Positions 1-33,645 of a DNA stretch of 33,645 nt are shown here, piece by piece; position 1 is the first letter of the stretch; each line of letters opens with the position of its first letter. The position numbers and the translations under genes were made by a program. The DNA is taken from assembly GCA_024232675.1 (NCBI GenBank), contig JAAEPL010000516.1, positions 1 to 33,645 on the forward strand, given 5' to 3'. Source of the DNA: Planctomycetaceae bacterium (GTDB taxonomy: Bacteria > Planctomycetota > Planctomycetia > Pirellulales > Pirellulaceae). The notes below the pieces were generated by a model. The model had not been told where the DNA came from, made no database searches, and saw only the letters and a program-made list of their open reading frames with translations.

Positions 1-204
1 AAGCGGTTTTGGGGGAGAACGCGTAGGACAAAAGTGCAAGAGATGTGCAATTCTTACAATCCAAATGCTGCCATTTCGAAGCGATTAAACCGCCTCGAGA
101 ATTTAACAGGCCCATTTCGTCGCTAAATGACCAATCTCGGATTTCTTGACCGGTTTGGCACGCCATCTGCAATTCCTAGAAGTGCTGAATCGATTCAACA
201 GCGC

Positions 205-396
205 CAATGTCTGAAATTGGAGTCCAATACCAGACAAGGATGTCGACCGTAAACCTTAGGCACCTTTCGCCGGAGTATGGCGAACCATGTTAACGCGACA
301 CGGATTTTACCTGTGGTGGGATCCGCTGTTATGCAGCCACTTTTTTGCGGTAATTGGGGCTCGACTGGTCAACGCCAGTTGAGCCCCATTTTTTTT
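205..396 (+). ncRNA. Candidate structured non-coding RNA ending in an intrinsic terminator
   Basis: Successive hairpins: GTCTG-aa-ATTGG-agt-CCAAT-ac-CAGAC (209-235); TGTCG (241-245) pairing with CGACA (296-300) around TTCGCC/GGCGAA (266-271/279-284); CGGAT/ATCCG (301-305/321-325); then a strong terminator. No convincing CDS. Confidence 0.45.
356..396 (+). terminator. Rho-independent terminator
   Basis: GGGGCTCGACTGG-tcaacg-CCAGTTGAGCCCC, 13-bp stem with one G.U pair, followed by a run of T. Confidence 0.85.
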
Positions 397-553
397 GCGC
401 TAGTGTTTTCTTGCACCCGCTCACTACCGGAAAACCGGAGTGATGATCTGGGGAGTGATTTTAAGTTAGCTAGATGTCGCCAACCGACGTTTGTTTGCGC
501 TGGCCGCGGGCAGCGACCCACCCTTGCAAAGCATCCGCGGTAAAAATCAGGAA

Positions 554-2023
554 TCAGGGGACCATCCAAACCATGACCGTATCGTGAACACCCTCCCAAA
601 CTTCCGTATCAGCGACAAAAAGAATGCGATCACCGCTCTCTAACAGCGCGGTATCTTTGGCCCATTTTTCCACCCATTCCCGCATCATACCGATTTCCAA
701 GGAATCGAGTCGCGCTGAGGCCACGCCCCAGAGCAAGCACATGCGATTCACCACTTTGGGATCGTTCGTGACGGCCAGCGTCGGGATAAAATCTCGCTGC
801 TTGGATTTAATGATGGCGGCATTTCCATCCTCGGTAGCAATCATCACTAATTTAGCTTGAACACGTCTGGCAATCAGAGCCGCTCCAAAAATCACAGCCT
901 CCGTCACATCTTGTTTTGCAACCTGTTCCGCGGACCTCATTCTTGAGGGACGTCCTTGCAGCATTTGCTCCGTTTCCTTTTGTATCTTCCGCATGATTCT
1001 GACCGCTTCCAGTGGATAATCACCAATGGCAGTCTCTCCGGATAACATACAGGCATCCGCGCCATCTAGAATCGCATTGGCAACATCACTGGCTTCCGCC
1101 CGCGTAGGTCGGGCGTTCTTCAACATGCTCTCCAACATCTGCGTTGCAACGACGACCGGGCGTCCCAATCGGCTACAGGCTCGGATGATTTTCTTTTGAG
1201 CGAGAGGCGTTTTTTCGATTTCAATTTCAACGCCTAGGTCCCCACGGGCAACCATAATGGCGTCTGCCTCTTGGACAATCGAATCTAGATTCTCCATCGC
1301 TTCGCGTTTCTCAATTTTTGCCATCACCATGGCTTGGCTGGCATGCTGCTGCAAAAGTTCTTTGAGCTCGGCAATTTCTTCCGCTCGACGCACAAAACTG
1401 AGGCTGACGAATTCCACTTCGTTTTCGGCCGCCCAAACTGCGTTTTTCCGATCTTGTTCCAATAAAGCGGGCACGCCTAAATCAACGCCCGGTAAATTCA
1501 CACCTTGTCGGGAACGTATTTCCCCACCCTCAATCACGCGGCATCGCACCCGTGCAGCGAGCTTTTCAATGACTTTTAAACGGACCAACCCATCCTGCAG
1601 CATGATCTCGTCGTCAACTTTCAGCTCGTCGACCAAGGGAGCGTATGTGCAGGTTAACTCGTACGCCTGCTTCGGTTCTCCCTCTTTTAGAATCTCTACC
1701 TCCGCACCATTTCCCAATTGCAATGGCTCGGTATGAAGTTGCCCTAAACGAATCTTCGGTCCAGCTAAATCAACCAAAATGCCTGCCGCCATCCCCACGT
1801 GGAGGCAGGCGGCACGAATATTATCGACCGCTTGCTGATGATCTTCCCGGGAGCCATGGGCCATGTTCAGGCGAAAGACATCAACGCCCTCCAAGATGAG
1901 ATTTTGCAACATCTCCTGTGTCGCGCAGGCGGGGCCTACGGTGGCGATCGTTTTCGTACGGGTAAGATGAGGCCTTAAGGCGGCACCAAACGGAGGGTGT
2001 TTCGCGGATGCTGGTTGGGGCAT
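554..2023 (-). CDS. pyk: Pyruvate kinase
   Basis: TKTIATVGPA, VFRLNMAHG, MVARGDLGVEI and ATQMLESM motifs; 489 aa. Confidence 0.95.
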   Translation of the reverse strand: MPQPASAKHPPFGAALRPHLTRTKTIATVGPACATQEMLQNLILEGVDVFRLNMAHGSREDHQQAVDNIRAACLHVGMAAGILVDLAGPKIRLGQLHTEPLQLGNGAEVEILKEGEPKQAYELTCTYAPLVDELKVDDEIMLQDGLVRLKVIEKLAARVRCRVIEGGEIRSRQGVNLPGVDLGVPALLEQDRKNAVWAAENEVEFVSLSFVRRAEEIAELKELLQQHASQAMVMAKIEKREAMENLDSIVQEADAIMVARGDLGVEIEIEKTPLAQKKIIRACSRLGRPVVVATQMLESMLKNARPTRAEASDVANAILDGADACMLSGETAIGDYPLEAVRIMRKIQKETEQMLQGRPSRMRSAEQVAKQDVTEAVIFGAALIARRVQAKLVMIATEDGNAAIIKSKQRDFIPTLAVTNDPKVVNRMCLLWGVASARLDSLEIGMMREWVEKWAKDTALLESGDRILFVADTEVWEGVHDTVMVWMVP

Positions 2024-2391
2024 GCAATTACCTTAGGTGGATGGAAGTGGGCAGGATGACTCTGAGTGCAGACGAAATCAGCGCGGCAGCCCCTAAAAAA
2101 ACGTTTTTATCGAAATTGGGCAAATTGGAACATGCCCAGCGCGATCCTCAAAAAGCGGCACAGACAACGCAACGTCGCCCACGCTAATAGCCCGTTAAGG
2201 GTCAGAATCGGTAAATACGGGTGAACACACATTCCAAACGGCCGAAACAAACGCACGTTTACAAATGTTTTACAAGACGAAATTTGGCAATTCTGAATTT
2301 GCTGAGTAACAAAAGGCACAATTCCCTAACCGGTATCTTATACTGCACGGAAGGATATCGCTGAATCACCGCCGATTTACACACCCAAAAA

Positions 2392-2646
2392 ATGCTCCGC
2401 AGATCGCTCTTTATCGCCCTTTTCCTAACATGCGTTATCTACGCAAACGCCGCTACGTTTGCAGACGTCATCCAAAAGGAAAACGAGCAGGATGTCGTTT
2501 CCGATGTCAATTACGTGGAGCCAGCACCGGCAGCCAATACCGAAATTGAGCCGACAAGTGGCATCAAGCGACCTGCTGCCTTTGGAATCATAGCGCTTGC
2601 GATCGCAATCGGGGGCGGTATGTTGGTGCGTCGGAAAGCTAACTAG
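2392..2646 (+). CDS. Small secreted/membrane protein with signal peptide and C-terminal TM followed by RRK
   Basis: MLRRSLFIALFLTCVIYANA signal-like N-terminus; AAFGIIALAIAIGGGMLVRRKAN C-terminal helix. Confidence 0.5.
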   Translation: MLRRSLFIALFLTCVIYANAATFADVIQKENEQDVVSDVNYVEPAPAANTEIEPTSGIKRPAAFGIIALAIAIGGGMLVRRKAN

Positions 2647-2713
2647 CAAGCCGAACATCAGTCGCGAAATTTCTGCCACCCTTGGCCTCATCGAATCAAC
2701 ACGGAACTGCTTC

Positions 2714-3370
2714 GTGGATAAAAGATTTATTATCATTGACGGCTACAACCTTTTGCACGTCGTAGGAATCCTGGGTTCGTCAATTGGTCCCGGGACGCTG
2801 GAACGAGCACGGAATACGCTGCTGGGAATTCTGGCAAAGCATCTCGATGCAGGCACTCGCAAACGAACCACTCTGGTTTTCGACTCAGGCGAAAAAAATC
2901 TCCCAAACCGATTCACGAGTCATGACGTTTTAGTGGAGTTCGCGAATGAGTATGCGAACGCAGACGAGTTGATTAATCTTTTAATCCGTAAACACTCCGC
3001 GCCCAAACAACTGACCGTCGTCTCTTCGGACCACCAGATCCAACGTGTGGCCAGTGCCCGCGGAGCCACGCCCATGGATAGTGATTTATGGCTCGACTCT
3101 CTGACGCAATTCCCAGACAAGGCCCGACAGCAAAACCGCTCCGAAGACCGACAAGGTAAGCTGGATGATGAAAAACCGGATTACCCGCGAAACGAGTTTG
3201 ACGTCGAATACTGGAAGCAGCAGATGGACATCGAAGGCATCATGGAGGATGAGAAGACTTCAGCGCCGCGCAGACCGAGGGCTACTTCCGCGGATGAACC
3301 AGATGAACTTCCGGCAACGGACTCCATTTTTCCACCCGGTTACACCGACGATTTATTTGACGACGCCTGA
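2714..3370 (+). CDS. NYN-domain (YacP-like) putative RNA-binding/nuclease protein
   Basis: In-frame GTG at 2714 gives VDKRFIIIDGYNLLHVVG; TLVFDSGE, ADELI and VVSSDHQIQRVASARGA are YacP-like motifs. The ORF track start at 2597 is probably too early. Confidence 0.8.
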   Translation: MDKRFIIIDGYNLLHVVGILGSSIGPGTLERARNTLLGILAKHLDAGTRKRTTLVFDSGEKNLPNRFTSHDVLVEFANEYANADELINLLIRKHSAPKQLTVVSSDHQIQRVASARGATPMDSDLWLDSLTQFPDKARQQNRSEDRQGKLDDEKPDYPRNEFDVEYWKQQMDIEGIMEDEKTSAPRRPRATSADEPDELPATDSIFPPGYTDDLFDDA

Positions 3371-3382
3371 CCCAATGTGCGG

Positions 3383-4684
3383 CTAGGCGGAAGGAACACC
3401 CAAGGCCTTATCGCCAATATCTTTGCGACACCAGGCACCGTCCCAGCGGATGCACTTCACCGCTTTGTAGGCCTGCAACCGGGCGTTGGCTACCGAGTTA
3501 CCCATGGCCGTTACGCCCAGAACCCTGCCTCCGGCAGTGACGATACCCGCGGCATCTCGGCGAGTTCCTGCATGAAAAACCTTGGTATCTGGGACTTTGG
3601 CTGCCTCTTCCAGCCCACGTATAACTCTGCCTTTTTCGTAAGCACCGGGGTATCCTTCCGATGCCATGACGACACATACGGCCGTCCGCTCATCCCATTG
3701 CAAACTCGGCACATCCGCCAAGTTGCCCTCCGCAGCAGCCATTAGCAATTCGAAAAGGTCACTCTTCAATCGGAACAACAAAGGCTGGCATTCAGGGTCA
3801 CCGAACCGCACGTTATATTCCAACACCTTGGGACCCTGTGGGGTGACCATCAAACCTGCGTAAAGCAATCCGTGAAAAGGCGTCCGCGATCTTTTCATGG
3901 TGTGTACGGTCGGCAACAATACATTTTCTTCAATCCAGTGGAACATCTTTTCGTCCACCAAGGGGGTTGGGCAATAGGCACCCATGCCTCCCGTGTTAGG
4001 GCCTTTGTCCCCATCCCAGGCAGGCTTGTGATCTTGTGCGGCGGGTAACGTCACAATGGTCTTCCCATCGGTGATCGCCAGCACGCTTGCCTCGACACCC
4101 GTTAATCGTTCCTCGAGGACAATCTGCCGCCCCGCCTTTCCAAATTGCATTTGGCGTCCAATTTGGTCGATCGCCGTAAACACTTCGTCTCGATTGCTGC
4201 AAACAATGACACCTTTGCCGGCCGCTAAACCGTCAGCCTTCACGACCAGCGGCACATTTTCAGGCGTCTCTTCATAGCGTTCGCTGACGAATCGTTCCGC
4301 ATCCTCCGGATTCTGAAAGATATTGAAATCTGCAGTGGGCACGGCCGCGCGGCGCAAGACATTCTTACAAAACGCTTTGCTCCCCTCCAATTCGGCAGCG
4401 TTTTTAGCGGGACCGAATGCTCGAATTCCGGCTTGGTCGAGCGCATCCACCAAACCATCGCAAAGCGGTTTCTCGGGCCCAACGACTACCAGAGCAATGC
4501 TGTTTTGTTTTGCAAATTCGACCAAAGCGGGAATATCGTCGGCAGCGATGTCCACGTTCTCGGCTTCGCTCTCGGTGCCAGCATTTCCAGGAGCACAAAA
4601 CACGCGATCAACACGGTTACTTTGCGAAATTTTCCATACCAGAGCGTGTTCTCGCCCACCGCTTCCAACCACAAGTACATTCAT
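3383..4684 (-). CDS. purD: Phosphoribosylamine-glycine ligase
   Basis: MNVLVVGSGGREHALVWK, VVVGPEKPLCDGLVD, VKADGLAAGKGV, PNTGGMGAYCPTP, EYNVRFGDPECQ. Confidence 0.96.
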   Translation of the reverse strand: MNVLVVGSGGREHALVWKISQSNRVDRVFCAPGNAGTESEAENVDIAADDIPALVEFAKQNSIALVVVGPEKPLCDGLVDALDQAGIRAFGPAKNAAELEGSKAFCKNVLRRAAVPTADFNIFQNPEDAERFVSERYEETPENVPLVVKADGLAAGKGVIVCSNRDEVFTAIDQIGRQMQFGKAGRQIVLEERLTGVEASVLAITDGKTIVTLPAAQDHKPAWDGDKGPNTGGMGAYCPTPLVDEKMFHWIEENVLLPTVHTMKRSRTPFHGLLYAGLMVTPQGPKVLEYNVRFGDPECQPLLFRLKSDLFELLMAAAEGNLADVPSLQWDERTAVCVVMASEGYPGAYEKGRVIRGLEEAAKVPDTKVFHAGTRRDAAGIVTAGGRVLGVTAMGNSVANARLQAYKAVKCIRWDGAWCRKDIGDKALGVPSA

Positions 4685-4849
4685 TCGAGCCCGCCAGAAT
4701 TTTCCTAAATGAGTATCGCCCCTGTTTTTCAGGCGAGAAGGCTGAATTCTAAAGGTCGCGTCGCAGAATGCCTAGAAGCCGGTTGGAAAATGACCACGTA
4801 GTTGGGCTATACTAAGAGCTTAACTGCATTAATCCCTCAGATATTTCAA

Positions 4850-5671
4850 ATGGTAAACATGTTTCAAAAAGGTCTCGTTTTCTCCGCCCTCGTAATTTTC
4901 AGTTTCTGTGTCGCCTGCGAATCGCCTGCCACGGCCCAAGACGCCGGGTATGGGCACTTAAAAGGCCGGATTGTGGTCACCGGGGACGTGCCCGCTGCTG
5001 AAGAAATAGCCCTTTCAACCGACGACAGACAATACTGCATAGACACGGGAAAACCCTTTACCAGTCGCAAGCTCTTGGTGGGACCCGATGGGCAACTTCA
5101 AGATGCCTTCGTGATGATGTATTTTGGCCGCGGCGATAAAAAGCGGCCTGAGGCCCACCCGTCTTACAAGGACGCCCCGGCTGTGAGTCTCGACAACGTG
5201 AACTGCCGCTTTGAACCTCGAGCGATTTTCGTGCGTAAGGGGCAATCGGTCGAATTTAAGAATTCGGATCGGATCGGGCATAACTGCCACGTCGTGACGA
5301 TGAACTTTGAAGAGAATTGCAGTCTCGGTGCCGGGCAAAAACTTTCTGTTGAGATGGAAGATGCCTCACGTCTACCGGGCATCGTCAAATGTGATGCCCA
5401 CCCTTGGATGGAAGCGTTACTGTTGGTTCGTGACGAACCCTACGCCGCAGTCACCGACAAAGATGGCAGCTTTACCATCGAGAACATTCCAGCGGGTGAA
5501 TGGAAATTCCAATTCTGGCACACCACGCGAGGCTATCTGCGAGCGTTAGAAAAAGACGGTGAGTCCGCTGTTGGAAAACGCGGCGAAATCACAGTCACCA
5601 TCCCTGATGGGGGAGTCCTCGATTTGGGTGATATGACCATTCCTGCCGAATTCCTTCTCGAACAAAAGTAG
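4850..5671 (+). CDS. Secreted cupredoxin-like protein with carboxypeptidase-regulatory-like C-terminal domain
   Basis: VEFKNSDRIGHNCHVVTMNF and GIVKCDAHPWMEALLLV resemble a type-1 Cu site; AAVTDKDGSFTIENIPAGEWKFQFWH resembles a CarboxypepD_reg-like domain. Start at 4850 or 4859. Confidence 0.8.
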   Translation: MVNMFQKGLVFSALVIFSFCVACESPATAQDAGYGHLKGRIVVTGDVPAAEEIALSTDDRQYCIDTGKPFTSRKLLVGPDGQLQDAFVMMYFGRGDKKRPEAHPSYKDAPAVSLDNVNCRFEPRAIFVRKGQSVEFKNSDRIGHNCHVVTMNFEENCSLGAGQKLSVEMEDASRLPGIVKCDAHPWMEALLLVRDEPYAAVTDKDGSFTIENIPAGEWKFQFWHTTRGYLRALEKDGESAVGKRGEITVTIPDGGVLDLGDMTIPAEFLLEQK

Positions 5672-5704
5672 TAAGCTGTGCGCAATTTTCATTGGCATTG
5701 CCGG

Positions 5705-5827
5705 ATGATGCTGCTTTTTTTGATCCTGCTTTCAACGGCTTGCCAGCGCACCGTCTCGCGGGAATTACCGTACGATAAAACGGTAGCAGAATCGATTCGT
5801 TCTGATCTTGATGCTTTTGCGGAATAA
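5705..5827 (+). CDS. Possible 40-aa lipoprotein peptide
   Basis: Manual translation MMLLFLILLSTACQRTVSRELPYDKTVAESIRSDLDAFAE with a lipobox-like STAC; lies between the cupredoxin-like and cytochrome c genes. Confidence 0.35.
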   Translation: MMLLFLILLSTACQRTVSRELPYDKTVAESIRSDLDAFAE

Positions 5828-6074
5828 TTTCGCCATCCTTTGACAACAGGCTGGATTATTCCGCGGGAGCTTCCTGTTGGCCGATTTGGACATAGCGGTT
5901 TGGCGTTGTAGTCCCCTGACTTCGGCGGTTCAGGAGAGGAGAGATGGCGATATAGGGAAATTCTCACTTAATTCGCAGCAAAACGGATGCGGAATCAACC
6001 ATCTAGGTTATGCCCGCCCTATTTGCACGTTATTCTGAGATGACTCGAATCAACGGGGGACCGATTTCAACGGC

Positions 6075-7274
6075 ATGTTCGAAAAGTTCAAAAGTAAATC
6101 GTTAGCGATACCGACCGTTTCAGGTTGGATTGCGCTGTCTGCCCTGCTCTTTGTTGGCTGCGGAAGCGAACCCCAGTTTCGTTTGAATGCGGTCCACAAA
6201 TTGACCCTAGAAACAGAATTTCAAGACGGCACGCCCATTCCCGAGCAGCACATCCAACAAGTGGGGAATTTGTTGACTGCTTTTTTCGGCACGCCCGACC
6301 AACCCCACTTCCCGGCGGGTCACGAATCGCTTGTCGACCTGCAAAGATTAAATAGAGCGGCCGGTTCTGTTCCTTCCGATCTTTCCACAGGTCGTGGACT
6401 TTACCGCAAACATTGCTCTCACTGCCACGGCATTACTGGCGACGGCGTCGGCCCAACGGCGGCATCCTTGAATCCTTACCCCCGAGATTTCCGTTTGGGG
6501 AAATTCAAGTTCAAATCGACGAAAATGTATCGCCCGCCCACCGACGAGGATATTCGCCGCGTTTTAGAACGGGGCATCGCAGGCACAGCCATGCCGTCTT
6601 TTGCCTTACTCCCCGAAGACCAAATCGATGCTTTAGTGGATTACGTTAAGTACCTCAGCATTCGTGGGCAGGTTGAGCGAGCACTGCTGGAGGAACTCAC
6701 CAACCTCGAAGAAGGAGAAGATCTTCTTCCACCGAAGACGGACGCGAATCAGGAAGATTACGAATATGCGTTGGAACTCGTGATGGAGTTGGTCGATCCC
6801 ATATTGAACAAGTGGACCAATGCAGAATCAAAGGTCGTTCCCTTAAACGGCTTGCCCGACGATTTTCAGCAACGCATGAATTTCTACTCGGATGCGGGCA
6901 AGTTATTATTTTTTGGTAAAGCGAATTGCGTTCAATGTCATGGTGAAACCGGTATCGGAGATGGCCAAACCGAGAATTACGATGATTGGACTAATGAATG
7001 GCTCAAACGCGCCAATGTTGACCCACACAAACGAGAACAAGTTCAACCGTTTTTAGAAGCGGGAGCGCTCCTGCCACGTAAAATCCGTCCGCGTAACTTG
7101 CGGGAACTGGTATTTCGCGGCGGCAGCCAACCCGCTGACCTCTATCGACGTGTTAAAGCGGGAATTGAAGGCTCAAACATGCCAGCCGCACCGACTCTAA
7201 GTGACAGCGAAGTATGGGCGTTGGTGGCCTATCTTATTGAATTACCCTACGAAACATTTTTCAGTGACGAGTGA
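6075..7274 (+). CDS. Diheme c-type cytochrome, probable lipoprotein
   Basis: Two CxxCH motifs (CSHCHG, CVQCHG); lipobox-like LLFVGCGS; directly upstream of coxB. Confidence 0.9.
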   Translation: MFEKFKSKSLAIPTVSGWIALSALLFVGCGSEPQFRLNAVHKLTLETEFQDGTPIPEQHIQQVGNLLTAFFGTPDQPHFPAGHESLVDLQRLNRAAGSVPSDLSTGRGLYRKHCSHCHGITGDGVGPTAASLNPYPRDFRLGKFKFKSTKMYRPPTDEDIRRVLERGIAGTAMPSFALLPEDQIDALVDYVKYLSIRGQVERALLEELTNLEEGEDLLPPKTDANQEDYEYALELVMELVDPILNKWTNAESKVVPLNGLPDDFQQRMNFYSDAGKLLFFGKANCVQCHGETGIGDGQTENYDDWTNEWLKRANVDPHKREQVQPFLEAGALLPRKIRPRNLRELVFRGGSQPADLYRRVKAGIEGSNMPAAPTLSDSEVWALVAYLIELPYETFFSDE

Positions 7275-7283
7275 GGGTTTAAC

Positions 7284-8069
7284 TTGGATCGTTTTTGGAG
7301 TCTTTTATTTTTGGCTGTCCCCGTCCTCGGGCTGCTGATCGTCTTGGGCGCGGTCTTCAACGTCGGCCTGCACGATGCTTGGCTCCCGGAGTCCATCGGA
7401 CCGAGAACCAAAGGGATTGACTACCTTTTCAATCTATTCCACATCATCGTGGCAGTCGTGTTTGTGGGCACCGGGTTACTGTTGGCCTTCAGCCTGTTTC
7501 GATTTCGCGCTACCAACCGCAAGGTGGCCAGTTACGTTCACAAATCCATTTGGCTGGAATTACTTTGGACCATCATCCCCGCAGGAACTTTGGTATTTCT
7601 GGCAATGCACCAGCTCCCTTATTGGCAAGCGAACAAAGAAGACCATCGGGCATTTGAGCCTGCCGGGGCCGGTTCCTCCGATCTTGAGACACCAACAGTC
7701 CGCGTGGTGGCTTACCAATTTGGTTGGCGATTTATCTATCCTGGGCTCGATGGGACATTCGATACTCGAGACGATGTCATCTCAGAAAACTTGCTGGTCC
7801 TGCCTTCCCATCAAGAGATTGTGGCAGAGCTCCGCTCAATGGATGTAATCCACAGTTTCGCTATCAACAAACTTCGCTTGAAGCAGGATATCGTGCCCGG
7901 TCTGTCACCAAGGATCTGGTTTATGATTACCCAAAATGGCGATTGGGAAATTAACTGTATGGAACTTTGCGGGTGGGGCCACTTCCGCATGAGCGCCAGG
8001 CTGCGCACGGTGTCCCCCAACGACTTTGAAGATTGGCTTATGGATATCGTCCAGAAACGCGGCTATTGA
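7284..8069 (+). CDS. coxB: Cytochrome c oxidase subunit II
   Basis: TTG start; two N-terminal TM segments; CuA motif CMELCGWGHFRM; AYQFGWRFIYPG. Confidence 0.94.
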   Translation: MDRFWSLLFLAVPVLGLLIVLGAVFNVGLHDAWLPESIGPRTKGIDYLFNLFHIIVAVVFVGTGLLLAFSLFRFRATNRKVASYVHKSIWLELLWTIIPAGTLVFLAMHQLPYWQANKEDHRAFEPAGAGSSDLETPTVRVVAYQFGWRFIYPGLDGTFDTRDDVISENLLVLPSHQEIVAELRSMDVIHSFAINKLRLKQDIVPGLSPRIWFMITQNGDWEINCMELCGWGHFRMSARLRTVSPNDFEDWLMDIVQKRGY

Positions 8070-8077
8070 TCAGGCAA

Positions 8078-9892
8078 ATGATGAAACCTGCTGAATCTCA
8101 ATTCGAAAACCAAGAATCCTCCGCGGATCAGCGGGCAGGTTTCCTGAGGCGTTACGTCTTTTCAATCGATCACAAAGTCATTGGTTTGCAGTTTCTCTTT
8201 TCAGCGCTCATCTGGTTGCTGGTAGGCGGAGCGTTGGCGATGGCAATTCGCTGGCAAATGGCATGGCCCTGGACCCGGATCCCGATCATTGGTTCGTGGC
8301 TATTTCAGAGCGAGGGTGGCCAAATTTCACCCGAGTTTTACACCATGTTGTTCACCATGCATGGCACCGTGATGATTTTTTTCGTCATCATTCCGTTGTT
8401 GCTGGGAGCCTTTGGTAATTACCTGATCCCCTTGATGATCGGGGCGCGTGACATGGCCTTTCCAAAATTGAACATGCTGAGTTACTGGTTCATGTGGCCC
8501 GCTTTTATCAGCCTGTTGATGGCCTTTTTTGCACCGGGCTATGGCCCCGGCGCCGGCTGGACTGCCTATCCCCCATTGGCAACCGTTTGGGAAGCCTCGC
8601 CCGGCAGCGGTTGGGCGCAAACTCTGTGGCTGGTGAGCCTGTTATTCGTAGGGATTTCCAGCATTCTGGGTTCGATTAATTACATTGCCACTATTTTGTT
8701 TTTGCGTGCCCCCGGGCTCGACATGTTCCGGCTTCCCATGACTATTTGGGGCCTGTTGATAACCGCCATTCTGCAAGCCTTGGCGTTGCCGGTTTTGACC
8801 GTCGCGTTAATGATGCAATTGATGGATCGTCATTTGGGCACGGGGTTCTTCACGCCCGACAACTTGATCATCAATAACTTTGAAACCGTCGGCACGGTGG
8901 GCCAACCGTTGTTGTGGCAACATCTGTTTTGGTTTTATTCCCATCCAGCGGTCTACATCATGATCTTGCCGATCATGGGGATGGTTTCTGACATTCTTTG
9001 TTGCTTCGCCCGCAAACCTCTGTTCGGATATCGTCCCATGGTTTATTCCATGTGTGCCATCGCGGGCATGGGGTTTGTCGTCTGGGGACACCACATGTTT
9101 GTTTCCGGCATGCATCCCTTCATGGGAACCGTCTTCATGATCTCGACAATGATGATCGCGTTGCCGAGCAGCGTGAAGGTATTTAATTGGCTGGCAACAC
9201 TGTGGGGTGGTCGGATTCACTTCACCACCTCGATGTTGTTTTCAATCTCCTTCGTTTCGATGTTCATCATTGGTGGATTGTCCGGCATTGTGATGGCAGC
9301 CAACTCCATCGACGAGTTTGTCCATGACACCTATTACATCGTCGCTCATTTTCACTACGTCCTATTTGGCGGAACCATCATGGGCGTTTTTGCCGCGCTG
9401 TACTTTTGGTTTCCCAAAATGTTCGGGCGGATGCTCAATGAAACCGCGGGGAAATGGCATTTCCTGTTAACCTTCATCTTTTTGAACGGTACTTTCTTCC
9501 CCATGCACATTCTCGGTTGGCGGGGCTTTCCCCGTCGCATGGCGGATCCTTATTTCAGCGGGCAGTTTTTAGACCTACTGCCGCTGAACCGAATGATCAC
9601 ATGGTGTGCATTTGCCATGGCTGCTGCACAATTGATCTTTATCGTTAACTTTTTCTACAGCATGTTTTGGGGCCCCCGGGCAGGAAAAAACCCTTGGCAC
9701 GCCAACACCCTTGAATGGACGGTCAGTTCCCCGCCGCCCCACGACAATTTCGAGCAAATCCCCACCATCACCCGAGGTCCCTACGAATACAGCAATCCCG
9801 AACATGGCGAAGATTTCTGGCTGCAGGTCGACGAGCCTGAGGGGACGGTGGAAAACGGCAAGATGTCTACGGAAGACGTGCCTGAGCGGTAA
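8078..9892 (+). CDS. coxA: Cytochrome c oxidase subunit I
   Basis: FSIDHKVIGLQF, MHGTVMIFF, FYSHPAVYIMILP, WGHHMFVSGMHP, HDTYYIVAHFHYVLFGG. The start at 8078 or 8081 is preferred over the track start 8033, which overlaps coxB by 37 nt. Confidence 0.96.
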   Translation: MMKPAESQFENQESSADQRAGFLRRYVFSIDHKVIGLQFLFSALIWLLVGGALAMAIRWQMAWPWTRIPIIGSWLFQSEGGQISPEFYTMLFTMHGTVMIFFVIIPLLLGAFGNYLIPLMIGARDMAFPKLNMLSYWFMWPAFISLLMAFFAPGYGPGAGWTAYPPLATVWEASPGSGWAQTLWLVSLLFVGISSILGSINYIATILFLRAPGLDMFRLPMTIWGLLITAILQALALPVLTVALMMQLMDRHLGTGFFTPDNLIINNFETVGTVGQPLLWQHLFWFYSHPAVYIMILPIMGMVSDILCCFARKPLFGYRPMVYSMCAIAGMGFVVWGHHMFVSGMHPFMGTVFMISTMMIALPSSVKVFNWLATLWGGRIHFTTSMLFSISFVSMFIIGGLSGIVMAANSIDEFVHDTYYIVAHFHYVLFGGTIMGVFAALYFWFPKMFGRMLNETAGKWHFLLTFIFLNGTFFPMHILGWRGFPRRMADPYFSGQFLDLLPLNRMITWCAFAMAAAQLIFIVNFFYSMFWGPRAGKNPWHANTLEWTVSSPPPHDNFEQIPTITRGPYEYSNPEHGEDFWLQVDEPEGTVENGKMSTEDVPER

Positions 9893-10012
9893 AGTTTAAG
9901 TATTACACAACCGGGGTAGGACGATAGGGAACGGGGGTTGAGCCAAGACCTATCTGCCGCGTTTGTGGCAGTTGTATCTCGATCATTGAGCAACAATTGA
10001 TTATGCTAAGGC

Positions 10013-10999
10013 ATGAAAAAATCGCCGTCCAACCGGCAAAAAACGAGTTCGGAAGAGCCCGATTTCGGAGAACGCCGCGTGGCAACTAACATAATATCAG
10101 CAACTGACGAGCCCACAGACCAAGCGGTTGGATTGGTTCGTTCCTACGTGGAACTCGCGAAACCGCGAATCTCCATCATGGTTTTGCTGACAGTTGCTGT
10201 AGCGGGACTTGTTTCGCTCCCGCAAACCGTCGCCGGTTCGGGCTGGCAACTCGTCCATGCCATGATTGGTTTGTTGTTGATTTCGGGCAGTGGATGTGCG
10301 CTCAACCAGTACTTGGAACGTTATGTCGATTGGATGATGGTGAGGACATGCAAACGTCCGCTCCCAGCACAACGACTTTCATCTGTGCAGGTCGCCGTCT
10401 TTGGTGCGGTGACGTTTGGCATCGGTCTCGCCTGGCTGATAGCCCTCGTTAACTGGCAAACCGCATTAATCGCCGGTGGCAACTGGATCCTGTATGTCTG
10501 GATCTATACACCGCTGAAGCTCCGCAGCTGGCTGAATACTTACGTGGGTGCCGTGGCGGGTGCCTTGCCAGTCTTGATCGGCAGTACCGCGGTTTGCGAT
10601 GGACAGGTTACCTTAGGAGCTTGGTTGCTGTTCGCCGTCTTGTTCATTTGGCAGTTTCCTCACTTCATGGCAATCGCTTGGCTGTATCGAGGAGAGTACG
10701 CTGACGCAGGAATCCGCATGGCCACCACGGTTGATGCCACCGGCAAACTTGCTGGACGGCACGCACTTGCCTTTTGCTTGATGCTGTTCCCGGTCACAGT
10801 TGCTGCTATCTGGCCGGCCAATTTAATCAACGTGGTCCTACTGATTCTCGCTTTAGGGCTGGCCGTTTGGTACCTCAAAGCGGCTGTCGTGTTTTGGAAG
10901 AAAACAGATACTGTTACCTCTCGACGTTTGTTTCGAGTTTCACTCGGCTACCTGACCGCCTATCTGGCACTGCTGTCGATTTGTGCGTTAGTCCAATGA
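10013..10999 (+). CDS. ctaB: Protoheme IX farnesyltransferase (heme O synthase)
   Basis: YVELAKPRISIMVLLT, NQYLERYVDWMMVRTCKRPLP, YTPLKLRSWLNTYVGAVAGALPVLIGS, WQFPHFMAIAWLYR. Confidence 0.94.
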   Translation: MKKSPSNRQKTSSEEPDFGERRVATNIISATDEPTDQAVGLVRSYVELAKPRISIMVLLTVAVAGLVSLPQTVAGSGWQLVHAMIGLLLISGSGCALNQYLERYVDWMMVRTCKRPLPAQRLSSVQVAVFGAVTFGIGLAWLIALVNWQTALIAGGNWILYVWIYTPLKLRSWLNTYVGAVAGALPVLIGSTAVCDGQVTLGAWLLFAVLFIWQFPHFMAIAWLYRGEYADAGIRMATTVDATGKLAGRHALAFCLMLFPVTVAAIWPANLINVVLLILALGLAVWYLKAAVVFWKKTDTVTSRRLFRVSLGYLTAYLALLSICALVQ

Positions 11000-12261
11000 C
11001 AACGGAGCATGATGTGAGCACCGAACAACAGCCTCCAGTGTCCCCACCTACGCCAGAAAAATCAAAGTTGCCGTTCACCATCGGTCAACTTGGCATGTGG
11101 ATTTTCATATCGACGGAAGTCATGCTCTTTGCGGGCATTATTGCCGTATACCTCGTACTTCGCTTGACAACGTTACAGTCGGGTTGGCCGACGCGAACGG
11201 ATATGCATGTCTATACTGAGACAGGCGTCACCATGACGATCTTCTTGGTGTTCTCGGCGGTTTGTGCTTGGCAATCATGGATAGCATGCAACGAGAGCCG
11301 TCCGCGGGCAGCTCGTTTATGGTTGGTGGTAACCATCTTGCTAGGTTGCGTCTTCCTAGGAATCAAATTCAACGAGTACTACGACAAGTACAAAGTAGGT
11401 TTGATGCCAATCCCGGGCGAGAATCAAATTCACGAAACGGCAGACCACCAGTACCTCTCGCATGTGAATCAGCGGCTACGCAGCATGATTGTGGATTTTG
11501 AATCGCGGGACCCGCAAACGCTCGATGAAAATGACAAACAGCGGATGGAGCTGCTGTACTCATTAAAAGCTAACATGACCGAAGCAACGGCACGCAATGC
11601 GGGGCGAACCAACAGTCCCTTTGACGCCAGACTTTACATGGATTTGATGGCCTATCAGGTATACCCTCACGTCGATTCCGGAAAAGACGTCGATAGGGTC
11701 TATCTGCCAGAACGAAAGATGCTCAAGCGGGAACTCGATGTTCTCAACGAACGTCTTGGTTTAGTCATAAAACGAGAGCAGTTGATTGTTCAACAACTGT
11801 CAAACTTGGAAGGCCAGGTCGAACGCTTCGATCTGCTCGGTGGCAGCACCGAAGAGGCCAGTAGGATGGAAACAACAAAACAATGGCTCGAGACGAAAAA
11901 GCAACAACAACAAGACTTGGCGGTCGAGTCTCGACAACTGCAAGCCACCATTGCCCCGCTCCAAGGGCGCGAAGATAATTTATCCGCCTCGTTTGACACA
12001 GAGGGTAGTTTTGAGGGCATCAACGAACGGTATGACTTGCGTCTGCCGGTAGTGATCCCCAACGGTCAAGCATGGATGAGTATCTACCTGCTCCTCACCG
12101 GCATGCACGCCCTGCACTTGATTGTGGGATTGATCGCCTTGGCATTTTGGTTACCCCAAAAACTAACAGCCCGAAAATCACCCGCTTTTTACGTAACATG
12201 TATGTATTGGCAATTTGTGGATGCCATGTGGCTAACGATTTTTGTGTTTATCTATCTCTAA
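10996..12261 (+). CDS. coxC: Cytochrome c oxidase subunit III with large internal insertion
   Basis: GQLGMWIFISTEVMLFAGIIAVYLVLR and MHALHLIVGLIALAFW...YWQFVDAMWLTIFVFIYL. Start ATG 10996 overlaps the ctaB stop (ATGA); the track start 10774 lies inside ctaB. Confidence 0.9.
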   Translation: MTTEHDVSTEQQPPVSPPTPEKSKLPFTIGQLGMWIFISTEVMLFAGIIAVYLVLRLTTLQSGWPTRTDMHVYTETGVTMTIFLVFSAVCAWQSWIACNESRPRAARLWLVVTILLGCVFLGIKFNEYYDKYKVGLMPIPGENQIHETADHQYLSHVNQRLRSMIVDFESRDPQTLDENDKQRMELLYSLKANMTEATARNAGRTNSPFDARLYMDLMAYQVYPHVDSGKDVDRVYLPERKMLKRELDVLNERLGLVIKREQLIVQQLSNLEGQVERFDLLGGSTEEASRMETTKQWLETKKQQQQDLAVESRQLQATIAPLQGREDNLSASFDTEGSFEGINERYDLRLPVVIPNGQAWMSIYLLLTGMHALHLIVGLIALAFWLPQKLTARKSPAFYVTCMYWQFVDAMWLTIFVFIYL

Positions 12262-12374
12262 GGTGAACCGTCTTTTTTTAAGCCAATACGCCCCTTCTGA
12301 TTTGAGTTGCTTGGGATACACCAGTCCGGTTAAATCAATTCAGGTAAAGACATTAGCATTTTCAGATCGACGAA

Positions 12375-13619
12375 ATGAATATCAAAAAAATCGGTATCGT
12401 GCTGTGGATCGGCGTCCTCGTTTATGGCAGCTTCTACATCTATCAACGACTTAACTTGAAACCTGTCGTTAGGCTAGATGATCCGGGGATGGCTGCCATC
12501 TTAGATCCTGAGCACGACGGCAGAGTCTTCGTAGACGTTCCTTGGAAACGTCTCCCACAAATAGAACCTTTTGATTTGACCGAACGCAGCGGTGAGGATT
12601 TCGACAGTCGCTCTCTGGCGGGCAAGCCTTATGTTCTAAGCTTCTTCTTCACCAACTGCCCCACAATTTGCAGGGATCTCAATCGACAAATCGGAGTGCT
12701 CGCCAACCGGCACAAGAACACCGAGACGACCTTCATCGGCATGTCCGTGGACACCAAGAATGATACACCGGAAGTCTTACGAGCCTACGCGGAAGACTTC
12801 AACGCCGATCCCGAGAAGTGGCTCATGCTGACAGGCCAGCAGTTCAAGATCAACGAACTTGCAAGGCAGCAACTACTCACCGTGGTCGACGGCGAGCATC
12901 ATACCGGTGACATCTTTCTGGTCGACCGCTGGGGTCGATTTCGGGATCGCTTCTCATGGGACGATCCCCGCGAGATGAAGCGGTTTGACTCGGTGTTGGA
13001 AGAAGTACTTGCCGAGACAAGCCCTCCTCTGGATAAGACGGTCAAAACCCGTAACGTTGCCGCAACGTTCCCACACACAAAACAAAACCAACCCTCTGCA
13101 CACCCGTGGCTCAGAGATTTCCAACTGACAGATTCTCAGGGAAAAGATTTTTATTCCCGTGATTTGACCGGGCAGGTCTGGGTAGGAAGCTTCTTTTTCT
13201 CAAGGTGCGGTAGCGTCTGTCCGAAACAAAATGCATGGCTAGCGAAAATCCAACCAGACCTCGCCGGCCGAAAGGTAAAGACGGTAAGCATTACAACAGA
13301 TCCGGATTACGATCAGCCAGAAATTTTACGTCCCTATGCACGGTCGTTAAACGCAACAGACGACGAATGGCTGTTCCTAACAGGCGATGACACTTACATT
13401 CAGCGTATTGGCAGCGAGTTTTTGGGAATCCCGGTTCACGGCGAACACCACTCTTCCCTGCTGGCGGTGGTGGATCGTTGGGGGAACGTGCGAGGACACA
13501 TGGATTGGCAGGCCGAGAACGGCAAGGAAAAACTCCTGAATCTAGTTGACCAATTGAATCAAGAGACGCAACCGCCCGCGGAATTCGAATTAATAAAAAC
13601 GGAGATGAACGACGAATGA
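12375..13619 (+). CDS. Tandem SCO1/SenC-domain protein, membrane anchored
   Basis: N-terminal TM; two thioredoxin-like SCO repeats: FTNCPTICRDL...GEHHTGDIFLVDRWG and FSRCGSVCPKQ...GEHHSSLLAVVDRWG. Confidence 0.9.
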   Translation: MNIKKIGIVLWIGVLVYGSFYIYQRLNLKPVVRLDDPGMAAILDPEHDGRVFVDVPWKRLPQIEPFDLTERSGEDFDSRSLAGKPYVLSFFFTNCPTICRDLNRQIGVLANRHKNTETTFIGMSVDTKNDTPEVLRAYAEDFNADPEKWLMLTGQQFKINELARQQLLTVVDGEHHTGDIFLVDRWGRFRDRFSWDDPREMKRFDSVLEEVLAETSPPLDKTVKTRNVAATFPHTKQNQPSAHPWLRDFQLTDSQGKDFYSRDLTGQVWVGSFFFSRCGSVCPKQNAWLAKIQPDLAGRKVKTVSITTDPDYDQPEILRPYARSLNATDDEWLFLTGDDTYIQRIGSEFLGIPVHGEHHSSLLAVVDRWGNVRGHMDWQAENGKEKLLNLVDQLNQETQPPAEFELIKTEMNDE

Positions 13620-14128
13620 TTGAGATGCTGCCCCATGTCAACGCGTCATTAAATTCAGTAGCCACCTTATTGCTGGTGATTGGCTATGTATTAATTCGCT
13701 CGCGAAAAGAGCAGGCGCACAAAGTAGCAATGCTCTCAGCATTCGCAGTCTCCTGCGTTTTTCTGATTTGCTACCTCTTCTACCATGCGAACGTTGGCAG
13801 CAAAAAATTTCCCACCGCAGACTATGATCAAATTTGGTATGTGGTCTATCTATTGATTCTTATTCCCCACATCATCCTGGCGATGGCCGTCCCCGTCCTC
13901 GGTTTGATCACGATTTGGCTGGGACTGAAAATCGACCTGCGGGGCAAAAACACCAACCCTTCCCCTGAATTCCTGCAAAACCAAGGAACTATCCGCCGCA
14001 AGCATAGAAAAATCGCCCGAATCACGTTTCCGATCTGGTTATATGTTTCGGTTACCGGTGTGCTGGTGTATCTTTATTTGTATTGGTGGTTTCCGCCCAT
14101 CCCCGAACTAACCCCGGTCGTCGGCTAA
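13616..14128 (+). CDS. DUF420-family membrane protein
   Basis: Multi-TM; LPHVNASLNSVATLLLVIGY, HKVAMLSAFAVSCVFLICYLFYH, HRKIARITFPIWLYVSVTGVLVYLYLY; ATGA overlap with the SCO gene. Confidence 0.85.
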   Translation: MIEMLPHVNASLNSVATLLLVIGYVLIRSRKEQAHKVAMLSAFAVSCVFLICYLFYHANVGSKKFPTADYDQIWYVVYLLILIPHIILAMAVPVLGLITIWLGLKIDLRGKNTNPSPEFLQNQGTIRRKHRKIARITFPIWLYVSVTGVLVYLYLYWWFPPIPELTPVVG

Positions 14129-14364
14129 TGAACAACCCGAGCCTGCTAAAATGGACAGTCACATGTGCCGCGTTAATTGCGTGCATGCTGCTTCTGCCAT
14201 GCGTCGCCGAAGCTTGCCCTAACTGCAAAAGCTCAGTGGCTCACGACAGTAACGGGATGGCTTTGGGATTCGCCTGGAGCATCGCATTCATGTTGGCAGT
14301 TCCGGTGACGATTGTTTCCGCTTGGGCCATCGCGATTCGAAAGTACTTGCAGCAACTTCGCTGA
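14128..14364 (+). CDS. Small membrane protein with CPNC motif
   Basis: TAATG junction with the DUF420 gene; MNNPSLLKWTVTCAALIACMLLLPCVAEACPNCKSS..., signal/TM, CxxC, then a second TM. Confidence 0.7.
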   Translation: MNNPSLLKWTVTCAALIACMLLLPCVAEACPNCKSSVAHDSNGMALGFAWSIAFMLAVPVTIVSAWAIAIRKYLQQLR

Positions 14365-14422
14365 CGTAAAGACCGGCGGCCAAACCTGACGACCGAACTG
14401 CGCACAGCGGTTTACCACAGGA

Positions 14423-15319
14423 TCAGAGTCTTTCTTCGATCCATTCTTTCACGGCTCTCATCGCGCGATGCTGAACCCCTGCGTAGAAGTGGTTAGCACT
14501 TTCAATCACAGTCATCGAAAATGGCTCTCGCGTCTTACAGATATCACGAGCGATCTCCTCTAACCCTTGAAAAGCCGCATTCTTTTGCAATTCACGCTCA
14601 CCGAACACCAACAGCGTGGGCACGTTAATCAGGTCTACGCACCGAGTCCAATCGTACCGGTCTTCCGGCCCATATTTATCTCGATAAGCGCCTGCCGCCA
14701 TGTGAGTGGGGAAAGGGAAATCCACCTGCATTAGCTTGTGAGCATTTCCGAGCTCGACTTCTTCCTGCGCAGTTCGTATCCATTTACGAAAATCGGCCGC
14801 TCTTTCTGATTGCAGAAATGATGCGTGACATAATCGTGTCGCCGACAAACCGACGATGGCTTTTATGCTTTCATCCTGCAACTGTGCAGCCGCATAGAGC
14901 GCCTTGATTGCCCCCAAACTATGCCCGATCAAGCCCACGTTCGCGTAGCCTCTTTGACGCATCCAATCGATCCAACCAGCGACATCATGGCGACAGTCAT
15001 CGACTATTTCATAAGCCGCACCTAATGTCTTAGCACGACCGGCAACGCGACTCGTACTTATATTGTCATGACCGCGTGTATTGACGACTGCGACAGCGAT
15101 GCCAAGTGACCCAAGCTCATCCGCGAGCCCGAGGTTCAGGCTCGACCCATAAAAATTACCTGCAAGACCATGAAGCACAATTGCTGCATCCAGTGAAACG
15201 CTCTTCTTTTCCTGCGCCCGCTGAAAAAGACCCTGCAGTTTCACGCCATCGGGTGTCAGCGTCGAAACGAGTTCATAATGTCGATCGGGTTTAGAATCAC
15301 TTGTTTGCATCGCAATCAA
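14423..15319 (-). CDS. Alpha/beta hydrolase
   Basis: VLHGLAGNFYGSS oxyanion-like segment, GHSLGA nucleophile elbow, C-terminal SANHFY. Start 15319 or 15310. Confidence 0.85.
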   Translation of the reverse strand: MIAMQTSDSKPDRHYELVSTLTPDGVKLQGLFQRAQEKKSVSLDAAIVLHGLAGNFYGSSLNLGLADELGSLGIAVAVVNTRGHDNISTSRVAGRAKTLGAAYEIVDDCRHDVAGWIDWMRQRGYANVGLIGHSLGAIKALYAAAQLQDESIKAIVGLSATRLCHASFLQSERAADFRKWIRTAQEEVELGNAHKLMQVDFPFPTHMAAGAYRDKYGPEDRYDWTRCVDLINVPTLLVFGERELQKNAAFQGLEEIARDICKTREPFSMTVIESANHFYAGVQHRAMRAVKEWIEERL

Positions 15320-15395
15320 TCGGCTCGCTAATTTTCAAATTTGCTCGAACTGCTTTTTAATTACACAGACTGCAGAGTGAGGCTGCGAGTCAGCG

Positions 15396-15428
15396 CATAA
15401 AAAAACCGAAGCGTTCAACCTTCGGTTT
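15396..15428 (-). terminator. Intrinsic terminator of the 15461-15922 gene
   Basis: On the minus strand AACCGAAG-gttgaacg-CTTCGGTT followed by a T run. Confidence 0.75.
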
Positions 15429-15460
15429 GTATTATCTTTGCGAATCGAAATGGGTACACC

Positions 15461-15922
15461 TTAGTGGTGATGACCCGGTACGCTGCTTAATTGTGATAGC
15501 AGTTGCAAGACACCATTCAGGTGAGCCAGTCGCGGCCCGAATCGGTCGACAAATTCATTCAATACGAATTCACCTTCCATCATATTCTCGTGATTATCGT
15601 TGATTTCGTGAGTCACGTTTTCAATGAATTCTGTTTGCACCTGCCCCAAAGCCTCAGCCGCGATGCGACAGCGGCGAGCCAGTACGGGATTGGCTTCTTT
15701 CCATTGCCCCAATTCGGCTGCTCGCTGACGTTGGCCCGCGTTCATCTGTTCCATAAGATCTTCCAGCAACTCATTTTGCCGATCCTGAGCAACCACCATT
15801 TGCCGCAGGAGATCAGTGATTTCCTGTGCTGGGGTCGCGGGGACGCCTGCCGATTCGGTGGAACCAGGGGAAACGTCCAGGTGAAAGACTTGGGAAAGAT
15901 TATCGTGGGGACCGTGGTTCAT
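15461..15922 (-). CDS. Hypothetical protein, predicted helical/coiled-coil, C-terminal HHH
   Basis: 153-aa ORF with a clean 3' terminator; Q/E/L-rich helical composition. Confidence 0.6.
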   Translation of the reverse strand: MNHGPHDNLSQVFHLDVSPGSTESAGVPATPAQEITDLLRQMVVAQDRQNELLEDLMEQMNAGQRQRAAELGQWKEANPVLARRCRIAAEALGQVQTEFIENVTHEINDNHENMMEGEFVLNEFVDRFGPRLAHLNGVLQLLSQLSSVPGHHH

Positions 15923-16345
15923 GTGTCGCTCCGCAACGGGATGAATGGGGATATGTTTGGGATGTACTCCAGTATAAACACGGTTAAGAAGAGTGTCGAG
16001 AATGACTTTAGAAACATCACAATGAATCGAGCCTTTTTTGGCAAACCCGCATCACAAACACAAGGAACCGCAATCTTTAACAAGAAACAGGATAAAAAAG
16101 TGAGACACAAATATAAATAAAACGTCTCCGTTAAAACTTTCCAGTTAGGCAGTTGACAAGTGCTGGCTCCCTTGTAGCAGGACTATCTTTCCTAATCCGA
16201 ACCGACGAATCCTAAAACCGTGCAGGCTTTCCCTAATCCGCAACGTCGCATCTTTGACGCTTAAAGATGCGGTCCTCCGCTGGTCGATCTTTCTTCCAAC
16301 CCACCTCATTCATGTAATGGTGGAAAAACCAGAATCTTCCACCTG

Positions 16346-16867
16346 TTGCACTGTTGTAAAAACTGCATGCTTCCAGCCACCCGCCCATCCGAAGAAATCA
16401 CCTCATCCATCTTTGGTTTCTATTCCGTCATGGAAATTGAAGCCATTGGTTACTGCGGTGGATACTTAGTTCTTAACGAGATTGGACGCCCTCTGGAGTT
16501 CCATTGCACACTTCCCGTTAAGCCCGGACGTTCCCAAGAGATCCTCTACGGATCCACGTTGAGAAATTTCTTGATCTGCGAGCACATTGGCCCGTCGCTG
16601 ATTAAAAAGGCAAAAAATCGTGCTGGCCTCATTTTGGTCAACCAAGAAGAAGCTTTGGGGTTAGACGCCAAAATCGAACTTGATGTTGCTCTCGTGAAGG
16701 CGACTGAGGCGGACGATGTCCCGCTGATAGAAAGTTCCGATCCGTCGAGGGAAGGTGTCATACGCGCCGCCCTTGAACGTACAACATTCCAGTTAAGGGA
16801 ACCGTTCGAGCGAATCGCGACTGCCATTGATGAAGCTCAAGCGGTGACCCGACAGGATGTTCGATGA
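16346..16867 (+). CDS. Conserved-looking hypothetical protein coupled to an SNF2 helicase
   Basis: ATGA overlap with the helicase start at 16864; globular sequence FGFYSVMEIEAIGYCGGYLVLNEIGRPLEFHCTLPVKP. Start uncertain (16346, 16367 or later). Confidence 0.65.
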   Translation: MHCCKNCMLPATRPSEEITSSIFGFYSVMEIEAIGYCGGYLVLNEIGRPLEFHCTLPVKPGRSQEILYGSTLRNFLICEHIGPSLIKKAKNRAGLILVNQEEALGLDAKIELDVALVKATEADDVPLIESSDPSREGVIRAALERTTFQLREPFERIATAIDEAQAVTRQDVR

Positions 16868-18573
16868 TTCGAGATAATGCCGCCGGCACAATCTGGCAAG
16901 ATGTTGCGATACCCAGCACTTCATCCCAAACCGGCCAGTCCGGCATCGAAACCCAAAAAGGGGATCTCGTTATCCCTCCGCCTGTTGTGGCATCCATCCG
17001 ATTCCCGTTTCCCAAACTGAAAACCCGCGGCTTCTTATTTTCGGGGGGAACTGAAACCAACCAAGTACCGCCGTTGGAAAAACGCCGTGCCCCAAAACCC
17101 AGCAAGCCCGCCGGCACGGCCACTCGCTGGAAACCACCACGCGACATGGTCAAACTGGAAGACCGTCTCTTTTGTATGCTGCAGCCGCCACTGGAGAGCC
17201 TGCTGCAAAGCTCGACCATTGATTTTCCGTTTCCGCCATTCGCCCATCAATTCAGTGGGGTCGCTTTTCTGTTTCTCCGACATAGCGCTATTTTGGCAGA
17301 CGAAATGGGCTTGGGTAAAACCATGCAAACCATCACCACGATTCGCTTGTTGATGCGTTCCTCTCAACTTCACCGCATCTTATTGGTGTGCCCTAAACCT
17401 TTGGTCACCAACTGGATTCGCGAATTCAATCTGTGGGCCCCTGAAATTCCGACTTGCGTCGTCGAAGGCAATCATGCCAAGCGGCAGTTTCTGTGGAACA
17501 ACCCGGATCTGCCAGTAAAAATCGCAAACTATGAATTAATGAATCGTGACCTGCCTACGATTTTAGATTCCGGCATTCATTACGACCTGGCTGTCTTGGA
17601 TGAAGCCCAGCGGATTAAAAATCGCACAAGCGCCACCAGTAAGGCCGTTTGTCAACTACCGCGTCGTCGCAGCTGGGCCTTGACCGGCACCCCTATTGAA
17701 AACAGCACCGATGATCTGGTGGGAATTTTTGAATTTCTCTCACCCGGATATCTTGCGCCTGGCATGCATGTCAGGCAACTGCGTTCGGCGGTTAGGGACC
17801 ATATCCTGCGGCGCACGAAAACCGAAGTCTTAACCGATTTACCACCTTTGCTAAATCGAGACGAGCTGCTGTCGCTAAACGAGGATCAACAGGCCACCTA
17901 CGAGCAGGCTGAATCTGATGGAGTGATTACCCTTAATGAAATGGGGGAATCCATAACCGTGCAACATGTTTTTGAGCTGGTCTTGAGACTAAAGCAAATC
18001 TGCAACTTCGATCCCGCAACTGGCAATAGTGCCAAACTGCAACAATTGCGTGCGAACCTTGAAGAAGTCATTGCGAGTGGACAGAAAGCGATTGTGTTCA
18101 GCCAATGGGTGAAAACGATCGAGAAAATCACCAGTCAGATTCCCGAAGCAAACCCGCTGGAATACCACGGAAAAGTGCCCTCCAAAAAACGGGACGGTAT
18201 CCTCGAGCAATTCAAAAATGACCCCAAACGACATGTTTTATTAATGAGCTATGGAGCGGGGAGTGTGGGATTGAACCTGCAATTCAGTCGGTATGTATTC
18301 CTGTTCGACCAGTGGTGGAATCCAGCGGTGGAAGATCAAGCGATCAACCGAGCCCACCGCATCGGTTCAACAGGAAGCGTCACCGTCACTCGAATGATCT
18401 CGCAGGGCACCATCGAAGAACGCATTAATGACGTTTTGCAAACCAAGCGAGAATTATTCGAAACGGTGCTGTCCGACACTAGCGAGCCCGCACATTCGGG
18501 TCTCTCACGGGAAGATATTTTTGGATTATTCGACCTCCGTGCGAACGGAAAACGCCTGCGAGACGTAGCTTGA
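16864..18573 (+). CDS. SNF2-family DEAD/DEAH-box helicase
   Basis: ILADEMGLGKTMQ (Walker A), LDEAQRIKN (DEAQ), ALTGTPIENS, VFSQWVKTIEKI, INRAHRIGSTGSVTVTRMI. Confidence 0.95.
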   Translation: MIRDNAAGTIWQDVAIPSTSSQTGQSGIETQKGDLVIPPPVVASIRFPFPKLKTRGFLFSGGTETNQVPPLEKRRAPKPSKPAGTATRWKPPRDMVKLEDRLFCMLQPPLESLLQSSTIDFPFPPFAHQFSGVAFLFLRHSAILADEMGLGKTMQTITTIRLLMRSSQLHRILLVCPKPLVTNWIREFNLWAPEIPTCVVEGNHAKRQFLWNNPDLPVKIANYELMNRDLPTILDSGIHYDLAVLDEAQRIKNRTSATSKAVCQLPRRRSWALTGTPIENSTDDLVGIFEFLSPGYLAPGMHVRQLRSAVRDHILRRTKTEVLTDLPPLLNRDELLSLNEDQQATYEQAESDGVITLNEMGESITVQHVFELVLRLKQICNFDPATGNSAKLQQLRANLEEVIASGQKAIVFSQWVKTIEKITSQIPEANPLEYHGKVPSKKRDGILEQFKNDPKRHVLLMSYGAGSVGLNLQFSRYVFLFDQWWNPAVEDQAINRAHRIGSTGSVTVTRMISQGTIEERINDVLQTKRELFETVLSDTSEPAHSGLSREDIFGLFDLRANGKRLRDVA

Positions 18574-18667
18574 ATACGACTCGCCGTCATTAGCCAAGGG
18601 ATTTGGCGATAAATAGCCGGTTGATCGCTTGTGCAATCGACCTCGGACAAGGAAAATAGGGAGATCT

Positions 18668-19885
18668 ATGATGTCAGGGCAAGAACGCAAGAACGTACTC
18701 AAAATGAAACGGCGTAGCAAGCAACAAACTTTCTGCGAAGAACGTGTCAATTCGTACCCGTTCTATTCACCGCGTTTTTGGGCCGGCATGCGTTTCACCG
18801 ATTACATGGGGTTGCTCTCCCGAAATCACTTCCGCGTCCACCCCACGCGCATCCCCATGATGTTCATGGTCGGTGGTTGCTCAGTGCTCTCAAGTGGCTT
18901 AGCGCTGACTCAACAGCTGCTCATGAAACGCCAGATCGAGGCGACCGAATTGAGCGAGCCTCCGATTTTCATCATCGGTCACTGGCGAAGCGGCACCACG
19001 TTGCTGCACGAAATGCTCTGCCTGGATCAACAGTTCTCTTGGCCCTCGACCTTTGAGTGCTTTGTTCCGACTTATCACAATCTGACCAAACCATTCCTGC
19101 AACCGTTACTCCGTTTGTTAATGCCTAGCAAACGACCTATGGATTCCATGCCTGCGGGACCAAACTTACCACAGGAAGATGAATTCGCATTGGTGGGTAT
19201 GGGCGCCCCGACCCCTTATTACCACATCGCTTTTTCTAATGAGCGCCCCGAATTCCAGCAGATGCTAAACCTGAATGATGCCAATGCGGGAGAAATCGAA
19301 GAGTTGCGTAACTCCCTTACATGGTTTTACAAATCGATCAGCTATAAAAACCCCAAGCGTTTGGTGTTAAAATCGCCGACCCACACCGGTCGCATCGCCC
19401 ATTTAGCCAAGTGGTTTCCAGGAGCTAGGTTCGTTCACATTACGCGGCATCCCCACAAGATCTTCCCCTCCAGCATCCACTTATGGAAATCACTTGCGGC
19501 AGTACAAGGGTATCAATGCTCCAAAAACGATGAGCAACGCCTGATCGATCAGGTCAATCAATGGTACCGCGAAATGTATGACGGCTACTTCGAGCAAGTC
19601 GAGCAGATTCCCAAAGAGAATTTGGTACAGTTGAAATTTGAAGATCTTGTGAAAGATCCTGTCAATCAAATTGAGTCCATCTATTCGGCCTTCGATCTGA
19701 AAGGCTTCGCTCAAGCGCGCGTGACCTTAGAGAATTACTGGTCGCAGCGAAAATCTCATCGCGCTAATAAAACGCAGTTGAATGAGGCTACCAAAGAACT
19801 CATCGATGATGTCTGGTCAGATTACATCACGAATTTTGGCTACGCCTCCACAGAAAAAGATGCGAGCTTCGTTCGAGCTGGGTAG
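18668..19885 (+). CDS. Sulfotransferase family protein
   Basis: PIFIIGHWRSGTTLLHEML (5'-PSB loop) and RFVHITRHPHKIFPSSIHLWKS (3'-PB). Confidence 0.88.
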   Translation: MMSGQERKNVLKMKRRSKQQTFCEERVNSYPFYSPRFWAGMRFTDYMGLLSRNHFRVHPTRIPMMFMVGGCSVLSSGLALTQQLLMKRQIEATELSEPPIFIIGHWRSGTTLLHEMLCLDQQFSWPSTFECFVPTYHNLTKPFLQPLLRLLMPSKRPMDSMPAGPNLPQEDEFALVGMGAPTPYYHIAFSNERPEFQQMLNLNDANAGEIEELRNSLTWFYKSISYKNPKRLVLKSPTHTGRIAHLAKWFPGARFVHITRHPHKIFPSSIHLWKSLAAVQGYQCSKNDEQRLIDQVNQWYREMYDGYFEQVEQIPKENLVQLKFEDLVKDPVNQIESIYSAFDLKGFAQARVTLENYWSQRKSHRANKTQLNEATKELIDDVWSDYITNFGYASTEKDASFVRAG

Positions 19886-19926
19886 GCAATCCCAAATTCA
19901 CTGACTGGCCTGGCAAGCAGCCTTCA

Positions 19927-20673
19927 TCACCCCAATTGCCGCGCCCGACGCCTAGCATGGATTTCCGGAGATGGCTCGCTGGCCTGCTGCTCATCCCTAG
20001 CTTCCTGCTCAGTCATCTGCAGAGACCGGCGATGCAACCACCAGCGGACTCCATAATCGGCGGCTCCAACCGCCAATGCAGCGACACACAGTCGCAGTGC
20101 CGTGCCCACCAGCCAATCCATCAGGAGAGGGCTTTTTTCCTGCAAACGCCCCTTCCCCAGCATCATCAGCGCATCGAGGTCACCCAAGACCACCCAGGCG
20201 GCGACGATGGACAAGACAGCCAATTTGCTGATCGCTAAAAGAACCGACACCACTTGCTCGGCGGAAAAGATCTGCCTTAAGTTACGGACCGGATTCAAAC
20301 GATCGATATCAGGAGCCAACAAACCAGGATAGGCGCGAAATCCACTTTGGGCAGTCCAAGTCAAAATAGTAATCCCAGCAATGCCCGCGAGGATCGGAAA
20401 TAAGCTGCTCCAAAATACACCTGCCACCCCCACCCAATTGCTATTCAGCATTTGTTCGGCCGACATGGAGATATCAAATTCGCCCCAGCGGCTTTGACTG
20501 AACCGATCCATTGCACGCCATAGCCAATGTCCAAATGTGGCGACCAGTGCGATGCCTCCTAACCAGACCACAGCGACCGCTAGATCTCGGCTTCGCGCCA
20601 TCTGCCCCGATTGCTGCGCACGCTGCAATCGATTTACCGAAGGGTCTAGATTTGCTTCATCTCGGTCAGACAT
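19927..20673 (-). CDS. flhB: FlhB-like export protein lacking the C-terminal NPTH domain
   Basis: NRLQRAQQSGQMARSRDLAVAVVWLG, DIDRLNPVRNLRQIFS, RWWLHRRSLQMTEQEARDEQQASEPSPEIHARRR, then a stop. Confidence 0.88.
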   Translation of the reverse strand: MSDRDEANLDPSVNRLQRAQQSGQMARSRDLAVAVVWLGGIALVATFGHWLWRAMDRFSQSRWGEFDISMSAEQMLNSNWVGVAGVFWSSLFPILAGIAGITILTWTAQSGFRAYPGLLAPDIDRLNPVRNLRQIFSAEQVVSVLLAISKLAVLSIVAAWVVLGDLDALMMLGKGRLQEKSPLLMDWLVGTALRLCVAALAVGAADYGVRWWLHRRSLQMTEQEARDEQQASEPSPEIHARRRARQLG

Positions 20674-20676
20674 CAA

Positions 20677-21462
20677 TTAACCCGTTTCCCGGAACTCCAA
20701 CCAGTTTTTCAACTCGCCCAGCGTTAACTCAAACCCACCATTAATGATCCACGGAGTCGACAACAGCACCAGCGACGTAACCGCCATACCGAAGACGGCT
20801 TTAATTCCCAGGCCAACCTGCATGCCACCCAGTTGGGGGAAATTTCGTTGGACCATTCCCAAAACGAGGGAGGCTGCCAATAGCGCGGCGATCGCGGGTA
20901 GCGCTGCCGAAACGCCAAATTCAAAAGCGTAGCCAATGGATGTCACCAAAAAATCCACGAATGACTGATCAAATACCGAAGTCCCCGTGGGTAACGCAGT
21001 AAAAGAAAACAACAAACCGTCAATCAACTGCCCAACGCCTCCTGCGGCGACAAAAACAGCCACGGTGGTCCACCAGAACAACTTACCCAAGGGTCCACCA
21101 CCTGTTTCCGAATCCGCAGGGGCCCCAAAAGATGCGAGGGAAAATCCACAAAGCCCTTCAATCACACTACCGGTGATCTGGATACCAGAAAGCATGATGG
21201 AACAGGACAAACCCATCAACGCGCCCACTAACACTTCGTTAACCAAGGTAAGCAATAACGCCGTCCATTCCAGGCTAGGCGTTTCTGCCGTCGCTACCGC
21301 GCCGGGGACGACTGCCAACGACAAGGCCAAAATGAATGCCACTTTGACTCGCATGGGCACCACACGCGTGGCGACCAAAGGCATTGTCATCACCATCGCT
21401 GTAATTCGCACCACAGCCGGGATGGCGGTCAGCAAGATGGCAGTAAGAACAGCATCGCTCAT
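20677..21462 (-). CDS. fliR: Flagellar-type export protein FliR
   Basis: Multi-TM; RITAMVMTMPLVATRVVPMRVKVAFILALSLAVVP; NEVLVGALMGLSCSIMLSGIQITGSVIEGLCGFSLAS; correct gene order. Confidence 0.9.
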   Translation of the reverse strand: MSDAVLTAILLTAIPAVVRITAMVMTMPLVATRVVPMRVKVAFILALSLAVVPGAVATAETPSLEWTALLLTLVNEVLVGALMGLSCSIMLSGIQITGSVIEGLCGFSLASFGAPADSETGGGPLGKLFWWTTVAVFVAAGGVGQLIDGLLFSFTALPTGTSVFDQSFVDFLVTSIGYAFEFGVSAALPAIAALLAASLVLGMVQRNFPQLGGMQVGLGIKAVFGMAVTSLVLLSTPWIINGGFELTLGELKNWLEFRETG

Positions 21463-21506
21463 TCTATCACTCGCATATTCTCAGTGTCGTCTTCCCGTAC
21501 GATCAG

Positions 21507-21791
21507 TCAATGATTCGCTTTATCAAACACGGTGCTGGGGATTTGTTGGATCAGATCACGACTGAACCCTGAGTAATGCTCAACAAACCAAGGAGCGCAA
21601 ATACTTATAATCACCACTGCCGCGACGAGTTTGGTTACAAACATCACGGTTTGGTCTTGAATTTGTGTAACGGCCTGCAAAACCCCCACGACGATGCCCA
21701 CGATTACGCCAACGACCAACACAGGAGCCGCCAACAGCAGCACCAGGAAGACCGATTGGCGGGCGATTTCAATTGCAATCTGGGGATCCAT
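21507..21791 (-). CDS. fliQ: Flagellar-type export protein FliQ
   Basis: 94 aa, two TM; VLVVGVIVGIVVGVLQAVTQIQDQTVMFVTKLVAA. Confidence 0.93.
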   Translation of the reverse strand: MDPQIAIEIARQSVFLVLLLAAPVLVVGVIVGIVVGVLQAVTQIQDQTVMFVTKLVAAVVIISICAPWFVEHYSGFSRDLIQQIPSTVFDKANH

Positions 21792-21809
21792 TTATGGAGA
21801 TGGCTCTCA

Positions 21810-22691
21810 TCACAAGTAAGGGCTAAAGCTCTGCATCAACATGCCAACAACCAGGTTCCATCCATCTACCAATACAAACATGATGAGCTTCAAAGGCAAA
21901 CTGACCATGGTCGGCGGTAACATAATCATGCCCAGCGAAGTCGTCACACTAGTTACCACCAAATCGATCACGAGAAAGGGCATGATGACCTGAAACCCGA
22001 TCAGAAAAGCGATTTTCAATTCGCTAATCATGAATGCCGGTAATAACACATGCAGCGGAATATCTTCAAATGTCTCGGGGCGTTGTTCGCGTTCAGCAGC
22101 AGGTAGATGTTTGTAAAACAACCAAATATCATCGACGTTTCCGGCCGCGTCGATTTGCCGGCTCATAAAACGCTTAACAGGCTTGGTGCCTTTTTCCCAC
22201 GCTTCTTCCAGCGATAACTCGCTCTCTTCCGACGTGTAGGGATCCACGGCTTCCTTTTTTATTTCCTGCCAAACCGGAGCCATGATCAGAAAGCTCATGA
22301 ACAACGCCAAAGCCGTCATGATTTGCGTTGAGGGGATTTGCTGCGCCCCCAACGCCTGACGTAGTATTCCCAACACCACGACAATGCGCACGAACGATGT
22401 GGTCATCATGGCGATGGCAGGAACCAAACTGATGACCGCCAGCAATAATACGGTTTTCACCGTACCGGATAACTTGCCTGGTGTAACAAACTCTTCCAGA
22501 TCCAGCGATTCCGAGATGGACGAATCCTGAATCGTCGTTTCCACCGTCTCATGGTCCGAACTCTGCGCGGAAGCGGGGATCGCTGTTAGACAAATGCCAA
22601 GTCCACACAAACCGGCCAAAGCCCATACCGTAACCGGGTGGATACGGCGTACTTTTTTTGATTTCGATGATAAGGAGTGCGAGAGTTTCAA
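21810..22691 (-). CDS. fliP: Flagellar-type export protein FliP
   Basis: LAVISLVPAIAMMTTSFVRIVVVLGILRQALGAQQIPSTQIMTALALFMSF; LLPAFMISELKIAFLIGFQVIMPFLVIDLVV. Start uncertain; a TTG at 22691 just after the fliO stop gives a signal peptide (track start 22778). Confidence 0.93.
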   Translation of the reverse strand: MKLSHSLSSKSKKVRRIHPVTVWALAGLCGLGICLTAIPASAQSSDHETVETTIQDSSISESLDLEEFVTPGKLSGTVKTVLLLAVISLVPAIAMMTTSFVRIVVVLGILRQALGAQQIPSTQIMTALALFMSFLIMAPVWQEIKKEAVDPYTSEESELSLEEAWEKGTKPVKRFMSRQIDAAGNVDDIWLFYKHLPAAEREQRPETFEDIPLHVLLPAFMISELKIAFLIGFQVIMPFLVIDLVVTSVTTSLGMIMLPPTMVSLPLKLIMFVLVDGWNLVVGMLMQSFSPYL

Positions 22692-22695
22692 AGTA

Positions 22696-23352
22696 TTAAG
22701 CTTCCAATAGGGTTCGGCCGCTGCGTTGGTGGCTACCCAGTGAGACATTGGAAGCTGGGTTCGTTCCCTGAAGTGCACGTTGCTGCATAGAAGCGGTCAA
22801 CAAATCCATGCGACCTTGCTGAATAGCTGACTCCAATTGCAACACTTCCTGGGGGTCAGATATTTCACTCAGTGTTTGAGACCCTGATGGAGAGGCCGCG
22901 ACTAATAATAGTCTCGTGCCCAACCGTACTATTTGCAGTTGCTGCCCGTGCACGAAGGGAATTTGGCCCAGTACCGTAAGCACTTGGTTGTCTTGTTTTC
23001 GACCTACAGGCTTCCGGGAGGATGGTCGCAAACGCCACAGAAAGACGCCCAGCAAAAAAAGGCTTAAGACTAGCGTTAACGTAGCTCCCGTTTTTATCGC
23101 GGATTGTCGCGTATTGGGGTCTCGAAAAAGTTGTAAACCGCTCGTCGAAGTGGATTCAACCGAGGGAGGACTAATTTGCTTTTGCAACCAGTCAACGCTG
23201 CGTTCGGCCGCGCTCCGCAAACCCTCCGTCTCTTGAGGTGCTGCGGAGATGAGTGTTTCACCTTCGGTGTTCTGTGCACACACGTTCTCGGCACACCCCA
23301 ACGCAATCAGAGTGCCCAGCATCAAGAAGCAAAATTTCATCATCATTTTCAT
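22696..23352 (-). CDS. fliO: FliO-like protein
   Basis: Signal peptide, single TM TLTLVLSLFLLGVFLWRLRP, then LTVLGQIPFVHGQQLQIVRLGTRLLLVAASPSG; sits between fliG and fliP. Start MKMMMKF at 23352 preferred. Confidence 0.75.
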   Translation of the reverse strand: MKMMMKFCFLMLGTLIALGCAENVCAQNTEGETLISAAPQETEGLRSAAERSVDWLQKQISPPSVESTSTSGLQLFRDPNTRQSAIKTGATLTLVLSLFLLGVFLWRLRPSSRKPVGRKQDNQVLTVLGQIPFVHGQQLQIVRLGTRLLLVAASPSGSQTLSEISDPQEVLQLESAIQQGRMDLLTASMQQRALQGTNPASNVSLGSHQRSGRTLLEA

Positions 23353-23369
23353 AAATGGTTTCTGTCGGT

Positions 23370-23933
23370 TTAGCTGGGAATCAGCCCTTGCTCCATCAAA
23401 TTTTTTGCCAAGTCGCAATACATTCGATGGATCTTTTGCATTTCTGAAAAATCCACGCTCTGGGTTTCACTAATTTGCTGACGCACCCGCTCCGCATCCT
23501 CGCTCGATAATCGATTAAGGACTCGTTCAATGAACGATTGAGGACTGCAGGTCAAGACTTGAATCGTCAGATCGGGTGCAGCCGCTTGTAAAAGCTGATC
23601 CAGTGACTCGTTATCCCACTGCACAACTTGCTCAAAACTTGGTGTAACACCCACGTGAATATGCGATCGCAATTCGGGACGTAAAATATTTGGTGTGGCC
23701 GCTGTCATCGTTTGCGGATCAAAGTAAAGGAAATCAGCAAAGTCATTTAATGAACCCTCATCGGAATGACATCCCATGGCTTTCAATTCATTAATTTGCG
23801 TTTCCGCATTAAGCCGTGTCTCTTGATCAAACCCCTGAAGTAACAGCATCACCGTTTCACGTCGGAAATTTACGAGTAAACGCGCCAACTGATTGGTTTG
23901 CCGAGTTGCTAGTTTTACTTTGGCTTCTGACAT
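23370..23933 (-). CDS. fliG: Short FliG-like protein
   Basis: SFEQVVQWDNESLDQLLQAAAPDLTIQVLTCSPQSFIERVLNRLSSEDAERVRQQI...AKNLMEQGLI matches the FliG_C pattern; TAATG junction with fliF. Confidence 0.7.
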   Translation of the reverse strand: MSEAKVKLATRQTNQLARLLVNFRRETVMLLLQGFDQETRLNAETQINELKAMGCHSDEGSLNDFADFLYFDPQTMTAATPNILRPELRSHIHVGVTPSFEQVVQWDNESLDQLLQAAAPDLTIQVLTCSPQSFIERVLNRLSSEDAERVRQQISETQSVDFSEMQKIHRMYCDLAKNLMEQGLIPS

Positions 23934-25639
23934 TACCCTGCCTTTTTATCCAACCATTGACGAATTGTGGCTGCTGCCGCATGTGGGTTATCCCGACACC
24001 ATTGATCCAATTGATCACGCATTAAATGCTGGGTTGTCACATCTAGTGGCGATTCAACTTGGGAACTGGTTACGAATTCCCCCCTGCTCTTTACTGAGAA
24101 ATGCGGCGTTGGCATTTCGGCCCGACGAGAGGCCGACGATGTGGCCTCCGTAACGCTTGGAGGTTGGTAGGTTCGCTCTGCTGTTTCAGAACTGAGATTA
24201 ACGGTCTCTGGATTGGGCGTGGATACTGCGCCTTGACGCCCTTTACCAAAAGGTCGAATAAATATAATCAAGCACAAACTGCCGCCGATGAGAGTCAACC
24301 AAACCCACTGCCCTGCCCACTCCTCTGCGGGCTTATCCCCTGCGGTAATCGACTCGGGAAAGTGAATTTCACGATCGACCGTGACCACAAAGTGTTGACT
24401 GGCTGGTAACTCACCCGCTGGAACCAGCGGTTTAACTTTTTGCTGGATATCTTCTTTTAATTGTTGAAAGATCGTTTGCCGTTGTTCGGTGGCAGTGAGG
24501 CCTTCCGCGTTGGCATTTTCGATATTCTGATTCACAAAATACTTCACGCAGCGTTCGGGAATTCCAATCGACACATTCACGTACTTGACCATCGGTCCCG
24601 CTGACTCGGTCGTTTCAAAGGTGCCATTTGCTGCGGACTCGGTCGTCTCCGATACCACCTTGGGTGATTCCAACTTCTCCACATTCCCCTGCACATTGGT
24701 TGCCAAACTGAAAAAGCCCCTTAATCGCGAAGGGGTTGTGGACGGCATGTTGGATTCAAATTCACGATGGGTCATTTTCTGAATGACCATCGGTTTACTA
24801 TGTATTTTTCGTTCATCACGGATCCGTCTGACGACGGGGTCAATCATCACTTCCACATTGACTCGAATCCCAGGATAGGCCGCTAGCGCACTACGAATCT
24901 TCAACTCGTATTTGCGTTCCGCCTGCATTTGCGCCATTTCGTGCGGTTGAAATTTCTCCGCATCACTGGCAATCACACCTGTATAAGATTTGCTCGAAAA
25001 CGTGTCGATAATCGTAATGTCATCCGGTTGCAGACCTGCCACGGCTCCGCACACCGTGTCCCGAATCGCTTTCACCTCGGACAGATTCAGATTTCGATTT
25101 TCTGCTGGACCGACATTCACAATGGCCGTTCTCTGCATGTCTTCGAAGGGCGAACTGCCGCTCGCCTCGTCGTATTCCACCATGGCTCGATCGACAAAAC
25201 GCAATTGTAAAACCATGTCTCGAATGGTTCTTTTTTTGCGATTTAATTGCACCGCCCTTAGTTGCTGGCGAGTTTGAAAGATCCCTGCCGCGGAAGTGAC
25301 TTCGGCTTGACTCTGCAAATCTCGCGGCACCGCGCCGTGATCAGCTAAAGCCTTTAGATAGGCGCCGCGAAATTGTCGTGGCACGCATACCTGCGTCCCC
25401 CGAATTTCATATTCGTTTAGCCCTGATTTCCCGAACGCAACTTGCATTAAACCGACCTCATCAGGGGTCAGTACGCGCGACTCGAATAGTGATATTTCCG
25501 TCGGAGACGAGAACTTCTGATTGGCGATAACGGAAATTAAAGTCAGTGCCACCAAAGTCACAACTCCCCAACGGGCCGCTGTCGGACGTTCGCGAAACCA
25601 ACCTGCGAGAGAACTTCCCCATTCTTGCCAAGATTTCAT
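23933..25639 (-). CDS. fliF: FliF-like MS-ring protein
   Basis: N-terminal TM; AVQLNRKKRTIRDMVLQLRFVDRAMVEYDEASG, RTAIVNVGPAENRNLNLSEVKAIRDTVCGAVAGLQPDDITIID; C-terminal TM WVWLTLIGGSLCLIIFI and acidic/helical tail. Confidence 0.85.
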   Translation of the reverse strand: MKSWQEWGSSLAGWFRERPTAARWGVVTLVALTLISVIANQKFSSPTEISLFESRVLTPDEVGLMQVAFGKSGLNEYEIRGTQVCVPRQFRGAYLKALADHGAVPRDLQSQAEVTSAAGIFQTRQQLRAVQLNRKKRTIRDMVLQLRFVDRAMVEYDEASGSSPFEDMQRTAIVNVGPAENRNLNLSEVKAIRDTVCGAVAGLQPDDITIIDTFSSKSYTGVIASDAEKFQPHEMAQMQAERKYELKIRSALAAYPGIRVNVEVMIDPVVRRIRDERKIHSKPMVIQKMTHREFESNMPSTTPSRLRGFFSLATNVQGNVEKLESPKVVSETTESAANGTFETTESAGPMVKYVNVSIGIPERCVKYFVNQNIENANAEGLTATEQRQTIFQQLKEDIQQKVKPLVPAGELPASQHFVVTVDREIHFPESITAGDKPAEEWAGQWVWLTLIGGSLCLIIFIRPFGKGRQGAVSTPNPETVNLSSETAERTYQPPSVTEATSSASRRAEMPTPHFSVKSRGEFVTSSQVESPLDVTTQHLMRDQLDQWCRDNPHAAAATIRQWLDKKAG

Positions 25640-25702
25640 ATACGGCTTGCCCTGTCGTTACGGCTTTAGTTTGCTGTGGATAATTCGTTCGACTGACAAA
25701 GG

Positions 25703-26290
25703 CTATGCAACGCGACGTTGGGACGAAGTGCGGCCTGACAAATCCAATTGGATGGCACAGCCTCCAACGGGGCATTTCAAGTCAACGGCACGATCAACCG
25801 AAATCAACTGACGTGTAAATTCCCAAGCCTCAGAAGCTAACAATTCTCCGGACTCTACCGACCGACTGTCACACCCGATTTCCAATTCGATACCGTGCGA
25901 CAGAGATCCCAAAGTTAATTCAATGGTGGAACCACGCTCAACTCGCGTGGCTAGTTCCATCAATAAACACCAGATGCCTAAATAGTCATTTTCGAAGAAA
26001 ACGCGGCCCTGCCCGTTTCCAAAACAACTTACGCTGAGCTTCACATCCAAACTTGAAAGTAAGCCCTCCAAGTCCGTCGCTAAGTCATGAACCAACTTTT
26101 CCACATTGCGCGATTGGTATCGGGAGCCCGATTGCAAGTCGCTGTGCAACAACTGAACGAGCATGAACTTCTGATCAATGCAAAGATTTACCGGAGCGAT
26201 GGGTTTGATGCCCGATAAACGATTTCGAAAAATCTCGGCAAGGCTCTGCCAGGCTCGGATGTCGGGTGTCGAAATTTTTGAGTAGTTCAT
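25703..26290 (-). CDS. Unknown protein upstream of fliF; faint histidine-kinase ATPase-like features
   Basis: ORF 64 nt upstream of fliF on the same strand; NVEKLVHDLATDLEGLLSSLDVKLSVSCFG...DYLGIWCLLMELATRVERGSTIELTLGSLSHGIELEIG loosely resembles HATPase_c without clear G boxes. Confidence 0.5.
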   Translation of the reverse strand: MNYSKISTPDIRAWQSLAEIFRNRLSGIKPIAPVNLCIDQKFMLVQLLHSDLQSGSRYQSRNVEKLVHDLATDLEGLLSSLDVKLSVSCFGNGQGRVFFENDYLGIWCLLMELATRVERGSTIELTLGSLSHGIELEIGCDSRSVESGELLASEAWEFTRQLISVDRAVDLKCPVGGCAIQLDLSGRTSSQRRVA

Positions 26291-26579
26291 GCGAATCCCT
26301 GCTTGAATCAACTGTGCGTTTCATCAACTCGTCTTCGCCATGCCGGTCATCCTGACCAACTTCTTTAGGCGAAGTCGCAGATATCTACAAGAATTTCACA
26401 AATACTGTCAATCCAGTATTTCGAGATTGCAAACGAAAGCGGTGCTATCGCTGCTCACAGGCAGGCTGCCAGCGTCTACTGTGGACGCCAAGAATCGTGC
26501 GAAGAGGAGACAGTCACGTCACTTTCCGCGCGGACTGCGGCGGCAGAGAAGCAGCCAACGTAATTAACGGAAATTTATG

Positions 26580-27398
26580 CTAGCCAATGATATTGGCGCC
26601 GGAACTGGATAATTGGGACATCATCCATTCACTGAGGTCACCCAATACTTGATTCGGCAATTGATCGGCCACGGGATATTGCCGCAAAGTCACATCAAAA
26701 CCGGCAACGTGCAGTAACTTCAATTGATGACAAAGATTTGACTCCGGAAAATAGACAGAGCGTCTACCGTGAGCCCAAAAAACCGGAACATCACGACAGT
26801 CACGCCAATTGCCCAAAGGGTTGAGATTGGCTGGCAAACTGCCGTTCAAAGACGCGACTCCGGCAAACCAATTCGGCCGCTTCAGGGCGATCCGGTAAGC
26901 CATCGTTCCGCCATTCCCTTGCCCGGCAATAAAGATCCGTTGCTTATCGATATTAAACCGAGCAGCGACGGTATCAATCTGCCAAGCTACCTGGTTAATC
27001 ATCCACTCAATGGCTTCGGATGTTTGCAGCCAGCCATAGGAACCATCTTGATCAAGTCGCTCCGTTCCAGCCAACGATACGCCGAGGTAGTTCCGATCGC
27101 TGATTTTCGGCATCACCTCATCAAGGTGTTGATGACTGGAGCCATTAGGATGCAGCCAAATTAAAAGCGGATACGCGTACCGACTTTCGTAATGCACGGG
27201 CAAAAAGATAGAACTTGGGCTTCGGTAAGATGAGGCACTTGCTCCATTAGTGATCCCCAAATGCCTCGCCATATGATCGCCTTCCGAATCGACGCGATCA
27301 GAAGAGGATCCTCCAACTGACGAATCACTAGAGAGCTCACAAAGTTCGGAGTGGGACTTGCCCATGCCAGCGAGGGGCCCAAGCTTGATGCGGTTCAT
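26580..27398 (-). CDS. Esterase/PHB-depolymerase-like alpha/beta-hydrolase-fold protein, probably catalytically dead
   Basis: YPLLIWLHPNGSSHQH, DKQRIFIAGQGNGGTMAYRIALKRPNWFAGVASLNG, VPVFWAHGRRSVYFP. Confidence 0.75.
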   Translation of the reverse strand: MNRIKLGPLAGMGKSHSELCELSSDSSVGGSSSDRVDSEGDHMARHLGITNGASASSYRSPSSIFLPVHYESRYAYPLLIWLHPNGSSHQHLDEVMPKISDRNYLGVSLAGTERLDQDGSYGWLQTSEAIEWMINQVAWQIDTVAARFNIDKQRIFIAGQGNGGTMAYRIALKRPNWFAGVASLNGSLPANLNPLGNWRDCRDVPVFWAHGRRSVYFPESNLCHQLKLLHVAGFDVTLRQYPVADQLPNQVLGDLSEWMMSQLSSSGANIIG

Positions 27399-27673
27399 TG
27401 TCTAATCGTTCCTTGCTCCGCCACAATCAAAATCAAATCTCTTCGGGTTCTAAGTCAGTCCAATCTAAAAGTCAACTGCAGGAGATAATGCGGCTTGTGG
27501 CGCACAGGGAGTTGCCATCATTCGGGGCACTTCAGCCATGAATTTTTTCTGCTAGCAACCAAAAGTTGATAGCGTTTATGGTGCGACAATCGCATGATTG
27601 AATGTTTCTAGCTTGGGGCGTAGCCGAGTAGTCCGCAACGCAGCTTTTTCTTCTGCCGAGCCACTCACCCCAT

Positions 27674-28468
27674 TTAACGATCGCCAAAATAATCGGCCCA
27701 TGTCTTTGGCGTTTCGTAAACACGCACGCACGCCAGACGTAATTGGCCGTCGTCCAGGTCGACCAACGCGGGCTCCAACATCCTCCATATGACCATGGCG
27801 ATATTTTCCACACTGGGGTTTAAGGACTGAAAAGCTGCGACTTCGACATTAAGATTTTTGTGGTCCAATTCGTCGATGACTTGGCTTCTTACGAGCGATT
27901 CAAATCCCTCCAATGAAACAACCGGCTTTTGTTCATCGGGAGTCCCTTCCAAGGTCACTTTCAGAAGGTAATTGTGTCCGTGGCCGTGCGGGTTGTTGCA
28001 TTTGCCAAACACCCGCAGATTCTCTTCGGCAGACAACGCTGGGTTATGCAGTCGGTGGGAAGCTGAGAACTCGAATTGCTGGGTAATTTGGATCATGGTT
28101 TCGTTTTTGCTGTGAATGGAATATTCCAGGAAGGGCGTGACACCAAGCGTCAGTTTTTCGATGCGGCAGTTGTCTGGGAAGGCACCCTGTATTGCCTGGA
28201 ACGCAAACTGGATCAATGCTTCCGCCGTCTCAGGAGGTGGCGACTCGCAACAGGGGCGAATCACTTTATTTCGCAACGCGTCATCGATCAACTTTATGTT
28301 GCAAAGGTATCCGCTGTCGGTTTCCAGTTCGCCGGCCAACTGACAACGAAATACGAGGTGGGGTGAAAGGGCGGTCGCGGTGGGCCAACCACCCCACGAA
28401 TTGGTAACCGGGCGTTGGCTGTGCCCTGGTAATAAATTGAATCGGACTTCACGTGTGAGATGGATCAT
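27674..28468 (-). CDS. 6-pyruvoyl-tetrahydropterin synthase/QueD family, tandem domain
   Basis: FEFSASHRLH, CNNPHGHGHNYLLKVTLEG, LDHKNLN, PSVENIA, VYETPKTWADY. ATG 28468 overlaps the SDR stop (ATGA). Confidence 0.88.
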   Translation of the reverse strand: MIHLTREVRFNLLPGHSQRPVTNSWGGWPTATALSPHLVFRCQLAGELETDSGYLCNIKLIDDALRNKVIRPCCESPPPETAEALIQFAFQAIQGAFPDNCRIEKLTLGVTPFLEYSIHSKNETMIQITQQFEFSASHRLHNPALSAEENLRVFGKCNNPHGHGHNYLLKVTLEGTPDEQKPVVSLEGFESLVRSQVIDELDHKNLNVEVAAFQSLNPSVENIAMVIWRMLEPALVDLDDGQLRLACVRVYETPKTWADYFGDR

Positions 28469-29175
28469 TGGAGACTGACCTTGATGGTTTGACCGCTGCT
28501 GTAAACCATGCCTTGCCCGCAAGCCACTTCGATCAGGGCGGCCACGTCATCCGGAGAAACGCATTGTTCGGCTGGAAAATCGGCAAACAGTCCCCGCAGC
28601 ATAGCGGTTTCAACAGCTCCAGGTCGAATGGCATAGCAGCGAATGTTGTGCTCACGCCCTTCGTTGGCGAGGGCTGTGGTGAACAATTCGATCCAGGCTT
28701 TGGTGGCACCGTAAAGACTAAACCCGGGAAAGGGATCCACAGCGGCCGTTGAAGAGAGGTTGACGATAATGCCCCCGCCCTGAGATTTCATGTGTTCCCA
28801 GATCGATCGCGTGGCGTAGTAGACGCTTTTCACATTGACGTTGATGCAGCTTTCAATCGCCTCATCAGACATTTCATCTAGGGGGGCACAAGGTGCCATC
28901 GAGGCGTTGTTAACAAAGACGTCAACCTGTGACATCTCCGCGATGGCTCCCTCCACGAAACTTCGTGCTTCGGCAGAACAATTCAAATCGGCAACGAACG
29001 TGTGGATATGATCAGGGCTGGAGAACGTCGCGATTTCGGATTTAGCCTTATTCAGGCGATCTTGGTCACGTCCGCAGATGGCCACCTGCCCACCCTGCTT
29101 GGCGAATCTTATTGCAGTCGCGAGCCCCACTCCATTGGTGCCGCCACTAATCACACAGTTTTTGGGATTTTCCAT
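28465..29175 (-). CDS. Short-chain dehydrogenase/reductase
   Basis: CVISGGTNGVGLATAIRFAKQG, NNAS, YGATKAW active site, IRPGAVETAM. Confidence 0.9.
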   Translation of the reverse strand: MENPKNCVISGGTNGVGLATAIRFAKQGGQVAICGRDQDRLNKAKSEIATFSSPDHIHTFVADLNCSAEARSFVEGAIAEMSQVDVFVNNASMAPCAPLDEMSDEAIESCINVNVKSVYYATRSIWEHMKSQGGGIIVNLSSTAAVDPFPGFSLYGATKAWIELFTTALANEGREHNIRCYAIRPGAVETAMLRGLFADFPAEQCVSPDDVAALIEVACGQGMVYSSGQTIKVSLQ

Positions 29176-29310
29176 CGACGAATTTCTGCCTTGCAAGAAC
29201 GGTCAGTATTTGGGCTTAACTGTACAAAACCGCGCTGTCTTCACAGCACAATAATATTCCATTGTTTAACGGATCGGTCTCGAACTGTTAACCGTTCTTC
29301 CCCGCGCGGG

Positions 29311-30231
29311 CTAATCGTCCACTTTGGCGTTCAAGAAAGAGCTCAAATCTTCGGGATTGGCACGCGGTTCTCCTCCCGCCGTGTTATCCAATTTGCCTTC
29401 ATGCAACCAACTTTCCAATTGATCGACGAGATCGAAGAGATGGTCAAAGGAATCCACGATAAAGAGCAATTCTTGGAAATGGTCAATTTCAAAGTACTGA
29501 TTAATCACCCATTCCAATCGAATGGGGTAGCGCTGAACCTGGGGTGATTCAATCGAATGTTGAATTTCTGCCAACGAGCTTAATAAACCACTGCCATAAA
29601 CTTTAAGCTCGCTGCCTTGCTTCATTAAGCCGAACTCGATGGTGTACCAGAAAAACCGTGCCATCGCGCGAATATTGCTTTCTACAATTTTATCGCGGGC
29701 AGCAAGATCGCTCTGATTGAGTTGTTGCGCTCGTAAGGCGGCCGTCTTGGCGACTTCGCCAAACCGCACCAATACATCAGCAAATCGCTTATCGGTGTGC
29801 ATGGGAACATGCCCTGCGATATCGTGAAAAATATCGGGTTCCGGCAAGTAATCCAGTTTGTTGCCTTCGCGAATCGTAATCGTGGTCGGAAACTGACGCT
29901 GTCTCAAGCAGTCAAAGAAGATGTAAGCGGGCACGTACCCCGCCACCGCCTTTGCCTCGAAAGCCGTGAGCGGTTGCAGATACTTGTTCACGTCTGCCAA
30001 ACGCGGGACGGATTGTGGATCTAACATCAAGTTATCCACACCATCCATAAATTTGCTATTTGCGTAGGATTCCCACAAGGGTCGAATCCGCGCATACAAA
30101 CGACGCCAGGTCTCCTGATTCTCGTCGCTGTACAATTCGTAGGGTTGGTGAATGAACATATCACCGTTCTGCTGCGCGTTCTCGATGAAGGGGGCCTTGG
30201 TTGTGGTCAGGCCGATGTCTACAGTCGCCAT
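29311..30231 (-). CDS. phhA: Pterin-dependent phenylalanine/aromatic amino acid hydroxylase
   Basis: LPEPDIFHDIAGHVPMHTDKRFADVLVRFG, ARFFWYTIEFGLMK, LKVYGSGLLSSLAEIQHS. Confidence 0.92.
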   Translation of the reverse strand: MATVDIGLTTTKAPFIENAQQNGDMFIHQPYELYSDENQETWRRLYARIRPLWESYANSKFMDGVDNLMLDPQSVPRLADVNKYLQPLTAFEAKAVAGYVPAYIFFDCLRQRQFPTTITIREGNKLDYLPEPDIFHDIAGHVPMHTDKRFADVLVRFGEVAKTAALRAQQLNQSDLAARDKIVESNIRAMARFFWYTIEFGLMKQGSELKVYGSGLLSSLAEIQHSIESPQVQRYPIRLEWVINQYFEIDHFQELLFIVDSFDHLFDLVDQLESWLHEGKLDNTAGGEPRANPEDLSSFLNAKVDD

Positions 30232-30471
30232 GCTGGAGATTTCACTGTTAACTAGGTATTGGATTTGGAAGTTCTGTGCGGACCGCCGAATTTTCGTCAG
30301 TCGGAATTATATCGACAGTTCTGGCTCCTGCGCACCTTCGCGCGGAGTTTTTAGCACACTAAACTCGTTATCTTATCAATAAATCCGGCTCCGACCGGCC
30401 CGTCGACGTGTATTTCCCCTACCTTTTCACCAAAGGTTATTAATATGCCAAGCAATCGCTGCCTCGGGAGA

Positions 30472-30660
30472 GTGCCTCGAAAATGCCCCATTCGCATGCT
30501 GCGAGCTGGGAAACACAATTTTCGTGATGGCGGACTCCCTAAACCGCCGGAGCTGGTGAGGCACCCCGTTGCCGCCAGGGTGGGTGGCTAAACGCCGACC
30601 AAGAGTGGGCCTTCCGCAAACAACACTCGATCTCCTCAGGAGGTATCGGGTAGAACGCAA
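30472..30660 (+). ncRNA. Candidate structured RNA or 5' leader
   Basis: GTGCCTC (30472-30478)/GAGGCAC (30558-30564); CGAAAAT (30478-30484)/ATTTTCG (30518-30524); CGCA-tgc-TGCG (30493-30503); GGCGG/CCGCC (30529-30533/30544-30548). Strand uncertain. Confidence 0.35.
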
Positions 30661-30679
30661 GAAAACGAACCGCTCAAAA

Positions 30680-30724
30680 CTAATAACCCGTTCCCAATTA
30701 TTTCACTTCCTAATAACACGTTCC
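30680..30724 (+). repeat. 15-nt direct repeat, 30-nt period, immediately upstream of scoA
   Basis: CTAATAACCCGTTCC (30680-30694) and CTAATAACACGTTCC (30710-30724), 14/15 identical. Confidence 0.7.
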
Positions 30725-30728
30725 TCTT

Positions 30729-31430
30729 ATGAATAAACTCGTAGCAAACGCTGAGGAAGCGATTCAAGGCGTCGCCGACGACATGACTTTGATGCTCGGA
30801 GGCTTCGGTCTTTGTGGCATTCCCGAAAACTGTATCGCGGCATTAGCCAACTCCAACATCAGCGGCCTAACTTGCATTTCTAATAATGCCGGAGTCGATG
30901 ATTTCGGTTTGGGGCTGCTCTTGCAGAAAAAACAAATAAGAAAAATGATCTCCTCTTACGTGGGCGAAAATGACGAATTTGAACGCCAAATGTTGAGCGG
31001 TGAATTAGAAGTCGATCTCATCCCACAGGGATCTTTGGCAGCTCGCTGTTACGCAGGAGGAGCCGGCATTCCTGCTTTCTTCACGCCTGCCGGTTTTGGA
31101 ACCGAAGTGGCAATCGGTAAAGAGGTACGTGAATTTAATGGCAAACCCCATATCCTCGAATCCGCGTTGACTGCCGATTTCGCAATCGTCAAAGCTTGGA
31201 AAGGTGATCGCTTCGGTAACCTGATGTACAACGGCCCCGCAAGAAACTTCAATCCCGCTATGGCAATGGCCGGCAAGATTACGATTGCCGAGGTCGAAGA
31301 GATTGTTGAGCCTGGCGAACTCGATCCCAATTTCATTCACACACCTGGTATTTTTGTACAACGCATATTTGCCGGCGTGAACTATGAAAAACGCATTGAA
31401 CAACGCACGGTTCAACCGCGGAACCCTTAA
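30729..31430 (+). CDS. scoA: 3-oxoacid CoA-transferase subunit A
   Basis: LMLGGFGLCGIPENCIAAL, ISNNAGVDDFGLGLLL, GTEVAIGKEVREFNGKPHILE. Confidence 0.94.
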   Translation: MNKLVANAEEAIQGVADDMTLMLGGFGLCGIPENCIAALANSNISGLTCISNNAGVDDFGLGLLLQKKQIRKMISSYVGENDEFERQMLSGELEVDLIPQGSLAARCYAGGAGIPAFFTPAGFGTEVAIGKEVREFNGKPHILESALTADFAIVKAWKGDRFGNLMYNGPARNFNPAMAMAGKITIAEVEEIVEPGELDPNFIHTPGIFVQRIFAGVNYEKRIEQRTVQPRNP

Positions 31431-31534
31431 GCCTCAGTCGCTGAACCGTGAAACCGTGGAACCGCAGTGCTAGTGACTTTGCTGCAAAGCCCATCAGATT
31501 ACCCCTAAAAAATCAAACGCTCGGACCGATACAG

Positions 31535-32188
31535 ATGTTAGATAAAATCGGAATTGCCAAACGAATTTCCCAAGAACTTTGTGATGGGTGGTATGTCAAT
31601 TTAGGAATTGGCATCCCCACCTTAGTTGCCAACTATGTGCCCGACGACATTAACGTCGTGTTTCAATCTGAGAACGGCATCTTGGGAATGGGGCCATTCC
31701 CTGTCGATGGTGAAGAGGATGCTGACTATATCAACGCCGGCAAACAAACCGTTACCGTTTTGCCAGGTGGGTGTATTTTCGACTCCAATACCAGCTTTGC
31801 GATGATTCGTGGCCAACACATCCAGCTGACGGTTTTGGGCGCAATGGAGGTGTCCGACAACGGGGACATTGCCAACTGGAAAATCCCCGGCAAGATGGTC
31901 AAAGGGATGGGAGGTGCTATGGATTTAGTGGCCTCGGCTGACAACATCATTGTTGCCATGATGCACACCAACAAAAAAGGTGACTCCAAATTGTTGAAAC
32001 AATGCACGCTGCCGCTCACCGGTGTCGGTTGTGTGAAACGGATCGTTACCAATTTGGCTGTTCTGGATGTTTGCCCCGATGGCTTTCGCTTACTGGAAAG
32101 AGCGCCCGGCGTTAGCGTCGACGAAATTCGCAAAGCGACAGCCGGTCGATTAGTGGTCGCAGGCGAAGTGCCCGAAATTCAGATTTAA
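31535..32188 (+). CDS. scoB: 3-oxoacid CoA-transferase subunit B
   Basis: [64 protein letters not shown] at 31535 preferred. Confidence 0.94.
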
Positions 32189-32264
32189 GACGCATCGGTC
32201 ACCGCAATTCGAGCGGCCAAAGAAAAAAACAGCTGACGCTTTGGCCAGATCTAAAAAGCGGTCC

Positions 32265-33581
32265 TTAGAGCATTAAAAATAAAGCGCTCAAAACGACCCC
32301 ACTCGATATGAGCACGACTAATAACAGTCCAATAATATCTTTGATCCGCATTCCGGCAATCGACAACAACGGAACGGCCCAAAAGGGCTGCAACATGTTC
32401 GTCCAAGCATCGCCCCAGACAACCGCCATGATGGTTTTATCCAAATCGGCACCGAGCTGTTCCACAGCTGGCAGCACGACCGGCGCCTGAACGGCCCACT
32501 GTCCCCCGCCGGAGGGCACGAATAGGTTGACCAGTCCAGCACTATAGAAAGTCATCAGAGGCAACGTATCAGCGTTAGCCACACTGACAAAATATTCCGA
32601 CATTTGACTGGCCAATCCTGTCTTGACCAACAGAGCCATGATGCCCGCATAAAGCGGGTACTGGATTAGGATCGGAGCGATTTTGGGAACGGCTTCTTGA
32701 ACCGATTCGATAAAGGCGCGGGGACTGCCGTGCAACAACAAACCCGCAATAAAAAAAACAAACATCACGGAATCGAGATTTAATCGGAACGTGCCGTCAA
32801 ATAGGGTGCTCGCCAAAAACAACAAACCCAACCCACCTACCAAACCGGCCAACAAAAACGATCGCTCCAACCAAGTACTCAATTCTTGATTCTCTACCGA
32901 CGCTGGAACTGCCGGGCGTGTTTCGATATCGCTGGCTGTCTGCGCCTTCCCCACAAATTTCAACATGCACCAATTGACCGTGGGTAACAAAATCACGATC
33001 GACGCAAGGGCAATGAGATTCACGGTGCCAAACGTCGTCTGGGAAAGGGGCACTGTGAAACCAACTAACTCCTGGGTGATTTTGTCGGTTTCAGTGTTCA
33101 GGGCTAGTGGAATTGAGCCCGACAAACCGGCATGCCACACCAAAAAACCGCTGTAACTCGCGGCCACGAGAACACGAAAAGGGGCTGCGGGGACGCGCTT
33201 GGCAACCTCCAACGCTACGACCCCACCCACGACCAGACCGAATCCCCAGTTAATCCAGGATGCGATCATTGCTGCAAACGTACAAAACAAAACTGCCTGT
33301 GTTGGTGTTTTGACATGCTTGATCAAGCTCAATAAAAACCACTGCACTGGCGGCGACTTGGCAACGACATATCCCGTTAAGAGAATCATCGCCATCTTTA
33401 ATGTAAATTCAGCCAGCCCCCAAAACCCACTGCCCCACCATTGAACGGTCTCCAATGGCTGACTGTCGGTTCCCATGACCGCCAGAGCAAACGTGGCAAC
33501 CGTTAACAACAACGCGATGACAAAAGGGTCGGGCGTGTATCGGCGCAGTACGGTGTCAGCAGTTGTGAGAAGTGATTTCAT
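32265..33581 (-). CDS. atoE: Short-chain fatty acid/acetoacetate transporter, AtoE family
   Basis: YTPDPFVIALLLT, SWINWGFGLVVGGV, NLFVPSGGGQWAVQAPVVLPA; multi-TM, 438 aa. Confidence 0.88.
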   Translation of the reverse strand: MKSLLTTADTVLRRYTPDPFVIALLLTVATFALAVMGTDSQPLETVQWWGSGFWGLAEFTLKMAMILLTGYVVAKSPPVQWFLLSLIKHVKTPTQAVLFCTFAAMIASWINWGFGLVVGGVVALEVAKRVPAAPFRVLVAASYSGFLVWHAGLSGSIPLALNTETDKITQELVGFTVPLSQTTFGTVNLIALASIVILLPTVNWCMLKFVGKAQTASDIETRPAVPASVENQELSTWLERSFLLAGLVGGLGLLFLASTLFDGTFRLNLDSVMFVFFIAGLLLHGSPRAFIESVQEAVPKIAPILIQYPLYAGIMALLVKTGLASQMSEYFVSVANADTLPLMTFYSAGLVNLFVPSGGGQWAVQAPVVLPAVEQLGADLDKTIMAVVWGDAWTNMLQPFWAVPLLSIAGMRIKDIIGLLLVVLISSGVVLSALFLML

Positions 33582-33645
33582 GACCGAACCTCTTGCTGAG
33601 TATTATTGAACGCGCTTCTTGGCCGCCCCACGCGAAGGCAACCCC

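Follow-up and report, generated by a model that had tools for sequence, protein, structure and literature searches.

The operon and its neighbours

The stretch of DNA analysed here, referred to as the window, consists of 33,645 nucleotides of contig JAAEPL010000516.1, from a Planctomycetaceae bacterium (assembly GCA_024232675.1; this genome, 90% complete, is G000 below). Within it lies a compact operon, found entirely on the minus strand, that reads pseudokinase-fliF-fliG-fliO-fliP-fliQ-fliR-flhB, with order and strand confirmed using Pfam and NCBIfam models along with open reading frames. An initial annotation, made from the letters alone, had given the same arrangement with the first gene left as unknown, and every gene that it named was indeed found.

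At the operon's head, in a position like that of FlgS, is a gene of 202 codons (25703..26311), a putative degenerate sensor kinase. It is followed by fliF (23933..25639), for an MS-ring protein with a Pfam YscJ_FliF match of 6.5e-11, two predicted trans-membrane helices and, as seen upon motif comparison, a retained C-terminal motif of the FliG-binding type. Next are fliG (23370..23933; 187 amino acids; Pfam FliG_C, 1.2e-9), with N and C domains, and fliO (22696..23418; Pfam FliO, 1e-6). The export gate proper is then encoded by fliP, i.e., its pore (21810..22778; Pfam, 7.6e-69), fliQ (21507..21791; Pfam, 3.3e-23) and fliR (20677..21462; Pfam, 1.5e-40). The operon ends with flhB (19927..20676; 249 amino acids; Pfam, 1.6e-45), whose product is without the C-terminal autocleavage or ‘substrate-switch’ domain. 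Gene junctions had been described as TAATG or contiguous. This is so for fliF/fliG, which is TAATG, and for fliR/flhB, which abut, but the remaining junctions, while close, are not all of these kinds. As also noted initially, neither FlhA, FliHI, FliM/N, rod, hook, flagellin nor Mot genes are seen in the annotated parts of the window.

Two genes flank the operon. A plus-strand sulfotransferase gene (18629..19885; PF13469, 2.2e-35) represents a conserved neighbour: related loci, those of flagellated bacteria among them, have it between flhB and flhA. It was considered and rejected as a marker of reduced systems, as it flanks full-size clusters too (locus L053 and, apparently, beside FlhA in G039), and it is thus an old neighbour. 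On the other side is a minus-strand esterase gene (26580..27398; Pfam, 4.2e-8), conserved upstream of the cluster in three further loci (L054, L078 and L095) and probably standing outside of the export machine.

Domains lost from FlhB, FliG and the first gene

The initial annotation called FlhB truncated and FliG very short, and in both cases what is seen is the clean loss of a domain. The Pfam match of FlhB ends at profile position 236 of 335, covering only the membrane part, and alignment with 24 relatives, full-size native FlhB included, shows the cytoplasmic autocleavage domain (NPTH or a variant) to be missing. Once copies cut by a contig end are set aside, reduced FlhB copies extend through the final trans-membrane helix and the segment behind it but end before the NPTx motif. 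The exception is G004, in which a degenerate tail is kept but the NPTx motif is absent. Position 28 of FlhB, the ATPase-bypass site of Salmonella, was considered as a mark and set aside, its residues varying in reduced and full-size FlhB alike. FliG still has its C domain and the N domain that binds FliF, while the whole of the FliM-binding middle domain, EHPQ motif included, is gone. An AlphaFold (AF2) model correspondingly places a disordered linker (residues 59-94) between two domains, the second of which Foldseek matches to FliG_C (1qc7) at 1.9 A.

The first gene has no Pfam match. A profile search upstream of fliF indicates that a histidine kinase of about 300 amino acids heads most of the native flagellar loci examined, and against an HMM of this kinase family the first gene scores E=0.011. 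Its AF2 model (pLDDT 86) has a Foldseek match of 1.5e-7 to histidine kinase DHp-CA domains, while alignment finds neither phosphoacceptor His, N box nor G boxes. Judged by alignment and predicted fold, what was once a flagellar sensor kinase survives here as a remnant without catalytic activity, and most reduced operons keep such a remnant.

It is conceivable that this operon serves not in secretion but as a signalling scaffold, with FliF-FliG assembled around the gate, the structure which Campylobacter FlgS senses, and with the kinase-derived first gene relaying the state of assembly. The kinase which heads native operons, and its remnant in most reduced ones, are what speak for this possibility. 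The window copy, however, lacks the catalytic boxes and is fast-evolving (28% identity between G000 and G002), and sensing alone leaves unexplained the strong conservation of the pore proteins FliQ and FliR. We therefore consider a scaffold without secretion to be quite unlikely.

A native flagellum reduced

FliP of the window scores 241.7 bits with the flagellar model TIGR01103, above that model's cut-off, versus 173.3 bits with yscR, which is below its cut-off. FliQ and FliR likewise score higher with flagellar than with injectisome models, while FlhB is ambiguous, matching both families. In a FliP tree, from which injectisome sequences were left out, window FliP groups with Rhodopirellula, Stieleria and Pirellula, within the flagellar lineage of Pirellulales, which is how the phylogenetic check proposed for FliPQR turned out when run for FliP. 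It is by these neighbours in the tree that the genome is assigned to Pirellulales. On model scores and tree placement together we reject an injectisome identity, and on these sequence grounds the operon descends from the native Pirellulales flagellum. A comparison of gene neighbourhoods, as the initial annotation had also suggested, finds the reduced cluster recurring in relatives, along with full-size clusters possessing the same gene order. Given this nesting of FliP within the native planctomycete flagellar lineage and these full-size relatives, the absent parts were lost. Of the initial suggestion that rotation and hook-switching had been ‘lost or never had’, only the first half therefore stands.

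The same genome encodes a second FliP, which belongs to a separate clade outside of the planctomycete group, and the set to which it belongs we call foreign. This set is best seen in the genus-mate bin G001 (86% complete), where a single 97 kb contig (C136) holds foreign FliP, FlhA, FlhB, FliF, FliI, FliM/N, FlgM and MotA together, along with all six rod/hook-type and both flagellin-type matches. In G000, both FliM/N matches are on one foreign-set contig (C396) and the single FliI above cut-off is on another (C460). No FliI/SctN-type ATPase above cut-off was found for the reduced set in this 90% complete genome. The foreign set thus accounts for all of the rod, hook, flagellin, FliI, FliM/N and MotA genes found. 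The parts missing from the window therefore are present in the genome, but as components of the foreign set, except for a second FlhA/sigma-28/FlgM group which is outside of it (contig C426). This native FlhA (FlhA2) is on a different contig from the window and is cut by the contig end, while FlhA2 of G002 is full length. Native FlhA and FlgM were not found in the 86% complete G001 bin.

Native and foreign sets coexist in G000, G001, G002, G010 and G014, and contamination is unlikely to be the source of this doubling, as the latter four are separate bins that show the same pair. A scan of genome contigs gave no named close relative of the window, its matches being to Planctomycetota further removed and to other phyla, and a plasmid search with FliP returned only distant FliP homologues. 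The FliP tree and the complete second set on C136 point to a bacterium whose own flagellum has been reduced with a foreign flagellum beside it. The idea of a lineage-specific motor with parts elsewhere consequently is unsupported, since the motor parts that are elsewhere form that separate, foreign flagellum. Nor is the operon the genome's sole set, as would be the case had a complete flagellum elsewhere depended on it for its only copies of FliF, FliG, FliPQR and FlhB. Coexistence does invite the thought that the reduced operon supplies gate or ring parts to the same cell's foreign flagellum. One contig of G001 nevertheless encodes the entire foreign set, including FliF, FliP, FlhA, FlhB, FliI, FliM/N, MotA and FlgM of its own, and the reduced set also occurs alone, in genomes without a flagellum, making such supply exceedingly unlikely.

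Selection and distribution

For the seven fli/flh genes, comparison of the window with G001 gives a dN/dS of 0.04-0.10, as obtained by simple pathway counting with dS near 1 and with G001 fliF partial, and neighbouring genes fall in the same range. By these ratios the operon is under purifying selection rather than decaying. One could still imagine a functionless, decaying relic of a lost flagellum, considering how many parts are gone, how degraded FliG and the first gene are, and that a second, complete-looking flagellum is present. Such low dN/dS at dS near 1, however, argues against pseudogene decay, and the truncation has the same endpoint wherever copies were aligned and recurs in eight families, so that a relic is very unlikely. 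The initial annotation had allowed that a second full FlhB/FliG set might reveal this operon to be decaying. The second set does exist, but decay does not follow, given both these ratios and the persistence of the reduced form in many genera.

The extent of that persistence was surveyed in 148 genomes of the order, each at least 90% complete, of which 142 have FlhB. A truncated FlhB is found in 45 of the 148 (one, G080, possibly being cut by a contig end), and five of those 45 carry a full FlhB as well. Truncation is spread over eight families and many genera. Six of these families (f1, f2, f3, f13, f14 and f17, with f13 depending on G080) include both truncated-only and full-only members, while one other, f8, has truncated FlhB only. 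By parsimony, truncation represents five changes on the tree, with well-supported branches forcing fewer, and independent origins are for this reason likely rather than proven.

Gene content was followed within a panel of 40 genomes, most of which are draft assemblies, so that absences rest on their repetition across genomes. Flagellin, rod and MotA are absent from the panel genomes with truncated FlhB only (G006, G007, G026, G029, G031 and G037), as is FliI from four of these six. Native late genes are absent in 11 of 11 genomes with truncated versus 3 of 24 with full native FlhB (Fisher 9e-7, uncorrected for kinship), where, for two-set genomes, the late genes count as foreign, as seen directly in G001 and by analogy elsewhere. 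The arrangement is seen on a single contig in G006, which runs from esterase and kinase remnant through FliF, FliG, FliN, FliO-P-Q-R and short FlhB to the sulfotransferase, and then on to FlhA, FlhF, FlhG and sigma-28.

Retention of FlhA, FlgM and sigma-28

FlhA and FliP are present in all 40 panel genomes and FlgM in 39, going undetected only in the flagellin-less G017, such that 10 of the 11 genomes lacking both flagellin and MotA have FlgM. Native FlhA, sigma-28 and FlgM adjoin one another in G000, G002 and G026. FlgM is on the same contig as FlhA and sigma-28 in G031, and sigma-28 is beside FlhA in most of the truncated-FlhB-only panel genomes. Among the genomes compared, native sigma-28 shares 78-91% identity, versus 41-48% for FliF/FliG within the genus. 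The FlhA cytoplasmic domain, like the gate, is kept in most reduced genomes, though part of it is missing in G026 and G031. Nothing recognisable as a sigma-28 or sigma-54 promoter motif was seen upstream of flagellin, FlgM or the operon, and for this reason no regulon prediction is possible.

These same observations may be read as a gate that exports a non-flagellar protein, i.e., one of the surface, a holdfast or an effector, with FlgM and sigma-28 kept independently. In agreement are the kept gate and FlhA cytoplasmic domain, the polar-placement GTPases FlhF/FlhG that are often beside FlhA, and the precedents for retained flagellar export of Lysobacter and Buchnera. No candidate gene recurs nearby, however, beyond the sulfotransferase and esterase, both of which flank full-size clusters too, and no outer-membrane conduit was seen, so that export would end in the periplasm. 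We view a non-flagellar substrate as unlikely.

A possible late-locked FlgM exporter

We regard the structural and evolutionary evidence as firm, and from it we infer a mechanism. Gone from the native set, as gene content shows, are rod, hook, filament, stator, the C-ring proteins FliM/N and the export ATPase. What is left is a membrane gate, consisting of the FliF ring, a FliG adaptor of N and C domains, FliOPQR and the trans-membrane part of FlhB, with FlhA encoded elsewhere. By analogy with Salmonella, a gate without the FlhB C-terminal domain would refuse early, rod/hook substrates and so would be permanently in late-substrate mode. Its most likely substrate would be the retained anti-sigma factor FlgM, with export driven by proton motive force. 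That export may then free sigma-28 for a non-flagellar regulon, with the gate acting as a secretion-coupled transcription ‘switch’. More speculatively, the pseudokinase may couple to FliF/FliG. That the native flagellum has been reduced to such a late-locked, FlgM-exporting gate we hold tentatively, as having a little less than an even chance. That many Pirellulales control sigma-28 via a rod-less, ATPase-less gate of this kind, reached repeatedly as the same FlhB domain was lost, we propose with slightly more reserve still.

The proposal stems from three properties shared with certain Salmonella strains (rod-hook genes absent, FlhB cut off just ahead of NPTx, and FlgM plus sigma-28 retained), and from export without FliH-FliI being possible in bypass mutants (PMC4905995). 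In Salmonella without rod-hook genes and Fluke, an flhB stop at 258 or deletion of 270-383 locks export in late mode, with FlgM exported in the absence of FliK and with early-substrate export ceasing (PMC13344023). The flk-null, rod-hook-less flhB-deltaCCD strains thus resemble the window in having FlhB cut before the cleavage site (PMC13344023). They are, however, selected laboratory mutants, with late-mode export also requiring Fluke loss and overexpression (PMC13344023), whereas here the state is natural, recurrent and found in Planctomycetota, with the window set having no FliI or FliM/N of its own.

Relative to a bacterial flagellum, the window has orthologous FliF, FliG, FliO, FliP, FliQ, FliR and FlhB in flagellar gene order, including a core of FliP/Q/R and the FlhB trans-membrane domain, but is without the FlhB autocleavage domain, FliG middle domain, FliM/N, FliHI, rod, hook, filament or stator. 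As a late-locked exporter would need, the gate is otherwise intact (FlhA2 of G000 being partial), and cognate FlgM and sigma-28 are present. The initial suggestion of a non-motility secretion system fares well in part: the operon is a reduced export machine without parts for rotation or hook-switching, non-motility is probable, and its derivation is flagellar.

Other reduced systems offer partial parallels. Buchnera retains hook-basal-body parts along with the ATPase, while the window set has no rod or hook at all. Buchnera basal bodies are a flagellum reduced to basal structures, for which secretion has been proposed, according to the portion of PMC3459982 in which this is cited. Lysobacter enzymogenes, which is non-flagellated, similarly retains flagellar export genes that have taken on a new role, but its export needs FlhB plus FliI, and type IV pili are affected by these genes (PMC7277350), while here neither ATPase nor FlhB C domain remains. 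The reduced non-flagellar T3SS of Myxococcales is similarly a conserved, reduced export locus, at first considered a relic, but belongs to the injectisome branch (PMC3459982) rather than to the planctomycete flagellar lineage of window FliP. Legionella oakridgensis also has a sigma-28/FlgM pair (FliA and FlgM) without a flagellum, but it has no gate and its FlgM apparently is degraded (PMC5655016). FlgM retention thus does not require export.

Implications

Text searches of the open-licence literature gave, among the papers listed, no report of such a reduced flagellar export system in Planctomycetota. If our proposal is right, then the FlhB switch domain and export ATPase would be dispensable in nature, and FlgM export could outlive the flagellum itself. 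From a practical perspective, a planctomycete should not be taken to be motile on the strength of fliF, fliG and fliPQR in its genome. The operon bears as well on the question of what use is ‘half a flagellum’, that is, as a gate which selection has maintained although rod, hook, filament and motor are missing.

A second, foreign flagellum

The genome containing the window (G000), along with two of the compared Pirellulales genomes (G001 and G002), carries a second and complete flagellar set, one whose FliP is of a foreign lineage, i.e., falling outside of the planctomycete clade. This second flagellum is found on G000 contigs C396 and C460 (loci L033 and L097) and at 28.6-72.2 kb of G001 contig C136. 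FliP related to that of the foreign lineage is seen also in G010 and G014, and all five of these genomes (5/5) possess the reduced native set as well. The window encodes a cytochrome c oxidase cluster (6075-13619; cytochrome c, COX2, COX1, UbiA prenyltransferase, COX3, and SCO1-type proteins) and a biopterin-dependent aromatic amino acid hydroxylase (29311-30231).

Variation among flagellar genes

Standing first in most of the native Pirellulales flagellar operons examined (L183-L202), upstream of fliF, is a conserved histidine kinase of ~300 aa, possibly a FlgS/FleS counterpart. The autocleavage site of native FlhB in flagellated Pirellulales (FlhB C-termini, L040-L053) is mostly NPTE, with NPTH seen in other bacteria; in G023 it is NPTQ. 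G017, which lacks flagellin, has a truncated native FlhB besides a full-length FlhB bearing NSTH (L084:750-1847), that is, with the cleavage-site proline substituted.

In flagellum-less G026, FliF and FliG are fused into a single, 632-aa protein (L054:7161-9059). Missing from FlhA in G026 and G031 (L087:9012-11003, L086:8522-10444) is part of the cytoplasmic domain, perhaps the chaperone-docking region. G003 (L095) and G009 (L096), which are without rod, flagellin, and MotA, still possess FliI and full-length FlhB, the latter bearing SPTE in G003, and these two genomes possibly represent intermediate stages of flagellar reduction.

Follow-up and report, generated by a model that had tools for sequence, protein, structure and literature searches.

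A second flagellum-type export gate in a planctomycete carries a short FlhB without the autocleaving domain, a domain that seems to have been lost repeatedly within the order

The window analysed here is the whole of a 33,645-nucleotide contig (C515; JAAEPL010000516.1) from a Planctomycetaceae bacterium, whose assembly (GCA_024232675.1) comprises 4.88 Mb in 684 contigs. Its FliF-FliG_like-FliO-FliP-FliQ-FliR-FlhB cluster is a second, flagellum-type export gate of this genome (Table 1). The FliG of the cluster is reduced to its C-terminal domain, and no gene for FliH, FliI or FliN was found in the cluster. The sulfotransferase gene that converges on flhB is a neighbour and no part of the export machine. 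A sulfotransferase gene adjoins flhB in many genera, mostly in convergent orientation, with flhB being full, degenerate or short. A 202-aa protein encoded upstream of fliF (25703-26311) has no Pfam or NCBIfam match, and an esterase-like gene at 26580-27398 is also present near the same cluster in three other genomes (G006, G031 and G038).

Table 1. Features of the export gate cluster and its convergent neighbour in the window
Feature	Position	Strand	Evidence or remark
Sulfotransferase, convergent	18629..19885	(+)	PF13469 E=2.2e-35
Intergenic gap between convergent stop codons	19886..19926	.	41 nt
3' end of short flhB	19927..20060	(-)	Last of TM part, linker and stop codon; FlhB_C would come next
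Short flhB (TM domain and linker, without FlhB_C)	19927..20673	(-)	PF01312 E=1.6e-45, positions 5-236/335
fliR (second copy)	20677..21462	(-)	PF01311 E=1.5e-40; TIGR01400 fliR outscores SctT model
fliQ (second copy)	21507..21791	(-)	PF01313 E=3.3e-23
fliP (second copy)	21810..22715	(-)	PF00813 E=7.6e-69; above TIGR01103 fliP cut-off, below yscR cut-off
fliO	22696..23352	(-)	PF04347 E=1e-6, above gathering score; purifying selection
FliG-like, 187 aa	23370..23933	(-)	PF01706 E=1.2e-9; FliG C-terminal domain alone recognisable
fliF (second, divergent MS-ring protein)	23933..25639	(-)	PF01514 E=6.5e-11

The open reading frame of the short flhB covers 19927-20676(-), with 249 codons when counted from the TTG at 20676; the likely start is the ATG at 20673, giving 248 aa, and the protein of a congener (G001) begins at the same place. 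The translated frame ends in ...MTEQEARDEQQASEPSPEIHARRRARQLG followed by the stop codon, its tail reading ...RRSLQMTEQEARDEQQASEPSPEIHARRRARQLG. The C-terminus quoted in the initial annotation contained one small slip (EASEP for QASEP). Both the four-helix transmembrane (TM) domain and the linker of the FlhB/SctU family (PF01312) are present, and the gene is encoded together with fliOPQR as expected for this family. A profile built from short FlhBs (A2) aligns with residues 1-251 of solved FlhBs (E=6e-52), and hence the short FlhB consists of the TM domain and the linker. The autocleaving cytoplasmic domain with its NPTH motif (FlhB_C) is absent from the protein: profile coverage is restricted to positions 5-236 of the 335 in PF01312, the score stays below the curated flhB cut-off (117 of 349 bits), and no NPTx-like motif occurs within 900 nt downstream of the stop in the three frames of the flhB strand. 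The annotation had described an FlhB that stops before the NPTH domain, 41 nt from the convergent sulfotransferase gene, and thus an export gate apparently deprived of its specificity switch. This description holds for the window gate, including the exact spacing (19886-19926).

The congener possesses the same cluster in the same gene order, with the same FlhB end and the same convergent gene, so that a relative does stop at the same place, a point which the annotation had left to be checked. Its short FlhB is 90% identical to that of the window (dN/dS 0.044, dS about 1.15), and the other genes of the cluster gave dN/dS of 0.041 for FliR, 0.051 for FliP, 0.086 for FliO, 0.072 for the FliG-like gene and 0.094 for FliF (the portion available for the congener). 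The short FlhB is therefore constrained similarly to the full-length FlhB of the same genome pair (0.038). All these values were calculated by the Nei-Gojobori method from one genome pair with dS of about 0.9-1.4, and are rough but far below 1. On a tree of the TM domain only, the short FlhBs form long branches, which points to a constraint that is relaxed relative to that on the flagellar FlhB.

The FlhB described in the initial annotation turned out not to be the organism's sole FlhB. A full-length protein of 360 aa with the motif NPTHFAVAL is encoded on another contig (C460), together with its own FliR and FliQ. Rod/hook genes (PF00460; C160 and C460) occur as a single set in the window genome, which also has one FliK (C460) and two flagellin matches (PF00669; C552 and C160), neither of the latter on the window contig. 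Contig sharing and comparison across genomes lead us to infer that these axial genes serve the full-length FlhB system. A second FlhA is found on C426, with sigma-28 and FlgM genes after flhA, and the window gate probably works with these three proteins, as judged by pairing across genomes and not by local synteny. We rejected the idea that this second FlhA is truly truncated, because the contig end cuts off its N-terminal half, and in G002 the second FlhA is complete. Elsewhere, two frames of about 500 aa match the cytoplasmic half of FlhA alone (profile about 309-656; G020:C10:357603-358631 and G041:C1:2744771-2745808), each in a genome that has a full FlhA at another position.

Our survey of 247 genomes of the order (Pirellulales-like) identified PF01312 in 236 of them, and about 87 had only a weak match, none better than E=1e-75. 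In the 58 selected genomes in which FlhB coordinates were inspected, most of the weak matches run to about position 220-250 of the profile. Dozens of genomes of the order have no FlhB other than a short or degenerate one, and its reading frame is uninterrupted in nearly every case. The 69 FlhB ends that we classed comprise 21 with NPT[HE], 6 with a C-domain lacking the motif and 42 short ones, of which one (G002) is cut by a contig end. The points of truncation vary among the FlhBs. Several intermediates have mutated cleavage motifs (SPTE, STIE, NPAE, NSAG and AGxS), and further degenerate motifs include TPGG and DGSD, among others; the NPTQ of L210 is not a sure loss. Most native full-length FlhBs of the order (L008-L074) have NPTE, not NPTH, at the cleavage motif.

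The separate protein that the annotation had suggested as a source of the missing domain is unsupported. In the window genome the FlhB_C profile matches nothing but the C-domain belonging to the full-length FlhB on C460, and across 45 genomes the convincing matches lie solely inside full-length FlhBs; among the weaker ones are those to the degenerate domains in G180, in G240 and in the second copy of G222, besides a few marginal matches. In a class-wide sample, weak or short FlhBs are also present in families f21 and f22, and all f21 genomes with a match have just a weak, short or degenerate FlhB. Families f23 and f24 contain stand-alone FlhB_C proteins (FlhX-like) of about 92 aa, in most cases in genomes that also have a full FlhB, and the sole match in G375 is a C-terminal one of this stand-alone type.

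The occurrence of the full-length FlhB coincides with that of the axial genes. In 33 genomes, selected to cover both kinds and not at random, flagellin is present in all of those that have a full FlhB (12/12) and in none of the others (0/21), and the same counts were obtained for the rod/hook genes (PF00460). Among 38 genomes, also selected and not random, FliK above the cut-off was detected in 13/13 with a full FlhB and in 0/25 with short or degenerate forms only, with one sub-threshold match. A naive Fisher test of 12/12 against 0/21 gives 2.8e-9 for genomes that are related to each other, and the same association holds in each of the six phylogenetically independent pairs defined by supported branches (p=0.03, the lowest value that six pairs allow).

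FlhA was identified in 33/33 genomes, with conserved FHIPEP core motifs and with two copies in most of the genomes that have two FlhBs, and FlgM in 38/38 (37 above the cut-off), in several cases a few kb from flhA. The short-only genomes retain fliF, fliO-P-Q-R-flhB and flhA in a conserved gene order, plus a FliG-like gene where recognisable; after flhA, several of them carry FlhF-like and MinD/FlhG-like genes and most carry sigma-28. A FliN-like gene (PF01052) was confirmed in G006, FliI-like genes are present in G049 and G026, and G085 has FliH, FliI and a three-domain FliG. The co-loss of FlhB_C with the axial genes and FliK suggests that the gate may have been kept for another job. The single sequence on which the annotation was based could not have revealed this joint disappearance, across the order, of FlhB_C and of the rod, hook and filament genes and FliK.

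We reconstructed changes in the state of the FlhB C-domain on a tree of concatenated FliP, FliR and FlhB-TM (120 rows, C-domain left out), in which individual placements are uncertain because of long branches. The changes amount to at least 10 by supported branches and 14 by parsimony. Since a lost domain is unlikely to be regained, we read them as losses, of which at least ten would be separate. A single origin of the short FlhB was also considered; the TM-only tree is undecided on this, and the concatenated tree is against it. In two supported clades, degenerate FlhBs are sister to deleted ones (L148/L153 with G049/G085, and L137/L140/L155 with G026), suggesting that the motif decays first and the domain goes later.

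In several records the neighbour of a convergent sulfotransferase gene is a full-length NPT[H/E] flhB, and in others it is a short or degenerate one. The sulfotransferase gene therefore marks the same locus in both kinds of genomes, and the short flhB is best read as a truncated form of the order's native flagellar locus. The TM-only tree places most full-length FlhBs from two-copy genomes in a group separate from the native FlhBs, with modest support, and the full-length FlhB of the window genus (L026:8350-9432) likewise falls outside the order's native FlhBs. These positions are compatible with a separately acquired flagellum in the two-copy genomes.

Taken together, the window cluster is likely to be an export gate of flagellar descent from which the axial parts, and with them the need for the switch, were lost, and which is still under purifying selection. 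Autocleavage of FlhB and the ruler FliK serve the switch from rod/hook to filament, for which autocleavage is essential, and FlhB with the N269A substitution stays locked in the rod/hook state in Salmonella (PMC3708937). The order's native flagellar locus would repeatedly have lost all recognisable rod, hook and filament genes together with FliK; as no hook-to-filament transition would be left to time, FlhB_C would no longer be selected, and decay of the NPT[H/E] motif would have been followed by deletion of the domain. The TM helices of FlhB wrap FliPQR and are integral to the gate, and gating and secretion depend critically on the loop that joins helices 2 and 3 (PMC7064499). This part, around the FliPQR pore and with the gating loop, would accordingly be the one retained under purifying selection.

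Such a switchless gate would still export one substrate class into the periplasm, with FlgM (anti-sigma-28) and perhaps other proteins as candidate cargo. Its retention together with sigma-28 where nothing axial is kept makes FlgM the best candidate, even though it could be kept for another reason. That the system is a dedicated FlgM exporter, and thereby a flagellum-free switch coupling transcription to secretion that originated many times convergently in planctomycetes, is a speculative extension which we put forward tentatively. In Salmonella a short deletion within FlhB_C is reported to abolish secretion (PMC3640470), and a gate without FlhB_C would thus need adaptation.

Several other explanations were weighed against a selected export gate. 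A role outside export, in which the ring and gate with FlhF and FlhG would mark the pole or act as a scaffold in the membrane without translocating protein, seems unlikely. The FlhF-like and MinD/FlhG-like genes after flhA in several short-only genomes fit such a role, as does the retention of FliF, FliG-like and FliN-like proteins. However, a conserved pore would be needless in a scaffold, and FliPQR, FlhA including its FHIPEP core and the TM part of FlhB are all retained, as are FliH and FliI in some genomes.

It is also improbable that the gate is a decaying relic of a lost flagellum, the truncation being one step of decay with no present function. The absence of all axial parts, the long branches of the short FlhBs, their varied end points and the reduced FliG with no FliH/FliI nearby in the window would be expected of a relic. 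Yet dN/dS is 0.04-0.09 for six genes, with the short FlhB as constrained as the full-length one, and the frames are intact in nearly all of the dozens of genomes, gene order is conserved, and FlhA, sigma-28 and FlgM are co-retained.

A supply of the domain in trans, whether from a stand-alone FlhX-like FlhB_C or from the other flagellum's full-length FlhB, is very doubtful. FlhX-like proteins do exist in other families of the class and the window genome does hold a full FlhB, but neither this genome nor any short-only genome searched has a stand-alone FlhB_C, the FlhX-like proteins of the class belong to full-FlhB genomes with one exception, and the short-only genomes are without a full FlhB, which largely refutes the explanation there. 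We give scarcely any credence to a non-flagellar injectisome (NF-T3SS) minus SctU_C. The SctU (TIGR01404) and FlhB (TIGR00328) models score about equally on the truncated protein, whereas the other components do not have the identity of SctR, SctT or SctS: FliP clears the flagellar cut-off but not that for SctR, the flagellar models give FliR and FliQ higher scores than the SctT and SctS ones do, FliO and a FliG-like gene are in the cluster, and the locus appears to be a native flagellar one. Finally, the assembly error or strain-specific nonsense mutation that the annotation had wanted checked, and that 684 contigs might invite, has a negligible chance of being correct, given the same end codon in a separate assembly of the congener at dS about 1.15, the low dN/dS, and the lack of any C-domain remnant past the stop, with the convergent gene 41 nt off.

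The order provides a natural experiment on the purpose of FlhB_C with at least ten repeats, in which the switch domain goes once hook, filament and ruler are gone. The gate part stays strongly selected, which fits the view that the gate and switch roles of FlhB are separable. The findings point to a secretion-like machine that is widespread in planctomycetes yet unrecognised, and also to forms intermediate between the flagellum and other type III systems. We found no prior description of a switchless, axial-less gate in the searchable open literature (open PMC, with subscription papers and preprints outside this scope).

The system shares with the flagellar FliPQR-FlhB gate the TM domain and linker, the fliOPQR-flhB order, PF01312 and a flagellar-type FliP, but differs from it in having no FlhB_C, autocleavage motif, rod, hook, filament or FliK. 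The FlhX-like proteins show that FlhB can be split into halves; they represent the opposite half to the short FlhB, and none was found alongside the short FlhBs searched. Flagellar proteins without a flagellum are likewise known from Chlamydia, of a related phylum, where the three orthologues FliF, FlhA and FliI exist beside, and interact with, type III secretion proteins (PMC2830194). In Buchnera basal bodies the gate was also kept after the loss of flagellin and motor genes, although rod and partial hook genes are retained there and not in the short-only genomes (PMC8109811). The non-flagellated Lysobacter enzymogenes similarly keeps flagellar export genes (PMC9927559); the accessible part of that report describes them as functional in secreting the hook-capping substrate FlgD, which is kept there unlike in the short-FlhB system, and mentions no truncation of FlhB. 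The myxococcal systems, counted as NF-T3SS, also have a conserved, vertically kept and flagellum-related core without axial proteins, and lack FliG (PMC3459982). In contrast to them, the planctomycete systems keep FliO, a FliG-like protein, FlhF/FlhG, sigma-28 and FlgM while FlhB_C is lost, and this form seems to have arisen many times from flagella within one order.

Follow-up and report, generated by a model that had tools for sequence, protein, structure and literature searches.

The FliG-like protein of 187 amino acids encoded in the window (the whole 33,645-nucleotide stretch of Planctomycetaceae DNA analysed here) is, as judged from its sequence, a shortened FliG1 composed of a FliG_N-like part and FliG_C. 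In the operon that carries it the rod, hook, stator and ATPase genes have probably been deleted in place, with fliF, FliG1 and the export-gate genes kept under selection, and FliG1 is likely to serve as a structural subunit, bound to FliF, of an export gate that has neither switch nor rod. The genes concerned, with one neighbour, are as follows.

23370..23933 (stop included), minus strand: FliG-like protein of the FliG1 line, 187 aa, ATG start (Pfam, MAFFT, profile comparison, AlphaFold2)
23373..23648, minus strand: FliG_C domain within the FliG-like ORF (Pfam, aa 99-185; aa 98-187 on FliG structures), a stretch flagged by the initial annotation
23933..25639, minus strand: FliF-like MS-ring protein, 568 aa (YscJ_FliF domain matched)
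25703..26311, minus strand: decayed histidine-kinase-type ATPase, 202 aa (position; profile comparison, probability 95%)
22696..23418, minus strand: FliO-like protein (family match; the listed start overlaps fliG and a later start is likely)
21810..22778, minus strand: FliP-like export-gate protein (family match; above the fliP equivalog cut-off)
21507..21791, minus strand: FliQ-like export-gate protein (family and equivalog scans)
20677..21462, minus strand: FliR-like export-gate protein (family and equivalog scans)
19927..20676, minus strand: FlhB-like protein, 249 aa (family match; limited to the membrane domain and the first part of the linker)
18629..19885, plus strand: sulfotransferase-like neighbour (named by a look at the sequence)

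The row, all on the minus strand, reads decayed kinase, fliF, fliG, fliO, fliP, fliQ, fliR and short flhB. Set against the intact operons of the order, the cluster lacks flgBC-fliE, fliHIJ, flgDE, motAB and fliN. The window FliP scores 241.7 bits with the FliP equivalog (cut-off 217.45) and 173.3 bits with yscR (cut-off 208.6), and it is also above the cut-off of the EscR/YscR/HrcR subfamily PRK12797 (195 vs 179). The FlhB of 249 aa ends ahead of the NPTH autocleavage site and contains none. FliP, FliQ, FliR and the membrane part of FlhB are encoded in the window. The second FlhA is cut by a contig end in the window genome (G000), so it is seen there in part, and is 810 aa long in G095. The window FliF has no YscJ_FliF_C match in the family scan and retains a C-terminal motif of the FliG-binding type, NPHAAAATIRQWL. 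The ORF at 25703..26311, for which Pfam gave no match and whose nucleotide motifs are gone by eye, is what remains of the kinase found ahead of flgB in intact operons of the order. The sulfotransferase-like gene lies next to flhB, on the other strand, in many loci, both complete and reduced ones (window 18629-19885; L038-L104).

The FliG-like ORF comprises a FliG_N-like region (aa 1-70), a short linker and FliG_C (aa about 96-187). Pfam FliG_C matched aa 99-185 with 38.8 bits (cut-off 23.3), whereas the NCBIfam fliG equivalog TIGR00207 gave 23.9 bits, far under its cut-off of 226.7. Profile comparison starting from three proteins of the same genus recovered FliG_C with a probability of 98% and FliG_N as a weak match (score 29.6, E 3e-5, probability 72%); the highest score among 100 shuffled controls was 16.9, and Pfam FliG_N gave no match over the N-terminal part. 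The middle domain FliG_M was not found by profile comparison, which accounts for the shortness of the protein, and the FliM-binding EHPQ motif is absent in a MAFFT alignment with E. coli K-12 FliG. The AlphaFold2 model, made from alignment A4, is confident in the C-domain only: mean pLDDT is about 95 or higher for aa 101-180, whereas blocks of the N-part reach just 46-77. Alignments A2 and A3, in which FliG_N pieces or the N-part of the window protein were set onto other ARM repeats, were left unused. The top structure matches of the model are all FliG (8wo5: Z 14.2, rmsd 1.7 Å, 90 aa). Hence the homology to FliG, for which the initial annotation had called for an HMM-HMM comparison and a structure prediction, stands, as do the length of 187 aa and the missing EHPQ motif that it had reported. 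The weak FliG_N match and the poor model of the N-part count against the reading proposed above.

At the positions of E. coli K264, R281, D288, D289 and R297 (reference, K-12 FliG from NC_000913.3) the MAFFT alignment places T, E, Q, Q and D, exactly the residues that the initial annotation had read off by eye. Sequence identity with E. coli FliG is low, which might suggest that the absence of the torque charges is a mere slip of alignment. This is scarcely credible, since the alignment runs gap-free across about 80 columns, the FliG1 rows are anchored by a conserved GP-x-RL motif and the fold match has the low rmsd given above.

All 17 sampled flagellated relatives have two FliGs, an operon copy beside fliF (FliG1; loci L073, L193-L209) and an unlinked copy (FliG2; loci L231-L247). 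In FliG2 the right charge at all five torque positions, together with EHPQ, was found in 17/17. In FliG1 the sign of the charge is kept at K264, R281, D288, D289 and R297 in 0, 5, 1, 1 and 12 of the 17, which were drawn from the 73 rod-positive genomes of our survey of the order (117 genomes, 44 of them rod-negative). A FliG_C match of at least 100 bits, which marks FliG2, occurs in 71 of the 117, comprising 68/73 rod-positive and 3/44 rod-negative genomes. The C-part of the window protein scores 80 with FliG1 vs 40 with FliG2 and the gene lies beside fliF, which together place it in the FliG1 line. FliG1 is predicted from its residues to be the non-torque paralogue of this two-FliG system. 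Outside the order, the operon FliG of a Phycisphaerae locus (L166) has the charges, as read by eye.

MotA R90 and E98 are conserved in 17/17 rod-positive loci read, matching the charged FliG2 (MotA was read in L073, L074, L195, L210-L229 and others). Three rod-negative genomes with full-length FlhB (G177, G198 and G190) retain FliG2, with all torque charges in G190 but only some of them in G177 and G198, as if caught midway.

The comparison with orthologs also changes how the missing charges are to be understood. As the FliG1 line lacks K264 in flagellated relatives too, the absence is older than the window gene and not a recent loss within it, and the earlier wording that the protein "appears to have lost" these residues is misleading for this gene. 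For the same reason the torque residues alone are no marker of a flagellum-less system, and we rejected the idea that missing charges by themselves identify a non-motor FliG. The accompanying proposal of a structural adaptor for FliF instead of a motor rotor is partly supported: it fits a cluster without stator, rod or hook genes, the FliF motif that has been kept and the FliG1 ancestry, from which we infer the binding to FliF. The idea of an adaptor is probably correct, on grounds that the initial annotation could not have seen. A search for MotA and MotB found neither in the window cluster; MotA and two MotB-like proteins are present on contig C460 of the window genome.

A bona fide rotor that draws torque from other charges would be in keeping with the intact FliG_C fold and with the helix at the torque position, which carries three basic and five acidic residues. 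Which charges matter for FliG torque does vary between species. Nevertheless we regard a rotor as very improbable, given a cluster without stator, rod and hook, the existence of a fully charged FliG2-type rotor in flagellated relatives and the loss of both EHPQ and the middle domain.

The intact operons of the order read kinase, gap, flgB, flgC, fliE, fliF, fliG, (fliH), fliI and, further on, flgD, flgE, motA, motB, fliN, fliO, P, Q, R and flhB. Reduced loci read kinase, fliF, fliG, (fliH-fliI), fliN, fliO, P, Q, R and flhB, and some are also without fliI and fliN. That reduced loci run kinase-fliF-fliG where intact ones have flgB-flgC-fliE in between implies deletion in place. Of two kinases scanned, the one from an intact operon has both HisKA and HATPase domains and the one from a reduced operon HATPase only. 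In the reduced loci of G150, G185 and G222 fliF and fliG form a single ORF (L043 4864-6762, L089 10226-12154, L092 2846-4762), and in a named Pirellulaceae MAG (L115 8884-12508) only fliO-P-Q-R and a short flhB are present, upstream fliF or fliG not being found.

In known flagella a C-terminal motif of FliF binds FliG_N. Read by eye, FliF carries a motif of this type in 14/14 reduced loci where FliG is a separate ORF, and 9/9 readable FliFs of loci without FliG lack it. This count leaves out the two FliF-FliO fused ORFs (G238, G228), the FliF-FliG fusions (G150, G185, G222) and also G236 and G211, which are cut by contig ends. The co-occurrence of the motif with a separate fliG is our best evidence that FliG1 binds FliF. 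Family f8 has also lost fliG, and its fliF stops shortly past the membrane part; the search of 117 genomes gave no FliG_C match in this family, though the gate persists, which implies that FliG1 is dispensable there and counts against the proposed role of FliG1.

The order is taken from a scan with a FliP alignment, in which Pirellulales, Thermoguttaceae and Planctomycetaceae records ranked highest. Across it, rod and hook genes are present in 73 of 117 genomes and absent from 44. "Rod-negative" is meant genome-wide for these 44 and by locus for the window and for G002, G004, G005, G008, G009, G049 and G095. Flagellin was found in 71/73 rod-positive vs 0/44 rod-negative genomes and MotB in 69/73 vs 2/44, the two (G230, G245) being weak matches and one of them under the cut-off. 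FliI is kept in 23 of the 44 rod-negative genomes and lost in 21, and FlhA is kept in 42. Ten places, among them G107:C1:1624468-1625484, encode the FlhA cytoplasmic part alone (about 490-530 aa) besides a full FlhA, as does G153:C1:2744771. The family match of FlhA has a gap near model positions 403-458, within the cytoplasmic region, in G150, G155, G185, G202, G211, G213, G217, G222, G226, G233, G235, G236 and G241, all genomes with short FlhB except G235, which has no FlhB match.

FlhB occurs in two forms, one of full length and one stopping short of the NPTH site. Genomes with short FlhB only are rod-negative in 33/33 cases, as against 10/78 of those with full-length FlhB only (Fisher p 1e-19, uncorrected for kinship). 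NPTH is present in 23/23 complete FlhBs of rod-positive genomes and in 0/46 FlhBs of reduced loci, two of the 46 being cut by contig ends and 10 being of full length. As these full-length proteins already lack NPTH, its loss seems to precede that of the domain. Contig breaks were rejected as the cause of short FlhB, since 33 genomes share the region where it stops; G206 and G175, whose rows are truncated by a contig end, were kept apart.

Between the window and its relative G049 most proteins are 82-90% identical and dN/dS is 0.04-0.10 for all seven genes: 0.095 (fliF part), 0.071 (fliG), 0.086, 0.071, 0.049, 0.041 and 0.044 (flhB), rough figures because dS is near 1. Values in this range imply that the genes are maintained, and pseudogene decay is rejected by them. 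They also bear on the view that the cluster is a relic in the course of being lost and the FliG-like protein functionless. Such a relic would agree with the stepwise reduction across families, in which the ATPase is lost from 21/44 rod-negative genomes and FliG is absent in f8, and with the reduced histidine kinase of the window and its missing nucleotide motifs. We consider it unlikely in view of the low dN/dS, the retention of the gate as a set across long branches in f8 and the FlhA kept in nearly all rod-negative genomes.

Rod-negative and rod-positive loci are intermixed in the trees. A tree of three genes requires five changes, as does one of five genes, in which the starred branches force four. 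In AU tests a single rod-negative clade was not rejected (p 0.173; subset, p 0.272), and five genes under the simpler LG+G4 model, with three outgroup rows dropped, gave p 0.071. The mixed trees favour several losses of the rod genes, and a single loss is also compatible with the AU tests.

Contigs C460 and C396 of the window genome carry a flagellar set that is complete and of a different type, several of its genes being named by eye. C460 encodes FliF, an ordinary FliG of 332 aa, FliH, FliI, FliJ, FliR and full FlhB besides the stator proteins noted above, and C396 encodes FliP and FlhA. This flagellum, which the small set might serve, counts against our main reading, and both sets occur together in G000, G049, G095 and G008. 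That the reduced set belongs to this other flagellum, its gate or FliG1 working with the C460/C396 genes, is nonetheless quite unlikely: C460/C396 has its own FliF, FliG, FliI, FliP, FliR, FlhB and FlhA, and most reduced sets are in genomes without any flagellum.

Collectively these data make it likely that the window operon is a remnant of the native flagellar operon of Pirellulales (Planctomycetota), from which the rod, hook, stator and ATPase-complex genes were presumably removed in place, with fliF, FliG1, fliO, P, Q, R and a shortened flhB retained under purifying selection. The N-domain of FliG1 would clamp onto the C-terminus of FliF, and FliG1 may form a small cytoplasmic ring or collar that turns nothing and that would surround, inside the MS ring, a gate of FliPQR, the FlhB membrane part and FlhA. 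Passages of PMC7064499 describe how the FlhB membrane part and its loop wrap and gate FliPQR and how NPTH cleavage is needed for the cargo switch, and according to passages of PMC8983047 the cytoplasmic portion of FlhB is the docking site for early subunits of rod and hook. A gate with no rod, hook or filament would need neither the cleavage nor the docking part. With the FlhB switch domain gone, one cargo class would be exported, as expected from the loss of that domain, or only a gated pore may have been kept. Export could be driven by proton-motive force; ATPase-less export is reported for Salmonella in passages of PMC4230889.

More tentatively, and with rather more doubt than conviction, we suggest that Pirellulales flagella use two FliGs with split work, FliG2 turning and FliG1 holding the gate in the MS ring. 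Several lineages might then have shed the turning half, leaving a switchless, rod-less and finally ATPase-less and FliG-less exporter, a new kind of secretion apparatus. What half a flagellum still does is an old question, which the reduced Pirellulales loci let one ask. Within one order, systems kept under selection grade from the complete flagellum down to a gate on its own, and among the genes read the loss of FlhB NPTH tells the two states apart in every case. Furthermore, the split of FliG into torque and non-torque copies makes a non-motor role of FliG testable apart from rotation.

In the open-licence literature we found no paper on a rod-less flagellar apparatus or on paired FliGs in Planctomycetes, paired FliGs having had no separate query, and the main text of PMC12199754, as far as available, does not mention planctomycetes. 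Paired FliGs as such have a counterpart: Borrelia burgdorferi has two paralogues, FliG1 and FliG2, one a rotor subunit and the other placed elsewhere. The likeness lies in this pairing of one rotor with one FliG in another place; unlike in Borrelia, the non-torque FliG of Pirellulales lies beside fliF, is without torque charges and is the survivor of flagellum loss.

Chlamydia and Planctomycetes share a superphylum. Chlamydia FliI, FlhA and FliF, as described in parts of PMC2830194, are MS-ring and gate proteins without a flagellum; Chlamydia has an injectisome alongside, whereas in Pirellulales FliOPQR-FlhB is flagellar in type and the cluster showed no injectisome gene. In Lysobacter enzymogenes OH11, a non-flagellated bacterium with FT3SS-like genes, the gate still exports flagellin in a new role, according to passages of PMC7277350, and the likeness is an export gate retained without a flagellum. 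This is one species, in contrast to Pirellulales; FliG and FliF go unmentioned in the available main text, and the passages on OH11 hold nothing on NPTH loss from FlhB. Flagellar export genes also act outside the filament in the hat-like inner-membrane structure and the nanotube "CORE", as portions of PMC9380563 set out. The hat-like structure was observed in species that possess a flagellar T3SS, whereas the reduced Pirellulales are mostly without rod, hook, filament and stator genes. The non-flagellar T3SS of Myxococcales, treated in sections of PMC3459982, is likewise a reduced T3SS that has long been maintained; it is a separate injectisome branch, whereas the genes in Pirellulales are of flagellar kind and occupy the place of the order's native flagellar operon. 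Export gates of flagellar type that lack a flagellum are already known, and the Pirellulales system is a new variant of this theme.
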